NCBI GenBank assembly: GCA_021822495.1
Contig: JAKAQO010000003.1
Span: 147,227-211,226, forward strand
Reading direction: 5' to 3'
DNA: 64,000 nucleotides
Origin: a bacterium
Lineage (GTDB): Bacteria > Elusimicrobiota > Elusimicrobia > UBA1565 > UBA9628
In this document: positions 1-64,000 of the stretch, one piece after another
How positions within the stretch are numbered: position 1 is the stretch's first letter
Layout of the letters: each line of letters opens with the position of its first letter
Made by a program: the position numbers and the translations under genes
Notes under the pieces: generated by a model
Databases searched by the model: none
Told to the model about the DNA's origin: nothing
What the model saw: the letters and a program-made list of their open reading frames with translations, nothing else

Positions 1-1132
1 GGACCGTCCCAGCCACCATCAACACCCCATAGGTTAACGTGCTGTTTCCACCGCCGTTGGGACCGGTGAAATCTCCGCCCACATAAAGAAGACCTTGAAC
101 CACGGGACTGATGGGATAGGTAATGGACGGAGACGACAAATAACTGCTACTGAGACCCGGGCAAGAGCTGGGATAATGAGACTGCGCATACGTATCATTA
201 TAAGTCGTCAAATAGAAATTCCAATCATTGCAGTATTGCGCCCAGGCGTTTTGCGGCATTGCCGCGGAAATAGACTCTCCACTTAAAGCGCCGTTGGGGG
301 TCGACATATCTCCCAAGACAACGACGTTCCCCAAAATTGGCCCGTCAAAGGAAGTCCAATTGCCAGTCACGTAATAGGTGTTGCCGCTTAAGTCGCTACA
401 ACTTCCGGAACGATTTCCATTGGTGTAATAATTGCCTCCGCAAGGGCTCACTCCTTCGGACTGAGCAAGATTCTCGTAATAATTAAAATTAAGAGAAGGC
501 ATGGGCGGCAAGTTTGGATCATAGGCATGCCACCACCAGCAATTGGGAGAATCGCAGTTCGGCGGAGTGTTGGTAGTGTCAAAAGGCGCTATTTCCCCGC
601 TACTCCAGAGGGATGGATGAAGCTGGGAGGAATTGGCCGTCATCGAGCTTTGACTGATAATCGCGCCCCATTCCACATGCATATTCGTCCCGCTCGCGTT
701 TACTCCGCTTCCCCCAACAATCGCATTCTTCCCTCCGGCTCCATTTTCATAACGTGACTGAATCTCGCGCGTTTCTTTCTTTAGATTATCGCGCCCAATT
801 CCGGTAATGATGATATCCGCCGAGGAATCGCTCGCAATCTGAATGGCATAGGTTCCCCCCGCAAGATCGGAATATTCCTGATCGAAATTATAGCCTGTAA
901 TCGGGATATTGGCGGTCGGAGAACTGAGCTGGCTAATTTCCCAATAGCCTCTTTCCGTCGCGGCTTCGGCCAGTTGAAAAGCGACGGTCGTTTTTTGCTC
1001 TTTAACGGTCCATTTAGACTCATAAAAAATATAAGAAATCATAGCGGCTCCCAAAATCATGAGTCCAATCAAAAGCGCCATCGCCCCAATGGAAATCTGT
1101 CCGCGAGACCGCACCTTGAAAATTTTTCTCAT
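1..1132 (-). CDS. PilX-like type IV prepilin / pilus assembly protein, C-terminus cut by the window edge
   Basis: Reverse-strand reading frame absent from the ORF track because it has no stop in the window: MRKIFKVRSRGQISIGAMALLIGLMILGAAMISYIFYESKWTVKEQKTTVAFQLAEAATERGYW...; N-terminal hydrophobic segment; start codon overlaps the stop of the prepilin gene behind it. Confidence 0.75.
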   Translation of the reverse strand, partial: MRKIFKVRSRGQISIGAMALLIGLMILGAAMISYIFYESKWTVKEQKTTVAFQLAEAATERGYWEISQLSSPTANIPITGYNFDQEYSDLAGGTYAIQIASDSSADIIITGIGRDNLKKETREIQSRYENGAGGKNAIVGGSGVNASGTNMHVEWGAIISQSSMTANSSQLHPSLWSSGEIAPFDTTNTPPNCDSPNCWWWHAYDPNLPPMPSLNFNYYENLAQSEGVSPCGGNYYTNGNRSGSCSDLSGNTYYVTGNWTSFDGPILGNVVVLGDMSTPNGALSGESISAAMPQNAWAQYCNDWNFYLTTYNDTYAQSHYPSSCPGLSSSYLSSPSITYPISPVVQGLLYVGGDFTGPNGGGNSTLTYGVLMVAGTV

Positions 1133-1626
1133 CAATTCATCACCCTCACTTCCTCGATGGAAAGCTCCAGGGCCTTGCTACGGCCCAAATAAGTGCTTTT
1201 TTGAGTCGTCATGGCGACTGATAAAATACCGGGATCCGAACTGTCGGGAAAAGTAAACGAGACAAATTCTAAATTCTTAGTCATCATGGAAACCGTCGTG
1301 TTAAATTTCTCATAGAGATAGTTTCCCTCCTGATAAAAAGAAACGAAATTTCCCTTAACATCGGTAAAACTGATTTCCGAATAAGGCGGTTGATTGGGAT
1401 AATTAGAAAGAACAATCGTCGAACTCTGCGCCTGGCGAATGGCGCGGTTCATCAAATCCATGGAAACCCGTGCGTCCCGCTGAATCAAGGTCCGGGCCTG
1501 GGTCAAACGCCAAAAACTGGTCATATTCGTCAACAAAGGAGATACTAAAGCGGTCACGACCGACATAATCGCGACCACAATCATGATTTCGATAAGCGTA
1601 TATCCCTTCACGCTCAAATGTTTCAT
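1132..1626 (-). CDS. Prepilin-type N-terminal cleavage/methylation protein (PilW/GspJ-like)
   Basis: GYTLIEIMIVVAIMSVVTALVSPLL N-methylation motif. Confidence 0.85.
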   Translation of the reverse strand: MKHLSVKGYTLIEIMIVVAIMSVVTALVSPLLTNMTSFWRLTQARTLIQRDARVSMDLMNRAIRQAQSSTIVLSNYPNQPPYSEISFTDVKGNFVSFYQEGNYLYEKFNTTVSMMTKNLEFVSFTFPDSSDPGILSVAMTTQKSTYLGRSKALELSIEEVRVMN

Positions 1627-4301
1627 AATCCCGAGAAATTAACCGTCTGGCTTTGACCGGCATTCACCGAACCGCTTTGAGATTGAGAAACAACGCTGAC
1701 AGCCCCGCTTCCTTCATTGACTGAGGGATAAATCGCCAAAAGATTATAAGTATAAGAAGTCGAGGAATTACTCCCGCGCACGAGCAAAGAATAACTGCCG
1801 TCCGGTTGACTCATGGTCGTGTAATAAATTTGCCCCGCGCCGGAACCCGTAATATTCGGAGGCGGATAGGAAAGAGTTCCAGTTGAAGCCATGATAATGA
1901 CTCCCGTTGTAATCGGGTTCCCGCCCGCGGAAACCGTGCCCGTAAAAGTTCCCATGATTCCCGAAATAGTGAAACTCGCGGAAAAAACCGCTAAATTGCC
2001 GCTCGTCACACTGACTGAAGCCTGGGCCGGACTTGAGGTTTGTCCGGTGGAAAGCTGTGGCGTCACCGTATAGGTTCCCGTGGTTAAATTCGCGATATAG
2101 AAATGTCCGGTGTCATCGGTGGTCCCGGCCTGGGAAGTCTCCGTGTTGGACGCGACAAAGACAATGCCTGGCAAGGCCGAAAGCCCACTAGTCGCATATC
2201 CCGTGACTTCCCCTCCCTGAGATAACGCAAAATTTTGATTCGTCACTTCTCCAGTATAAACATTATCGGAGGCCTGCTGGCTGACATAAAGAGGATTTTG
2301 CTGGTTAGGATTGGCGGTCACCGTAATGGCTGTCCCTAAGGCCGCCGTTCCTGTCGAGGAGGCAAGAAAATAAAAACCTGATGAGTTGGTCAGGACGCTC
2401 CCCGAGCCTCCTAAAATCGTAATCCCGCTTAAAGGAGTCCCTTGAATATTGGTCACCGTCCCCGCGATGTATCCCCCAACGCTGGTTGAGGAAAGCGGCA
2501 AAAAACCAACCGGAACAAAAGAAGAAACGGGCACAGTCAAGAAATTAAGAATCGGAATGGTTTGGCCGGTAGCAGTAATCGTAACGCTTGAAACCGTCTG
2601 TTCATAAGCTCCGCTAGCCACTGTCACTGTCCAGGTTCCAGTGGCAATATTGGTCAGATTAAAATTCGCATAAGGGCAATAACCCGCAGGCGGCGTTGAG
2701 TCAAAAGGATTGGCCAAAAGAGATTCCGCAATCACCGCCGGAGCGGAAAGACCATCATCGGAAGAAGCGTATCCACCAATGGCGGGGTCTCCGGCAATCG
2801 AAGTTTGAGTCGAAGACAAACTGTCATAAGCGGGATTGATAAAATAACCGCCTATGACTCCGCTGGTATCATAGCCGAAATTGTCGGCGTTATCTTGGGT
2901 GTCATACGCCCGCCCCAGCCCCGGAATAACCGCGCAAGGGCTCGACATCCGTACAATCTGGTTTCCACTTTGAACACCACCACCTCCGGAATTGTTCTTT
3001 TGCGGAATTGGCGTCCCTAAATAGTATTGGGGCTTATTGCCGTTTCCGGCATTCGACCAACCCACCTCGTCAATCATACCGCTTCCAATAATTCCCGGCC
3101 CTTGAATTTGGACGGCCCCCGAGTGATTAGTCTGGATGATTTCGGTCGAAGGCAACGAGTTCCACGAATAAGCCGGATAATAGTTGTTTTTAAAATAAGC
3201 ATCTGGAGAAACATTGTTTCCATCAACCTCAAAGGATTCGGTGGTATTGGCGATCAAATAATAGCCTCCAGCAAACACGGAAGATGAAATATAACAGAGC
3301 GGAATCGGAGTTAGATCGCTGGAACTGCAACTCAAGCCGTTTCCGCAATAATAGTTAATCTGAATCAACGGCGTGACGGAATTGGAACACCCCGGGCCCG
3401 AGATATCGCTGGCTACTGAAACAGGCGCGGTTGTGGGATTGAAAAGCTCAACGTATTGAATATCCTGGCTGCTGCCGTCAGAAACCACGGTCTTGGTATC
3501 GGCAACAATCTGACTAATGAGAACATGGCTTGAGAAATAGACGCTATTAGCAATGACCGAACCCGAAGCCATTTGAACCAGATAAAAATTCTGGTTCACA
3601 GAACCGCCCGAAGGCGCTGACAAAAGCGGAGAAGACGCGGAGAAAAAACCGATAGAGGAAGCGACCACGGTGTAGGACCCCGCAGCCACGCTCAGGCTAA
3701 ACGCCCCGTTGGTTTGCGATTCGGTATTCCACTGAGGGCTTCCCAAGACGCTGACAATCGCCCCTGACAATGGAGCGTTTCCAGCGGAAGCGTCGTAAAC
3801 AAAACCGGAAATTTGAGAATTCAAAGTCGCGATATTGGGATTCTCAAGTAAATTTTGCATCTGGACATCGTGCCAAGCCGTTCCGTCATTCCACCAAACG
3901 TAAACGGTAATCATTTTAAGTCCGGGATCATTGGAAGTGTAAGGCAAGGGCTGAATCTGCCCGCTGACGGGCGCCGCATACTGAATATAAACGGCGCGGG
4001 TGAGCGAATTTCCCCAATAACTGAAACTCTGAGGCGGATAAGAGGCGTTATCGTAGGTGAGATTCGGGCTAAAATTACTATTGACGGAAGTGGAGGTCGT
4101 CACCAAAAGAGTGTAGTAAGAAAAATTTTTAAGATATTCCACCTCTTCTTGCGCCAAATTAGTCGCAATGGTCCTCATTCTTGAAGATTGCAACGCTCGG
4201 TTAATTCCCTGAAAAGCGCTGACAAAAGCCATGGCCCCCACCGCGATTAGAGCGACGGTCACCATCACTTCAATAATCGAGATTCCTGGGGATTGTCTCA
4301 T
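1623..4301 (-). CDS. Very large prepilin-like protein with carboxypeptidase-regulatory-like repeats and a lamin-tail-like region
   Basis: Prepilin N-terminus GISIIEVMVTVALIAVGAMAFVSAFQG; repeated ISGFVYDASAGNAPLSGAIVSV / IAGTVTNIQGTPLSGITILGG motifs; SSQDIQYVELFNPTTAPVSV resembles LTD. Confidence 0.75.
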   Translation of the reverse strand: MRQSPGISIIEVMVTVALIAVGAMAFVSAFQGINRALQSSRMRTIATNLAQEEVEYLKNFSYYTLLVTTSTSVNSNFSPNLTYDNASYPPQSFSYWGNSLTRAVYIQYAAPVSGQIQPLPYTSNDPGLKMITVYVWWNDGTAWHDVQMQNLLENPNIATLNSQISGFVYDASAGNAPLSGAIVSVLGSPQWNTESQTNGAFSLSVAAGSYTVVASSIGFFSASSPLLSAPSGGSVNQNFYLVQMASGSVIANSVYFSSHVLISQIVADTKTVVSDGSSQDIQYVELFNPTTAPVSVASDISGPGCSNSVTPLIQINYYCGNGLSCSSSDLTPIPLCYISSSVFAGGYYLIANTTESFEVDGNNVSPDAYFKNNYYPAYSWNSLPSTEIIQTNHSGAVQIQGPGIIGSGMIDEVGWSNAGNGNKPQYYLGTPIPQKNNSGGGGVQSGNQIVRMSSPCAVIPGLGRAYDTQDNADNFGYDTSGVIGGYFINPAYDSLSSTQTSIAGDPAIGGYASSDDGLSAPAVIAESLLANPFDSTPPAGYCPYANFNLTNIATGTWTVTVASGAYEQTVSSVTITATGQTIPILNFLTVPVSSFVPVGFLPLSSTSVGGYIAGTVTNIQGTPLSGITILGGSGSVLTNSSGFYFLASSTGTAALGTAITVTANPNQQNPLYVSQQASDNVYTGEVTNQNFALSQGGEVTGYATSGLSALPGIVFVASNTETSQAGTTDDTGHFYIANLTTGTYTVTPQLSTGQTSSPAQASVSVTSGNLAVFSASFTISGIMGTFTGTVSAGGNPITTGVIIMASTGTLSYPPPNITGSGAGQIYYTTMSQPDGSYSLLVRGSNSSTSYTYNLLAIYPSVNEGSGAVSVVSQSQSGSVNAGQSQTVNFSGL

Positions 4302-4379
4302 GGAAAAACCTGGCTAATAAAGTAGTGTAGCGGAGAAGTCAGAGACTGTCAATAGAAAGGAAGTTTTAGGAGAAGAAAC

Positions 4380-4424
4380 TGCCCCCGACGAGAATCGAAC
4401 TCGTGTTTCGGCCTTGAAAGGGCC
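4380..4424. repeat. attL: 45-bp direct repeat of the tRNA-Glu 3' end
   Basis: tgcccccgacgagaatcgaactcgtgtttcggccttgaaagggcc, identical to 17331-17375. Confidence 0.93.
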
Positions 4425-4529
4425 TAAATATTTCATTATTTTTACGGTTCCAAAAACCATAAAAAACGTAGGTTTTATAAGGAAAATTAGACGCCTCAGC
4501 AAACCCTTCTCTAAAAAAATCATTGTATT

Positions 4530-4556
4530 AAAGTGTGCGCTTTTATGTGCGCTTTG
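4530..4556 (+). repeat. Putative integrase arm-type site, left copy
   Basis: aaagtgtgcgcttttatgtgcgctttg; matches 17199-17225 at 22/27; 105 nt lie between it and attL. Confidence 0.5.
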
Positions 4557-4577
4557 AAGGGAGGAGAGAAATCAACC

Positions 4578-6713
4578 ATGAACACACAAGAAATTTCTGA
4601 AACTTTAAAATCTGAACAGAAATGCGATGCGGTTAACACAGATGATATTTTAGCCGTCCTGGATGAATTTCTTGAGGAGAGTGGAAAATCTTCTCGCGGC
4701 CATTGTTCCAAAGAGGCGACTAAAACCGGCATCGAACACTTAAAAAAAGCTCTCAAGGAATCAGGCTTGCCTCTCAAACAATTCGTCGCGGAAGACGGCC
4801 TCATTCACTATACCCAAAAATTGCGATTAAGCGTCTCGGCAAAATATATTGAGCGGCTCAAAGACCCCTGGCGCAAAGCCTTCCGCTATTTTTGCAAGAG
4901 ACGGCTTTTAGCATTGGATTATAGCCGTTGCGCGGCTTTGTCTAAGGAAAAAGACCCCTATGACCTTGAGAAATGGGAGAGCGGCTATCCTGAAGCCTGG
5001 CTGGGGATTTATCCCGCCTCCATTGTGCCCATCCAGACCATGGCGGCCATCCAACTCAACGATTCCATACCGGAACAGATTAAAAAAGAATATCGCCTCA
5101 TTGTCGAGAATCACCCGGAATGCGAACGAGACGCCACGCGGGCGACCCACTGGGCCACCATCAGGCAACTGGCTTTAGAGCTCAAACTTAATTCTCTCAA
5201 GGACTTAGCATCCCTGGAAGGAGCCCAAAAACTCATGGATTATTTTCTCATGAAGGGCTTCACCAAAAATTCAACTTCTTTGCGGCGTATCATGGGAATG
5301 TATTTAAACTTAAAGAAACTCGGGATCACGGGAGACCCTTTTAAGATTCAAGAGCGCGTCAACGGCGTTCTTCGTCCCGTCATTGATTTGAACCGCTTGC
5401 CGAAAACTAACTCCACGAGGATGTTTTTCGGAATTAAAGGCCGCCTTCATGTGCGCGTCGGGGAGCAGATTCTTGAGTGCCGACTGACCATGGAAGATTT
5501 GAAAAAAATCGCCGCCTATGGAAACCCCGCGCTTGAACGCTGGAAAGACAAACCTCAAGAAGAGCTTCTCTCTGTTTTTCAAGAAGCCCAGGAAAACATC
5601 ATCGCCCGAACCGTCCTTTACTTTCAGCCCAGGCCCATTGAATTTTCAAGCATGAATTGGGGAAACTGGGGAAAAATAGAAGAGGCTCATGCCAGCGAAT
5701 TTCTTCTTCTCTACAACAACGCCCATGAACACCGGAGAAAAACGCGGCCTGATCGCCCTCTCCCATGCAGCTATTTTAAAGAATTGAGCAACCTATGGGA
5801 GTTGCGCCGCGCGGCGTTTGCCTTGAAAGGCGACCCAGATAAGGAAGAATCTTTGCGCCCCGGAATGCTTCGCTCGGGAATTGCGATGTGGATTGATCCC
5901 CAGACGGGAAAGCGACTCAACCCGACACGGATCAATCAATTTCTCAGAAAGGCCCTCTTGAGAATGGGAATTTCCCCCCTTCGCGCCGAACGAGCGACTC
6001 TCTACTGGTTAAGAAAGGCCGATCAGACTTTCGCCAGAACTCATGCAGGCGGAGTTGGAGATAAGTTTTTAGCCGCTCAGGCAGGTCACAGCGAAGAGGT
6101 GATGAAAAAACGCTATGACGGGCCGGAAATTCTCGCTCAAGCCCAACACATGCGGGATCACCTATGGAGCCCGCTTGGAGTGGTTTCCGCCCCGGAAGAA
6201 AAGCTGTCTGCCTCCTCTTCTTTTTCCGCGCCCATGATGGGTCACGTGACAGGACAAGACCTCATATTATGGAGCGGTGAGATGATCAAGGCCCTTAAAG
6301 AGCAAAATATTGGTATTGAAACGACTGTCGAGCCAAAACGACTCAATGAAATCACGGCCCAGGCCGCCTTCCACGCCGGACTTCTTTATTCTTATCAGGA
6401 AGCTGCAAAAATTTTGGATGTTGATGTCCGCACCCTGGAACGCTGGGAAAACTCGAAAATCATTGAGCCGATTCGCTTATCCGGGCATCGCTATATTTTG
6501 AAATCCCAGGTCAACGAGCTGGCTCAATCTCTCAGTCCTGAAGAAGCCGGACGCTTGATTGAACTGAGCGGAAGACAGGTGAGAAACCTCATTCAGGAAG
6601 GGAAATTCCCGGAGGCCTTTGCGCGCGGCAAAAAATGGTTTATTCCCCTGGCGGCCTTAAGAGCTTATCGAGGCTCTCAATCTAAAGATTCCGGCCAAGC
6701 TTCCGCCGCCTGA
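4578..6713 (+). CDS. Tyrosine-recombinase-like protein fused to two C-terminal MerR/excisionase-type HTH domains
   Basis: FQPRPIEFSSMNW (Arg I region), YWLRKADQTFARTHAGG...AGHSEEVMKKRYDG (R, H, Y); C-terminal YSYQEAAKILDVDVRTLERWENSKIIEPIRLSGHRYI and LSPEEAGRLIELSGRQVRNLIQEGKFPEAFARGKKWFIP; start taken at ATG 4578 behind ggaggagag. Confidence 0.7.
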   Translation: MNTQEISETLKSEQKCDAVNTDDILAVLDEFLEESGKSSRGHCSKEATKTGIEHLKKALKESGLPLKQFVAEDGLIHYTQKLRLSVSAKYIERLKDPWRKAFRYFCKRRLLALDYSRCAALSKEKDPYDLEKWESGYPEAWLGIYPASIVPIQTMAAIQLNDSIPEQIKKEYRLIVENHPECERDATRATHWATIRQLALELKLNSLKDLASLEGAQKLMDYFLMKGFTKNSTSLRRIMGMYLNLKKLGITGDPFKIQERVNGVLRPVIDLNRLPKTNSTRMFFGIKGRLHVRVGEQILECRLTMEDLKKIAAYGNPALERWKDKPQEELLSVFQEAQENIIARTVLYFQPRPIEFSSMNWGNWGKIEEAHASEFLLLYNNAHEHRRKTRPDRPLPCSYFKELSNLWELRRAAFALKGDPDKEESLRPGMLRSGIAMWIDPQTGKRLNPTRINQFLRKALLRMGISPLRAERATLYWLRKADQTFARTHAGGVGDKFLAAQAGHSEEVMKKRYDGPEILAQAQHMRDHLWSPLGVVSAPEEKLSASSSFSAPMMGHVTGQDLILWSGEMIKALKEQNIGIETTVEPKRLNEITAQAAFHAGLLYSYQEAAKILDVDVRTLERWENSKIIEPIRLSGHRYILKSQVNELAQSLSPEEAGRLIELSGRQVRNLIQEGKFPEAFARGKKWFIPLAALRAYRGSQSKDSGQASAA

Positions 6714-6727
6714 AAACATTCCGCTCG

Positions 6728-6755
6728 TTTCCGAAAATGTCCCCTCAAAATTTCC
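6728..6755 (+). repeat. 28-bp imperfect direct repeat, copy 1
   Basis: tttccgaaaatgtcccctcaaaatttcc; 24/28 to 6910-6937. Confidence 0.6.
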
Positions 6756-6909
6756 CCGGATGTCGCACTTTCCCATCAATGAAAAATTATCATTATATTT
6801 CAATGATTTTTTCAATCTGTATAATGAGCAGCTATGGCAAAGGCTTTTCGTTAGACAGCAACATCAAACAACATCCACCAACGAGAAGGACTCTCAAGCA
6901 ACATGGACA

Positions 6910-6937
6910 TTTCCGCAAATGTCGCCCCCAAATTTCC
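6910..6937 (+). repeat. 28-bp imperfect direct repeat, copy 2
   Basis: tttccgcaaatgtcgcccccaaatttcc. Confidence 0.6.
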
Positions 6938-7085
6938 GAGGAAAAGAATGGATTTTTATTTCGTTTTTGGCATTTATGTCCCACATGGAGACCTTCAGGA
7001 ATCATTATGTCTTTTCCTTTTTTGATGCGCACTATTAAGTTAATTGATGTAATATTGCTAAAATTTTAACTTTAGGAATATAAAA

Positions 7086-10000
7086 ATGAATGAACGATTC
7101 ATTAAAAATGTAGTAGAAAAATTGCGTGACAAGCTTCTGGATCGTTCAAAAAGGAATCCGCTAATCTCGTTCCGTCATAGTGAACGTTCACGCAAACAGA
7201 TCAGGATTGTCAATCTGCTTATTGACCAAGCCTTTGCGGCTCTTGAGACATTAAAAAGTATAGCGATACAACCCCTTCCATCTTTCGAGTCTCCAGATGA
7301 GCAAATGCCAGAGTTCATTGAAGCTCTAAAAAGAGTAAAGCAAGAAGATAAAGATTATCTTAATGCCGTAAAGGCACTTGGAGAGAAACCTCCGACGAAA
7401 TCACTTCTGAAGTTAGAACGTAAATTGCGCGACCAACTGCGTTCCAGTTTGAGTATGGCGCCGATTAAAAATTCGCCAGAAGAATATGCGAAGATACTAG
7501 GCATTTCACCGAATTACGATCTATCAAAAGGACCCTATAAAGGCGTTAGAAAACAACTTCAAACAATTCTCTATTCAGATGATCTTGAACGAAAACTTTC
7601 TGGAATATATGAACAAGCACATCTTTCTGAATCAGAGACAGGCATCAATACTTTGCAATTTGCGTTCGGATTCCTCGAATGGTATGAAAACGAAAATTCA
7701 GAGGAACCAATTTACTCACCACTAACGCTTTATCCTGTACAAATCAATCGTGAAATTTCCAATGGCGAATATGTCTACACAGTTTCTTCTCGTGAAGAAG
7801 ATCTTTCAGACAATATCTGCCTTCTCGAACGATTGAAGGAAGATTTTGCCATTAATCCATTACGGCTTAAGAAGGAGGAGTCCCCTGAACACTATCTCGC
7901 GCGTTTTGAAATATTAATCAAGAAACACCGATCCTGGAAGGTCCATAAATTCATCACCCTAAGCTTCTTTTCCTTCGCAAAACTTGTAATGTATCATGAT
8001 CTTGAATCAGCCCTATCAACGAAACTACCTGATAATTCTGTCTTATCGAAACTAATTGAGGGAACAGAAAGCTTAAATAATACGTCTTTTGCCGAAGACT
8101 ATGAAGTTGATAAACCCGAAATAAACTCCCGATTGCAAGATGTAATTCTGGATGCTGATTCATCGCAACTAAGCGCAATTGTTGATGTCTTAGAGGGAGA
8201 AAACATCGTAATACAAGGACCTCCAGGGACAGGGAAATCACAAACAATAACGAACATCATTGCGGTAGCAATAGCCGCAGGAAAATCAGTCCTTTTTATC
8301 GCAGAGAAGAGAGCTGCGTTAGAAGTTGTCAAGAAGAGGCTTGATGATGTTGGTCTCGGCACCTTTTGCCTAGAATTACATTCCAATAAAACTCGAAAAA
8401 CCGATGTTTTAGCTTCACTTAAAGACTGGACAAATCAACAGCACTCTCATGGAAAAAAATTGATTCCTATCGAAGCTAGGCTTGCTGCTCACTTGAACCA
8501 AATAAAGAATACAATTGGAGATTACGTCAGTGTTCTTCACACTCCATTCGGGAAAACCGGAGAGACTCTCCATTCAATTCTTTGGATGGCATTACGATTA
8601 AGATATGAAGCCTCGGAACTACCGCCCCAATTAAGTGACGTGACTATAGGAAATGCTACTGAACTCACGAAATCCGATATCCAAAAAAACCAAGATGCAC
8701 TACGGGCACTGGAGATTCATCTCAAGGCAAATCTTTCAGATTATCCCTCGATAGAGGTTCATCCATGGTACGGTTTGGCTCAAGCAAATCACTCTCCAGA
8801 TGATTCTAAGCTTCTTCAAGTCTACATTGCCGATAGCATTAAAACCCTTAAAGACCTTTTCAAATCTGTTTCAGTAATTCGGCATTTTGGAAAATCATTG
8901 GAGTTGTTGTCCGTTAATGAGATTCAGAAGTTGGTAAATGCCATTTCAAATGGTTTTATTATTGAACAAAATGCGGCCTTTGACATTGCCCACGTTATTA
9001 ACGAGAATCTGGACTCCGTTAAAAAGGCTCTAGAAAATACTGAAGCTTTGTGGATTACAGAAAGAGAACTTGCCGGTTATATCGATTCAGATGCCGATAA
9101 TCGGGTTCAGGTAAAAGATATAACGGAATTAAGCAATTTAGTGCAACGGCTGGATATAACAATATTTTCACCCGCAGAAATACCCTCTTTAATTGGACCA
9201 GCTCAAGATATCCTGAACAACTGGACAGAACTTCAAGCAATCATAGCTCGCATTGCGAATATTCTTTCAATTGATTCCAGGGCGCTTACATTTCGGCATG
9301 TAAACTGGTTGCTTTTGGCAATCGGATTTGCCAAAGAGGCATCATCTCGGATTCTGGAGTATAGGCACCCTGCAATTCTTAATCCGGATAACTGTGTTCC
9401 GATTGCCATTGCTGTCCGCCCAATCAAGCGACTGCGTGATGAACGCGAGTTCCTGGGAAACGTGTTTAAAAAAACGATTTCAATCTCACGCAAGGATATT
9501 TCGGCCGCTGCTACTTGCCTTGGGAACTTTACACTATTGAGCTTTTTCCAACGGCGCTATTGGGCGGCACGTCGCTTGTACTATTCAATTGCTATTTCTT
9601 CCAAACACGTAAGCAACCGCCACATGAGCCAAATGCTGGAACGATTGATTTCATTCCAGGATGATTTGGAGCAATTCGAATTGGACCAAAAACTAAAAAA
9701 TATTTTGGGTGATTTATGGAATGGGATTGATTCCGATATTGAAGGTATTAGTGAGATGGCATCCTGGAGCAAAAAGGTTGCTGAGGAATTTCCAACTTAC
9801 GATGATTTCTCAAAGAAGATTAGAAAATGGCTTTTTGAAGCACAACCAGGAGAGATAGCACTCCTTAAAGAATTCGCGAATCATCCACTTCGTGAATTAT
9901 TCTTAGATATTATTTCACCAAGAAGAGTTTCTCCTCGCAAGCAGTTTATTGATGAGTTGAATGAGCGGAGCGAGAGAGTGATTGGTCTTACACGAGTTAA

Positions 10001-12149
10001 TGCTCTTTGTCGTTTAATAGGATTGCGGAGTAATCTTCGATTTGAGGAAATCCTAAAGATAAAAAAGACTGCGAGCGACCGAGATCGTCTGCGCGAAACC
10101 CTAGCATCTGAAGAGATAAAGAATATACTTTCAGCACATTACCCTATAAACCGTGAAAACATAGATCGTATCCGATCTACAGTAACCTTAGTAAATAGTC
10201 TCAATAAATTGCCCTTGGCTGACAAATGGATAGAGTTATTATTGGAGCATGATTGTAGACGGGTAATTGAAGAAGTTAGCAGTGCTCTTCAGAATTTGAA
10301 TACCCCATTGATCCAGGCTATGGAGAGTATTAATAAGATTGAATCTCTTTGTCATAATTCAACTCCAATGTTGCGTGATAATACACTTATTGGAGTTATT
10401 GAGCGCTTAGAAAAGGCGTTGAGCAATCCTGCGGCTCTTGGAGTTCTTATTGACTTTTTGCGGGCAGAAGAACATGTTATAAGGGTTGGAGCAGGTCCTG
10501 TTTTGGATGCGTATAGGAGTGCGAAGATTCCGTTCAAGAAACTCGAAATGATTTATAGCTTTTCGGTTTACAATTCTATTTTAAAGGCTGCTCAAGAAAA
10601 ATTTCCTCAACTCAAAGAATCTGTCAGTTTCCAATTTAAAGAGCTTCGGGAACGGTTTGTTCAGATCGAAAATGAGCTTTTAGATCTTCGTCGAAAAAAG
10701 ATTGCTAGTCAATTATTGTCTCGAAGTATAAACAAGGGCACCTCCAGCGGCAAGGCAAGCGACCTAACTCAGTTAGGTCTAATCATCCATGAACTTTCTA
10801 AACAAAGGAAACATATCTCTATTCGTGAACTGCTTTCCCGTGCTGGAAGCGCTATACGACAGATGAAACCATGCTTTATGATGAGCCCGCTCTCTGTGGC
10901 ACAGTTTCTTTCTGGAGATTTTACATTTGATGTAGTCATTATGGATGAAGCATCTCAGTTGCGGCCAGAGGATGCTGTTGGTGCCGTGATGCGGGCAAAA
11001 CAAGTTGTTATTGTTGGTGATCCCAAGCAACTACCTCCGACAAATTTCTTTAATTTTTCTGATGATGCGCCATCTATTGATACGGCTGAAGATGTAGACA
11101 GCAATGTTGATCAGGAATCCATCCTTGACTTGGCTTATCGCTCATTCCGTCCAGTCCGTCGTCTCCGTTGGCATTATAGATCACGACATGAATCTTTGAT
11201 CGCTTTCTCCAACCATGCCTTTTACGATAAAAATTTAATCATATTCCCTTCGCCATTTCCCGGACTAACACACGGCATAAAATTCATTCCTGTTGATGGA
11301 CTTTATGATAAGCGAAAAAACTTGCCTGAAGCACAGAAGATCGTTGAGGATGTAATTAAATTTATGGAAGAGCATCCTGATCGAAGCTTAGGCATTGTTT
11401 CAATAAATCAGGAACAACGTGATCTAATCGCGGAGCTGATTGAAACAAGAACCATCCACGATCCTATAATCCAGAAGTACCTTAGCAAATGGCAAGAATC
11501 CTTGGAGCCATTTTTTGTAAAGAATCTTGAGAATGTTCAGGGTGATGAGAGAGATGTCATCGTGATCTCCACTGTCTATGGGAAGGATACAAACGGTAAT
11601 CTTTTCCAGCGGTTTGGTCCTATAAATGGTGTGATGGGACACAGGCGACTAAATGTTTTGTTTACACGCGCCAAGGAGCAAATGCTCGTTTTTTCCTCAA
11701 TTAATCCGGAGGAAATAATAACAGATAATAAAAGCTCCGAAGGACTTCGTGCGTTCAAGGAATTTCTTAAGTTTGCAAAAAATCGGCGTTTAGACACAGA
11801 AACTCAAGTGGATTCCAATCGTGAGCCGGATTCTGATTTCGAAGTATTTGTGATGGAGAGGCTTCGCGAAAAAGGATATCAAGTTGTCCCTCAGGTAGGG
11901 GTAGCTGGATACTCAATTGATCTGGCTGTTCAGGATCCGCATCTACCCAGTAAATACGTGCTCGGAATTGAGTGCGACGGTGCCACCTACCATTCAGCAA
12001 AATGTGCTCGCGATCGCGATAAGACTCGGCAGGAAATTCTTGAAAAACTCGGCTGGACAATTCATCGCATATGGTCAACAGATTGGTTTCAGCATACAGA
12101 TAGGGAACTTGCCAAGGTCCTAGAACTCTTACCACCTATTGCCGCATAA
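7086..12149 (+). CDS. DUF4011-type SF1 helicase with C-terminal Vsr/MTES_1575-like endonuclease domain (candidate single-gene defence protein)
   Basis: N-terminal LRDKLLDRSKRNPLISF; Walker A VIQGPPGTGKSQTITNII; Walker B VVIMDEASQLRPEDAVGAVMRAKQVVIVGDPKQLPP; helicase motif NVQGDERDVIVISTVYG; C-terminal FVMERLREKGYQVVPQVGVAGYSIDLAVQDP...GIECDGATYHSAKCARDRDKTRQEILEKLGW. Confidence 0.85.
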   Translation: MNERFIKNVVEKLRDKLLDRSKRNPLISFRHSERSRKQIRIVNLLIDQAFAALETLKSIAIQPLPSFESPDEQMPEFIEALKRVKQEDKDYLNAVKALGEKPPTKSLLKLERKLRDQLRSSLSMAPIKNSPEEYAKILGISPNYDLSKGPYKGVRKQLQTILYSDDLERKLSGIYEQAHLSESETGINTLQFAFGFLEWYENENSEEPIYSPLTLYPVQINREISNGEYVYTVSSREEDLSDNICLLERLKEDFAINPLRLKKEESPEHYLARFEILIKKHRSWKVHKFITLSFFSFAKLVMYHDLESALSTKLPDNSVLSKLIEGTESLNNTSFAEDYEVDKPEINSRLQDVILDADSSQLSAIVDVLEGENIVIQGPPGTGKSQTITNIIAVAIAAGKSVLFIAEKRAALEVVKKRLDDVGLGTFCLELHSNKTRKTDVLASLKDWTNQQHSHGKKLIPIEARLAAHLNQIKNTIGDYVSVLHTPFGKTGETLHSILWMALRLRYEASELPPQLSDVTIGNATELTKSDIQKNQDALRALEIHLKANLSDYPSIEVHPWYGLAQANHSPDDSKLLQVYIADSIKTLKDLFKSVSVIRHFGKSLELLSVNEIQKLVNAISNGFIIEQNAAFDIAHVINENLDSVKKALENTEALWITERELAGYIDSDADNRVQVKDITELSNLVQRLDITIFSPAEIPSLIGPAQDILNNWTELQAIIARIANILSIDSRALTFRHVNWLLLAIGFAKEASSRILEYRHPAILNPDNCVPIAIAVRPIKRLRDEREFLGNVFKKTISISRKDISAAATCLGNFTLLSFFQRRYWAARRLYYSIAISSKHVSNRHMSQMLERLISFQDDLEQFELDQKLKNILGDLWNGIDSDIEGISEMASWSKKVAEEFPTYDDFSKKIRKWLFEAQPGEIALLKEFANHPLRELFLDIISPRRVSPRKQFIDELNERSERVIGLTRVNALCRLIGLRSNLRFEEILKIKKTASDRDRLRETLASEEIKNILSAHYPINRENIDRIRSTVTLVNSLNKLPLADKWIELLLEHDCRRVIEEVSSALQNLNTPLIQAMESINKIESLCHNSTPMLRDNTLIGVIERLEKALSNPAALGVLIDFLRAEEHVIRVGAGPVLDAYRSAKIPFKKLEMIYSFSVYNSILKAAQEKFPQLKESVSFQFKELRERFVQIENELLDLRRKKIASQLLSRSINKGTSSGKASDLTQLGLIIHELSKQRKHISIRELLSRAGSAIRQMKPCFMMSPLSVAQFLSGDFTFDVVIMDEASQLRPEDAVGAVMRAKQVVIVGDPKQLPPTNFFNFSDDAPSIDTAEDVDSNVDQESILDLAYRSFRPVRRLRWHYRSRHESLIAFSNHAFYDKNLIIFPSPFPGLTHGIKFIPVDGLYDKRKNLPEAQKIVEDVIKFMEEHPDRSLGIVSINQEQRDLIAELIETRTIHDPIIQKYLSKWQESLEPFFVKNLENVQGDERDVIVISTVYGKDTNGNLFQRFGPINGVMGHRRLNVLFTRAKEQMLVFSSINPEEIITDNKSSEGLRAFKEFLKFAKNRRLDTETQVDSNREPDSDFEVFVMERLREKGYQVVPQVGVAGYSIDLAVQDPHLPSKYVLGIECDGATYHSAKCARDRDKTRQEILEKLGWTIHRIWSTDWFQHTDRELAKVLELLPPIAA

Positions 12150-12399
12150 CAATCCGCGCTCTTTTCGGTGCTGATTAACCTGCAAAGTCGCTTCAAGGGC
12201 TCTTTACGGCGAAGGAGAGTTCAAGCGACAGGAGGAGATGGAATTGACTCCGGAATCAGAAAATACGAGAACACTCCTCAAATTTGCTCAATGCTATGAA
12301 GCATAGCTAAAAAATAAAGACCGTCGAGAAAAGGCTCATCTGTGACACGGACGGTGTTAGAGGCAATCGAAGATGGAGCTGAAACTAAAAATCGCCTCT

Positions 12400-13071
12400 T
12401 TAAGATTTCTTTTTAAGCCAGTCATCTAAGGCAGGGTTGACTCTAATTGTATCATCGCTTGAATTACACGTTTTGTCGTGAACTTTGCATTTAGCATTGT
12501 GTTTCATCATTTCTTGCGAATTGGCAATTAGATGGGCGCGAGAAGTTCTTGCCTTAGAAGCATCCTCGATATAACCTCGCAAGTCTTCTACGGTTTTCGG
12601 GTAAGTCCGTACTCGCGCATAGCAGTTGATATCTTCTGATTTCCAATTGTCCGTCAGCCGTTGGGGCAAATGAGCTAACCCTTTTACTGACGGAAGAAAA
12701 ATTCCCAAGACCCCATTTGGTAAAGAATTATTTTCCTGTCTTAAAGAGGCTTTCAACTCCCAATCAACATACCGCCGGCTATGCGTACAGCTGCCAATTA
12801 AAACAATGGTTACAGTGGAATCAGAAAGATATTTAGAACGAATCTGGCGCATAATATACTCAGGGTCGCTACTATTGACAAAATCGCCCTGCCCAAGCAG
12901 TCCTACGACTTTGGGTATAAAAACATTATCACCTTCGGGACCGAAGGTCTTTATAAAATTTTCAACTTCCAACTTATCGCCTTCATGATAAGAAATAAAT
13001 ACGGAGCATGGAACTTGTGAATTATACAAGTGGGCTCTAAGGGCATCTAATCTATTGGAAGTCGTTCCCAT
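12400..13071 (-). CDS. TIR-like (MTH538/ThsB-type) domain protein
   Basis: CSVFISYHEGDKLEVENFIKTFG...STVTIVLIGSCTHSRRYVDWELKASLRQ; candidate catalytic Glu in VDWEL. Confidence 0.75.
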   Translation of the reverse strand: MGTTSNRLDALRAHLYNSQVPCSVFISYHEGDKLEVENFIKTFGPEGDNVFIPKVVGLLGQGDFVNSSDPEYIMRQIRSKYLSDSTVTIVLIGSCTHSRRYVDWELKASLRQENNSLPNGVLGIFLPSVKGLAHLPQRLTDNWKSEDINCYARVRTYPKTVEDLRGYIEDASKARTSRAHLIANSQEMMKHNAKCKVHDKTCNSSDDTIRVNPALDDWLKKKS

Positions 13072-13091
13072 TTGTTTTCTCCATAGGCTGT

Positions 13092-13505
13092 CTAACAGAA
13101 ATTATAAGTCATCATCGAAATTAAGATAAGCGTGGCAATCAGGACACCATAGAAAATCAACAAAGTATTAGAGATGATCGCACAGGCCCAGCAGTGAACT
13201 TCTTGCATTACCGAATTGGTATCCATCGAATAATCGGTGTTACCCACACCCTTTCGAGTCAGGTCATAAAGTCTTCGGAACAAGCGTTCCTGCCATAGAA
13301 AATACCCATCTAAAATCCAGAACGCAATAACGGGAACAAAGGTGATTAGCACGAATACCGGATCTGATTTATCGGCCGCAAGAGCAAAAAGCCCAGCAAC
13401 AAGCGTTACGGTCCAAGCTTTTATAGTAAAAGAATTTTGGGCCATTCGGCTTATGACGGCTTGAATCATTTCGAGGTGGCGCAATTTCTTCTCGTCGGAG
13501 TCCAC
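13092..13505 (-). CDS. Small multi-pass membrane protein, operonic with the TIR-like gene
   Basis: Hydrophobic segments SFTIKAWTVTLVAGLFALAA, PVFVLITFVPVIAFWILDGYFLW, IISNTLLIFYGVLIATLILISMM; 20 bp upstream of the TIR-like gene; GTG start. Confidence 0.75.
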   Translation of the reverse strand: MDSDEKKLRHLEMIQAVISRMAQNSFTIKAWTVTLVAGLFALAADKSDPVFVLITFVPVIAFWILDGYFLWQERLFRRLYDLTRKGVGNTDYSMDTNSVMQEVHCWACAIISNTLLIFYGVLIATLILISMMTYNFC

Positions 13506-13524
13506 GAATACAATTATAGCTCTT

Positions 13525-13550
13525 TAAGGGTATAATTAATTATGCCCTTA
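13525..13550. promoter_or_regulatory. 26-bp near-perfect palindrome over the -10 and start codon of the TIR gene, in the divergent promoter
   Basis: taagggtataattaattatgccctta, 12 of 13 pairs; TATAAT at 13531-13536 and reverse TATAAT at 13513-13518. Confidence 0.6.
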
Positions 13551-14123
13551 TTTATTAAATCCCAGCTTCAGAAACTTGCGAAATCTCTGGAAAAATCTTC
13601 TGCACAAATTCTTAAGAATTCCGCCGAAACCACATCAGATTATAATCAGTTCGACATATTCCTATCGCATTCTTCTATGGATGCCGATGCGATCCTTGGA
13701 TTAAAAAATCAACTGGAGAATTTTGGCTACTCCGTTTACGTTGATTGGATTGTCGATCTAAAAATGGATCGACAACGCGTAACAAGAGCCATTGCTGACC
13801 TAATTCGGAAAAGGATGCGACAATGTAAATGCTTGTTTTATGTGCCGTCCGATAACGCAAAGACATCGGTATGGATGCCCTGGGAACTGGGCTATTTTGA
13901 TGGGTTAGATAGAGTTAAGTCAATGAATATTGATGGAAAAGTGGCGATCTGTCCTTTGGCAAATGAAGAAGTCTATGATTATAAGGGTCATGAATATCTT
14001 GGACTCTATCCATTTATATCCGCAGACAAACCACAGGGTGGTGAGAAACCTATTTTATGGGTCAATAGAACTCAAAAAACATACATATCCTTTAAGAAGT
14101 GGCTCGCGGGACATCAACTTTAA
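13542..14123 (+). CDS. TIR-domain protein
   Basis: FDIFLSHSSMDADAILGLKNQLENFGYSVYVDWIVD...VWMPWELGYFDG. Confidence 0.8.
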   Translation: MPLFIKSQLQKLAKSLEKSSAQILKNSAETTSDYNQFDIFLSHSSMDADAILGLKNQLENFGYSVYVDWIVDLKMDRQRVTRAIADLIRKRMRQCKCLFYVPSDNAKTSVWMPWELGYFDGLDRVKSMNIDGKVAICPLANEEVYDYKGHEYLGLYPFISADKPQGGEKPILWVNRTQKTYISFKKWLAGHQL

Positions 14124-14501
14124 ATCATGTCCGCAGTGGTCAGAAAAATGGGGAAGTGCCTCATCCCATGTGTTTTTATGCCAACGCCGGGAAAAGCCAC
14201 GCAGTGCGTGACCTTTTTCTAGGCCAAGCAAGTCATCGTAAACCAGATAGAATTGCCTGAATGTTTTCAGATTGGTAAGTCCGTAACCGGAACGATAGTC
14301 CTCCTTCAAGCGTTCGGCCAAGACTCGCATCAACCGCTCTCCATATGCGGCTCTCTGGCTGCCTTTCTGCTCTTCCTCTACAATCTCGCGGCCAATGAGC
14401 CAATTTGAAACCACCTGCGCCGTGTTGACCGAACGCGCCGCGCCCGCGCGGGCCGATTCAATGATGCCCTTAATTCGCTCGTAAAGAGGCGGTTTATTCA
14501 T
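14055..14501 (-). pseudogene. Truncated DUF1016 (YhcG-like) gene: N-terminal domain only, no PD-(D/E)XK nuclease core
   Basis: MNKPPLYERIKGIIESARAGAARSVNTAQVVSNWLIGREIVEEEQKGSQRAAYGERLMRVLAERL...; tail overlaps the 3' end of the TIR gene. Confidence 0.7.
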
Positions 14502-14555
14502 CGCGTCTTCTCCTATCTAGCATTACGGAAAGCCTCACGGAACCAAACCTGCTTT

Positions 14556-14574
14556 TTGAATGATAATCATTATC
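14556..14574. promoter_or_regulatory. Fur-box-like palindrome
   Basis: ttgaatgataatcattatc, 16/19 to GATAATGATAATCATTATC. Confidence 0.45.
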
Positions 14575-14605
14575 ATCCAAGGTTCCTCAAATAAAACATA
14601 TTTTC

Positions 14606-14758
14606 TCAATTATTCGCCAAGGCTTTTTCCAACAGCAAAGCAATCATGTTACTGAAAGAACGCCGCTCCTTTTGGGCGCAGGCAAGCACCTTCCTGTTAA
14701 GACTTTCTGGAATTGAAGCCGAAATTCTGACTAATTTCTCAACCGGATTTTGTCGCAT
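14606..14758 (-). CDS. 50-aa ribbon-helix-helix (Arc/CopG-like) protein
   Basis: Not in ORF track (short): MRQNPVEKLVRISASIPESLNRKVLACAQKERRSFSNMIALLLEKALANN. Confidence 0.65.
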   Translation of the reverse strand: MRQNPVEKLVRISASIPESLNRKVLACAQKERRSFSNMIALLLEKALANN

Positions 14759-14773
14759 TTAATTATCCCCCAC

Positions 14774-14802
14774 TTGACAAATTAAGCATTGTGATGTATA
14801 AT
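14774..14802 (+). promoter_or_regulatory. Consensus sigma70-type promoter
   Basis: TTGACA - 17 nt - TATAAT upstream of the gene at 14871. Confidence 0.75.
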
Positions 14803-14870
14803 GATGTATATAGTAATTTAAAGAGCCTCTAAAATGTATCTTACATAATTTTTTAAAAAATGAAAAATCA

Positions 14871-15392
14871 ATGGAGAAATTAAAAATGAAAAACAAAAAT
14901 ACCGGAGAAAAGAAAATTAAGCGCAAAAGAAAAAATACCCTGTCAATTGAAAATAATCCCGCCATCTGGGTCGAACGAAGTTTTATTCACCTTCAGGAGC
15001 CAAATAGAGTCGTCTATTTTATTTTGGGCTCAAAGCCCATTCCCTATCCTAACGGAGCCAGCTCCAGAATTCTCTATATCGGAGAAAGCAGCAGAAAAGA
15101 CTTATCAGAGCGTCCATTGGAGTCTCTTAAGGAACACGCCGTTGAATTTCTAAATATTCGCGGCATGAAATATTTAACGGTTATCTGCGTGCGACTTCGG
15201 GCTCGACAAAAAATCAAAATGTCAAAGCTCCTTCAAGACGCCCTATTATTTGAGTTTAAGGCTCTTTACGGCGCGCTTCCTAAAGGAAATTCCCAGAGCG
15301 GAACTGAGCATAAACATTGGCCCATCGAGAGATTAAGGGAAATTCTCAGAAAATACGAAAAGGCATCTGGTGCCGATATCCGCTCAAAATAA
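14871..15392 (+). CDS. GIY-YIG-like hypothetical protein
   Basis: RVVYFILGS...SSRILYIGESSRKDLSERPLESLKEHA resembles the GIY-YIG core. Confidence 0.5.
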   Translation: MEKLKMKNKNTGEKKIKRKRKNTLSIENNPAIWVERSFIHLQEPNRVVYFILGSKPIPYPNGASSRILYIGESSRKDLSERPLESLKEHAVEFLNIRGMKYLTVICVRLRARQKIKMSKLLQDALLFEFKALYGALPKGNSQSGTEHKHWPIERLREILRKYEKASGADIRSK

Positions 15393-15459
15393 AAAAAGGG
15401 AGAAATTATGAATAAAAGAAAAATAAATATTCCGAATAAAAAATTAATTTTTGTGAAAA

Positions 15460-15488
15460 TTGTCGTTTTTAACTTTTCCGCGTATAAC
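15460..15488 (+). promoter_or_regulatory. Promoter of HTH gene 1
   Basis: TTGTCG - 17 nt (tttttaacttttccgcg) - TATAAC. Confidence 0.55.
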
Positions 15489-15528
15489 CAAAGAAGGGTG
15501 AATTTAAATCCCCCTTCAGGAGGACGAT

Positions 15529-15729
15529 ATGCGGAAAGAAGAAACAGCTCATCAGGTGGAACCGTTATGGACCATCGAAGAAGTGGCGCAATATTTATCG
15601 CTCAGCCCTTTCACTATTCGGCGAATGTCGCGGCAGGGGCGATTGCCCGCGATTCGCCTTGGACGTCAATGGCGATTTTCCGGGACGGCCATCAAGAATT
15701 GGGTTCTAAAAAATCAAATAAAAAAATAG
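15529..15729 (+). CDS. Excisionase-type HTH protein
   Basis: LWTIEEVAQYLSLSPFTIRRMSRQGRLPAIRLGRQWRFSGTAIKNWV; aggagg upstream. Confidence 0.85.
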   Translation: MRKEETAHQVEPLWTIEEVAQYLSLSPFTIRRMSRQGRLPAIRLGRQWRFSGTAIKNWVLKNQIKK

Positions 15730-15753
15730 CCGAAATATGGGTATTTTTGAAAT

Positions 15754-15782
15754 TTGTCAAAAATTCATTTCGCGCGTATAAT
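15754..15782 (+). promoter_or_regulatory. Promoter of HTH gene 2, 4 nt from the ATG
   Basis: TTGTCA - 17 nt (aaaattcatttcgcgcg) - TATAAT, then aagcATG. Confidence 0.6.
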
Positions 15783-15786
15783 AAGC

Positions 15787-16113
15787 ATGACCGAACAACT
15801 AAATTCTACTTTGGCCGCGAGCCCCTCGCAGATCAGCGCAGAGATTTCGCATTGTCCGACTTGTCGTTGCTCAGCTGGATTAAATCCCGCCCCAATTATT
15901 CCAGCTTTTCCAGCCCAGGAACACAACTTACTCACAATGAAGGAAGCCGCGCAAAAATTACGAATGAATTATTTTTGGCTCGCGAGAAATTGGAAAAAAA
16001 TGGGACTTCATCCAACCAATTTTGGCCATGGCCGTTTCTTTGATGAAAAAGAAATTAATGACTATATTTTGGATCACCGCTACAGCTATAAGGGAAGGCC
16101 GAGGAAAAAATAG
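15787..16113 (+). CDS. Excisionase/HTH-like protein with N-terminal Cys cluster
   Basis: HCPTCRCSAG...NLLTMKEAAQKLRMNYFWLARNWKKMGLHPTNFGHGRFFDEKEINDYIL; ATG preferred over the upstream TTG in the ORF track. Confidence 0.6.
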   Translation: MTEQLNSTLAASPSQISAEISHCPTCRCSAGLNPAPIIPAFPAQEHNLLTMKEAAQKLRMNYFWLARNWKKMGLHPTNFGHGRFFDEKEINDYILDHRYSYKGRPRKK

Positions 16114-16130
16114 ATGTCTGGGGAAATCCA

Positions 16131-17189
16131 GTGAAAGTACTGAGAAACGGCGACAAAGTGTCTCTCGAATATCGCTATCAGGGTCTGTACATTCGCCGAA
16201 GCGTTTCTCTAGACGCGTTAACGATTTTTTTAAACGGCGAACAGCCTGCCGAATCAAATTTATGCGTAGGCCAAGAACCTATGACTTTTGAAAAATTTTG
16301 CGATAAAACTTATCTTCCAATGAACGCTCGGCATCGGCTTAAAGATTCATCCTACCAGCGCGAATTAGGGCTTATACATGCGCTTAAGAGATTCTTTTCT
16401 AAAACCAAACTTCACGAGATCACGCGCAAGGATTGGGAAGAGTATAAGGATCAGCGGCTCTCAGGGCGTCTCTCGGCCAAAGCAAAACCCTGCGCTCAAG
16501 GGACAGTACTTAAAGAATTTAAGTGCTTGCGGACTATTCTTCAATATGCAACCGATATGGAATTGATTCAACGCAACGTCCTTTCCGATATCAAGAAACC
16601 TGGCCTGGTGGATGGAAATCGCGCCGAAGTCTGGTTGACTAAGGACGAAATCAAAAAATTACTTCCGCATTTCGAAGAGAATCACAAACTTTTTGCCGAA
16701 TTCAGAATCTGGACCGGAGCAAGGCCGGGAGAGGCAAGCCAATTCGGGCGAGAGAATATAAATTGGGAACGGGGCGAAATTTCGTTATTAAACTCAAAAC
16801 AAAAAAAGGGCTCGCGACGCCTCACACATCGGTATTTGAAAATCAAATCGCTGGGACCGCGTTTTGAGGAGCTTCTTAAAAGTTTGGTTCCGCATCCAGT
16901 CAGCAGGCTCTTTTTCTGTCACCAAGATACGGGAAAGCCCTATTCAAGAATACACCTCGCGCGAGTTTTCAAGAAAGCTTTGCAAAAATCAGGAATAAAT
17001 AAAAAAGCGGTGGCTTATGATCTTAGAGGAACATTCGCGGTCCATCGCGCAATGGTCGTGCGAAATTTCAGGCAACTTCAAGTTGAGCTTGGACATGCTT
17101 CACCGGAATCGATTCAGCACTACCTGAATCAGGCCACGCATTTCGATCCAAAAGAGTCCATTTTTTACGGGATTGAGGGACTCAAATGA
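16131..17189 (+). CDS. int: Tyrosine-type site-specific integrase
   Basis: TGARPGEASQF, YDLRGTFAVHRA, LGHASPESIQHYLNQ; adjacent to tRNA-Glu; GTG start. Confidence 0.9.
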   Translation: MKVLRNGDKVSLEYRYQGLYIRRSVSLDALTIFLNGEQPAESNLCVGQEPMTFEKFCDKTYLPMNARHRLKDSSYQRELGLIHALKRFFSKTKLHEITRKDWEEYKDQRLSGRLSAKAKPCAQGTVLKEFKCLRTILQYATDMELIQRNVLSDIKKPGLVDGNRAEVWLTKDEIKKLLPHFEENHKLFAEFRIWTGARPGEASQFGRENINWERGEISLLNSKQKKGSRRLTHRYLKIKSLGPRFEELLKSLVPHPVSRLFFCHQDTGKPYSRIHLARVFKKALQKSGINKKAVAYDLRGTFAVHRAMVVRNFRQLQVELGHASPESIQHYLNQATHFDPKESIFYGIEGLK

Positions 17190-17198
17190 CACTGAAAA

Positions 17199-17225
17199 AA
17201 AGTGTGCGCTTGACTGTGCGGTTTT
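17199..17225 (+). repeat. Putative integrase arm-type site, right copy
   Basis: aaagtgtgcgcttgactgtgcggtttt; 105 nt lie between it and attR. Confidence 0.5.
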
Positions 17226-17327
17226 GGGCAAAAAGAAGCAAAAAGGAGCAAATATCAGCAATCTTAACGACGGAGGTCAAATTATGAAATTACGCTTAGA
17301 AAATAACAGTTTCGTCGAGAAAAAACC

Positions 17328-17402
17328 TGGTGCCCCCGACGAGAATCGAACTCGTGTTTCGGCCTTGAAAGGGCCGCGTCCTAACCGTTAGACGACGGGG
17401 GC
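17328..17402 (-). tRNA. tRNA-Glu(TTC)
   Basis: Cloverleaf GCCCCCG...GGCCCTTTCAAGGCC...CGGGGGCACCA; anticodon TTC; CCA encoded. Confidence 0.95.
17331..17375. repeat. attR: 45-bp direct repeat inside tRNA-Glu
   Basis: Identical to 4380-4424. Confidence 0.93.
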
Positions 17403-17421
17403 TTAAATTCACAAACCCACA

Positions 17422-17493
17422 TGAGCCCGGTGGGATTCGAACCCACGACCCCTCGCTTAAAAGGCGAATGCTCTACCCCTGAGCTACGGGCTC
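17422..17493 (-). tRNA. tRNA-Lys(TTT)
   Basis: GAGCCCGTAGCTCAGGGGTAGAGCATTCGCCTTTTAAGCGAGGGGTCGTGGGTTCGAATCCCACCGGGCTCA. Confidence 0.95.
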
Positions 17494-17531
17494 AACTTTT
17501 CCATTTTACAATATTAATGTAGAATCAGGAT

Positions 17532-18977
17532 ATGAAGTCTTTAAAAATTCTGCTCCTTTTTTGTCTTTTTTCGTCCGGCGCCGCTTCTTTGCGCGCCGCC
17601 CAGATGTGGGCCGCCGCCGGAAAAGTAGACATCACGCCAAACCTAAAAACCGAGAAGACCTATCTCGCTGGTTATGGATTCATGGGACGAAATCCCGCGG
17701 GCGTTCACGATCCGCTCTACGCGCGCATCCTCATTCTTTCCAATAAAAAAACGACCCTGGCGATTGTGGGGCTGGACCTCATCGGCTTTTTTAGAAATCA
17801 AGTCGAAGAGTTGAGAGCGCTGTCGAATTTTAACGCGCCGGGACGATACCTTTTTGTCGTCTCAACCCATGATCATTCCGGGCCTGATACGCTGGGGCTT
17901 TGGGGGCCTTTCCCTGGCGTTTCCGGAGTCAATCCCCAATATCTTAAGCGCATCGAAGGCCTTGTCGCAAAAAAAATAAATGATTTGTCCAAAAACTTAA
18001 AACCCGTCCGGCTTTCCGGAATCACCCGGATATTACCGCCCAATGGTCTTTGCCGCGATAGCCGCGATCCGGTCGTCATCGATCCCTATTTTTCCCTGGT
18101 TCACGTCCAAGAACTAAACGGGAAGACGCTCGCCAATCTCGTTCACTGGCCCTGCCATGCCGAAGTCTTAAGTCACACCAACCAATTTCTAACCGCCGAT
18201 TTTCCCGGGGTTCTTTGCGACCGCGTGGAGCAAAAATCAGGAGGAACTTGCGTGTTCGTCAACGGCCCCATCGGCGGACTCTTGACCCCGGAAGAAACTA
18301 AAGGAAAAGATGGAACTTGGGAAGAAAACACGCGCATTGGAAACGCCGTCGCCAATTTCGCGCTTAAAAATCTCCCCAAAGCTCGCCCGATCACGAGTTC
18401 AAAAATCCTGATTTCAAGCGCGCCCCTTCTTGTTCCGGTTGAAAATTCGCGCTATCTCCTTTTCCTTTATTCCCTCGTTTTTGGACACAGACTTTTTCTG
18501 AGAGACGGCGCGCCTCTCAATACAAGTCCTTATTGGATCGCCCTTAAACACGCTTTTGGACTTTTAAAACCGGAAGAAAGCCCTTGGATTAAAAGCGAGC
18601 TTTCCCTCATTAGAATCGGACCTCTCACCATTTTAGGAATCCCCGGAGAAATTTTTCCGGAACTGGTGATCGGCGGATACCACGGAAGATACCGTTTTGG
18701 GCATCCTTTAATTAAACCGGACAATCCCAATCCGCCGGACCTCTCCAAAGCGCCGAAAGGCCCTTATTTATGGGATGAGATGCCGGGAAAAATTAAAATC
18801 GTGGCCGGCCTTGCTAACGATGAACTCGGCTACATCATCCCGGGATATGATTTTAAAATCACCCATGACCTCATCATGGAACCCCGGCCCAAGGGCGATC
18901 ATTATGAGGAAACCAACTCCGTCGGCCCCTCGATTACCCCAATTCTCCTTAAGGCCGCGCGCGGGCTTCTAAAATAA
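17532..18977 (+). CDS. Neutral/alkaline ceramidase-like secreted protein
   Basis: Signal peptide; AAGKVDITPN...LAGYGFMGRNPAGVHDPLYARILIL...VSTHDHSGPD. Confidence 0.75.
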   Translation: MKSLKILLLFCLFSSGAASLRAAQMWAAAGKVDITPNLKTEKTYLAGYGFMGRNPAGVHDPLYARILILSNKKTTLAIVGLDLIGFFRNQVEELRALSNFNAPGRYLFVVSTHDHSGPDTLGLWGPFPGVSGVNPQYLKRIEGLVAKKINDLSKNLKPVRLSGITRILPPNGLCRDSRDPVVIDPYFSLVHVQELNGKTLANLVHWPCHAEVLSHTNQFLTADFPGVLCDRVEQKSGGTCVFVNGPIGGLLTPEETKGKDGTWEENTRIGNAVANFALKNLPKARPITSSKILISSAPLLVPVENSRYLLFLYSLVFGHRLFLRDGAPLNTSPYWIALKHAFGLLKPEESPWIKSELSLIRIGPLTILGIPGEIFPELVIGGYHGRYRFGHPLIKPDNPNPPDLSKAPKGPYLWDEMPGKIKIVAGLANDELGYIIPGYDFKITHDLIMEPRPKGDHYEETNSVGPSITPILLKAARGLLK

Positions 18978-19055
18978 AAAAAGGAACGGCCATTTTTTGG
19001 TAAAATCAAATCAAAGGGTGAACGCTTTAAGTTCATTCTTTTGAGGAGAATACTG

Positions 19056-19466
19056 ATGAAAAAACTCACCATTGCCTTCTTGGCCGCGTCACTGATGACC
19101 GCCGCTTCCGCGAGCTGGTCTCATGACATGGACATGAAAGGTATGAACATGAAAAGCGAAAAGCACGAGGCGGCCGACAAAACCGTCACGGGCGAAATCG
19201 TTGATCTCGCGTGCTATCTTGGCCACGGCGCCAAGGGAGCCAAACACGCGGACTGCGCGAAGGAATGCCTGACCAAGGGATATCCCATGGGACTTCTGAC
19301 CAAGAAAGGTTCGCTGTATCTTCTGGTCAATAACCACGAGAAACAATCGGCCTATGAAACGGCAAAGAAACTCGCCTCAAAACTGGTTAAAGTCACTGGC
19401 GATATGTCCCACAAAGGCGGCCTTAAAGCCTTGATCGTGGACAAAGTCGAAAAAGTTAAAAGCTAA
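19056..19466 (+). CDS. Secreted Met/His-rich hypothetical protein
   Basis: Signal peptide then SHDMDMKGMNMKSEKHEA; VDLACYLGHGAKGAKHADCAKECLTKGYPMGLL. Confidence 0.65.
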   Translation: MKKLTIAFLAASLMTAASASWSHDMDMKGMNMKSEKHEAADKTVTGEIVDLACYLGHGAKGAKHADCAKECLTKGYPMGLLTKKGSLYLLVNNHEKQSAYETAKKLASKLVKVTGDMSHKGGLKALIVDKVEKVKS

Positions 19467-19472
19467 TCGCTA

Positions 19473-19506
19473 AAAAAGGGACAGTCTTTAAAGACTGTCC
19501 CTTTTT
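19473..19506 (+). terminator. Rho-independent terminator
   Basis: aaaaagggacagtctttaaagactgtcccttttt, perfect inverted repeat with T tract. Confidence 0.85.
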
Positions 19507-19510
19507 CTTT

Positions 19511-19960
19511 ATGAAAATTCCGCCTATTTATCTTTTCCATCCCATTGCCGTTCATTTTCCCCTCGCGCTTTTATCCTTGGGATTTATCCTGGGCCTCTTG
19601 GCTGGAACTTTAAGAAAGAAAAAGAATTTTGAATGGATTGACGCCGCTGTTTCTTGGACCTTATGGCTGGGAACACTTGGAGCCTGGACGGCCATGGGGC
19701 TTGGGCTTTTAGCCGAAGACAAAGCCCCTCATGTGCCCCCAGCCTGGGAAGTTTTGGCCGATCACAAAACGCGGGCTTTTTGGACCGTTGGAGTTTTCAG
19801 CGTCTTGTCCTTGTGGCGACTCTTTCGCAAACAAGACAAAACCTGGCAAATAATTTTCTGGGCCGCAGCCCTGGGTCTTCTTTTATCCACCGCCTATCTC
19901 GGCGGGCGGCTTGTCTTTGACTACGGAATGGGCGTCGTTAAGGTTGGCTGGGGCGGATAA
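19511..19960 (+). CDS. DUF2231-like membrane protein
   Basis: YLFHPIAVHFPLALLSLGFILGLLAG and further TM segments. Confidence 0.7.
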   Translation: MKIPPIYLFHPIAVHFPLALLSLGFILGLLAGTLRKKKNFEWIDAAVSWTLWLGTLGAWTAMGLGLLAEDKAPHVPPAWEVLADHKTRAFWTVGVFSVLSLWRLFRKQDKTWQIIFWAAALGLLLSTAYLGGRLVFDYGMGVVKVGWGG

Positions 19961-19985
19961 ATTAAGCGGACTTTTCAGGAATTTA

Positions 19986-20269
19986 AGGGCTCGCAGCAAA
20001 ATAATATGAGCAACTGGCCAGGGGGATTTTGGAGCGAGGCGAGGCGCGAGGAGGGAGCAATGCCGAAGCGCATTGTAACCGACGAGCAACGAAGCCGTAA
20101 AAGCGCCCTGGCCCTTTCGTCGACAAAACAGGACGAGGGGAGGCCCACCTTTGGCCGATTTCGTTGTTGCTCCTCATTCACATAGCTTAAGCTATGCTCA
20201 ATCGTCGCGCCTAGAAATCGGCTCAAATTTGGGCCTTCCAGTTGCTCATATTATTTCGCTGAGAGCCCT
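19986..20269. mobile_element. MITE-like element with 32-bp terminal inverted repeats
   Basis: 19986-20017 vs reverse complement of 20238-20269: 30/32; nested inverted repeats inside; no credible ORF. Confidence 0.7.
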
Positions 20270-21452
20270 AAGAACGCGCGGCAATCTGCTCAAAAAATGG
20301 CCACGGCATGACTTTAACATGCGCGCTTAAGCGTTGAGGACGGTCGGCCTGACTGAGGATTGTCCCGGCAAACGATTTAAAGGAAGTCCCTAAATTTTCC
20401 AGCGGGCGGGCCTCCCGCTCGGAATGCGTCATCGAAGACTTAATTTCAATGAGTTCGACGCCAGTTCCGCGATCCAAGAGGATATCCGCTTCAACATTAT
20501 TTGAATCCCTTAAAAAATAAAGTTCATAGGGCCTGTCATGGTTAAATTTTTGTTTGAGAAACTCAATGACAATCATATTTTCAAAGATGGATCCCGCCAT
20601 TGGGCCCGCCCGCAGGGTTTCGGAATTGGGGTATTTCAATAGGTAAGATAAGAGCCCGGTATCCGTAAAATAAACTTTCGGGCTTTTAACGATGCGTTTG
20701 GATAAATTACGGAAATAAGGCCTCAGAAGATAAAGAATGCGCGTCGTTTCAAGCAGGGAAATCCACTGTTTCGCGTTAGAGGGACTGATTCCGCAATCCC
20801 TGGCCAAATCGCTCAAATTCAGCAGGGAACCGGCTCTAGCGGCCAAGAGTTCCAGAAAAGACTGAAAAAGGTTGAGATCATGAACGGCTTTGACCTGGCG
20901 GATGTCTCTTTCCAGATAAGTCCGCAGATAGGAAGAATAGTATTCTCGAGCAGGAACTCCGTAGAGGGCGGGTCTAGGATAAAACCCATTGAAAATTTGG
21001 CGAAAACAGGAGGCGGGGCTAGAGGGATAGGCGCTGGGCATTTCCTCCCACGAAAATCCAAGAAGCTCGAAAATCGCCGCCCGCCCGGCCAAGGATTCCG
21101 ATACGCCGGCCATCAGTGGAAATATTTGGGACCCGGTCAGGACAAACGCCCCCCCCTTGTCTGGATTCCGGTCCACGGACATTTTGATGAAAGGCAAAAG
21201 CTCGGGCGCGTATTGAATTTCGTCAATGAAAACATGGGACCCAAAATCGCTTAAGAAAAGTTTTGGATCCCGCTTAGCCAAGGCGCGGAAAGAAGGATCG
21301 TCCAGGGAAACATAGGTGTGTTTTGGAAATATCCGGGACAATAGCGTTGATTTTCCGCTTTGACGCGGCCCGGTCAGAATGATCACGGGGAAATTTTCCC
21401 CAGCTTTGCGGATTCTAGGTTCGATGGCCCGGCGAAAATATCGAAATTTCAC
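20268..21452 (-). CDS. AAA_14/DUF4143 family ATPase
   Basis: VIILTGPRQSGKSTLLSRIFP; VFIDEIQYAPELLPFIK; FVLTGSQIFPLMAGVSESLAGR. Confidence 0.85.
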   Translation of the reverse strand: MKFRYFRRAIEPRIRKAGENFPVIILTGPRQSGKSTLLSRIFPKHTYVSLDDPSFRALAKRDPKLFLSDFGSHVFIDEIQYAPELLPFIKMSVDRNPDKGGAFVLTGSQIFPLMAGVSESLAGRAAIFELLGFSWEEMPSAYPSSPASCFRQIFNGFYPRPALYGVPAREYYSSYLRTYLERDIRQVKAVHDLNLFQSFLELLAARAGSLLNLSDLARDCGISPSNAKQWISLLETTRILYLLRPYFRNLSKRIVKSPKVYFTDTGLLSYLLKYPNSETLRAGPMAGSIFENMIVIEFLKQKFNHDRPYELYFLRDSNNVEADILLDRGTGVELIEIKSSMTHSEREARPLENLGTSFKSFAGTILSQADRPQRLSAHVKVMPWPFFEQIAARS

Positions 21453-21516
21453 AGTTTCTTATTTATGTATTATAGCTTTTATTTTGCTATTTTACATAAA
21501 CAAGAAAGAGTCGTAT

Positions 21517-22212
21517 TTAAAAACTATCCGCAGAGGATGAAGGTTTGGGGCCCAAAGACAACAAATAATCCGCAACATCCGAAATTTCAGACTGAGATAA
21601 AACTTTTCCCCAAGACGGCATGAAGATCATTGGAAGAGGTTTATTGGGGTCAGCCGGAGCCGGCTGTGGAACGCCGTCGGTAATTTTTCGAATTAATTCT
21701 TTCCGACTATATCCCAAGGAAACCTGGGTCAGCCCAGGAATTTGACCGCCAACCACGTTATTATTGGGGTATCCGCCTCTTCCGTCTTGCCCGTGACACG
21801 CCACGCAACCCGCTTTGTTAAAAAGAATGTGGCCGCGTTCGAGCTCGGTCAAACCCGGCTTATTCCAAGGCCTTTCAGCATCAGTCCACGCCTGACCTTT
21901 TTGGGAGGATAAATAAGACACCAAGGAGTTCAATTCATCCTGGGTCAAGTGAAAGTTCGGCATGACTGTTTTTTGATTCCACGAATGAGGACTCTTAAGC
22001 CACAGGGCTAACCACTGAGGACTTTTTCTAAATCCGATAAAAGTCAAATTCGGCCCCCAGGTTCCGCCTTCATTTCCAATCTGATGACATTGCATACACC
22101 CCAAGGCGTGAAAATAAACCTTTCCTCGAACCACCGGATCCTCAGAAACCGTTTGACAAGCCGCCAAAACTCCCATCAAAAGTCCAAATCCGATCACAGT
22201 TCTCTTCATCAT
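21517..22212 (-). CDS. Diheme c-type cytochrome
   Basis: Two CXXCH: ALGCMQCHQIG and KAGCVACHGQDGRGG; lipoprotein-like N-terminus. Confidence 0.85.
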   Translation of the reverse strand: MMKRTVIGFGLLMGVLAACQTVSEDPVVRGKVYFHALGCMQCHQIGNEGGTWGPNLTFIGFRKSPQWLALWLKSPHSWNQKTVMPNFHLTQDELNSLVSYLSSQKGQAWTDAERPWNKPGLTELERGHILFNKAGCVACHGQDGRGGYPNNNVVGGQIPGLTQVSLGYSRKELIRKITDGVPQPAPADPNKPLPMIFMPSWGKVLSQSEISDVADYLLSLGPKPSSSADSF

Positions 22213-22213
22213 T

Positions 22214-23053
22214 TTACGCTCCTATCCAAAGCATTCCAAAAATAAGAGGAAGGTAAAAGAGAGACGCGAAAAACAATCGTTTCGTATCCGTTCTTTCCAA
22301 TCCCCAGCTGGCCTTAAGGCCCAAACCCAGGTAGGCGGCGCCCACGCACAGAGCCCCGAGCTCATATCCCGTTCCCGCCATGCCGCAAAAAGCCGGCAAA
22401 AGAACGACGGGCAAAACGGTAAATGAATGAAGCGCGATCTGGGCGGAAGTAATTTTTCCATCGGGGTCAATGGCCGGCATCACCTTAAAGCCAGCGCGGG
22501 CATAATCCTCGCGGTACATCCAAAACAAAGCTAAAAAGTGCGGAATCTGCCATAAAAATTGAATTCCAAATAAAATCCACGCCTCTAAAGAAAGTTTGCC
22601 TGCCGCCGCGGCCCAGCCAATCAAAGGAGGCGTCGCTCCAGCAAAAGCCCCAATCCAAGTCGTTTGAGGCGTCACCATTTTAAGCGGAGTATAAACTAAA
22701 ACATAAACCGCCACCGTCAACTCCGTTAAAAACAAGGCGAGAAGATTGGACTTAAAGAAAAGAATCAAAAATCCAAGAGTGAGCAGGGAAATCCCGAAAA
22801 CAAAAGCCGCTTTCGGCGCGACTCTCCCCTGAGGGATAGGACGCCTTTTGGTTCGTTCCATCAAAGCGTCTTGCTTAAATTCCATCCACTGGTTAAGACA
22901 CGCGCTGGCCGCCGAGCTTAAGGAAACGCCGAGTAGCATCCAATATAAATTTGCTCCGCGAGTTCCATGCGCCAAGGCATATCCCAAAGCCGCCGTCAAA
23001 GCCACTAAGAGAGAAATCCGAGGTTTCGCAAGAGACAAATAATCTTTAATCAT
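22214..23053 (-). CDS. ctaB: Protoheme IX farnesyltransferase (heme O synthase)
   Basis: LAKPRISLLVALTAALGYALA...NQWMEFKQDALMERTKRRPIPQGRV. Confidence 0.9.
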   Translation of the reverse strand: MIKDYLSLAKPRISLLVALTAALGYALAHGTRGANLYWMLLGVSLSSAASACLNQWMEFKQDALMERTKRRPIPQGRVAPKAAFVFGISLLTLGFLILFFKSNLLALFLTELTVAVYVLVYTPLKMVTPQTTWIGAFAGATPPLIGWAAAAGKLSLEAWILFGIQFLWQIPHFLALFWMYREDYARAGFKVMPAIDPDGKITSAQIALHSFTVLPVVLLPAFCGMAGTGYELGALCVGAAYLGLGLKASWGLERTDTKRLFFASLFYLPLIFGMLWIGA

Positions 23054-23919
23054 CGAATTTGAGCGGCGCGAAAAGTCCATAAAACCGAAGAGCCTAAAAG
23101 TAAGGCCCCTAAAGCCACGTGAATGGAGGTCAAAAGAGCGCCTTGACTGTAGCCGGGCTGCATGTCCAGCGAAACCCGGCGCATATAGGCTAAAAGGCCA
23201 AGCGCGACTTGAAGAAAAACAAAAATTCCAGCGAAAATAGAAAGGGCTTTTAAATTTTTAAGTTTACTCTTAAGTCCCATGATGGATAAAACAATTAAAG
23301 AAATGGCCGCCCCAATAGACCAAGCGTAATGAAGATAGCCATATTTCCCCGAATGCCTTAAAATCGCGCCGAAAAGAAGTTGAAGATAAAGCGCCGTTAC
23401 CGCGGCGGCTCCATATTTCCACAGCCCTGGCTTTGAAGACTCAATTTTAGATTTGGAAGACTCAGAAGAGGCGTCCGCTAAAATTAAAAGAAGACAGAAA
23501 ACAGTCTGTCCCAGAAGAGCGTGAAAGACGGCAATGGAAGGCGGCAAAAGAAGAAGAACGGTCAGCCCCCCTAAAATCGCTTGAAGCAAAATCGCAAAAG
23601 CAATGAGGTAACTTAAAAGTCTCACGGGTTTGGATAAATGAGAAAAATAAGCCCATAAAGCCAAGCCCCAGGTCATCAAGGCGACAGTTCCGGCAATCAT
23701 GCGGTGTCCATGCTCAAACAAAACTCCGCCCGTCATCGGCGGGAAAAATTTTCCAAAAGAAAGCGGCCAATCTGGAACTGCTAAAGCCGAACCGGTTGAG
23801 GTCACCATCGCGCCGGCAAACACCAGAATAAAAGCGCAAACAGCGGTTACAGCGGCAAAAAGATGAAAAGACGGTGGAACTGGACGAATTTCAAGCGGCG
23901 TGGGAGAAACTTCACTCAT
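23050..23919 (-). CDS. ctaA: Heme A synthase (COX15/CtaA)
   Basis: VFAGAMVTSTGSALAVPDWPLSFGKFFPPMTGGVLFEHGHRMIAGTV. Confidence 0.9.
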   Translation of the reverse strand: MSEVSPTPLEIRPVPPSFHLFAAVTAVCAFILVFAGAMVTSTGSALAVPDWPLSFGKFFPPMTGGVLFEHGHRMIAGTVALMTWGLALWAYFSHLSKPVRLLSYLIAFAILLQAILGGLTVLLLLPPSIAVFHALLGQTVFCLLLILADASSESSKSKIESSKPGLWKYGAAAVTALYLQLLFGAILRHSGKYGYLHYAWSIGAAISLIVLSIMGLKSKLKNLKALSIFAGIFVFLQVALGLLAYMRRVSLDMQPGYSQGALLTSIHVALGALLLGSSVLWTFRAAQIR

Positions 23920-24134
23920 GAATGGTGGGAGGCATCAACCGCATTTTTGCGGCTTTCCATATCATAGACGGTTTTAATTAAAACGCCCAAAATCGAAAAA
24001 ACAAAAGCCAGAAGTATGGCTCCGCTGATAATGAGACCCCTCAGTAGTTCGGGAGAGCCTGCGGCGCCAAAACAAACCGCGCAAGCAAAAGAAGAGCGCG
24101 CGATTTGACTGAAAAGCGGAAAAAGAAAATTCAT
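23916..24134 (-). CDS. Small membrane protein
   Basis: 4-bp-type overlaps with neighbours in the cox operon; one TM. Confidence 0.55.
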   Translation of the reverse strand: MNFLFPLFSQIARSSFACAVCFGAAGSPELLRGLIISGAILLAFVFSILGVLIKTVYDMESRKNAVDASHHS

Positions 24135-24322
24135 AAATTTTTATATTTCACTCTAAACCAATTCGCGTAAAAAAGCCCGGCAATAAAACCAATAATAGCC
24201 ATCACTCCCGTGCCGACCCACGCTTCTCCCCTATGGAATTGATAAGCCGCCCAAGCGCCGACAAAAACCATCAAGCTCAGGCTCACGGTGATAAAAAATA
24301 AATGGAATTTTTTAAGAGACAT
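24131..24322 (-). CDS. Small membrane protein
   Basis: Two predicted TM segments; operonic. Confidence 0.55.
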   Translation of the reverse strand: MSLKKFHLFFITVSLSLMVFVGAWAAYQFHRGEAWVGTGVMAIIGFIAGLFYANWFRVKYKNL

Positions 24323-24669
24323 TATTTCTCCGCCTGCATTGCGACTGGCGCGTGAGCGGAATGCCCTCCGACGCTCAGCACATCGAAAGAAGGCCCCGCG
24401 ATAAGAAAAAGAACGAAAAACACGGTGATCCCCAAGAGTCCGTAAATGATAATTCGCTCTCCTCTTAGGTGCATGAAAACGGCGGCAACCAGCGCGGATT
24501 TTAAAGTGGCGATAGCCAAGGCCACCGCAACCGCCATTTTAATGGGTAAATGCCAATAGGAGACCAAAACCGTCACGACAGTTAAGAAAAGAAGCGCCCC
24601 AAAAACCGTCATATAGGCCCGAACATTGGGCCCATGGGAAGAATGCTCGTTCAACGCGGTTGCGCTCAT
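24322..24669 (-). CDS. Cytochrome c oxidase subunit IV-like
   Basis: MSATALNEHSSHGPNVRAYMTVFGALLFLTVVTVLVSYWHL...ALVAAVFMHLRGE. Confidence 0.8.
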   Translation of the reverse strand: MSATALNEHSSHGPNVRAYMTVFGALLFLTVVTVLVSYWHLPIKMAVAVALAIATLKSALVAAVFMHLRGERIIIYGLLGITVFFVLFLIAGPSFDVLSVGGHSAHAPVAMQAEK

Positions 24670-24680
24670 ATTGCCTCCAA

Positions 24681-25274
24681 CTATAGCAGGTATAGGGCCG
24701 GAAACAAAAAGATCCAAACGATATCGACGAAATGCCAATAAAGTCCGGCGCCTTCGACGCGACCCACGAAAAGCGGATGATCAAAATCTGTTCGTGAAAG
24801 ATAGAGCAACCCTGAGTTGACGATAATACCGCCAATAACGTGAAGACCGTGAAGCCCCGTTAGAGTAAAATAAACGGCGTGAAAAATAGAGGTGGACGGA
24901 AATTCGTTATGGCGGAAATGAGCGTCCCACTCAAAACCCTTGACTATTAAAAACACAAACGCCAGTAAAATCGTCAAGGAGATATATCTTTGAAAGCCCT
25001 TAAGGTCCCGGTCATGGGCTTTGGCATAAGCCATGACCATGGTGACGCTGGAAGTAATCAAGACAAAAGTGTTGAGCATCCCCAAAGGCACGTTCAAAAC
25101 ATCCCAGCCCCTAGGCCAGGAAGCGGCGCCAAGCCTTAAGACGATATAGGTCGTAAAAAGAGTCGAGAAAAGCATGATTTCGGAAGCCAAAAAAAGCCAG
25201 ATGCCTAATTTAGCGTTGGTGACTCCGGTTGATTCTCCGGGTTGGTGAACGAGCGTCGCTGTTGAAGAACTCAT
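24681..25274 (-). CDS. ctaE: Cytochrome c oxidase subunit III
   Basis: AKLGIWLFLASEIMLFSTLFTTYIVLR...YFTLTGLHGLHVIGG...GLYWHFVDIVWIFLFPALYL. Confidence 0.92.
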   Translation of the reverse strand: MSSSTATLVHQPGESTGVTNAKLGIWLFLASEIMLFSTLFTTYIVLRLGAASWPRGWDVLNVPLGMLNTFVLITSSVTMVMAYAKAHDRDLKGFQRYISLTILLAFVFLIVKGFEWDAHFRHNEFPSTSIFHAVYFTLTGLHGLHVIGGIIVNSGLLYLSRTDFDHPLFVGRVEGAGLYWHFVDIVWIFLFPALYLL

Positions 25275-26995
25275 GCTAGAATCTCCTCATTTTGGGGAAT
25301 CCAATCGGCCTTGTGTCCAACAGGAGAATATTCATAAGGTCCGTGATAGACGTGAATGGGCTTAGTGAAATTGCCATGCGGAGGCGGGGAAGGGCACGCC
25401 CAATCCAAGGTTGTCGCCTGCCACGGATTATCATCTGTTTTCTCGCCATGACGAATGCTATAGAAGAAATTATAGATAAAAGGAATCTGGGAAAGAAAGA
25501 GAAGCCCCGCAAAAACGGAACTGACAACGTGAAGGGGTTGAGTGGGAACGCTATGCAAGGCCGCCATGGGGTCGTAATAGCGGCGGTCTTGACCGGCCAG
25601 ACCCTGGATAAACATCGGGAAAAAGACGCCGTTCATGCAAATAAGAGAAGTCCAAAAATGCCATTTCCCCAAGGTGTCATTCATTTTCCGACCGAACCAT
25701 TTCGGGAACCAATAATAAACGCCGCCCATCAGGGCCAGAAGAGAACCGGGAACGACGATATAATGGAAGTGGCCGATAATATAATAAGTATCGTGCAAAT
25801 AAATATCGGTGACCGTTAACCCCAAGGGGAGACCCGTGAGCCCGCCAATTCCAAACATCGGAAGAAAGGCCAAGGCAAAGAGCATCGGAGTCGTAAAGCG
25901 AATGGAGCCCCCTCTTAAACTGAAAACAAAACTAGTCAGAATGGCGACCGAGGGAACCGAGATAATCATCGTCGTGACCAGGAAAAAGTCGCTTAACACC
26001 GCGCTCATGCCGCTGATGAACATATGATGGGCCCAAACAACGAAGGCCAAAATTCCAATTGAGATCATCGAACCCACGATGACGTTGTAGCCGTGAAGGG
26101 GTTTGCGCGTATTATTGGCAAGAATTTCGGAAACAATTCCCATAGCGGGAAGCAAAAGCACATAAACCTCAGGATGGGCCAAGAACCAAAAAAGATGCTG
26201 CCACAAAAGCGGCTGCCCGCCGCCGGAGGCGATATGGCGCATCCCCAAAATTACAAGACCTTGCGGCAAATAAAAACTGGTATGAGCAATACGGTCCATC
26301 AACTGCAAAACCGAAGCGGCTTCAAGAGGCGGGAAGGCCAATAAAAGAAGAAACGCCGTCACAATCTGCGCCCAAACGAAAATTGGAAGACGCGATAATT
26401 TCATTCCCATTGCGCGCATATTAAAAGAAGTGACCAAGAAGTTGACCGCTCCCAAAAGAGACGAGGTAATGAGCATCACCATCGCAAAAAGCCAAACCGT
26501 TTGTCCGGGATTGATAATAGCCAAGGGCGGATAGGAAGTCCAACCCGATTGCGCCGCGCCGCCCGGCATGATAAAAGAGGAAAGCATCAAAAGTCCGCCG
26601 AGAAGGAAAAACCAGTAGCTGGCAAGGTTCAGCCGCGGAAAAGCCATGTCTTCGGCGCCAATCTGAAGAGGGAGGACATAATTTCCAAACCCGCCGACGC
26701 CTAAAGGAACAATCCCTAAAAAAACCATAATGGTCCCGTGCATCGCGCCCAAGGCATTGTAGAAATCGGGAGTCATGACGCCGTTAGGCGCCAAGTTTGG
26801 AGAAAGAATGCGTCCCAAAAACGGAATCGGGCTTCCAGGAAAAGCCAATTGCCAGCGCATGACCAGCATCAACATGAAGCCGCACAAGAGAAAGAACAGA
26901 GCGGTAATTGTGTAAAGAAGGCCGATCACTTTGTGATCAGTCGAAAAGAAATAGCGGTAAAAAGGTTTTGATGAAGAATGAGAATCTTGACTCAT
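25271..26995 (-). CDS. ctaD: Cytochrome c oxidase subunit I
   Basis: STDHKVIGLLYTITALFF; HPEVYVLLLPAMGIVSEI; HDTYYIIGHFHYIVVPGSLLAL. Confidence 0.95.
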   Translation of the reverse strand: MSQDSHSSSKPFYRYFFSTDHKVIGLLYTITALFFLLCGFMLMLVMRWQLAFPGSPIPFLGRILSPNLAPNGVMTPDFYNALGAMHGTIMVFLGIVPLGVGGFGNYVLPLQIGAEDMAFPRLNLASYWFFLLGGLLMLSSFIMPGGAAQSGWTSYPPLAIINPGQTVWLFAMVMLITSSLLGAVNFLVTSFNMRAMGMKLSRLPIFVWAQIVTAFLLLLAFPPLEAASVLQLMDRIAHTSFYLPQGLVILGMRHIASGGGQPLLWQHLFWFLAHPEVYVLLLPAMGIVSEILANNTRKPLHGYNVIVGSMISIGILAFVVWAHHMFISGMSAVLSDFFLVTTMIISVPSVAILTSFVFSLRGGSIRFTTPMLFALAFLPMFGIGGLTGLPLGLTVTDIYLHDTYYIIGHFHYIVVPGSLLALMGGVYYWFPKWFGRKMNDTLGKWHFWTSLICMNGVFFPMFIQGLAGQDRRYYDPMAALHSVPTQPLHVVSSVFAGLLFLSQIPFIYNFFYSIRHGEKTDDNPWQATTLDWACPSPPPHGNFTKPIHVYHGPYEYSPVGHKADWIPQNEEILA

Positions 26996-27768
26996 TAGAA
27001 GGCCTCGCTTGCGGAAACTGGTTGTGCGGCCTGGGGTTCATGACTCTTGAGCCACGCATCGTAGTCCGCGCGGCTTTGAACCACGACTTTACCCCGCATG
27101 AAACTGTGCGCCATTCCGCACAACTGGGCGCAAGAAATTTCAAAAGTTCCGATTTTAGTGGGCTTCACCCAAACAGGTATTTTCATACCCGGAACCGCGT
27201 CCTGTTTCAGCCGAAATTCTGGGATAAAAAGACTGTGAATGACGTCCATCGAAGTTAATTCAATGACGGTCGGCTCGTTGACCGGCAAATGAAGCTCGTT
27301 GGCAATTACGATATCGTCTTTGGCCGCCGGATCGTTATAGTCGAGACCGATGGGATTGGAAAAATGAACGTATTTAGATTCAGTCTTTCCAAATTTTCCA
27401 TCCGGGCCGGGGTAGTGAATATTCCAAGACCATTGCTGGGCCTCAATGGCGACTGTATTGACATTCCCAGAAGCGGGAGTGTCAATTTTAATTTTACTCC
27501 AAACCGGAATCGCGTAAACCGCAATCAAAACAATTTCAAAAACCATTACGATAAGATCGGGAATCAGGCTTTTGAAAACCCCATGGGTTTCATCGCGCTC
27601 AGCCGAAACTCCCGTTTTCTTTCGGTACTTAATAAGAAGGTAGGTAAAGAAAACGCCCCAGATGACGAAAATCAAAATCATCACGGCGTGAATCAAGTAA
27701 ATTCCGAAGTCGATACTTCCCGCGTAGCTCGACGCGGCCAACGGCAAACCCCATCCATATTGCTTCAT
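26995..27768 (-). CDS. ctaC: Cytochrome c oxidase subunit II with CuA site
   Basis: DVIHSLFIPEFRLKQDAVPG...FEISCAQLCGMAHSFMRGKVVV; start placed at MKQYGWG. Confidence 0.9.
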   Translation of the reverse strand: MKQYGWGLPLAASSYAGSIDFGIYLIHAVMILIFVIWGVFFTYLLIKYRKKTGVSAERDETHGVFKSLIPDLIVMVFEIVLIAVYAIPVWSKIKIDTPASGNVNTVAIEAQQWSWNIHYPGPDGKFGKTESKYVHFSNPIGLDYNDPAAKDDIVIANELHLPVNEPTVIELTSMDVIHSLFIPEFRLKQDAVPGMKIPVWVKPTKIGTFEISCAQLCGMAHSFMRGKVVVQSRADYDAWLKSHEPQAAQPVSASEAF

Positions 27769-27921
27769 GTCTTTATTAAACCAAAACCCGCGCGGAGTAT
27801 GCAAACTTTAAGACGACGGTCAAGGGATTAGGTCATACTCAAACAAGATAGGCCTTTTGCCGGAGCTTTTCTAGGCCTTTTGGCCCAGGCGACTTTTCAC
27901 CGTTCGCATTATCCTAATATC

Positions 27922-29151
27922 ATGAAAACACAAACACATCTTCCATCTAAAATTTGGGCGTTTTTCATCGTCACGTTTCTGGCTACGCCCCGCGTTTGGG
28001 CCCTGCCGGAAGCCTCTCAGACCCGAGACGCCACGGATGAAATCGCGCCGGTGACTATCCCGCTCATAATTCCGCAAGATTCATTGACTCTTCCAGACCC
28101 ATCCATTAATAACACCGAGCTCTTAGAAGATTCAATTTCCCCCTCTGAAAGGGAACTGTCCAGAACCTTGCCTGTCATTGAAACAAAGCAAAAATCCATC
28201 AAAACCGGCGCCAATCAAACGCTCCGGCAAACGAAAGATGGGAAAACTCCTTTTGGCCCAAGCCTTCCCGTTCAGACCGGACAAACCCTCAAAAAGTCCG
28301 AAAAAGAAGTCGCAAAGACCCTCGCGCCATTCGCCCATTCCTTAAAAGAGTCAAACGCCCTGGGGGCCCTTTCTCGTTTGATGGACGGCGCAAAAACCTT
28401 TCCGGTCGCGGATATCGGCGAAGGCGAAAGATTCGCCCGCGAGATTGAGGATGCTCCAAAGGAAATCAATAAACAAGGAGTCGCCGCTTCCATCACCGTT
28501 TTCGGCAGCGCGCGTCTTCTTCCTCAAACAAAAGCCCGAGACGCGCACAAAAAAGCGTTAGCCCTCGCGCGATTAAACCCTGACGACAAAAACGTCCAGG
28601 AAGCGCTAAAGCTCGCTCGTCAAAATTTACAGATGTCTAAATATTATGAGGAAGCCTACCGGTTCGGCCAAATCGTCGCCCAAAAAAGCGGTGGAAAAAT
28701 CGCGGTTGCCACCGGAGGCGGCCCCGGCATCATGGAGGCGGCCAACCGCGGAGCCTACGAGGCCGGCGGAATTTCCATCGGACACACCATACGCCTTCCC
28801 CATGAAGAGGCGTCCAACCCCTACATCAGCCACGGCCTTAATTTTCTCTACGATGATTTTGCCCCAAGAAAAATGAATCTCCGGCGCGGCGCGGTGGCCC
28901 TCGCGTTTTTCCCCGGCGGTTTTGGAACGATGGATGAACTTTTTGAAACCTTGACCTTGATCCAGACCGGCAAAATTCCGCGCGTTCCCATCGTTCTGGT
29001 GGGCAAGAAATATTGGAAACAGATTCTCAACTTCGAGAATTTTTCAAAAATGGGAGTCATCTCGCCCAAAGACCTTTCTCTTTTTAAAATTGTTGATACG
29101 GCGGACGAGGCCTGGGCCGCTTTGACCGCTGAAGAAAACGTTGCCCAATAA
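27922..29151 (+). CDS. LOG-family (TIGR00730-like) protein with signal peptide and N-terminal extension
   Basis: VATGGGPGIMEAANRGAYEAGG...FFPGGFGTMDELFETLTLIQTGKI; N-terminal MKTQTHLPSKIWAFFIVTFLATPRVWA. Confidence 0.85.
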   Translation: MKTQTHLPSKIWAFFIVTFLATPRVWALPEASQTRDATDEIAPVTIPLIIPQDSLTLPDPSINNTELLEDSISPSERELSRTLPVIETKQKSIKTGANQTLRQTKDGKTPFGPSLPVQTGQTLKKSEKEVAKTLAPFAHSLKESNALGALSRLMDGAKTFPVADIGEGERFAREIEDAPKEINKQGVAASITVFGSARLLPQTKARDAHKKALALARLNPDDKNVQEALKLARQNLQMSKYYEEAYRFGQIVAQKSGGKIAVATGGGPGIMEAANRGAYEAGGISIGHTIRLPHEEASNPYISHGLNFLYDDFAPRKMNLRRGAVALAFFPGGFGTMDELFETLTLIQTGKIPRVPIVLVGKKYWKQILNFENFSKMGVISPKDLSLFKIVDTADEAWAALTAEENVAQ

Positions 29152-29219
29152 ATTTTCGCAAAACCTCTCTTCGGTAAACCGCCGCGCGCCTTATTGGATG
29201 TGCTAAAATTCAAGACTAG

Positions 29220-30047
29220 ATGAACACCCGAATTTATCTGGAGATGATCGAGGAGTCCTCCCGGTTTATCCGCAAACAAACAAGCCTCAAGCCGCAAATG
29301 GGAATCATCCTGGGAAGCGGGCTTTCCAAAGCGACGCCGGAATTATCCCAAAGACGTGAAATCTCCTATCAAGACATTCCGGGTTTCCCCAAGACCCATG
29401 TCGCCGGGCACCTGGGGAAATTGGTCTTTGGAGAATATCGTGGACGGCCGATTGTTCTCATGCAGGGACGTCTTCATTATTACGAGGGGCACGATTTATC
29501 CGAGGTCGCCTTCCCCCTTCGGGTTCTCAAAACCTTGGGCGTTGATTCTCTCATCATCACCGCCGCCGTGGGGGCGCTTCACACAAAATTAAAACCGGGG
29601 CAAATCGTAGTCATTAAAGACCATCTCAATCTCATGGGACAAAACCCTCTCCGCGGACTGATCAGTCCGGAATTTGGAACGATGTTCCCCGATTTAAGTA
29701 ATGCCTACGATCCGCAAATGACCAAGACCGCTTTGTCAATATGCCGCAAGCTTAAAATTCGCGCGCAAACAGGGGTCTATGTCGCGGTTTCAGGGCCTTC
29801 CTATGAAACCCCGGCTGAAATTCGCGCGTTTCGAAAACTCGGGGGAGACGTGGTGGGAATGTCGGTCGTTCCAGAAGTTATCGCCGCCGCTCAAATGAAG
29901 ATTAAAACCGCGGCTTTGACCTGGGTCTCAAACATGGGAAGCGGGCTTAAGGGCGCGCTTCTCAGCCATGAAGAAGTTTTGTCTCTGGGCGAAAAAGTTT
30001 CCGGATCCATCGGCAAAGTTTTAGGAGAGTTGATTGCGGTTCATTGA
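29220..30047 (+). CDS. punA: Purine nucleoside phosphorylase
   Basis: MGIILGSGLSK...GFPKTHVAGHLGKLVFGEYRGRPIVLMQGRLHYYEGH...SGPSYETPAEIR. Confidence 0.92.
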   Translation: MNTRIYLEMIEESSRFIRKQTSLKPQMGIILGSGLSKATPELSQRREISYQDIPGFPKTHVAGHLGKLVFGEYRGRPIVLMQGRLHYYEGHDLSEVAFPLRVLKTLGVDSLIITAAVGALHTKLKPGQIVVIKDHLNLMGQNPLRGLISPEFGTMFPDLSNAYDPQMTKTALSICRKLKIRAQTGVYVAVSGPSYETPAEIRAFRKLGGDVVGMSVVPEVIAAAQMKIKTAALTWVSNMGSGLKGALLSHEEVLSLGEKVSGSIGKVLGELIAVH

Positions 30048-31401
30048 TCTCATCGAGAAAAAGAAATTAGGACAAGCCCACACCCCAGAAGAACTTCGCT
30101 TTATCGCCCAAGCCGCCGCTAAGGGTTCTGTTCCCGACTACCAGCTAAGCGCATGGCTCATGGCGGTGCGCTGGCAAAAAATGAAGGACGACGAAATCGC
30201 GGAAATGACCCGCGCGATGGCCCAATCCGGAGAAACTCTCAATTTAAAAAGTCTTAAGCGCGCCAAAATCGACAAACATTCAACCGGCGGAGTCGGAGAC
30301 GGGGTGTCCCTGGTTTTGGCGCCGCTTTTAGCCGAGGCGGGCCTTATCATTCCCATGATGTCGGGAAGAGGTCTTGGTCACACTGGCGGGACCTTGGACA
30401 AACTTGAATCTATTCCCGGCTTTCGCGTCCGGTTTTCAAAACCAGAAATAGAATCTCAAATAAAAAAAATCGGGGTCTGCCTCTTCGGGCAAAACCAAGA
30501 CATCGCTCCGGCTGACCGAAAACTTTATCAACTTCGAGACGCAACCTCGACAGTTGATTCTTTGCCCTTGATTGTCTCAAGCATTCTTTCCAAAAAAATG
30601 GCGGAAGATTTAGACGGCCTTGTTTTGGACATCAAGGTGGGTTCGGGCGCCATTTTCAAAACTGCCCAAGAAGCTGAGGCTCTGGCCCAGGCCCTCATTG
30701 AAACCAGCCACCGCCTTAAACTCAAAGCGGTCGCCGTTTTGACCGCGATGGATGAGCCCCTGGGCCGCGCGGTAGGAAACGCGCTCGAAGTCAAGCAAGC
30801 TATTGAAGTCCTTCACGGGGACTTTTCAGCTAAAGATTTTGTGGAATGCACTCTCTCTTTGGGAGCCTGGGCTCTTAAAATCGCCCAAAAGTCCCGAAGT
30901 CTTGACGAGAGCCGAAAAATTTTAGAAAAACTTCTTAAAAATGGAAAAGCTCTTAAGCGCATGGAAGAAATCATCCGCCTCCAAGGCGGAGACGCGCGCG
31001 TCATAAAAAATCCGTCCCTCCTTCCAAAATCCAAGAAAACATTTATTTTTAAGGCTCCTCAATCCGGCATCATTAATCACATAGACGCCCGCAAAACAGG
31101 CGAAGCCGCCATTTTACTAGGAGCCGGAAGAAGCCGGGCGGAAGACACGATTGACCCAGGCGCGGGAATTATTTTTTTCAAAAAAATGGGAGACGCGGTC
31201 AAACACGGGGAAGCTATTGCCGCATTTTATGCGCAAGACAATCAAAAGATCAAAGAAGCGCTCGCTCGATTTCAAGAAGGCTTTTTCATTTCTTCTAATA
31301 AAGCGAAAGAAAAGCCGCTGGTCATCAAAATATTAGTCCCTTCCTTCCGTAATCTTAAGATTGGGACAATACCATCTAAGAATTATGAGGAAGTGGTATA
31401 G
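30034..31401 (+). CDS. Pyrimidine/thymidine nucleoside phosphorylase
   Basis: DKHSTGGVGDGVSLVLAPLLAEAG...MSGRGLGHTGGTLDKLESIPGFR. Confidence 0.93.
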   Translation: MRFIDLIEKKKLGQAHTPEELRFIAQAAAKGSVPDYQLSAWLMAVRWQKMKDDEIAEMTRAMAQSGETLNLKSLKRAKIDKHSTGGVGDGVSLVLAPLLAEAGLIIPMMSGRGLGHTGGTLDKLESIPGFRVRFSKPEIESQIKKIGVCLFGQNQDIAPADRKLYQLRDATSTVDSLPLIVSSILSKKMAEDLDGLVLDIKVGSGAIFKTAQEAEALAQALIETSHRLKLKAVAVLTAMDEPLGRAVGNALEVKQAIEVLHGDFSAKDFVECTLSLGAWALKIAQKSRSLDESRKILEKLLKNGKALKRMEEIIRLQGGDARVIKNPSLLPKSKKTFIFKAPQSGIINHIDARKTGEAAILLGAGRSRAEDTIDPGAGIIFFKKMGDAVKHGEAIAAFYAQDNQKIKEALARFQEGFFISSNKAKEKPLVIKILVPSFRNLKIGTIPSKNYEEVV

Positions 31402-31411
31402 GAGCTTAGAA

Positions 31412-32038
31412 ATGCCCGCGAAAGTCAACGTCTCAAATCATCCCCTCGTTCAAGACAAACTCTCGACCCTGAGAGACAAAAGAACCCGCCCCGAGGATTT
31501 TCGCCGCATTTTGGGTGAAATCTCAGCCTTGATGGCTTACGATATTTTTAAGGGCCTGAGAACTCGAAGGTCGCTGGTCCAAACTCCGCTTAAGAGCGCG
31601 CCAGCGGAATATATTGATCAGGAAATTGCCCTTGTCGCCATTCTGCGCGCGGGACTTGGGATGGTTGAGGGCGTCAGCAAAATCGTTCCCAACGCCCAAA
31701 TCGGGCATATCGGGCTTTACCGAAACGAGGAATCTTTAAACCCCGTGCGCTATTACGTACGGCTTCCAAAACAAATCTCGGAATCCTTCGTTTTACTTTG
31801 CGATCCGATGCTGGCCACCGGCGGCTCGGCAACAGAGGCCATTCAGATTCTCAAGACCGACGGAGCGCGCCAAATTTATCTTCTCACTCTTTTGTCCTGC
31901 AAGGCGGGAATCAAGCGCGTTCAGGAAGCCCATCCCGATGTTCCTATTTATACCGCCGTTATCGATCCCATCCTCAACAAATCCGGATATATCGTGCCGG
32001 GCCTGGGAGACGCGGGAGACCGAATTTTCGGAACCTAG
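31412..32038 (+). CDS. upp: Uracil phosphoribosyltransferase
   Basis: VALVAILRAGLGMVEG...LCDPMLATGGSATEAI...YIVPGLGDAGDRIFGT. Confidence 0.95.
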   Translation: MPAKVNVSNHPLVQDKLSTLRDKRTRPEDFRRILGEISALMAYDIFKGLRTRRSLVQTPLKSAPAEYIDQEIALVAILRAGLGMVEGVSKIVPNAQIGHIGLYRNEESLNPVRYYVRLPKQISESFVLLCDPMLATGGSATEAIQILKTDGARQIYLLTLLSCKAGIKRVQEAHPDVPIYTAVIDPILNKSGYIVPGLGDAGDRIFGT

Positions 32039-32053
32039 AGGAAAAATATTGAC

Positions 32054-32764
32054 TTAAGAAGCGGAAGAAGCCAAGCGGCGCAATTCGTCTTCTTTTAGAA
32101 TCTTGATATTTTTCTCCGCGCGCTTAATGAGGCCTTTGAGCTCAAGTTCATGAAGGGTACGAACCGAGGTTTCTAAAGTGAGCCCCGCCAACTCCGCCAG
32201 ATCTTTTCTTTTAATGTTGATGAGAATCGGATAGGATTTCCCTTGAGGGCGGGCAGTTCTTAGAAGGGTATCGGCAATGCGGGCCTTGGCGGATTTAAAG
32301 GCGATGTCGCGGGCTTTGTTTTCTCCGCGGCGAACGTCCCGGGATAATTCTCTTAAAAGGGCGCGCGTCGCATCCGGAAACTGCGCCAAGAAGTCAAAAA
32401 AGTTTTTTGAGTCTATCATCGAAATGACGCTGGACTCTAACGTCTCGGCAGTGCCGGTATAGGGGCCGTCATCAGCCAGCAAAGTGATATGCCCCAACAA
32501 ATCTCCGGCCAACTCAATTCGAGCGATAAGCTGCTGTCCGCTTCGAGTGGATTTATAAACCTTGGCGCTTCCCTTACAGATGACATAAAGCCCCGGCGCG
32601 GGAGCTCCCTCATGGAAAACGACCTCGCCGGATTTAAACGGGGCGGCAACTCGCATTTCTCGCCAGGCCTTTTTGGCCTCGGCGTCCCCCAAGAAATTAT
32701 AAAAACAGGTTTTCTTGTGCGGACACCAATCGCAGTTCGGCGCTTCGCTCTTTAAAAATGCCAT
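32054..32764 (-). CDS. Crp/Fnr-family regulator with N-terminal Cys motif
   Basis: cNMP-binding fold and HTH (RKDLAELAGLTLETSVRTLHELELKGLI); NCDWCPHKKTC. Confidence 0.85.
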   Translation of the reverse strand: MAFLKSEAPNCDWCPHKKTCFYNFLGDAEAKKAWREMRVAAPFKSGEVVFHEGAPAPGLYVICKGSAKVYKSTRSGQQLIARIELAGDLLGHITLLADDGPYTGTAETLESSVISMIDSKNFFDFLAQFPDATRALLRELSRDVRRGENKARDIAFKSAKARIADTLLRTARPQGKSYPILINIKRKDLAELAGLTLETSVRTLHELELKGLIKRAEKNIKILKEDELRRLASSAS

Positions 32765-32826
32765 TCTACCTTGAATATACTATTTTTTGCCCCCCATTCG
32801 GGCGAAATAGTATAATAAGCCATCTT

Positions 32827-32904
32827 GGTGGCTGTAGCTCAGTTGGTTAGAGCGCCTGGCTGTGAACCAGGAGGTCGGGGGTTCAAGTCCCCTCAGCCAC
32901 CCCA
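32827..32904 (+). tRNA. tRNA-His(GTG)
   Basis: gGTGGCTGTAGCTCAGTTGGTTAGAGCGCCTGGCTGTGAACCAGG...CAGCCACCCCA with G-1. Confidence 0.95.
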
Positions 32905-32918
32905 GGTTTTTCTAGTTT

Positions 32919-34133
32919 TTATCTATGCCAAGCGGCGTCGAGAACCCGCTCAATGGAAGCGCGATCAGAATCCGCAGTATCAGCGCGGCGTTTGAGGCCC
33001 ACGCAGCCAAAAAGACGCGGATAAGACTCGGCCTCAAGGCCGTGAGCCAAAATATAATCCTGATCGTCGGGGTTGATAAAGGAAATAATTTTTCTCGGGG
33101 CGTAAAGAGTTGCGAGAGTTTGGAGCATCTTTTGAGAATTTTTTTCTTCCGCGCGGCCCACAATCTCAAGCTCGATTCGGCCGCGCAAGCGCATATCTAA
33201 AATAGAAGCGAAAGCGGCCTCCGCGCCCGGAGTTTTTTCATCCAAAAACCGGCGAAGCCCCAGGTCTATCCATTTAAAATAAGAGTTTTGCCCCTTGAGA
33301 TACCCTAGCCGCCACAAAGCCTCAAAAGCCTGCGCATTGTTTAAAAGCGCCTCTTTGGAAATTTTTTCTTGCGATGAATCCGCTTTGACATGAGACAGAA
33401 ACCCGCCTTTCTCCCGGTTCCACAATTCTTGAAGCATGGATTTAGCCAAGACATCGGCGAAATCTCGATAAGATTTATTTCCGCTTTGGAGATAGGCGTC
33501 GGTAAAAGCGAGAATGGAAGCCGCGTAATCATCCAAGTATCCATATTCCAGTTCTTTCGACTCAAAAGGGAAACGGCGAATCAAACCCAAAAGCGGATCA
33601 TAAAGTCTTTCTTGAATAAACTTAAGCGCACGTTCGGCTTTCTCCCGAATTTTTTGATTTTGAAGATGCGGAGAAACCGAAAAAAAAGTCCGGGCGCCCA
33701 TGGCATTTTGAAAAGTAAAAGCCGCGTCAGTCTCTGATTCGGCAAAGGCCCCCAGTTTTTCGTTATAAAAACTGTCCAAAATTTCAACGAGTTTCAAACT
33801 GGATTTGAGAAACTCATCAATTTGAAAAACAGAAAAGGCGTCCAATAAAAGCCGGGCTGTTTCGGCCGCTTGAGAAAAAGAATTTCCATCCGTTCCAAAA
33901 TCTGAGAATTGAAGACTGGCCGCTTGACGAAGTTTTTTTTCCAGAATTGGCCGAATCTCTTCATATTTTTTTTCAGCAAAAGCGTAGAGAAGAAAATAGA
34001 GAGAGTTTAAATCAAAATTTTCTTTTGCGGCAAGATGAGATTTTAATTCCTTGAAAACCCGCGAAAAAATCTCGGGGTCAAAGCCCAAAACTGGCTTTGA
34101 AGTTCCAGCAGCGCCTCCCCACCCGCCAGCCAT
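32919..34133 (-). CDS. YyaL/DUF255-like (six-hairpin) C-terminal region protein
   Basis: KLGAFAESETDAAFTFQNAMGA...YGYLDDYAASILAFTDAYLQSGNKSYRDFA; no thioredoxin domain in this ORF. Confidence 0.5.
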   Translation of the reverse strand: MAGGWGGAAGTSKPVLGFDPEIFSRVFKELKSHLAAKENFDLNSLYFLLYAFAEKKYEEIRPILEKKLRQAASLQFSDFGTDGNSFSQAAETARLLLDAFSVFQIDEFLKSSLKLVEILDSFYNEKLGAFAESETDAAFTFQNAMGARTFFSVSPHLQNQKIREKAERALKFIQERLYDPLLGLIRRFPFESKELEYGYLDDYAASILAFTDAYLQSGNKSYRDFADVLAKSMLQELWNREKGGFLSHVKADSSQEKISKEALLNNAQAFEALWRLGYLKGQNSYFKWIDLGLRRFLDEKTPGAEAAFASILDMRLRGRIELEIVGRAEEKNSQKMLQTLATLYAPRKIISFINPDDQDYILAHGLEAESYPRLFGCVGLKRRADTADSDRASIERVLDAAWHR

Positions 34134-35200
34134 TAGAGCTTAACCGCGTCTTCCGCCATCTCAAACATCTTTTCAATCGGCTTTTTGGCCCTTTCCGCGA
34201 TTTCTTTCGGAACTTCTATGACGCTTGAAGGTTGCGGGTCTTCAAGAGCCCGCAAGATGGACTTTAAATCCGTCGCCCGCATGTGGGGACAAAGGCGGCA
34301 CATAGGCACAAAGACCTTATCGGGAAATTCCGTTCGCGCCAAATCTCCAAGTCCGCATTCCGTAATCAACATATAATAAGGAGCCTTGGTTTTTTCAACA
34401 TAGCGCATCATGTCTCCAGTTCCGCCAACTAAATCAACCACGGAAACAAGTCCCGGGCTACATTCTGAATGAGCCAAAATCTTGACCCCGGGATAAATTT
34501 TTCGGTAATAATCAATGGAAGAAGCGTCAAAATTTTCATGGACGATACAGCGGCCTTTCCAAAGGATAATCTCCGCGCCGATTTTTTTATTGAGAGCTTT
34601 AGCCAGATTCTTTCCCATGAGCTCATCCGGTAAAAAGATGATTTTTTTATGCGCCTCGAACAATTTAGAGAGTATCTTTGGCGCGTTAGCGCTGGTCACA
34701 ATCACATCCGACTCAGCTTTGACCTCGGCAGAAGTATTGATATAGGTCGCAACTGGAGCCCCTGGGTGTTCCGCGCGCAGTTTACGAACGTCTTCGCCGC
34801 TGATACTTTCAGACAGAGAACATCCTGCCTGGGGAGCCGGCAATAAAACTTCTTTTTCCGGGTTTAAAATTTTGGCGGTCTCGGCCATGAAACGCACACC
34901 ACAAAAAATAATACGCTCAGCCGGGCTTTTTTGGCAGAGGCGCGCGAGTTTGTAGGAATCCCCGATAAAATCCGCCACTCCGTGAAGAATTTCGGCCCGT
35001 TGATAGACATGAGCCGGAATTACGGCGCGCTTTTCTTTTTTGAGAATATTTATTTTCCAGGTCAATTCCGCGCAACGTCGCAGATCATCTTCCGAATAGC
35101 CCAAATCGCCCAGCCCTTTTCCAAAAAGCCGCTCGGCTTCAAGAGCAATGTCTTTCTCCGTCGGCTCTGGGGATTTTGAAATAGTCTTAATAGAATTCAT
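34133..35200 (-). CDS. nadA: Quinolinate synthase
   Basis: IPAHVYQRAEILHGVADFIGDSYKLARL...PQAGCSLSESI...CRLCPHMRATDLKSI. Confidence 0.93.
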   Translation of the reverse strand: MNSIKTISKSPEPTEKDIALEAERLFGKGLGDLGYSEDDLRRCAELTWKINILKKEKRAVIPAHVYQRAEILHGVADFIGDSYKLARLCQKSPAERIIFCGVRFMAETAKILNPEKEVLLPAPQAGCSLSESISGEDVRKLRAEHPGAPVATYINTSAEVKAESDVIVTSANAPKILSKLFEAHKKIIFLPDELMGKNLAKALNKKIGAEIILWKGRCIVHENFDASSIDYYRKIYPGVKILAHSECSPGLVSVVDLVGGTGDMMRYVEKTKAPYYMLITECGLGDLARTEFPDKVFVPMCRLCPHMRATDLKSILRALEDPQPSSVIEVPKEIAERAKKPIEKMFEMAEDAVKL

Positions 35201-35900
35201 TTCTCATCTCTGGAAAATTAGTAAAAATTCCATCCACCCCGATTTTTTGAAGCTTCCTTGCCTCTTGGATTCTATTAATGGTGTAGACCAAAACCTTAAA
35301 CCCCTTTGCATGAGCCTCAGAGACAATTTGAGCATTAACCTGCCGCCCGCTCAAATTCAGGCTCTCCGCTCTCAACTCCTCCATCTCTTTAAACGCTCTT
35401 GAAATAGAAGTTCTCCCCAAAAGATATCCTATGCGCGCTTTTTCGTCCAAAGCCCGAAAATGAAACAAGGCCTCATGATCAAAACTGGAAATGAGAAACT
35501 GGGACATTTGGGCTTGTCTTTTAAGCAAGCGACTTAGCTTCTCTTCTATTTTAGGATAAATTCGGCACCCGCCTTTCATCTCAATGTTGATCTCCGCTTT
35601 CTTTCCCACCAACTTCAAGACCTCATCCAAAGTTGGAATCCCCTCGCCCGCATATTCTTTTGCGAACCAGGAACCCGCGTCCATTTTTTTCATTTGCGAG
35701 GCGCTGTAGGTCTCAACTCGCCCCGGCATTTTCGCGACTCTTTTGAGAGTGTCATCATGGATGACAACCAGCCGCCCATCCCGGCTTTCGGCGATATCAA
35801 GTTCAAGGGCTTTTGCCTTCATCTCAAGGGCCTTCTTAAAAGAGGCCAAGGTGTTTTCCGGGGCATGGGCGCTCGCCCCTCTATGAGCGATAAATTCCAT
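35187..35900 (-). CDS. Glycerophosphodiester phosphodiesterase
   Basis: MEFIAHRGASAHAPENTLASFKKAL...ALELDIAESRDGRLVVIHDDTLKR. Confidence 0.93.
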   Translation of the reverse strand: MEFIAHRGASAHAPENTLASFKKALEMKAKALELDIAESRDGRLVVIHDDTLKRVAKMPGRVETYSASQMKKMDAGSWFAKEYAGEGIPTLDEVLKLVGKKAEINIEMKGGCRIYPKIEEKLSRLLKRQAQMSQFLISSFDHEALFHFRALDEKARIGYLLGRTSISRAFKEMEELRAESLNLSGRQVNAQIVSEAHAKGFKVLVYTINRIQEARKLQKIGVDGIFTNFPEMRNEFY

Positions 35901-36711
35901 CAGGACACCTCGAAAGTCGATCTAAAAATCTTTGATAAATTTCATCCGGAATTTGAACTCCGAAAACTTTATCCCGCCCGCTTCCCGGGCCGTGGAAATC
36001 GCTCCCGCCGGTTAAAAGCAGATTCTTTGAGTGCCCCAAATCCCGCCATTTTTGGGGGTGATTTAAATCCGCGTAATAACCCTCAAGGCCCTCAAGTCCA
36101 GCTTCCATCCACTCCGAAATTCTTTCGGATTTTTTGATGAGATGGGGATGAGCCAAGGAGGCAAAGCCTCCAAAGAGACGAATAATTTCAATGGCCTCTT
36201 TCGGAGACGGGCCCAAGGACTCGACATAGCCGGGCTTTCCTCCGCTTAAGAAACGGTCAAAGGCTTCTTGCCTGCTTTTGACGATACCTTTTTTAATCAA
36301 GGCGTCCGCGATATGCGGACGCCCCAGACTTTCCTTGGAGACATTCCCGACATCATCTAAAGAAATCGAAAATCCCAGGGATTTCATCTTCTCAACCATC
36401 TTCTCAACCCGCATCAGCCTTCGCGAGCGAAAATCCGACAAAATTTTCATCAAAGACGGCGACTCCCATTCAAAACCATAGCCCAAAATATGGACGCCGG
36501 AATCAGCGGTATTAATTTCGATTCCACAGGAGACGGGAATATTGCGAGCCTTGGCCGCCTCCAATAATTCCGGAAATCCCGCCACGCTGTCGTGATCGGT
36601 TAAAATTAAAAGCTCAAGACCGGCTTTCTCGGCTCGAACAGCCAAATGCTCCGGGCTTGAAGTTCCATCGGAATAATACGAGTGGGTGTGAAAATCTATT
36701 TTTTTCAGAAT
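35881..36711 (-). CDS. PHP-domain phosphoesterase, apparently starting at a non-ATG codon
   Basis: ORF-track start (36645) would remove the conserved metal motif; extended frame reads (I)LKKIDFHTHSYYSDGTSSPEHLAVRAEKAGLELLILTDHDSVAGF. Confidence 0.8.
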   Translation of the reverse strand: MLKKIDFHTHSYYSDGTSSPEHLAVRAEKAGLELLILTDHDSVAGFPELLEAAKARNIPVSCGIEINTADSGVHILGYGFEWESPSLMKILSDFRSRRLMRVEKMVEKMKSLGFSISLDDVGNVSKESLGRPHIADALIKKGIVKSRQEAFDRFLSGGKPGYVESLGPSPKEAIEIIRLFGGFASLAHPHLIKKSERISEWMEAGLEGLEGYYADLNHPQKWRDLGHSKNLLLTGGSDFHGPGSGRDKVFGVQIPDEIYQRFLDRLSRCPDGIYRS

Positions 36712-36956
36712 TAATTCGCCAGCACGACTTCTTTAATTTCCGGCGCCTCGGCTTTGACCGCTCTCTCAATTCCGCCCTTTAAAGTCGCTTGCGCGCCAGG
36801 ACATCCATGGCACGCCCCCTTCAAAAAAACGCTGACGACTCCCCGCTTTTCATCAATCCCGGCCAACGCCACCTTGCCGCCGTCCATCTCGATATAAGGG
36901 CGGATTTTGTCCAGCCCCCTTGAAACTCGATCGCTTAAGACGTCTTCTCTCTTCAC
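36711..36956 (-). CDS. NifU-like C-terminal (Nfu) Fe-S scaffold
   Basis: IRPYIEMDGGKVALAGID...LKGACHGCPGAQATLKGGIE. Confidence 0.9.
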   Translation of the reverse strand: MKREDVLSDRVSRGLDKIRPYIEMDGGKVALAGIDEKRGVVSVFLKGACHGCPGAQATLKGGIERAVKAEAPEIKEVVLAN

Positions 36957-37414
36957 ACGACCGCCTCCGCCTCTGGCGATGGAAAAATTTGAGCGCGGGA
37001 GGTTTTCTCCCCCATTAATTGTTCAATGGTTACGGAATCAAGGTAATCCTCAATCAAGACCCCAAGCTTTCTCCAAACTGGAGAAATAGCGCAAGAGCCG
37101 TGACGTCCACATTCCTTCTCCCCGGATTGATATTTCTCGCAGACATCATCAAAAATCCGTCCGTTCATTGCGCGCAAAATATCGCCCAGTTTAATTTTTG
37201 ACGGCGAAAGAGCGAGAATGTATCCCCCCCCGGCGCCTCGTTGGCTTTTCACTAGTCCCGCCCGGCGCAAGTGCATGAGAATCTGATCGACAAAATCCGC
37301 CGGAATATTTTCAATCTCGGCCAGTTTTTTGGACGAAACCGCTTCTCCTCCGTGGAATTTTCCCAAAGAGACCATCAGTCTGGTCGCGTATTCAATGGAA
37401 CTTGTAATTTTCAT
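36953..37414 (-). CDS. Rrf2-family (IscR-like) regulator
   Basis: SIEYATRLMVSLGKFHGGEAVSSKKLAEIENIPADFVDQILMHLRRAGLVKSQRGAGGGY; CEKYQSGEKECGRHGSC. Confidence 0.9.
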   Translation of the reverse strand: MKITSSIEYATRLMVSLGKFHGGEAVSSKKLAEIENIPADFVDQILMHLRRAGLVKSQRGAGGGYILALSPSKIKLGDILRAMNGRIFDDVCEKYQSGEKECGRHGSCAISPVWRKLGVLIEDYLDSVTIEQLMGEKTSRAQIFPSPEAEAVV

Positions 37415-37416
37415 AT

Positions 37417-37746
37417 TTAGAATAACCCCAATTGTTCTTTTGCTTCCTCACTCGCCATCGTCTTTGGATCCCAAGGCGGATCAAAAACCAGGTCAATATC
37501 CACTTGTTCCATGCCTACGATTTTAGCGAGAGAACCGTGCGCCGAGGAAAGAAGCATCGGCCCATAAGGACATGCGGGAGATGTCAAACTCATGTATACT
37601 TTCACCATCGGCGTCTCGCCTTTGCGAATTTCCGCCCCGTAAATAAGGCCCAAATCCACGATGCTCATATGAATCTCGGGATCAAAAACCGGGCGCAAGG
37701 CGTCTCCAATTTCCTTAAAAGTGATTTCTTTCGTTAACTCACTCAC
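37417..37746 (-). CDS. SufT/MIP18-family (DUF59) protein
   Basis: LRPVFDPEIHMSIVDLGLIYGAEI...TSPACPYGPML; GTG start at 37746 preferred over the track start. Confidence 0.85.
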   Translation of the reverse strand: MSELTKEITFKEIGDALRPVFDPEIHMSIVDLGLIYGAEIRKGETPMVKVYMSLTSPACPYGPMLLSSAHGSLAKIVGMEQVDIDLVFDPPWDPKTMASEEAKEQLGLF

Positions 37747-38201
37747 GCGGTTTTCTCCTCCGGGAAACTTTTTTGAATCGTGTTCCAAGCCAAGGTCGCG
37801 CATTTGACGCGCAGGGGAAATTTCCGAACGCCCTCAAGAGACTTCATCACCGAAAGTTCCGGCGGCAAAACTTCAAGCGGGGTTTTAGATAGCATCATGT
37901 CCTTGAAAGCCAAAACCAGTTCGCGCGCTTGTTTAGGGGTTTTCCCTTCCAGACATTCCGCCATCATCGCGGAAGAAGCCTGGCTAATCACGCAGCCGTG
38001 CCCGCTATAGCGAATTTTTTCAATACTCCCATCCGCCTTTCCGGTTTTCATCGTAATTTCAATCTCATCTCCGCAAACGGGGTTAATCCCGTGAGAATGA
38101 AAATCCGCGCCTTCAACCGTTCCCTTATGAGCCCCGCTTTGGGAATAATCCAAGAGGATATCCTGATAAAGCTCTTTGAGCTCTTGATCTCCTTCCATCA
38201 C
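37743..38201 (-). CDS. sufU: SufU-like Fe-S scaffold
   Basis: NPVCGDEIEITMK...YSGHGCVISQASSAMMAECLEGK...RVKCATLAWNTI. Confidence 0.9.
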   Translation of the reverse strand: MMEGDQELKELYQDILLDYSQSGAHKGTVEGADFHSHGINPVCGDEIEITMKTGKADGSIEKIRYSGHGCVISQASSAMMAECLEGKTPKQARELVLAFKDMMLSKTPLEVLPPELSVMKSLEGVRKFPLRVKCATLAWNTIQKSFPEEKTA

Positions 38202-39451
38202 TTGGCCCCTGCCGTTTTTAATTTAGGCTTAAAAAACTCGACGGTTTTTCGAAGCGCATGGCCAAAAATTTCGACTTCTTCAAGCGTATTGTAAAAGTAA
38301 AAACTGGCGCGCGCGGTTCCGCCAACGCCCAGACATCTCATGAGGGGTTGACAACAGTGATGCCCGGTCCTGACCGCCACTCCCTCTAAATCCAAGGAAG
38401 TTCCCACGTCATGCGAGTGAAGGCCTCTTAAATTAAAAGAAATGACTCCGCCGCGGCCTTGAGGAAGCGGAGAACCGTAGAGTTCGACTTCCGGCTCATT
38501 TTTTAAAATCTCAAGAGTCCTTTTTAAGAGCGCTTGCTCCTGATCTTCAATGGCGGCAAAACCAATTTGAGAAAGATATTTTAAGGCCTCCGGGAAAACG
38601 GCGGCTTCGGCAATCGCCGGGGTCCCGGCTTCGAATTTCGCCGGCAAAACATTTGGCGTGAAACTCTCAAGCTCCACTCTCTCAATCATGTCTCCGCCGC
38701 CTAGAAAAGGATCCATGCCCTCAAGCAAACTTTCCCGGCCGTAGAGAACCCCAAGCCCCGTCGGACCCAACATCTTGTGAGCGGAAAAAGCTAAAAAATC
38801 GCAGTCCCAGTCCTGGACATCGGTTTTAAAATGCGGAGTCCACTGGGAAGCGTCAATAAGGGTTTTCGCGCCCGCCTGTTTAGCCAAGCCAATGATTTCT
38901 TTAACGGGCGGAAGCGTCCCTAAGACATTTGAGGCCGCGGTAAAAGAAATAAGTTTAGTTTTATCTGAAAAAAGTTTTTTCGCTTCGGACAAATCCAAAT
39001 CCCCGTTTTTCTCAATCGGAATAAAGCGAAGCTTGACTGATTTTTCCTTGGATAAAATCTGCCACGGCACTAAATTTGAATGATGTTCCAGTTCTGTGAG
39101 AATGATTTCATCGCCGGATTTAAGAAATTTGCGGCCCCAGGAATGAGCGACCAGATTGATCGCCTCGGTGGCGTTCCGAGTAAAAACAATCGTTTCGGGC
39201 TTGGGGGCGTTGATAAAACTCGCGGTTTTTTGGCGCGACTCTTCAACCAGGGTCGTCGCTTCGTCCGAAAGGGTATGCGCCCCGCGGTGAATGTTTCCGT
39301 TATGATTCTCATAGAAAGAACTTAAGGCGGAAATGAGGGACTTCGGCTTTTGCGTCGTCGCCGCATTGTCAAAATAAACGAGGGGTTTTCCATGCACCTT
39401 TCTGGAGAGAATGGGGAAATCCCGGCGAATTTCCGAAACCTCAAAGCCCAT
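38198..39451 (-). CDS. sufS: Cysteine desulfurase
   Basis: IRRDFPILSRKVHGKPLVYFDNAATTQKP...FSAHKMLGPTGLGVLYGR...VRTGHHCCQPLM; start at MGFEVSE. Confidence 0.95.
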   Translation of the reverse strand: MGFEVSEIRRDFPILSRKVHGKPLVYFDNAATTQKPKSLISALSSFYENHNGNIHRGAHTLSDEATTLVEESRQKTASFINAPKPETIVFTRNATEAINLVAHSWGRKFLKSGDEIILTELEHHSNLVPWQILSKEKSVKLRFIPIEKNGDLDLSEAKKLFSDKTKLISFTAASNVLGTLPPVKEIIGLAKQAGAKTLIDASQWTPHFKTDVQDWDCDFLAFSAHKMLGPTGLGVLYGRESLLEGMDPFLGGGDMIERVELESFTPNVLPAKFEAGTPAIAEAAVFPEALKYLSQIGFAAIEDQEQALLKRTLEILKNEPEVELYGSPLPQGRGGVISFNLRGLHSHDVGTSLDLEGVAVRTGHHCCQPLMRCLGVGGTARASFYFYNTLEEVEIFGHALRKTVEFFKPKLKTAGAK

Positions 39452-40772
39452 CGAAAGACCTCTCAAGGCCGGATTTTTTAGACAGAAGTTCCAAGACCGC
39501 CAAGCGAACGCTCTCAACGGGAATTGAGTTGACAACCTCGCTCTGAAAGGCATACAGAAGAGCTTCTTTCGCCTCTTTTTCGCCAAAGCCGCGACTCTTG
39601 AGATAGAAAAGGGCGTTTGCGTCCATCTGTCCAATGGCGGATCCGTGCTTACAGCGAACATCATCGGCCTCAATTTTAAATTCGGGGCTGGTGTGAACCT
39701 GAGACTCTTCCGAAAGAATCAAATTTTTATTGTAGAGACTCGCGTCGGTTTTTTGCGCTTCGGGTTTGACCACAATCAAGCCTTCAAAAGCCGCCTTTCC
39801 CTGTCCATTTAAAATTCCTTTATAAAGTTCAATGCTTTTCGTGCGCGACTTTGAGTGAGTGATAGTCGTCTTGATATTTTTGCTTTGAGAGCCGTTTGAA
39901 CGGTAGAGCCCGTTAATTAAGCACTCGGCATCTTCGCCCTGAAGTTCAACTTGGACTTCCTGCCTTGAGGAAGATTCGCCCAAAAAAACCGAAGAAGCGG
40001 AAAAGCGGCTATGCGAAGCCTGATGAACGGCGATGGATTCCAAGTGAAACGCCCCCGCGCCTTCTCTTTCAATGATGATTAAATCGAGTTGCGCGCCTTC
40101 ATCGAGAAAAATTTCAGTGAGCGTATTGGTTAAACAAGCTCCCGGTTCCCCGGCGTATTCTTGAATGACCACCGCCTTTGCGCGAGGGCCCAGGGCAATT
40201 AAGTTCAGAGGATGGGTCATAGACGCATGATTAGAGGGCCGATTGAAGAAAAAAAGATGAATGGGCTTAGGAGAGACAAATTCCCGCGGCAAAACAATGG
40301 CCGCACCGTCTTGAAAGAAAGCCCCGTTTAACGCCTCAAAAGCCCCCAAATTTCCGACGGGGCGATGTCCCCAAAAATTTTCAAACCGTTCCGGATTGTT
40401 TTTTAGAAGAGCGGACAGGCTCCCGGCAATAAAACCTTCCGAATGCGGACTCTTAAGATCGGAAAGATAATGCCCATTTAAAAATAAAAGAGAGAAGAAA
40501 TCTTCATGGGAGAAAAGAGAAGAGTCTTTTAAATCCCCGGCGCGGGCGTTTAAGGGAAACTCAAAGAGTTTCCACAAAGTCTCTTGAACTTTAGACGCCG
40601 GAAAAAACTTCCAACCAGGATTTTTCTCTTCTGGAAACCCAATTTGGGTAAAACGCTCAAAAGAGCGTTTTCTCAGGCGCTCAACCCAGGGAATTTCCCC
40701 TGCGGGCAGATAAGGGGCTGCCTGTTCAAACTCAACTTCCAGCGGGGATTTTTCCAAAACCGCTTCCTTCAT
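39441..40772 (-). CDS. sufD: Fe-S cluster assembly protein SufD
   Basis: SufD/SufB-type beta-helix; EIEADDVRCKHGSAIGQMDANALFYLKSRGFGEKEAKEAL. Confidence 0.92.
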   Translation of the reverse strand: MKEAVLEKSPLEVEFEQAAPYLPAGEIPWVERLRKRSFERFTQIGFPEEKNPGWKFFPASKVQETLWKLFEFPLNARAGDLKDSSLFSHEDFFSLLFLNGHYLSDLKSPHSEGFIAGSLSALLKNNPERFENFWGHRPVGNLGAFEALNGAFFQDGAAIVLPREFVSPKPIHLFFFNRPSNHASMTHPLNLIALGPRAKAVVIQEYAGEPGACLTNTLTEIFLDEGAQLDLIIIEREGAGAFHLESIAVHQASHSRFSASSVFLGESSSRQEVQVELQGEDAECLINGLYRSNGSQSKNIKTTITHSKSRTKSIELYKGILNGQGKAAFEGLIVVKPEAQKTDASLYNKNLILSEESQVHTSPEFKIEADDVRCKHGSAIGQMDANALFYLKSRGFGEKEAKEALLYAFQSEVVNSIPVESVRLAVLELLSKKSGLERSFDGL

Positions 40773-41518
40773 CCCTTGGCTCCCGCAAATTCGGCATAAC
40801 CTTCTTTCTCAAGCTGATGGGCCAGTTCCTTGCCGCCGGAGCGAATGATGCGCCCCCCCGACAGGACATGGACGAAATCAGGAACGACATAGTCCAAAAG
40901 CCGCTGATAGTGAGTGATGACCACAAAGGCGCGTTCGGGGCTTCTCATCGCGTTGATGCCGTGAGAGACGATTTTAAGGGCGTCGATGTCTAAGCCGGAA
41001 TCAGTCTCATCTAAAATGGCGAGTTTGGGCTCCAAGGCCGCCATTTGAAGAATTTCATTTCTCTTTTTCTCGCCGCCGGAAAAGCCCGCATTGACCTGCC
41101 GGCTTAAAAGAGCTTCATCCATCTCAACTATTTTCGCCTTTTCCTTAACAAAGGACAAAAACTGTCCCGCGCTCATTTCTGTTTTTCCTTGATGCTTAAG
41201 CTTCGCGTTCACGGCCGCCTTCAAAAAATATTTATTGGTCACCCCGTGAATTTCAACCGGATATTGGAACGCCAGGAAAACGCCCTCCCGGCTTCTGACT
41301 TCGGTCGGCATGGAAAGGAGATCCTTTCCCTCATAAAGAACCTGCCCGTCCGTCACTTCATAACCATCCCGTCCGGCCAAAATATAGGACAAGGTGCTTT
41401 TGCCGGAGCCGTTGGGCCCCATGATGGCGTGAACCTCTCCGGGTTTAACGGTGAGATTAATCCCTTTCAGAATTTGTTTATCGCCCACTTTCGCGCACAA
41501 ATTTTTTATTTCTAGCAT
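40769..41518 (-). CDS. sufC: Fe-S cluster assembly ATPase SufC
   Basis: MGPNGSGKSTLSYILAGR; FSGGEKKRNEILQMAALEPKLAILDETDSGLDIDALKIV. Confidence 0.95.
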   Translation of the reverse strand: MLEIKNLCAKVGDKQILKGINLTVKPGEVHAIMGPNGSGKSTLSYILAGRDGYEVTDGQVLYEGKDLLSMPTEVRSREGVFLAFQYPVEIHGVTNKYFLKAAVNAKLKHQGKTEMSAGQFLSFVKEKAKIVEMDEALLSRQVNAGFSGGEKKRNEILQMAALEPKLAILDETDSGLDIDALKIVSHGINAMRSPERAFVVITHYQRLLDYVVPDFVHVLSGGRIIRSGGKELAHQLEKEGYAEFAGAKG

Positions 41519-41537
41519 AAATTTCTCCCTTAATCCT

Positions 41538-42986
41538 TTATCCCACCGCGCCTTCAAGGCTGATGCTTAAAAGCTTGTGGGCTTCGACCGCGAACTCAAT
41601 CGGAAGCTCTTGAAAAACTTCTTTACAAAATCCGTTCACAATGAGCCCCACCGCGTCTTCCGCCGAAAGCCCGCGACTCCGAAGATAAAAGAGCTGATCT
41701 TCCCCGATTTTTGAAGTCGTGGCCTCGTGTTCAACCTGGGACGAGGTATTTCCCACTTCCAGAGTCGGGAAGGTATGCGCCCCGCATTGATTTCCCATCA
41801 AAAGAGAATCGCATTGAGAATAGTTGCGGCTAGACGAAGCTCCTTTGGCGATTTTGACCATGCCCCGATAGGTGTTTTGTCCGTGCCCTGCTGAAATTCC
41901 TTTCGAGATAATCGTGCTTTTGGTGTTTTTCCCGACATGAATCATCTTGGTTCCGGTATCGGCTTGCTGATAATGATTGGCCAAGGCGACCGAATAAAAC
42001 TCGCCGACCGAGTTGTCCCCCAACAAAAGACAGCTGGGATACTTCCAGGTAATGGCCGAACCCGTCTCAACCTGCGTCCAGGATATCTTGGAATTTTTTC
42101 CCTGACATTTTCCGCGCTTGGTCACGAAATTATAGATGCCGCCTTTCCCGTTCTTATCGCCGGGATACCAGTTTTGAATCGTCGAATATTTGATCTTGGC
42201 ATCGTCCAAGGCGACGAGCTCAACGATGGCCGCGTGAAGCTGGTTTTCATCCCGCATGGGAGCGGTGCAGCCTTCCAAATAAGAGACCGAAGCCCCCTCC
42301 TCGGCAATAATGAGCGTCCGCTCAAATTGACCGGTTTCTTTGGCGTTGATTCGAAAATAAGTCGAAAGCTCCATCGGACAACGAACGCCCTTGGGAATAT
42401 AGCAGAAAGAGCCGTCCGAAAAAACAGCGGAATTAAGCGCGGCAAAAAAATTATCGGTGTAGGGAACAACTGAGCCAAGATATTTTTCAACTAAATCAGG
42501 ATGCTCTAAAGCGGCTTCGGAAAAAGGGCAAAAGATCACGCCCGCATCCGACAAGGTCTTTTTAAAAGTGGTCGCAACCGAGACCGAGTCAAAAACCGCG
42601 TCCACCGCGACATTGGAGAGCATTTTCTGCTCTTCCAGGGGAATTCCCAATTTTTCAAAGGTTTTCCGAATCTCAGGATCCACTTCATCCATGCTGGCGA
42701 GTTTTTTCTTTTGTTTCGGAGCGGAATAATAGACGATGTCCTGGTAATTAATCGCCGGATAATGAACGTTGGCCCATTGAGGTTCCTTCATTTTGAGCCA
42801 ATGACGGTAGGCTTTTAAGCGAAACTCTAAGAGGAAGGCCGGTTCTTTTTTCTTTTGCGAAATCAGGCGAATCACGTCTTCGCTGAGGCCCTTGGGAACC
42901 TGATCAGCCTCGACATCTGAAACAAAACCGTATTGATATTCGCGCTCGGTAATCTCATTGAGGATACCTGGTTTTCCATTGGCCAT
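41538..42986 (-). CDS. sufB: Fe-S cluster assembly protein SufB
   Basis: [66 protein letters not shown]. Confidence 0.96.
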
Positions 42987-43080
42987 AAAATAAGTATAAC
43001 ATACCTGATTAAAATACTCAAGTTATTTTTCCAGGGGCCAACGCGGCTAAAGAGAAGGGAAATTAAGCTATATTTATATT

Positions 43081-44436
43081 ATGACAAAAAAACAACCTTT
43101 AAAGCGAGTCAAAAGCCTCTTGATTTTGTCCTTGGTTGGACTCATTTACGCTCCGCGCTTATTATCCGCACAAGACACGACCGCCACGGATACCGAGACT
43201 TCTTCAGGCGAGACATCCGACGCTCCGCCCGCTCCACAAAAGAAGGAACGCAAGAAAAAAGCGGTCGTGAAACATAAGAGCCGGCATTTGAAATCTTCCA
43301 CCTCGACCACAACCGCCAGCAAGACTTTCGACCGTGAAGCGGAATGGAGATTTCTCAGTTCCGAGCCTTCTCCGCAAAACAAAAAAGAGGCGGCCGCCCT
43401 GGCCAAGGCCATGAGTCTTTTTATTGCCGCGAACCCTGATTCTCCCAAAGCCGCTAAGGCGTGGATGCTTCTGGCTTCTTTTCACCAAGCGGCCAAACAA
43501 AACAAAAAAGCCCTGATGGATTATTTGTGCCTCATCTATGAATATCCAGAATCTACCGAGGTTCTTGAGGCTCAGTCTAGTTTCCTGAGTTTGGCCAAGA
43601 AGACATTGGGCCGGAAACTAAAACCCAATTGGCAAAATTTGACTACTCCGCCCCAGGGGATGAGCAAAGAAGAGCGTTTGGCTTCCCTTCTTGAAAATAT
43701 CCCGCAATATACCGGAGGCTCTTTAAGGAAAGCCGCCGAGAGAGAGTTCAGGCGTTTTGAAGTTCGCTTTCCACATTACCCTCACTCCGACGCGATTTTG
43801 ATGCGCTTGGCGCAATTATTCGAGGGAGATTCGCAAAGACACAAGGCGATTATTTTCTTTAGAGAGGTTTTTTCGGCCTACCCGGAAAGCTCCTACTCCC
43901 CACAAGCCGAGTTTGAAGCCGCCTCTCTTTACAAAAAGATCGGAAACTATAAAAACGCCATTGGGGTCTATCAAAAACTCATCGCGGACTATCCACAGAG
44001 CGACAAGGTTTTGGACTCTCTCCAGTCTTTAAGCGCTCTTTTTTCGAAGCTGGATCAATGGACACTGGCCGTTGAAACCGATCAGCAAATCATCAAGCTC
44101 TATCCCAACACGCCCGCCTCAAAACAGGCTTTTGAAAACGCGATTAAGGCCTCGGGCGAAATGTCGGATTTTTCCGGCGAAGTTAATTTTCTCGTCTCTT
44201 ACGCCGACGCTTTTTCCCAAAGCCGGCAAGCGCCCATTGACCTCTACAAAGCCGCCGGACTTTGTTATGAAAAAACGAAAGACCCGGCTCACGCGGAACA
44301 GCTTTATCAACGCTATCTGACCTATCCAGGACATTGGTATGACCCTGCTTCCTGGTGGAGACGCCACCGGGCGCGGCACCGCCTCAGCGTTTTGTCTCCG
44401 TTAGAAAGTTCGACGAGCAACTCAACTGGATCATGA
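43081..44436 (+). CDS. TPR-repeat (YfiO/YbgF-like) protein
   Basis: Repeats such as FPHYPHSDAILMRLAQLFEGDSQRHKAIIFFREVFSAYPESSYSPQAEFEAASLY. Confidence 0.7.
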   Translation: MTKKQPLKRVKSLLILSLVGLIYAPRLLSAQDTTATDTETSSGETSDAPPAPQKKERKKKAVVKHKSRHLKSSTSTTTASKTFDREAEWRFLSSEPSPQNKKEAAALAKAMSLFIAANPDSPKAAKAWMLLASFHQAAKQNKKALMDYLCLIYEYPESTEVLEAQSSFLSLAKKTLGRKLKPNWQNLTTPPQGMSKEERLASLLENIPQYTGGSLRKAAEREFRRFEVRFPHYPHSDAILMRLAQLFEGDSQRHKAIIFFREVFSAYPESSYSPQAEFEAASLYKKIGNYKNAIGVYQKLIADYPQSDKVLDSLQSLSALFSKLDQWTLAVETDQQIIKLYPNTPASKQAFENAIKASGEMSDFSGEVNFLVSYADAFSQSRQAPIDLYKAAGLCYEKTKDPAHAEQLYQRYLTYPGHWYDPASWWRRHRARHRLSVLSPLESSTSNSTGS

Positions 44437-45434
44437 AGCCACTTACTTTAGCCGCAATCCTAGTTTTCTTAACTTCGCTTTTCCCTTTGACCGTAAAGGC
44501 CGACGTTCAAATCAAGGAAAGTTACCAAACAAGCGGTTTTATGGGAATCGGGGCGACGACCGGAAAAACCGTCCAAAAAATCAAAGGAAGCGATTCTCTC
44601 GTTGACTCTTCTCAAAATTTGTCCGGTTCCATGATGAGCCTCATCGGCGGAGCGCCGAAAGGGCCGCAGAGAAAGATTGATCTTATCCGCCTCGGAGAAC
44701 GAAAACGGTGGATTCTCAATCCTCAAAACCGCACCTATGTTGAAGCGCCCTTGGCCTCAAAGCCGCCTTCATCGCCCCAGATGTCTCAGATCCCAGTCCA
44801 TCTTAAAGAAACTTCTTTTAAGATGGCTCCATCGAAAACGCAAAAAATCATTCATGGTTTTAAAACCCGCCTTTACAACGCCACATTTACGATGAAACTG
44901 GAAAATACCCAGAATAAACAAATGTCTACCTTCAGAGTGAAAATGAAACTTTGGGTGGCTCCCTGGACTCCCCTTTTACGGAAAGCCCATCGGGAAATCG
45001 AGGCCTTTAACTCTCAGTATGTTAAGGCGGCAGGCGTTGGCTCAACCGGCATTGGCGCTCAACTTCAGGGGCTTGAAATGCTTAAATCCATCACCCATTA
45101 TAACGGAGCGACCGGAACGGCACTGACTAAGGGAATCACCGAATTTAGAAAAAAAATGTCTAAACTACCGGGTTTTCTCATTAAAATGAACAGCGACTGG
45201 TATCTTTCTCTTCCCAAAGCCCGCGGGCAATCCGCCACGCAAGGTCTTGATTTATCCAAGCTTTCCGGCAATATGCCCGCCGCGACTCAAAATCTCCTCA
45301 AAGGGCTTCTTCAAGCCTCAAACCCCGACGGCTCTCAACCGATGATGTCCATGAAAACCGTCGTCTCCGAGATCAAGGTCTCCGCCCTTCCCAAAAAAGA
45401 TTTTGAAATTCCCGCTGGTTACCAAAAAAAGTAA
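44433..45434 (+). CDS. Secreted DUF4412-like hypothetical protein
   Basis: Signal peptide MKPLTLAAILVFLTSLFPLTVKA; RKIDLIRLGERKRWILNPQNRTYVEAPL. Confidence 0.5.
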   Translation: MKPLTLAAILVFLTSLFPLTVKADVQIKESYQTSGFMGIGATTGKTVQKIKGSDSLVDSSQNLSGSMMSLIGGAPKGPQRKIDLIRLGERKRWILNPQNRTYVEAPLASKPPSSPQMSQIPVHLKETSFKMAPSKTQKIIHGFKTRLYNATFTMKLENTQNKQMSTFRVKMKLWVAPWTPLLRKAHREIEAFNSQYVKAAGVGSTGIGAQLQGLEMLKSITHYNGATGTALTKGITEFRKKMSKLPGFLIKMNSDWYLSLPKARGQSATQGLDLSKLSGNMPAATQNLLKGLLQASNPDGSQPMMSMKTVVSEIKVSALPKKDFEIPAGYQKK

Positions 45435-45616
45435 TCTGATCAAGAATTCGCCGTTGCTTGAGGAATTGCTGTCAGACCCAATCTAAACTTTCCAGCGAAG
45501 CGGCAACAAATAGTATAATAAAAAAGTTATGGGAATCTTCGGAAGTAGAACAAGTCCGATGAAAACCCGAGTAAGAAGGTCAAAAGACCCAGTTTTCAGA
45601 CGGAAAAAACAATTTT

Positions 45617-45658
45617 GGTTGGGTGGCTGAGCGGTCAAAAGCAACGGTCTGTAAATCC
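45617..45658 (+). pseudogene. tRNA-Tyr-like 5' half
   Basis: ggttgggtggctgagcggtcaaaagcaacggtctgtaaatcc: acceptor 5' strand, D arm and GTA anticodon loop, but no 3' half found downstream. Confidence 0.5.
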
Positions 45659-45891
45659 CTTTTCGAGCCTTTTGAGTTTTCCGAGGAAGAACCCAAAAAA
45701 CCCCCTTTCTCCGACGAGAAATAGAACTTTTTCCTTTTGTACCGGCTTATGCCGTTTTAGTCCATTTTACATCCTAAATGGACACCCAGGTGGACACCTG
45801 GGCTCAGCCCTCAAAAGAGGGAAAAACCGTCTAAAATGCCCTTTCCCGCTGATTTCTTTCCTAAATAATCCACCCCTCTCCGATCCGATTC

Positions 45892-47127
45892 TCAACCCTT
45901 TAAGACCGCGAGCATCTTCTTCGAGGCAGACGCGATATGCTTTGTGATTTGCTCCAAGGTTTCGCGCGCGCCGAACGCGGAAACGGAGGCCTCGGCCAGC
46001 TTTGGAAGCCTTTCTCCCATTTCCAAGCATAGCTCAAGGACGGCCCTGGCGCCGACGCCGGCTTGCTCCGCCAACTTTTGCCAATGCTCCCCGCGAACCC
46101 AATCTTCGCGATATTGCCCGCCAATCTTCATGGCGAACTTGAGAGACAAATGGCCGTAGACCCGCGTTGAAAGCAGATCGTAAAATGGCGAGAGTCGGTA
46201 ATCTCTCCGCGTGATGAGGATGGAAAGATTCTTCGCGTGAGCGTCGCAATTCCCGATCAGGTAATTGAAGATAACCCAGCGCAACATGTTCATTTTATCA
46301 ATGATGGGCTGGGAGCCGCGCTCGGCGAGGAGCCCAAAGCAGACCTTGAGCCCCGGGCCCCCTTCGGCTTCATACTTTCTGGAATAACCAACGCCGAGGG
46401 CCTGGCAGAAATCCTCCTGATGAACGCGGGAGAGCTTTCCATCGGCCTCCTTTCGGCGATCGTAGCGCTCGATGAGATAAAACGGGCGCTTGCCCTTTAT
46501 CACGGCCGAAGCGGGAACCGGAATGCCGACAAGCCTCGCCAACTCCATGCAGAAGGCCTCGTTTTCAACGATGCCGGGATATCCCGAGATCGCGGGCTTC
46601 AAGATGTGTGAGCTGGGAAACGCGCCATGCGGCAGGAAAAACTTGCCGCCGTCAAAATAGACCGGAATCTTCTGCTGCGCCCCCGCCAGAGACAGCCTCA
46701 AATCCTCGTGCGCGACAAGGAGCGGGTTTCGCGGCATTCCCTCAATCATCGCGTCAAGCTCGCCCCTTGAGATAGGCTCGTAGCGGCCTTCGGTCCGCGC
46801 GGCGCCGCCCTCCGGAAAAATAGACAACGCGCCCGCGCAATCGCCCCCGAGCGCCTCAAGGAGCTTGAAGTCATTATCCTCCGAAACGCCCAGTTTTCTG
46901 GCGATCAGACCGCGCGTGTTCCCCTCCGGCAGGAGATTCGCGAAGAAGACGCGGCAAGCCTCGTCGTCAAACGGCTCCGCGCGAAGAGGCATGCGAAGGG
47001 AAATCGGAACAGCTTCCTCGGAGGAAATCCAGCCCGAGTCGTACTGAAATTCAAGGCGCGCCTTCTCGTCGAGGCGCAGTTTTCCGACAAGCCGAGTCCC
47101 CCATCGGACGTTGAGCGTTTCGCTCAT
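45892..47127 (-). CDS. hipA: HipA-like Ser/Thr kinase toxin
   Basis: LSLAGAQQKIPVYFDGGKFFLPHGAFPSSHILKP...VHQEDFCQALGV...NYLIGNCDAHAKNLSILI. Confidence 0.92.
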   Translation of the reverse strand: MSETLNVRWGTRLVGKLRLDEKARLEFQYDSGWISSEEAVPISLRMPLRAEPFDDEACRVFFANLLPEGNTRGLIARKLGVSEDNDFKLLEALGGDCAGALSIFPEGGAARTEGRYEPISRGELDAMIEGMPRNPLLVAHEDLRLSLAGAQQKIPVYFDGGKFFLPHGAFPSSHILKPAISGYPGIVENEAFCMELARLVGIPVPASAVIKGKRPFYLIERYDRRKEADGKLSRVHQEDFCQALGVGYSRKYEAEGGPGLKVCFGLLAERGSQPIIDKMNMLRWVIFNYLIGNCDAHAKNLSILITRRDYRLSPFYDLLSTRVYGHLSLKFAMKIGGQYREDWVRGEHWQKLAEQAGVGARAVLELCLEMGERLPKLAEASVSAFGARETLEQITKHIASASKKMLAVLKG

Positions 47128-47375
47128 TGAGCGAACCCTTTTCGCTCAATCTTGACGCGAAGGCCAAAGCCGTGGAGAACTTTGAGGACCTTTCCCAAAT
47201 GGAGGGTCGGCTTGCCGTTCTCAAGGTCGGAGAGAAAGCGCGTCCCGACGCCGCAGAGAGCGGCCGCTTGCGCCTGGCGAAGGCCCGCTTTTTTCCGCGC
47301 TCCCCGGACGATCTTTCCGATCTCGGCCGGGTCTTTCGCCAACGCTTGGAACCCTTCTTGAGGCGTGGTCTTCAT
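47124..47375 (-). CDS. hipB: HipB-like HTH antitoxin
   Basis: IGKIVRGARKKAGLRQAQAAALCGVGTRFLSDLENGKPTLHLGKVLKVLHGFGL; start at MKTTPQEGF preferred because an operator-like site lies directly upstream. Confidence 0.85.
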   Translation of the reverse strand: MKTTPQEGFQALAKDPAEIGKIVRGARKKAGLRQAQAAALCGVGTRFLSDLENGKPTLHLGKVLKVLHGFGLRVKIERKGFAQ

Positions 47376-47395
47376 ATATTCCCGATCGGTAATAT
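47376..47395. promoter_or_regulatory. Putative HipB operator 1
   Basis: atattcccgatcggtaatat, part-palindromic. Confidence 0.6.
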
Positions 47396-47424
47396 CTGCG
47401 ACGCTTTTCACGTTCTCAGCGCTA

Positions 47425-47444
47425 TTATTACCGAACGGGAATAT
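47425..47444. promoter_or_regulatory. Putative HipB operator 2 (inverted copy overlapping a -10 box)
   Basis: ttattaccgaacgggaatat, 18/20 to reverse complement of operator 1; reverse TATAAT at 47443-47448. Confidence 0.6.
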
Positions 47445-47484
47445 TATAGCATCCGCCCCTCATTTCCGCAAGGGAGAGAATTAT

Positions 47485-47689
47485 CCAATGCAAGATGAGC
47501 CTGAAAAAAATGTGTTTCCAATGCGAAATGAGTCTTGAAACGCTGAAATTCCAGCATCAGGAGGCCTCTCGTCATTCCCCGCGGTCGTAAGCGGGGAATC
47601 CAGGCCGAACCATTTCGTCTGCATGAAATACTGGATTCCGGCTTACGCCGGAATGACGATTGATTTTTCAGGCTCATTTCAGGATTGGA
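47485..47689. mobile_element. MITE-like nested inverted-repeat element
   Basis: Perfect 14-bp pair atgagcctgaaaaa (47495-47508) / tttttcaggctcat (47664-47677); inner cgtcattcc...ggaatgacg and gaatccag...ctggattc arms. Confidence 0.55.
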
Positions 47690-47745
47690 AAATGCTGGGA
47701 GGCCCAAAGCCTTTTTTCAAAAGCTCTGTCAAGGCAAAGCGCGTC

Positions 47746-49602
47746 CTAACGCGTCGGAATTTTGGGAAGGCAACACTTCTTGAATTTCTTACCGGAACCG
47801 CAAAAGCAGAGCTCGTTTCGGCCCAGCGGCAGGGCTTGCGAAGTTGGGGAGGAAGCGGTTTCTTGAGCGAGCCATTCCAGGGCGCCAGGAACTTTTTTCC
47901 ACGTTTCCATGAATTCCGCGGCGCAACTAAACGCCTCGTCTTCTCCGCCCATGGTGATTCTATCTGGAAGAATCTTTGGAATTTTTTTCTTCCCCAGCAA
48001 ATAAACCGGGACAAAAGGATTTTGACCGACGGCCTTCCGCAACGCGGAGGCCGAACGAGCGGAAGCCCCCTCCTTTCTAAAGGCTAAAAGCGCCTTGGCA
48101 TAGACCCATTCCGCCGCGCAATCGTTTCGATAATCGGGCAAATCTAAAATTTCCGCCATTTCGTCAAAACGGCCCAATTGTCCAAGGCTAGACAAGAGTA
48201 TATAGCGAATGCCTTGATTGTCATGAGTATTGAGTTTGAGCATTTCGCGGTAATGACTAATGGCCTTATCGTGTTCTCCCAATTCCCAGAGGTGTCGAGC
48301 CAGACGCAGTCTAGCCCGCATATAGGGACGGGTTTCCACCGCTCCCCAAAAGTGTCCCATATTTTCCTCAAAAAATTTAGGGCCGAGATGCCTCTCTTCC
48401 GCCCAGACGGCCCGCCTGCAAAAATCCTCGGCTTCCCGAGGGTTTTTAGCGGATTCATCTCCCAAGAGTAAATAGGCGTCGCCGCAATTAGGGTCAATCT
48501 GAAGGGCTTCTCGCGCCATTTTTGCCCGCTTGGACGAAAGCTCCTCCTCCCAAGCCTCAAACATTAAGTCCTGCGCCTTTTCCCAGGCGCTTTCAGGCTC
48601 TACATCAGGCAGGGGAGCGCCGCCGAGACTTCTATAAAAAGCGTTCGCTTCTTCCGCGGTCTTGAAGTTTTTCCTTTTCAATAATCGGCTGAGATTCGTC
48701 GAGGATTTCTCCATCATCCAATCGCTATTCCTAGGAGGCTCCTGATCCTCGCGATCGAAATGAGCGTCATCTTCCCCAGATTCCTCGTCGTGGAGAAATT
48801 TAGACGCCTCATCGAGAGCTTTACCTTCCGACAGTCGTCCCCTCTCCCATCTCTCGCGGCGTTCGGCTAATTGTTTTGGGGCGTAAAAGTCAAACCCATC
48901 ACGTTCGTAGGCAGGCGAATTTTTTTCCTTCCAGGCCCGAACGATGTCTTTTTTGTCGAAATTTCCCCTTGCCACTCCGGAATCAACCAAGGAAAGAATC
49001 AAGGGTTCGTATTCCTTTTTGGAAAAATCCAAAAGAATATGAGCCGCCGATAAGCGATTGTCCGTATCCTCCGAAGCCTTAGCCGCGATATCCGCGATGA
49101 GGGAAAATACTTCTTGTTCGCGCTCGGGATGAAATAAGGCGATGGAGGCCATGCCTTCCATGGCCGTGGCCCGTAAATACCAATACGCCTCTTGGTCCAG
49201 GGCTATCTCCTTAAGGAAGGGCAAGGCGCAACAACCCAATTTACCCCACAAAGACGGCAATTCATCCGTCAGCCAGTCGTTTTCTAATTCCACGGAGCGA
49301 TGCAGGGCATAAATGAGAATGGGAATTGCCGCTTCTCCGCCGATGGCCGCCAAAACGAGAACAGCGTGGAGCGCGGAACACCAACCCGCGTCGCCCCGGC
49401 GCCAATTAAAATCCGTAAAAATGATATTGGCCAAAATAGGAATGAGCCTTTGACCCCTGGAAATGGCTTGTTGGGCCCAACAAAGAGGCAATTGATCGCC
49501 GTGAAGAAAAGCCAGACGCATGAGCTGGACGTCCGAGAGGCCCTTGAGGGCGTCTTCATTAAGGGCGGTTTTTTCCCCGCCGATTCTAAATCCAAAAGCC
49601 AT
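47746..49602 (-). CDS. HEAT/TPR-like repeat protein with C-terminal SEC-C motif
   Basis: Long helical repeats; C-terminal LPLGRNELCFCGSGKKFKKCCLPK. Confidence 0.75.
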   Translation of the reverse strand: MAFGFRIGGEKTALNEDALKGLSDVQLMRLAFLHGDQLPLCWAQQAISRGQRLIPILANIIFTDFNWRRGDAGWCSALHAVLVLAAIGGEAAIPILIYALHRSVELENDWLTDELPSLWGKLGCCALPFLKEIALDQEAYWYLRATAMEGMASIALFHPEREQEVFSLIADIAAKASEDTDNRLSAAHILLDFSKKEYEPLILSLVDSGVARGNFDKKDIVRAWKEKNSPAYERDGFDFYAPKQLAERRERWERGRLSEGKALDEASKFLHDEESGEDDAHFDREDQEPPRNSDWMMEKSSTNLSRLLKRKNFKTAEEANAFYRSLGGAPLPDVEPESAWEKAQDLMFEAWEEELSSKRAKMAREALQIDPNCGDAYLLLGDESAKNPREAEDFCRRAVWAEERHLGPKFFEENMGHFWGAVETRPYMRARLRLARHLWELGEHDKAISHYREMLKLNTHDNQGIRYILLSSLGQLGRFDEMAEILDLPDYRNDCAAEWVYAKALLAFRKEGASARSASALRKAVGQNPFVPVYLLGKKKIPKILPDRITMGGEDEAFSCAAEFMETWKKVPGALEWLAQETASSPTSQALPLGRNELCFCGSGKKFKKCCLPKIPTR

Positions 49603-49749
49603 GAAATTATTATACCGAGTTTTGCGCTTTGAGAAACGCCATTTTTCAGGCCAATCTTACATTGGATCATGCTCATCCTGATTCCGTCGCGCGAAATTTG
49701 GTTGAATATGTCTCTCAGGCCAGTGGTCAGAGAGAATAACGAGTCCCAA

Positions 49750-51309
49750 ATGCCCAAGAAAGACAATCGCCGCCAAGAAAACGGAGCAACCCTCGGCTTT
49801 GAAGAAAAACTCTGGCAGGCCGCGGACAAACTTCAAAAAGACATGGACGCGGCCGAATACAAGCACGTGGTCTTGGGTCTCATCTTTCTCAAATACATCT
49901 CGGACGCTTTTGAGGAAATGCGCGCCAAGCTCGCGAGCGACAAAGCCGGCGGGGCCGATCCCGAGGACATGGACGAATATCAAGCGGAAAATGTCTTTTG
50001 GGTTCCCAAAGAAGCCCGCTGGTCTTTTCTCCAAGGCCAGGCCAAGCAAGCCTCTATCGGGAAACTCATTGACGACGCCATGGTCGCCATCGAGCGCGAC
50101 AATAAAAACCTTAAAGGCGTTCTGCCCAAGGACTACTCCCGGCCGGCTCTCGACAAGGCTCGCCTTGGAGAATTAATTGATCTGATCGCCACCATCGGGT
50201 TTGGAAAAAAGGAAAACCGCTCGAAAGACATTCTCGGGCGCGTGTATGAATATTTCCTGGGAAAATTCGCCAGCGCCGAAGGCAAAAAGGGAGGACAATT
50301 TTACACTCCTCAATGCGTGGTCCGGCTTTTAGTCGAAATGCTCTCTCCCTACAAGGGCCGCGTCTATGACCCGTGTTGCGGCTCAGGCGGAATGTTCATC
50401 CAGAGCGAGAAGTTTATTGAGGAACACGGCGGCCGGGTGGGCGATATCTCGGTCTACGGCCAGGAATCCAATCACACGACCTGGCGGCTGGCGAAGATGA
50501 ACCTCGCTATTCGCGGCATTGACGCGAATTTGGGGCCGGAGCACGCCGACACCTTCCATCACGATCTTCATAAAGACCTGAAGGCCGATTTCATCCTGGC
50601 AAACCCGCCCTTTAACATGAGCGACTGGGGCGGCGCGAACTTAAGAAATGACGGGCGCTGGAAATTCGGCGTTCCGCCAACGGGAAACGCGAACTTCGCC
50701 TGGATTTCCCACTTCATCCACCATCTCGCCCCCGCGGGTCTGGCCGGTTTTGTCATGGCCAACGGCTCGATGTCCTCAAACACCTCGGGGGAAGGCGAAA
50801 TCCGCAAAAATATTGTTGAGACCGATTTAGTGGACTGCATGGTAGCCATGCCGGGACAGCTTTTCTACTCGACTCAGATTCCGGTCTGTCTATGGTTTAT
50901 CGCGCGCGACAAGAAAAACGGCCGCTTTCGCGACCGAAGAAACCAGATTCTTTTCATTGACGCCCGCAAGATGGGAAAGATGGTCGACCGCGTCCATCGC
51001 GAGCTGACCGAAGACGACATCCGCAAAATCGCCGAAACTTATCATTTTTGGCGTCAAGACAAGAACTCCAAGAAATACGAAGATATTCCCGGCTTCTGCA
51101 AAAGCGTTTCGCTGGTGGAAGCGCGACAACACGAATACGTTTTGACCCCGGGGCGCTACGTGGGCGCCGAGGAAGTTCAAGACGACGGCGAGCCTTTCGA
51201 CCAGAAAATGGAGCGGCTCACGTCCCAACTTAAGGAACAATTCGCCGAGTCCGATAAACTTAAGTCAGCGATTCGAGAGAATCTTAAGAAGGCAGGTTAT
51301 GGCTTCTAA
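49750..51309 (+). CDS. hsdM: Type I restriction-modification DNA methyltransferase subunit M
   Basis: [87 protein letters not shown]. Confidence 0.95.
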
Positions 51310-52453
51310 ACGTTCTCCTCGCCGAAATGTGCGGACGCTGTCCGCACTGTCACCCAAACTCGATTTCGAGGCTTTGGTGCGCTCCATCATTGATCTGCAC
51401 GAGAGCGTTCGATCTCAGGCGACCAAAGCCGTAAACGTGTATCTGACATTCCGAAATTGGCTCATTGGGTGGCATCTTCGGGAGTATGAGCAGAACGGCA
51501 AAGATCGAGCGGCTTACGGCGATCGGCTTTTTGAGAGGCTGGCCGAACGGCTCCAAGAGCGCGGCGTCCCGCGGGCTGACGATAGAGAGTTGCGTCGGTA
51601 TAGGCGGTTCTACGAAGAATACCCCATGATTCGGGAGGCGCTGCCTCCCGAATTGGCGCAGAAAATAGCGGCCTCTTCTTCACGTGCAATCAGGGAGTCA
51701 GCGAATCCTAAATTCAAGCTGGACGGCCGCACGCTGGTAGATCGCCTATCGTTCACGCACTTCGCCGAACTTCTTCAAATCGACGAGCCGCTCAAGAGGG
51801 CCTTCTATGAGGTCGAGTGCGTCAAAGGCAATTGGGCCGTTCGTGAACTCAAGAGGCAAATCGCAAGTCTCTACTATGAGCGCGCGGGGCTGTCCAGGGA
51901 CAAGCAGAAACTTTCGAAACTGACCCAGGCCAAGGCGCAGCCGCAGACAGCCAAGGATATCGTCCGCGATCCGTATGTCTTTGAGTTTCTGGGACTCAAG
52001 TCCAAGGAGGTCATGGGCGAGTCCGATTTGGAGGATGCCCTGCTCGACAAGCTGGAGAACTTCCTGCTGGAGCTGGGCCACGGCTTTTGTTTCGAGGCTC
52101 GGCAGAAACGGATCGTCATCGGAGGGCAACACTGCTTCATCGACCTTGTCTTCTACCACCGGATTTTAAAGTGCCACGTCCTGATCGAGCTGAAGGCTGA
52201 CGACTTCAAGCACGAGCACTTGGGGCAGCTCAATACCTACGTCAGTTGGTACGGCAAGCATGAGATGAGCAGGGGAGACAGTCCGCCCATCGGAATCTTG
52301 CTATGCACGACGAAGAATCACGCCATGGTGGAATACGCTCTGGCCGGAATCGACAATCGGCTTTTCGTTTCAAAGTATCAGCTGGAGCTTCCGAAGAAGG
52401 AAGAAATTCAGCGATTTTTGGAAAAGCAGATTGGAGATACGGTAAAGGAGTAA
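51299..52453 (+). CDS. DUF1016 (YhcG-type) PD-(D/E)XK nuclease family protein
   Basis: [39 protein letters not shown]-terminal DUF1016 helix region. Confidence 0.88.
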
Positions 52454-52470
52454 AAGAGAGGATTGAAAGA

Positions 52471-53022
52471 ATGACAGTTGATTGGAATGTCGTCGCGACG
52501 ATTTCGTCTCCCATCATTGCCTTATTTGTCGGCGCCGCCCTTGAGCGTTTTATTGAAGATCGCGCCAAGGTCGTCTGCTACCTCGGCCACGTATCGGGCA
52601 TTCAACTCAATCGGGAAAACCAAATAATCCACATTAATACTCACTCGATTGTCCTAACCAACACAGGTCGAAAAACAGCCACTAATATTCGACTGGGACA
52701 TGCTGTTTTACCAGATTTTCAAGTTTTTCCTGATACCCAGTATAACGTCATAGAACTTCCAAACGGAGGCAGGGAAATACAATTTCCAAACCTAGTCCCG
52801 AAGAAGCAGATTACGATCACATACCTTTACTTTCCGCCGCTGACGTGGAATCAAGTGAATACGCACTTGGAGTCGGATGATGGCCCGGTCAAGGTTCTCA
52901 ATGTTTTGCCGACGGTTCAGTTGCCGAAATGGCTGATAACATTACTCTGGCTGCTGATTGGATATGGATTAATAGCCGCACTTTACACAGTCTATGCCAT
53001 TTCTAGATGGCTCGTGAGATGA
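52471..53022 (+). CDS. Membrane protein with N- and C-terminal TM segments, inside the RM operon
   Basis: VVATISSPIIALFVGAALERF; WLITLLWLLIGYGLIAALYTVYAI; ATG at 52471. Confidence 0.65.
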   Translation: MTVDWNVVATISSPIIALFVGAALERFIEDRAKVVCYLGHVSGIQLNRENQIIHINTHSIVLTNTGRKTATNIRLGHAVLPDFQVFPDTQYNVIELPNGGREIQFPNLVPKKQITITYLYFPPLTWNQVNTHLESDDGPVKVLNVLPTVQLPKWLITLLWLLIGYGLIAALYTVYAISRWLVR

Positions 53023-54338
53023 ACTCTATGACGGGTAAGTGGAGCTTGACCATCCTCGACAATGCGGTCCAAATAAACCCTCCGGTTCCTCTTGCGCGCG
53101 GAGAAACTTACCCATTCGTAGATATGCAAGGACTGCACCCTGGAACTCGCGATGTCGGCCAAAGCGAGCATCGGATCTTTTCCGGCGGTGGTTCTCGTTT
53201 CATGTCGGGAGACACGCTAATGGCGCGAATTACCCCGTGCCTGGAAAACGGCAAAATCGCCCGCTTCAAGGGCTCGATGCCGCTGGAAAAAGCACATGGC
53301 TCGACAGAATTCATCGTGATACGCGGTAAAGAAGGTGTGACAGACAATGACTTTGCTTATTATCTCACGCGCTCCGATATTGTCCGTGAGCGAGCGATTT
53401 CGCAAATGACGGGAAGCTCGGGCCGCCAACGTGTTCCGATTGATGCATTAAGACGTCTTGAAGTTCCCATTCCCTCGCTTGCTGAGCAACGCGCCATTGC
53501 GGAAATCCTAGGCTCCCTCGATGATAAAATAGAGCTCAACCGCCGCATGAACGAAACCTTGGAGGCCATGGCCCGAGCGATTTTTAAGTCGTGGTTCGTT
53601 GATTTCGATCCCGTCCGCGCCAAGATGGAAGGCCGCTGGCGCAAAGGCCAGTCCCTGCCGGGGCTTCCCTCAGACTTATACGATCTCTTTCCTGACCACT
53701 TCGTGGATTCGGAATTGGGAGAAATTCCGGCGGGGTGGAAGGTGGGGCGCGTGTCAGATATTGGCATTATCATTTGCGGAAAAACTCCGTCAACAAGGCA
53801 ACCAGAGTATTACGGTGACGATGTTCCATTCATTACGATCCCAGACATGCATGGGAAAACACTCTCTATCGTAACACAGAAACGGTTATCACACGCAGGT
53901 GCAGCATCTCAACATAACAAGATGCTTCCACCAGGTTCGATTTGCGTAAGCTGCATCGCAACACCAGGGCTAGTAGTGATTACTTCGGAAGTTGCGCAGA
54001 CTAATCAACAGATTAACAGCGTCATCCCCATCAACATGAACCATAAGTTTTTCTGGTATTGGATATTGCGAGAACTCGGAGATGACATTCGCGCTAGCGG
54101 AAGCGGAGGTTCTGTCCTTTCCAACTTAAGCACGAGCCGCTTTGCAGAACTACGTATACTTGCTCCTACCTCAGAGGTCCGCAGTTCATATCATTCGCAC
54201 GTCGCCACATTATTTGACCACATACTCGCGACCGATCGAGGAACTATCACCCTCGCCGCCATCCGCGATGCGCTGTTGCCGAAATTGATTTCGGGGCAAA
54301 TTCACACTGAGAGCAAAGTCGACGAAATTCGTGGCTAA
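53007..54338 (+). CDS. hsdS: Type I restriction-modification specificity subunit S
   Basis: Two TRD-like halves; IPSLAEQRAIAEILGSLDDKIELNRRMNETLEAMARAIFKSWFVDFDPV; LAAIRDALLPKLISGQI. Confidence 0.93.
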   Translation: MAREMNSMTGKWSLTILDNAVQINPPVPLARGETYPFVDMQGLHPGTRDVGQSEHRIFSGGGSRFMSGDTLMARITPCLENGKIARFKGSMPLEKAHGSTEFIVIRGKEGVTDNDFAYYLTRSDIVRERAISQMTGSSGRQRVPIDALRRLEVPIPSLAEQRAIAEILGSLDDKIELNRRMNETLEAMARAIFKSWFVDFDPVRAKMEGRWRKGQSLPGLPSDLYDLFPDHFVDSELGEIPAGWKVGRVSDIGIIICGKTPSTRQPEYYGDDVPFITIPDMHGKTLSIVTQKRLSHAGAASQHNKMLPPGSICVSCIATPGLVVITSEVAQTNQQINSVIPINMNHKFFWYWILRELGDDIRASGSGGSVLSNLSTSRFAELRILAPTSEVRSSYHSHVATLFDHILATDRGTITLAAIRDALLPKLISGQIHTESKVDEIRG

Positions 54339-57300
54339 TTCTATGGATAAACAGATTGGATCGCAGTGGAACAAGTGGGACCTTCACGTCCACACGCCAC
54401 ACTCTATTGAGCAACACTATGGCAACCCAGAGGACACGGAGACCTGGGACAATTACCTCGCTGACCTAGAGGCACTTCCCAAGGAATTCAAGGTCATCGG
54501 TGTAAACGACTATATCTTTCTTGATGGCTACAAGCGATTACAGCAGGAAAAAATTAAGGGTCGGCTTGCGAATATTGATCGACTCTTGCCGGTCGTTGAG
54601 CTGAGGCTGGACAAGTTTGGAGGCGCGGCGGAGCCACTCTCGCGGATTAACTTCCACATCATCTTCTCTGACGAAGTATCTGCCGAGAACATCGAGAAAC
54701 AGTTCTTGATGGCAATTCGCACAAACTACGCTCTGTCCAACGAGACCGTTTGGAACGAATCGCTGACCCGCGAGAGCCTTGAGCGTCTCGGGAAATTAAT
54801 CATCGATGCCACACCTGCCGAAAAGAGTGCTACACTCAAGTCGCCGCTTCGGGTGGCGTTTAGCAACCTGTGCTTACCTATTGAGCAGGTTACTCACGCC
54901 CTCGGTGCCTCCTGTTTCGCCGGCAATTATCTCACCGCTGTTGGCAAGATTGAATGGGAGAATCTTCGGTGGGATCAGTTCGCCGCCGAGAAGCAGACGC
55001 TCATCAATCCCAGAGATATTGTGTTCTCCGCGCCCGCCGATCCGGCGTCCATTCTGCGCTCGCGAGACAGTTTGAAACGCCAGCAGGTCAACTCGAATAT
55101 TCTGGATTGTAGCGACGCACACCATCTGTCCAGTTCAACGGAGATCAATCGGATCGGAAAGTGTTTCACCTGGATTAAGGCCGACACAACCTTTGAGGGA
55201 CTTCGGCACGCCCTGGTCGAGTATGAGCAGCGAGTCTATATTGGCGAGTGCCCACCCAAACTTGAAGTCGTTCGAACCGAACCAACCCGATTCATCCAGA
55301 GCATCTCCATCCGCAAGAAGGAAGGCGTGGACTTCTCTGAGAAGTGGTTCGATCAAGAGATCCCGCTTAACGTAGACTTGGTCGCCCTCATCGGCAACAA
55401 GGGAAGCGGCAAGAGTGCTCTCACCGACGTAGCAGGCCTTCTTGGCAATTCAGGTAACGAGGACAACTACTCGTTCCTCAACAAGGACAAGTTCCGGCAC
55501 CCTACGGACAACAAGGCCCAACATTTCACAGCCTCTATGAAATGGGCCAGCGGTAGCGAGGCGCGTAAGGACCTGACTGACTCCGCTAGGCCAGGGGAGT
55601 TGTCGACGGTTCGCTATATTCCGCAGAGCTATTTCGAAAAAGTCTGCACCGATGTGGCGGCGGGCAAGGAGACGGAATTCCATCGCGAGCTCAAATCGGT
55701 CATCTTCTCGCATGTCACGGAATCGTTCGGCAAGACTTCCCTCGATGAGTTGATCGCGTATCGCACTGAGGAAATTAAAAAGGCTATAGGGATTCGAACC
55801 GCCGAACTGCATGAGTTGAATAAGAAGATCGTTGCCAGCGAGGAAGCCCTCAAGCCCGAGAACAAGCAGATACTTCTTGCCCAGCTCTCGGCCAAGGAAG
55901 GTGAGCTACGCGCGCTTGATACGGCAAAGCCTGCCGATGCTATCGAGCCGCAGACAGAAACTGACCCGGCGGCAATCACCGCGAAGGCTAATCTTGATAA
56001 GTTAGAGAAGTCGCTCGCGGTAATCGAGAAGTCGATCCAAGAGACAGAAGCTAAGCTTCGCCGCAACGGCATCCTACAGGAATCCGCGAAGAAGGTCTTG
56101 CAATCGCTGGCCAACCTGAAACGGCAGATCGAATCCGGCTGTCACGAGATCGAGCCGTTGCTACGCGACCTCGACATTGAATCATCGGCAGTTCTCAAGA
56201 TCGATATCCAAACTGCGCCCGTTCAGGCGGGCCTTAGGAATTTGGAGAAGGAGAGCGTGGCACTACGCGCGCATATCGGGGCATCGGACTCGACCGGACT
56301 CAAACTCTATCGTGCGAACGTAGGCAAAGAGATCGCCGAGGCCAAGGCCCTGATGGGAGAGCCAGCGAAGAAGTATCAGGCGGCTCTGGCCGCGATCAAG
56401 GACTGGGAAACGCGACGCAATGCCATTATTGGGAACGTTGAAACGGCCGGCACTACCACTGAGCTGAAGAAACGCATAGCCAGCCTGGGCACCATACCGG
56501 CGCAACTGACGGATGGGCGCAGAAAGCGAAGCGAATGTTGCCGAGGGATTTTCCAAGAAATCGTACGCCTGAAGGGCTTGTATGCCGACCTGTATAAGCC
56601 AGTCCAGGATTTCATCGCCGCTCACCCTCTCGTACAGAACAAGCTCCAGCTCAGGTTTCAGGTCAGAATTGTCGACAGCGGTTTTTCCGATCGCTTCTTC
56701 GATGTCGTCGCCCAAAACGTCAGGGGTTCTTTTCGGAACAACGGTCCCAAGGTAGTCCAGGACATCTTGGAGCACACGAACCTCGACAACGAAGACGCGG
56801 TGATAAAGTTCGTTGAGAAGGTAAACGAACTACTGCATACCGATACGAATGCCAAGGAACCTACCGCACTCGCCGTTTCGACGCAAGTCAAGGCAAAGAA
56901 GAAGAACCCTGCCGACGTAGTGCTAGAACTATACGACGACATATTCGCACTCAGCTACCTGCGCCCCCAATTCACCTTAATGGCAGGCGATGTTGACATC
57001 TCGATGCTCTCCCCTGGCGAGAGAGGCTCGTTGCTACTTGTCTTTTACCTGCTGGTTGATAAGAGTAAGTGTCCGATTATCATCGACCAGCCGGAGGAAA
57101 ACCTCGATAACAAGACCGTGGCCGAGCTTCTTGTGCCCTGCTTGTGGGAGGCGAAAAAGAACCGTCAGGTTATCATTGTAACGCACAATCCTAATCTCGC
57201 AGTTGTCGCAGACGCCGAGCAGATCATCATCGCTACCCATAAAAAAAAGGAGGGTAATGAGGTTCGCTATCATGCTGGCGCGATAGAGAATCCAGAAATC

Positions 57301-57390
57301 AATGACGCTTTACTAGACATCCTGGAGGGCACTGAGCCCGCGTTCAACAACCGACGCAAAAAATACCTCGTCTATCGGCGACAACAATGA
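54331..57390 (+). CDS. TrlF-like protein: N-terminal PHP-like domain fused to SMC/RecN-like ATPase
   Basis: KWDLHVHTPHSIEQHYG; ALIGNKGSGKSALTDVAGLLG; coiled coil; LSPGERGSLLLVFYLLVDKSKCPIIIDQPEENLDNKTVAELLVPCL. Confidence 0.82.
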   Translation: MANSMDKQIGSQWNKWDLHVHTPHSIEQHYGNPEDTETWDNYLADLEALPKEFKVIGVNDYIFLDGYKRLQQEKIKGRLANIDRLLPVVELRLDKFGGAAEPLSRINFHIIFSDEVSAENIEKQFLMAIRTNYALSNETVWNESLTRESLERLGKLIIDATPAEKSATLKSPLRVAFSNLCLPIEQVTHALGASCFAGNYLTAVGKIEWENLRWDQFAAEKQTLINPRDIVFSAPADPASILRSRDSLKRQQVNSNILDCSDAHHLSSSTEINRIGKCFTWIKADTTFEGLRHALVEYEQRVYIGECPPKLEVVRTEPTRFIQSISIRKKEGVDFSEKWFDQEIPLNVDLVALIGNKGSGKSALTDVAGLLGNSGNEDNYSFLNKDKFRHPTDNKAQHFTASMKWASGSEARKDLTDSARPGELSTVRYIPQSYFEKVCTDVAAGKETEFHRELKSVIFSHVTESFGKTSLDELIAYRTEEIKKAIGIRTAELHELNKKIVASEEALKPENKQILLAQLSAKEGELRALDTAKPADAIEPQTETDPAAITAKANLDKLEKSLAVIEKSIQETEAKLRRNGILQESAKKVLQSLANLKRQIESGCHEIEPLLRDLDIESSAVLKIDIQTAPVQAGLRNLEKESVALRAHIGASDSTGLKLYRANVGKEIAEAKALMGEPAKKYQAALAAIKDWETRRNAIIGNVETAGTTTELKKRIASLGTIPAQLTDGRRKRSECCRGIFQEIVRLKGLYADLYKPVQDFIAAHPLVQNKLQLRFQVRIVDSGFSDRFFDVVAQNVRGSFRNNGPKVVQDILEHTNLDNEDAVIKFVEKVNELLHTDTNAKEPTALAVSTQVKAKKKNPADVVLELYDDIFALSYLRPQFTLMAGDVDISMLSPGERGSLLLVFYLLVDKSKCPIIIDQPEENLDNKTVAELLVPCLWEAKKNRQVIIVTHNPNLAVVADAEQIIIATHKKKEGNEVRYHAGAIENPEINDALLDILEGTEPAFNNRRKKYLVYRRQQ

Positions 57391-57581
57391 CCAAAAATTT
57401 CGTCGTTCCACTCAGAGCCCCACTTGGTAGGTTCCTCGAAGTTGTAAGCCTGATCCAACGGCGCGTGATCGGAACCGTCCGAGAATTTGGAACACTCGCC
57501 GCCATTCGCGACGCGCTACTGCCAAAACTGATTTCGGGGGAAATTCGAATCAGTGAAGCCACTCCGATTGAGATGGTATGA
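57387..57581 (+). pseudogene. hsdS C-terminal remnant
   Basis: TLAAIRDALLPKLISGEIRI matches the end of hsdS (LAAIRDALLPKLISGQIH). Confidence 0.75.
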
Positions 57582-58378
57582 GTTCGTTATCTTTTAACGA
57601 AAGGATTGTACTCGAAAAATACTTCTGGATGTCTTCTGGATACGTGCTGGATTTCTCCGACAGGACCTTCGGTGAATTCGTTGAAGAAGCTACCGGAGTG
57701 AATATCCATTCCGAAAAGTATCAAATTGAAGGAACCTCAAAAGCTAAGAAGCTTCGCGCCTTCTGGAAAATTGAGTCCGATCATTTGGTCGGAACATTAT
57801 TGCGAAAACTCATAGATCATGGCGCTAATTTGAAAATGATGAAAACCCATGAGCTCAAGGCTGTTGAAAAAAAATGCCGCTATATCCTAAATAGACTGAT
57901 TCCTGGCGGACCGGGGCTTTCGCCTTTAAAGGATCAGGCAAAAGCGCTCGATGCAAATTATCTTCTTGACCAGATTAAGCGCATTGAATCTTCGATTGAA
58001 ACTGATCCGGGATTAGCCATCGGAACCGCAAAGGAATTGATTGAGACCTGTTGCAAGACGATCCTTTCAGACCGTGGCAAATCCGCCGATGAAACATCCG
58101 GCATCACCGTTCTTATGAAGCAAGTTATGAAAGAGTTGCGACTTGTCCCGGAAAACATTCCGGCCTCCGTCAAGGGTTCAGAAACAGTAAGGCGGGTGCT
58201 CCACAATCTCGGCGCAATAACTCAAGGTCTTGCCGAGCTAAGAAATCTTTATGGGACCGGTCATGGAAAGCACGGAAAAACCTTACCACTTCAGCCAAGA
58301 CATGCCAAGCTTGCGGTTGGCGCCGCCTCAACCTTGACAATCTTCTTACTTGATACACATCTCCAACATAAGTCATGA
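57578..58378 (+). CDS. Abortive-infection C-terminal (Abi_C-like) domain protein
   Basis: LIETCCKTILSDRG...LGAITQGLAELRNLYGTGHGKHGKTLPLQPRHAKLAVGAASTLTIFLLDT. Confidence 0.78.
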   Translation: MSSLSFNERIVLEKYFWMSSGYVLDFSDRTFGEFVEEATGVNIHSEKYQIEGTSKAKKLRAFWKIESDHLVGTLLRKLIDHGANLKMMKTHELKAVEKKCRYILNRLIPGGPGLSPLKDQAKALDANYLLDQIKRIESSIETDPGLAIGTAKELIETCCKTILSDRGKSADETSGITVLMKQVMKELRLVPENIPASVKGSETVRRVLHNLGAITQGLAELRNLYGTGHGKHGKTLPLQPRHAKLAVGAASTLTIFLLDTHLQHKS

Positions 58379-58497
58379 ATCGTTTCACCGAATCCGAGGT
58401 CGAGGAAGCGGCTCTCGAATACGTTCAATACCTGGGCTACTCCGTGGTTTCCGGCCCGGCCAGCGCGAGCGGGCTATTGAATGTTGATAGTTTATAG
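58375..58497 (+). pseudogene. hsdR 5' fragment
   Basis: [33 protein letters not shown] vs intact Hsd[35 protein letters not shown]; then stop. Confidence 0.85.
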
Positions 58498-58520
58498 TTT
58501 ATGCTAAATCATAAACTATA
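58493..58520. repeat. Perfect 11-bp stem inverted repeat at the hsdR break point
   Basis: tatagtttatg ctaaat cataaactata. Confidence 0.7.
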
Positions 58521-58535
58521 AAAACTAGAAGACGC

Positions 58536-58733
58536 GCCCCGGAAAACCGGGGAAACGGGCTTAAATTCGTCAGAAAAATCATTGAAGAAAGTTCGGCGCG
58601 GGGACTCGCCTGTCGTTCGGGCGCGGGACTCATAGACTACGGGGCCTTGGGCCCCGATTGCCGCGGGCATTTGGAGAATTTTTCCTCAAAAATAATCGGT
58701 ACCGTCACTCTGTTGGCTTGGAGGCTCTCATGA
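58536..58733 (+). pseudogene. Possible 3' remnant of a HATPase (anti-sigma/ATP-binding) gene
   Basis: APENRGNGLKFVRKIIEESSARGLACRSGAGLIDYG...; ATGA overlap with the DUF4325 gene. Confidence 0.45.
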
Positions 58734-58999
58734 GAATTGAAATCAAGCGTTATGGAAGCGTTTTAAGTTCGCGGCCCGCCGGGCGAGAAGCGGCCTTGGC
58801 GATAAAGGCCTATCAAAAGCCGAAGCCGGGCGAAAAAATAGAGCTTGATTTTTCGGGAGTTCTTTCAGTCGGCCCCTCTTGGCTGGACGAGGTCTTAACC
58901 GCCCTGCGCGCGGAGTACGGCAAAAAGCGCGTGGTGTGCCTGCCGACCAAAAATCCTTCCGTCATCGAATCTCTTAAAGTCATCGATCTTAAACCTTGA
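58730..58999 (+). CDS. STAS-like DUF4325 domain protein
   Basis: SSRPAGREAALAIKAYQKPKPGEKIELDFSGVLSVGPSWLDEVLTALRAEYGKKRV. Confidence 0.75.
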   Translation: MRIEIKRYGSVLSSRPAGREAALAIKAYQKPKPGEKIELDFSGVLSVGPSWLDEVLTALRAEYGKKRVVCLPTKNPSVIESLKVIDLKP

Positions 59000-59031
59000 C
59001 AAATACGCATTCATAAGCCATACTTATATGT

Positions 59032-59220
59032 ATGAGAACGACATTGATCTTGAAAGACGATCTTATGGAAAAAGCCGCTAAGCTCGCCAATCTCAAGGAA
59101 AAAACCGCCTTGGTGCACGAGGGGCTTAAAGCCCTCATCGAAAAAAAATCTCGGGAACGCCTCGCCGCCCTGGGCGGGAGTCAAAGCCGTCTTAAGCGCG
59201 TTTCCCGCCGACGGCCCTGA
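59032..59220 (+). CDS. vapB: VapB-type antitoxin
   Basis: MRTTLILKDDLMEKAAKLANLKEKTALVHEGLKALIEKKSRERLAALGG. Confidence 0.88.
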   Translation: MRTTLILKDDLMEKAAKLANLKEKTALVHEGLKALIEKKSRERLAALGGSQSRLKRVSRRRP

Positions 59221-59224
59221 TTCC

Positions 59225-59587
59225 GTGATTTTAGCCGACACCTCCGTTTGGGTCGATCATCTGCGCTTGGGAATTCCCCAATTAGCTGAATTTTTGCGCG
59301 AGGACCAAATTCTGATTCATCCCCTCATCATCGAGGAAATCGCCTGCGGACGGCTCCTCAATCGCGCGGAATTGTTGGGCCTTTTGGAGGCCTTGCCCGC
59401 GGCGCCTCAAGCCGAGCACGCCGAGGTTTTGGATTTTTTAGCGGCCCATCGCTTGGCCGGAAGCGGCATCGGGGCGGTGGACGCGCATCTTCTCTGTTCG
59501 GCGAAATTATCGGGAGCCAAAATTTGGAGCCGGGATCGGGCGCTTATTTTGGCCGCGCGGCGATTGGAAATCGCCTCAGAAAACTAA
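59225..59587 (+). CDS. vapC: VapC PIN-domain ribonuclease toxin
   Basis: MILADTSVWVDHLR...IIEEIACG...GSGIGAVDAHLLCSAKLSGAKIWSRDRAL. Confidence 0.92.
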   Translation: MILADTSVWVDHLRLGIPQLAEFLREDQILIHPLIIEEIACGRLLNRAELLGLLEALPAAPQAEHAEVLDFLAAHRLAGSGIGAVDAHLLCSAKLSGAKIWSRDRALILAARRLEIASEN

Positions 59588-59593
59588 ATTCCG

Positions 59594-62500
59594 ATGAGCC
59601 ATCGCTTTACCGAATCCGAGGTCGAGGAAGCGGCCCTGGGATGGTTTAAAGGACTGGGATATTCCGTGGTTTCCGGCCCGACTATCGCGCCGGGCGAACC
59701 CGCCTCAGAACGCGCAAGTTTCTCAGACCCGTTTTTGCCCGAACGCCTCAAGGCCGCGTTGGCGAAACTCAACCCCTCCATTCCCGCCGAAGCCCTCAAC
59801 GACGCCTTTCGCAAAATCTCAAAGCCCCAGGCGGCGTCTCTCATCCAAAATAACCGCGCCTTTCACCGAATGCTCATAGACGGCGTGGACGTGGAATATC
59901 GCTTGGACGGGCGAGCCATTCACGATAAGGCTCAAGTCGTAGACTTTAAGGACCCCGACCGCAACGACTGGGCCGCGGTTAACCAGTTCACGGTTATTGA
60001 AGGCCGGCATAATAATAGAAGACCGGACATTATTCTTTTCTTAAACGGCCTGCCCCTGGTCGTCATCGAGCTTAAAAACGCGGCCGATGAGAACGCGACG
60101 ATCTGGACGGCCTTCAACCAACTTGAAACCTACAAGCTGCAGATTCCATCCTTATTCGTTTGCAATGAGGCGCTTGCGATTTCCGACGGCCTTGAAGCCC
60201 GATTGGGTTCCCTCACGGCCAACCGCGAAAGATTCGCGCCGTGGAAAACAATCTCTGGAAACGAACTCGCTCCGGCGTCTTTGCCGCAACTTGAAGTCTT
60301 AATCAAGGGAGCTTTCGACCGACGGCGGATCCTCGATCTTTTGCGCCACTTTACGGTTTTTGAGGAAGACGCGGGAAGCGTTGTTAAAAAGATCGCGGGT
60401 TACCATCAATTTCACGCGGTCAACGCCGCCGTGGAAGAAACCTTGCGCGCGCTTGGACGCCCATGGCGGGAAGCGGCGCTCATCGGGGAGGGCCTTGGCG
60501 TCTACCGCGCGGGCGGGGGCGCGGGAAAGGACGGAGATCGCCGAATTGGAATTGTCTGGCACACGCAAGGCTCGGGAAAAAGCCTGACCATGGCTTTTTA
60601 CGCCGGACGAATCGTTTCGCATCCGGCCATGGAAAACCCGACCTTGCTTGTCCTCACCGACCGCAACGACCTCGATGAGCAACTCTTTGGAACCTTTAGA
60701 CGTTGCCGGGAACTCCTCCGGCAAAAGCCCGTACAGGCCCAAAACCGCGCCCAACTGCGCGAACTCTTAAAAGTGGCCTCGGGCGGAGTCGTGTTCACCA
60801 CCATCCAGAAATTTTTTCCCGAGGAAAAAGGCGATTCTTTCCCGAAACTCTCCGAACGCCGAAACATCGTCGTCATCGCGGACGAGGCGCACCGGAGCCA
60901 GTACGATTTCATAGACGGCTTCGCCAAGCACATGCGCGACGCTCTTCCCAACGCTTCCTTTATCGGATTTACGGGAACGCCCATCGAACTCACCGACAAA
61001 AACACCCGCGCCGTTTTCGGGGATTACATCAGCATCTACGACATCCAACGCGCGGTCGAAGACGGCGCGACGGTCCCCATTTATTATGAGAGCCGCCTGG
61101 CGAAATTAGAGCTCAAGGAAAAAGAGAAACCTCAAATCGACCGGGAGTTCGAGGAATTGACCGAGGGCGAGGAACTCGAGCGCAAGGAAAAACTCAAGAC
61201 CAAATGGGCGGCTCTTGAGGCCGTGGTCGGCTCAGAAAAGCGCGTCAACCTCATCGCCCGCGACCTGGTCAATCACTTCGAGAAACGTCTGGAAGCAATG
61301 ACCGGAAAAGCCATGGTCGTCTGCATGAGCCGCCGCATTTGCGTGGACCTTTACAACGCTCTCATAAAACTCCGTCCCGAGTGGCATCATGAGGACGACT
61401 CAAAGGGCGCGCTTAAAATCGTCATGACGGGCTCGGCCTCAGACCCGCTTTCGTGGCAACCGCATATTCGCAACAAACCCCGCCGAGAAATTCTCGCCCA
61501 ACGCTTTAAGGACCCCAGGGACCCTTTTAAAATCGTCATCGTGCGCGACATGTGGTTGACGGGCTTTGACGCGCCGTGTCTTCACACGATGTATGTGGAC
61601 AAACCCATGCGCGGGCACGGGCTCATGCAGGCCATCGCCAGAGTCAACCGCGTCTTTAAAGACAAACCCGGAGGTCTCGTGGTGGATTATTTGGGCCTGG
61701 CCGATCAGCTCCGCCGGGCCTTAAACGATTACACCGAAAACGGCGGGCAAGGCCGCACGGCCGTCGAACAATCGGAAGCCGTGTCTGTCATGCTTGAGAA
61801 ATATGAAGTCTGTTGCGGCCTGTTCCACGGCTTTAATTGGTCTCAATGGTCCAAGGGAACTTCGGCGAACCGATTGGGCCTCATACCCCCCGCCCAAGAG
61901 CATATCCTAAACCAAGAAGACGGAAAGTCCCGCTGTCTTAAGGCCGTGACGGAATTGTCGCAAGCCTTCGCGCTCGCCGTCCCAAATGAAAAGGCCTTGG
62001 AAATCCGCGATGACGTCAGTTTCTTTCAAGCGGTGCGCTCGGCTTTGGTCAAATCGGCGAGCCCAAGCCCCAAGACGGAAGAGGACCTCGAATACGCGGT
62101 CCGCCAACTCATCTCAAAAGCCGTGGCCTCGGATCAAGTCATCGACATCTTCGCGGCCGCCGGCCTTAAAAAGCCCGACCTCTCCATTCTCTCGGATGAT
62201 TTTCTGGCCGAGGTGCGCGGCCTTCCCCATAAGAATCTGGCCGTGGAACTTCTTCGCAAGCTTCTTAACGATGAAATAAAAAATCGTTCTCAAAAAAATC
62301 TGGTCCAAGGAAAATCTTTCGCCGAAATGCTTGAGCGGTCCATTCGCGCCTATCAAAACCGCGCCCTCGAGACGGCGCAAGTTATCGAAGAGCTCATTTC
62401 TCTCGCTAAAGACATGCGCGAAGCCGAAAAACGCGGCGAGAAACTCAATCTAAACGATAATGAAGTGGCCTTCTACGACGCTTTGGAAACCAACGACAGC

Positions 62501-62764
62501 GCGGTCAAAGTATTGGGGGATGACGCCTTGCGCGCCATCGCCCGGGACCTGGTCGAAACGGTGCGCCAGAACGCGAGCCTTGATTGGACGATGAAAGAAA
62601 GCGTTCGGGCAAAGCTTCGCGTCATGGTCAAAAAAGTCCTTCGCAAGCACGGCTATCCCCCGGATAAGCAGGAAAAGGCGACTCAGACAGTCCTTGAGCA
62701 AGCGGAACTCATCTGCAAGGATTGGGTGAGGGATGAAGCCACCCGCCATGACACTCCCCCTTGA
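59594..62764 (+). CDS. hsdR: Type I restriction endonuclease subunit R
   Basis: [38 protein letters not shown]...[87 protein letters not shown]. Confidence 0.95.
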
Positions 62765-62789
62765 AAAATAAGCATTTTTCGTTTATAAT
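62761..62789 (+). promoter_or_regulatory. Promoter of the XRE gene, -35 overlapping the hsdR stop codon
   Basis: TTGAAA - 17 nt - TATAAT. Confidence 0.7.
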
Positions 62790-62823
62790 ATTTATATAGA
62801 AATAATTTTATTTCTATATAAAT
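62790..62823. promoter_or_regulatory. 34-bp perfect palindrome (16-bp arms, 2-bp spacer) ending at the start codon of the XRE gene
   Basis: atttatatagaaataa tt ttatttctatataaat. Confidence 0.75.
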
Positions 62824-63606
62824 ATGACCGCGAACATCCTGGAAGCGCAAATCGGAACAAAAATCCGTGAACTGCGGAAGGAACGCCGCTGGACCCAGCA
62901 GCGCTTGGCCGCTTTTTTGGGCATCACCCAAGGCCATCTCTCCCAGCTCGAACGAGGCAGTGGCTCCTTCTCGGCGAATCAACTCCTCGCCATCCTCAAA
63001 CACTTCAACATCGCGCTGGATTATTTCTCGAAACGCAAAATGCCGGCCGGAGACCAGATTCAAAATGCTTTGGCCCGGCAGGGGGCGACGCATCTGCTTG
63101 AGAGCGAGGATATTCTCCCCTCCGAAAAGCTGAAAGCCGCGACGGATGCGATCCGCGAAGCGCTTGTGTCCGGAGATTCGGCGCGGCAAATCGCGGCCAT
63201 CGCCCCGGTTTTGGCAAACCATGCCGGACAAATGAATCTGGGCAAATTGCGAACCGAGTTCAGGAGTCTCGGCCTGGCAAACCGCTTTGAGTGGGCGATT
63301 GAATCGGCCCTGGAAGCCATAAGGCAAGAGGCTTTGCGGCCCTTGCCGCGCCAATGGCGCGTCAAATACCGAAGAGCCGCGACCATCATCGGAATCAACA
63401 TTCAGCCCCTGCCCCCGTTGAGCCCGGAGCTGGATTCCCAAGATATTGCGCCTCTTGATGTTCTTGACCCCGAGATCACGACCCCGGAGGCGTTGAAGGA
63501 GGTCAGCGAAAACCTTTCTCCGCTGGCAAGAAAATGGAAAATTGCCACGCGAATCAAGACCGATGATTTTATAAGAGCGCTGAGGGCTTCCCGTGGCGCT
63601 GATTGA
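62824..63606 (+). CDS. XRE-family HTH protein with C-terminal extension
   Basis: IGTKIRELRKERRWTQQRLAAFLGITQGHLSQLERGSGSFSANQLLAILKHFNIALDYF. Confidence 0.85.
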   Translation: MTANILEAQIGTKIRELRKERRWTQQRLAAFLGITQGHLSQLERGSGSFSANQLLAILKHFNIALDYFSKRKMPAGDQIQNALARQGATHLLESEDILPSEKLKAATDAIREALVSGDSARQIAAIAPVLANHAGQMNLGKLRTEFRSLGLANRFEWAIESALEAIRQEALRPLPRQWRVKYRRAATIIGINIQPLPPLSPELDSQDIAPLDVLDPEITTPEALKEVSENLSPLARKWKIATRIKTDDFIRALRASRGAD

Positions 63607-63636
63607 AGTCTTCCTCAATTGAATGGCGCTGCCCTA

Positions 63637-63846
63637 TCAGGAGGCTTGAGTTGAAAGCTCAAATTCCTTCCGGCAATCCTTCCGGCATGCCGGAAGGGTC
63701 GAGAAAAGCGGGGATTCATTAAAAATCTATTATTTCTCTGCTCTTTTTGCCCCGCCTCTTGGCGCGTAAAGCCGCTTAAGCCTCCTGACCACACCCCCAC
63801 AACCACATTAAAAATAGTGGTGAAATGTGGCGCTGTGGTCAGGAGG
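63637..63846. repeat. Nested inverted repeats after the XRE gene
   Basis: tcaggaggctt (63637-63647) / aagcctcctga (63778-63788); cctcctgaccaca (63781-63793) / tgtggtcaggagg (63834-63846). Confidence 0.6.
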
Positions 63847-64000
63847 ACGGCGGGGATTGGGGCAGGAAATTGGGATGAAAATGGTTAGGAGTGAGCTTAA
63901 AGGTGGAAGGAAGGAGCGGTAGGTTTGGGGTGGAAGGTGCGGAAAATAAGGGTTAGGTTAAGCCAAAGAATATCATCAGGATGGGTCAGTGAGTGGTCGG

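What the first reader, a model, noticed from the sequence alone, without database searches (positions are those of the whole stretch)
12400..14123. Candidate new TIR system: two different TIR proteins and a small membrane protein under one divergent promoter
The - strand operon encodes a 137-aa multi-pass membrane protein followed 20 bp later by a TIR-like (MTH538/ThsB-type) protein. A second, different TIR protein diverges on + only 36 bp away. Both TIR proteins keep a WEL motif (VDWEL, MPWEL) that could hold the catalytic Glu of NADase TIRs. In Thoeris, ThsB TIRs signal to a separate effector; here no ThsA-like SIR2 or macro gene is nearby and the membrane protein is the obvious candidate effector. 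Two sensors or synthases feeding one membrane effector would be a distinct layout.
Basis: partly seen in the sequence, partly recalled or inferred. Interest (0 to 1): 0.8.

Follow-up and report, generated by a model that had tools for sequence, protein, structure and literature searches.

The report
TIR pair with shared membrane effector
A small, probably mobile defence island in an Elusimicrobiota bacterium carries two different TIR enzymes next to one three-helix membrane protein; across many phyla that membrane protein is almost always found beside some TIR-type enzyme, so it is probably an overlooked membrane effector of Thoeris-like phage defence, already listed as an untested candidate in a defence database.

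Summary
The three genes are real and correctly placed. Both flanking proteins are TIR proteins with an invariant catalytic-type Glu (E105, E115). The - strand pair is not new: PADLOC already lists it as the untested candidate PDC-M50 (membrane protein M50A, E 1e-47). The new result is what M50A does across genomes. Of 70 M50A copies with at least 1 kb of DNA on both sides, 59 have a TIR or TIR-like (nucleoside-deoxyribosyltransferase-like) gene on the same strand within 150 bp. Further from M50A such genes are nearly absent, and six viral contigs not used to build the models all fit. At least seven partner classes occur, most matching Thoeris ThsB models. Partners change repeatedly on the M50A tree, yet Q15, R20, D66 and E73 of M50A never vary. 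The two-TIR layout recurs: three other Elusimicrobiota loci have C-type TIR, M50A and ThsB-type TIR in one operon, and about nine loci have two TIRs around M50A. The window's trio lies in a 12.95-kb tRNA-Glu island that four congeners lack. Best reading: TIRs sense phage and make an NAD-derived signal, and M50A is a membrane effector replacing ThsA. Signal, membrane action and defence are inferred.

The parts
12400..13071 (-). P0001: ThsB-type TIR of a divergent subclass (B'); catalytic-type Glu E105 (VDWEL), conserved N- and C-terminal extensions
   Evidence: Pfam ThsB_TIR 4e-15; PADLOC ThsB 3e-8 and PDC-M50B 4e-8; 44-50% identity to Zixibacteria, Omnitrophota, Vibrio plasmid and Elusimicrobiota homologues with E105 invariant; AF2 model matches TIR structures 8fz9, 8wcf (EcThsB), 9b7d (ThsB)
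13092..13505 (-). P0002: three-helix membrane protein of the PDC-M50A family, candidate effector
   Evidence: PADLOC PDC-M50A 1e-47; AF2 pLDDT 90.6; Q15, R20, D66, E73 invariant in 90 homologues; hub of TIR neighbourhoods
13542..14123 (+). P0003: TIR of a second class (C), close to PADLOC ThsB PDLC00422 and PDB 8btn; catalytic-type Glu E115 (MPWEL)
   Evidence: homologues operonic with M50A in L020, L021, L046, L054, L056, L069, L084, L088, L103, L109, L118
13525..13550 (.). imperfect palindrome TAAGGGTATAATTAATTATGCCCTTA over the P0003 start codon; possible operator or hairpin
   Evidence: could be chance in AT-rich DNA; not tested
4380..4424 (.). attL-like 45-bp copy of the 3' part of tRNA-Glu
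   Evidence: 100% identical to 17331-17375
17331..17375 (.). attR-like 45-bp repeat inside tRNA-Glu (17328-17402 -)
   Evidence: flanks abut in congeners
16131..17189 (+). tyrosine recombinase of the island
   Evidence: Pfam Phage_integrase 1.5e-17
7086..12149 (+). Hhe/ProA-like DUF4011 helicase-nuclease, a neighbouring defence gene (not part of the trio)
   Evidence: PADLOC PDC-S37 and Hhe, NCBIfam Hhe below the equivalog cut-off

Best explanation
The trio is a Thoeris-like TIR signalling module with a different effector. P0001 and P0003 are two ThsB-like TIR enzymes, probably responding to different phage cues. Each converts NAD+ into an ADP-ribose-type signal when triggered. P0002 (M50A), a three-helix inner-membrane protein with a conserved polar network on its cytosolic side (Q15, R20, N24, K29, D66, E73, R77), takes the place of ThsA. 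On binding the signal it would change its oligomeric state and open or disrupt the membrane, stopping phage growth by halting the cell. Shown by sequence: the parts, the catalytic-type Glu residues, the three membrane helices, the very strong and repeated M50A-TIR linkage, partner exchange, and location in a tRNA-integrated island with another defence gene. Inferred: NADase activity, the signal, its binding to M50A, membrane damage, and phage defence.
For: In 59 of 70 M50A copies with at least 1 kb on both sides, a same-strand TIR/NDT-class gene lies within 150 bp. Across all loci, 87 class genes lie within 150 bp and only 2 lie beyond 2.5 kb, over about 500 kb examined. An independent Pfam scan of 114 neighbours gave ThsB_TIR in 71, TIR_2 in 45, CAP12-PCTIR_TIR in 6 and Nuc_deoxyri_tr2 in 5; none of these appears among the families listed for 111 ORFs further off. 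Held-out viral contigs: 6 of 6 have a TIR partner. A Vibrio phage record annotates the gene overlapping M50A by 4 bp as Thoeris ThsB. Partner TIRs match PADLOC ThsB models, and B-class TIRs match solved EcThsB (8wcf, 2e-49) and BcThsB (6lhy/9b7d, 1.6e-47). Partner labels need 33 changes on the M50A tree against a minimum of 14; strongly supported branches alone force at least 4 changes for the C partner. Q15, R20, D66 and E73 are invariant whatever the partner. One effector with several TIRs recurs. The island is mobile-looking and absent from four congeners. Precedent: His-ADPR made by TIRs drives oligomerisation of TM-macro ThsA and membrane perturbation (PMC12847820, citing work not read here).
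Against: No experiment on this family was found. M50A has no recognisable ligand-binding domain; its polar network is only a candidate site. Eleven of 70 well-flanked copies have no recognised partner. The M50A model has no significant structural match, so pore or channel behaviour is not supported by homology. Diverse partners need not make the same signal.
Confidence: 0.6

Rival explanations
1. Reverse roles with direct contact: M50A is the membrane sensor or scaffold that recruits and oligomerises TIRs, and the TIRs are the toxic effectors that deplete NAD+.
For: Adjacent, often overlapping genes fit complex formation. TIRs can be NAD-depleting effectors, for example SpbK (PMC12847820). M50A's long N-terminal helix (3-46), whose first half is predicted cytosolic, could bind a partner.
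Against: Partners span several TIR classes and an NDT-like family that share no obvious docking surface, while the M50A invariants stay fixed. The nearest partners are ThsB-type, which in Thoeris make signals.
Confidence: 0.22
2. The two TIRs are not alternative synthases but two subunits of one mixed TIR enzyme, both needed for each signal.
For: They lie in one operon in L019, L020 and L021 and adjacent on a Sinorhizobium plasmid without M50A. TIR active sites form by self-association (PMC11204291).
Against: Each class occurs alone with M50A: B-type in 36 loci, C-type in 8.
Confidence: 0.15
3. The window holds two independent things: a PDC-M50 pair and an unrelated stand-alone ThsB-like gene that landed beside it in a crowded island.
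For: P0003 is divergent, not in the operon. The island holds other defence genes.
Against: The same C-type TIR class is operonic with M50A in at least 11 other loci, including three Elusimicrobiota C-A-B operons; the 36-bp spacing makes independence unlikely.
Confidence: 0.08

Closest known systems
PADLOC candidate PDC-M50 (M50A + M50B), from the guilt-by-embedding screen
   Same: P0002 is M50A (1e-47); P0001 is weakly M50B-like (4e-8), in the same gene pair
   Different: P0001 is a divergent subclass; P0003 is a second TIR class outside the two PDC-M50 model sets; other M50A partner classes are not covered either. PMC12988326 notes that most PDCs are unvalidated; M50 is not named in it
Thoeris type I (ThsB + SIR2-SLOG ThsA)
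   Same: ThsB-family TIRs; several TIRs per effector is also common in Thoeris (general knowledge)
   Different: No SIR2-SLOG ThsA found; a three-helix membrane protein instead
Thoeris type II (ThsB + TM-macro ThsA; Shi 2024 PMC11204291)
   Same: TIR signal to a membrane effector; two ThsBs (EcThsB1, EcThsB2) with one ThsA in E. coli
   Different: M50A has no macro domain and the genome has no Macro hit
TIR + SLATT (2TM) neighbourhoods (PMC9503650)
   Same: TIR gene beside a small membrane protein predicted to be an ADPr-regulated permeability effector
   Different: No SLATT model among the Pfam families listed for 70 M50A sequences; comparison with two SLATT/DUF4231-type proteins is negative
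Three-gene TIR + transmembrane system of P2-like phage AC1 (Rousset 2022, PMC9122126)
   Same: TIR with transmembrane partners; shown to protect against phages lambda, LF82_P8 and P2
   Different: More than one transmembrane protein and one TIR there; one membrane protein and two TIRs here; no sequence link found

Membership tests
PDC-M50 (PADLOC) | M50A membrane protein | tested here: met
   E 1e-47
PDC-M50 (PADLOC) | adjacent M50B TIR | tested here: inconclusive
   P0001 hits PDC-M50B at only 4e-8, about equal to ThsB models; it forms its own subclass
Thoeris (any type) | ThsB TIR protein | tested here: met
   Pfam ThsB_TIR for P0001; PADLOC ThsB 5e-60 for P0003
Thoeris type I | SIR2-SLOG ThsA | tested here: inconclusive
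   None in the island; no STALD hit in the genome, but that search lacked a positive control; two SIR2_2 proteins lie elsewhere and were only read by eye
Thoeris type II | TM-macro ThsA | tested here: not met
   No Macro domain in the genome, control genomes positive; assembly 94.7% complete
Thoeris type IV | caspase-like effector | not tested
   No caspase-like domain was among the Pfam hits of the island genes scanned, but no dedicated search was made
Thoeris (any type) | TIR makes an NAD-derived signal that activates the effector | not testable with these tools
   Only the conserved Glu was checked
TIR-SLATT systems | SLATT/DUF4231 membrane domain | tested here: not met
   No SLATT model among the 25 Pfam families listed for 70 M50A sequences; hhalign under 1% probability against two SLATT/DUF4231-type proteins, which is a weak test
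Rousset AC1 TIR + transmembrane system | several transmembrane proteins with one TIR | tested here: not met
   One membrane protein and two TIRs
TIR enzyme | TIR fold with catalytic Glu | tested here: met
   Pfam, PDB and fold matches; E105 and E115 invariant

The most novel reading that the evidence does not exclude
M50A is a general, signal-gated membrane effector that defines a separate Thoeris-like type: one three-helix protein reads a common NAD- or nucleotide-derived messenger made by many different TIR classes and by NDT-like enzymes, and genomes like this one plug two different sensors into it to widen the phage range.
Probability: 0.4. Interest if true: 0.75.

Novelty: new variant of a known kind. 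Interest (0 to 1): 0.52.

Why it matters
If right, a widespread but unnamed protein family (at least 430 genome stretches across many phyla, 136 plasmid records, viral contigs and a Vibrio phage) is another kind of TIR-signal effector beside SIR2-SLOG and TM-macro ThsA. Its exchange among TIR and NDT-like partners gives a direct test of whether different enzymes make the same messenger.

Tried and rejected
M50A as a SLATT domain: no SLATT model among the Pfam families listed and hhalign negative. M50A as DUF2270, DUF3278 or 8xMP: only weak hits (best 2e-4) and a weak DUF2270 fold match (E 0.26), not accepted. Solved relatives of M50A: none. sigma70 divergent promoter: not found. A ThsA elsewhere in the genome: no Macro hit, and the two SIR2_2 proteins were not shown to be ThsA. 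First alignment A1 was too diverse to scan; replaced by A2. The paper on 12 E. coli TIR systems (PMC11350192) is not held. No paper naming PDC-M50 was found, nor one describing a type III Thoeris. An E. coli DNA search with a Klebsiella M50A gave nothing, although P0002 as protein hits 36 Escherichia plasmid records.

Full report
What is there. The window is part of a 2.2-Mb Elusimicrobiota genome; the phylum follows from the phylum search and from locus L066 (named Elusimicrobium minutum), which is the same contig as genome G107. At 12400-14123 lie three ORFs: P0001 (-, 223 aa), P0002 (-, 137 aa, 20 bp upstream of P0001) and P0003 (+, 193 aa, 36 bp from P0002). P0001 hits Pfam ThsB_TIR at 4e-15. 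P0003 hits TIR_2, a PADLOC ThsB model at 5e-60 and PDB 8btn_B at 1e-45. P0002 hits PADLOC PDC-M50A at 1e-47 and no Pfam family above cut-off. The minus-strand pair therefore corresponds to the catalogued candidate PDC-M50, although P0001 scores only 4e-8 against PDC-M50B.

Setting. The trio lies in a 12.95-kb island bounded by 45-bp perfect repeats of the 3' part of tRNA-Glu (4380-4424 and 17331-17375). It contains a tyrosine recombinase and an Hhe/ProA-like helicase-nuclease, and its GC is lower than its flanks (0.43 against 0.49). In all four congeneric genomes both flanks match on one contig side by side; in the two clearest (G224, G225) the two matches overlap by about the repeat length, i.e. 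the site is empty.

P0001. It belongs to a small TIR subclass (called B' here), 44-50% identical to proteins from a Zixibacteria MAG (B'-M50A pair), an Omnitrophus (B'-M50A-B trio), a Vibrio harveyi plasmid (beside a DUF4231 gene), and another Elusimicrobiota genome without M50A next to it. A 40%-identical copy sits directly before a C-class TIR on a Sinorhizobium plasmid. E105 is invariant. The AF2 model (pLDDT 72.6) matches TIR structures, including EcThsB and BcThsB.

P0003. It belongs to a second class (C) with invariant E115; 8btn is its closest solved relative.

P0002 as a hub. M50A relatives were found in 13 of 341 Elusimicrobiota genomes, 136 plasmid records, at least 430 GTDB genome stretches (best 80 kept) and viral contigs. 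For 94 copies I recorded neighbours. Pfam on 114 immediate neighbour ORFs gave ThsB_TIR in 71, TIR_2 in 45, CAP12-PCTIR_TIR in 6 and Nuc_deoxyri_tr2 in 5. A control of 111 ORFs more than 2.5 kb away listed no TIR family, with the caveat that only the 25 most frequent of 211 families are printed. Class-specific HMMs give the same picture: 87 hits within 150 bp, 2 beyond 2.5 kb over about 500 kb; 59 of 70 well-flanked copies have a partner. These HMMs were seeded from neighbours, so I checked held-out data: in six new viral contigs, 6 of 6 M50A copies have a TIR partner, one of them two (B-A-E). A tailless Vibrio phage record (PQ189363.1) annotates the gene overlapping its M50A as Thoeris ThsB.

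Partners and exchange. At least seven classes occur (B, C, D, E, F, CAP12-TIR, NDT-like, plus other TIR_2). Most match PADLOC ThsB models, and class B is close to solved EcThsB and BcThsB. On an M50A tree of 90 copies the labels need 33 changes (minimum 14); strongly supported branches force at least 4 changes for class C. The tree is short (126 columns) and was built by the quick method, so details are unsure. Q15, R20, D66 and E73 are invariant whatever the partner.

Two TIRs, one membrane protein. Three other Elusimicrobiota loci have C-A-B operons (L019, L020, L021). Eleven of 94 copies have two partner-class genes within 150 bp on the same strand: nine with two TIRs and two with an NDT-like gene plus a TIR. 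The exact B'-A-C set in divergent orientation was seen only here.

M50A structure. AF2 pLDDT 90.6: a long N-terminal helix running into TM1, then TM2 with its cytosolic extension, and TM3. Positive charges put the N-terminus and the TM2-TM3 loop in the cytosol. No solved or viral structure matches significantly. It is not detectably SLATT.

Mechanism. Adjacent ThsB-family TIRs with intact Glu, a membrane protein that follows many TIR classes while keeping its polar core, and mobile defence surroundings together favour TIR-made signal to membrane effector. This is by analogy with Thoeris and with the TIR-SLATT proposal (PMC9503650, PMC11204291, PMC12847820). Every biochemical step is inferred. 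The direct-contact model with M50A as sensor is the main rival.

Novelty. The pair is catalogued but, as far as the held papers show, uncharacterised. What is added here is the hub role of M50A, its partner classes, the recurrent two-TIR layout, and the island context.

Noticed in passing
window 4380-17375: 12.95-kb integrative island in tRNA-Glu with 45-bp direct repeats; the flanks abut in congeners (empty site).
   Followed up: partly
window 7086-12149: 1687-aa DUF4011 helicase with MTES_1575 nuclease, between Hhe and ProA in score but below both equivalog cut-offs; possibly a distinct subtype (PADLOC PDC-S37).
   Followed up: no
window 14055-14501: Truncated DUF1016_N protein whose 3' end overlaps the end of P0003 on the other strand; only the first ~90 aa match, so probably a decayed gene.
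   Followed up: no
window 14871-15392: 173-aa ORF in the island without any significant family match.
   Followed up: no
L074, L086, L099, L071, L092: Nucleoside-deoxyribosyltransferase-like (Nuc_deoxyri_tr2) genes beside M50A in Poribacteria and a cyanobacterium, twice together with a ThsB-type TIR: a possible non-TIR signal synthase.
   Followed up: partly
L138 (PQ189363.1 1347-2635): A tailless Vibrio phage (Vinavirales) carries ThsB plus M50A next to its integrase; the M50A gene is annotated only as hypothetical.
   Followed up: partly
L114 3953-6844: Four consecutive TIR genes (B', C, TIR_2, ThsB-like) on a Sinorhizobium chiapasense plasmid, with no M50A recognised in the stretch.
   Followed up: no
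L129, L130 (own genome contigs C4, C6): Two SIR2_2 proteins elsewhere in the window's genome, likely separate defence genes.
   Followed up: no
window 13525-13550: 26-bp palindrome across the P0003 start codon.
   Followed up: no
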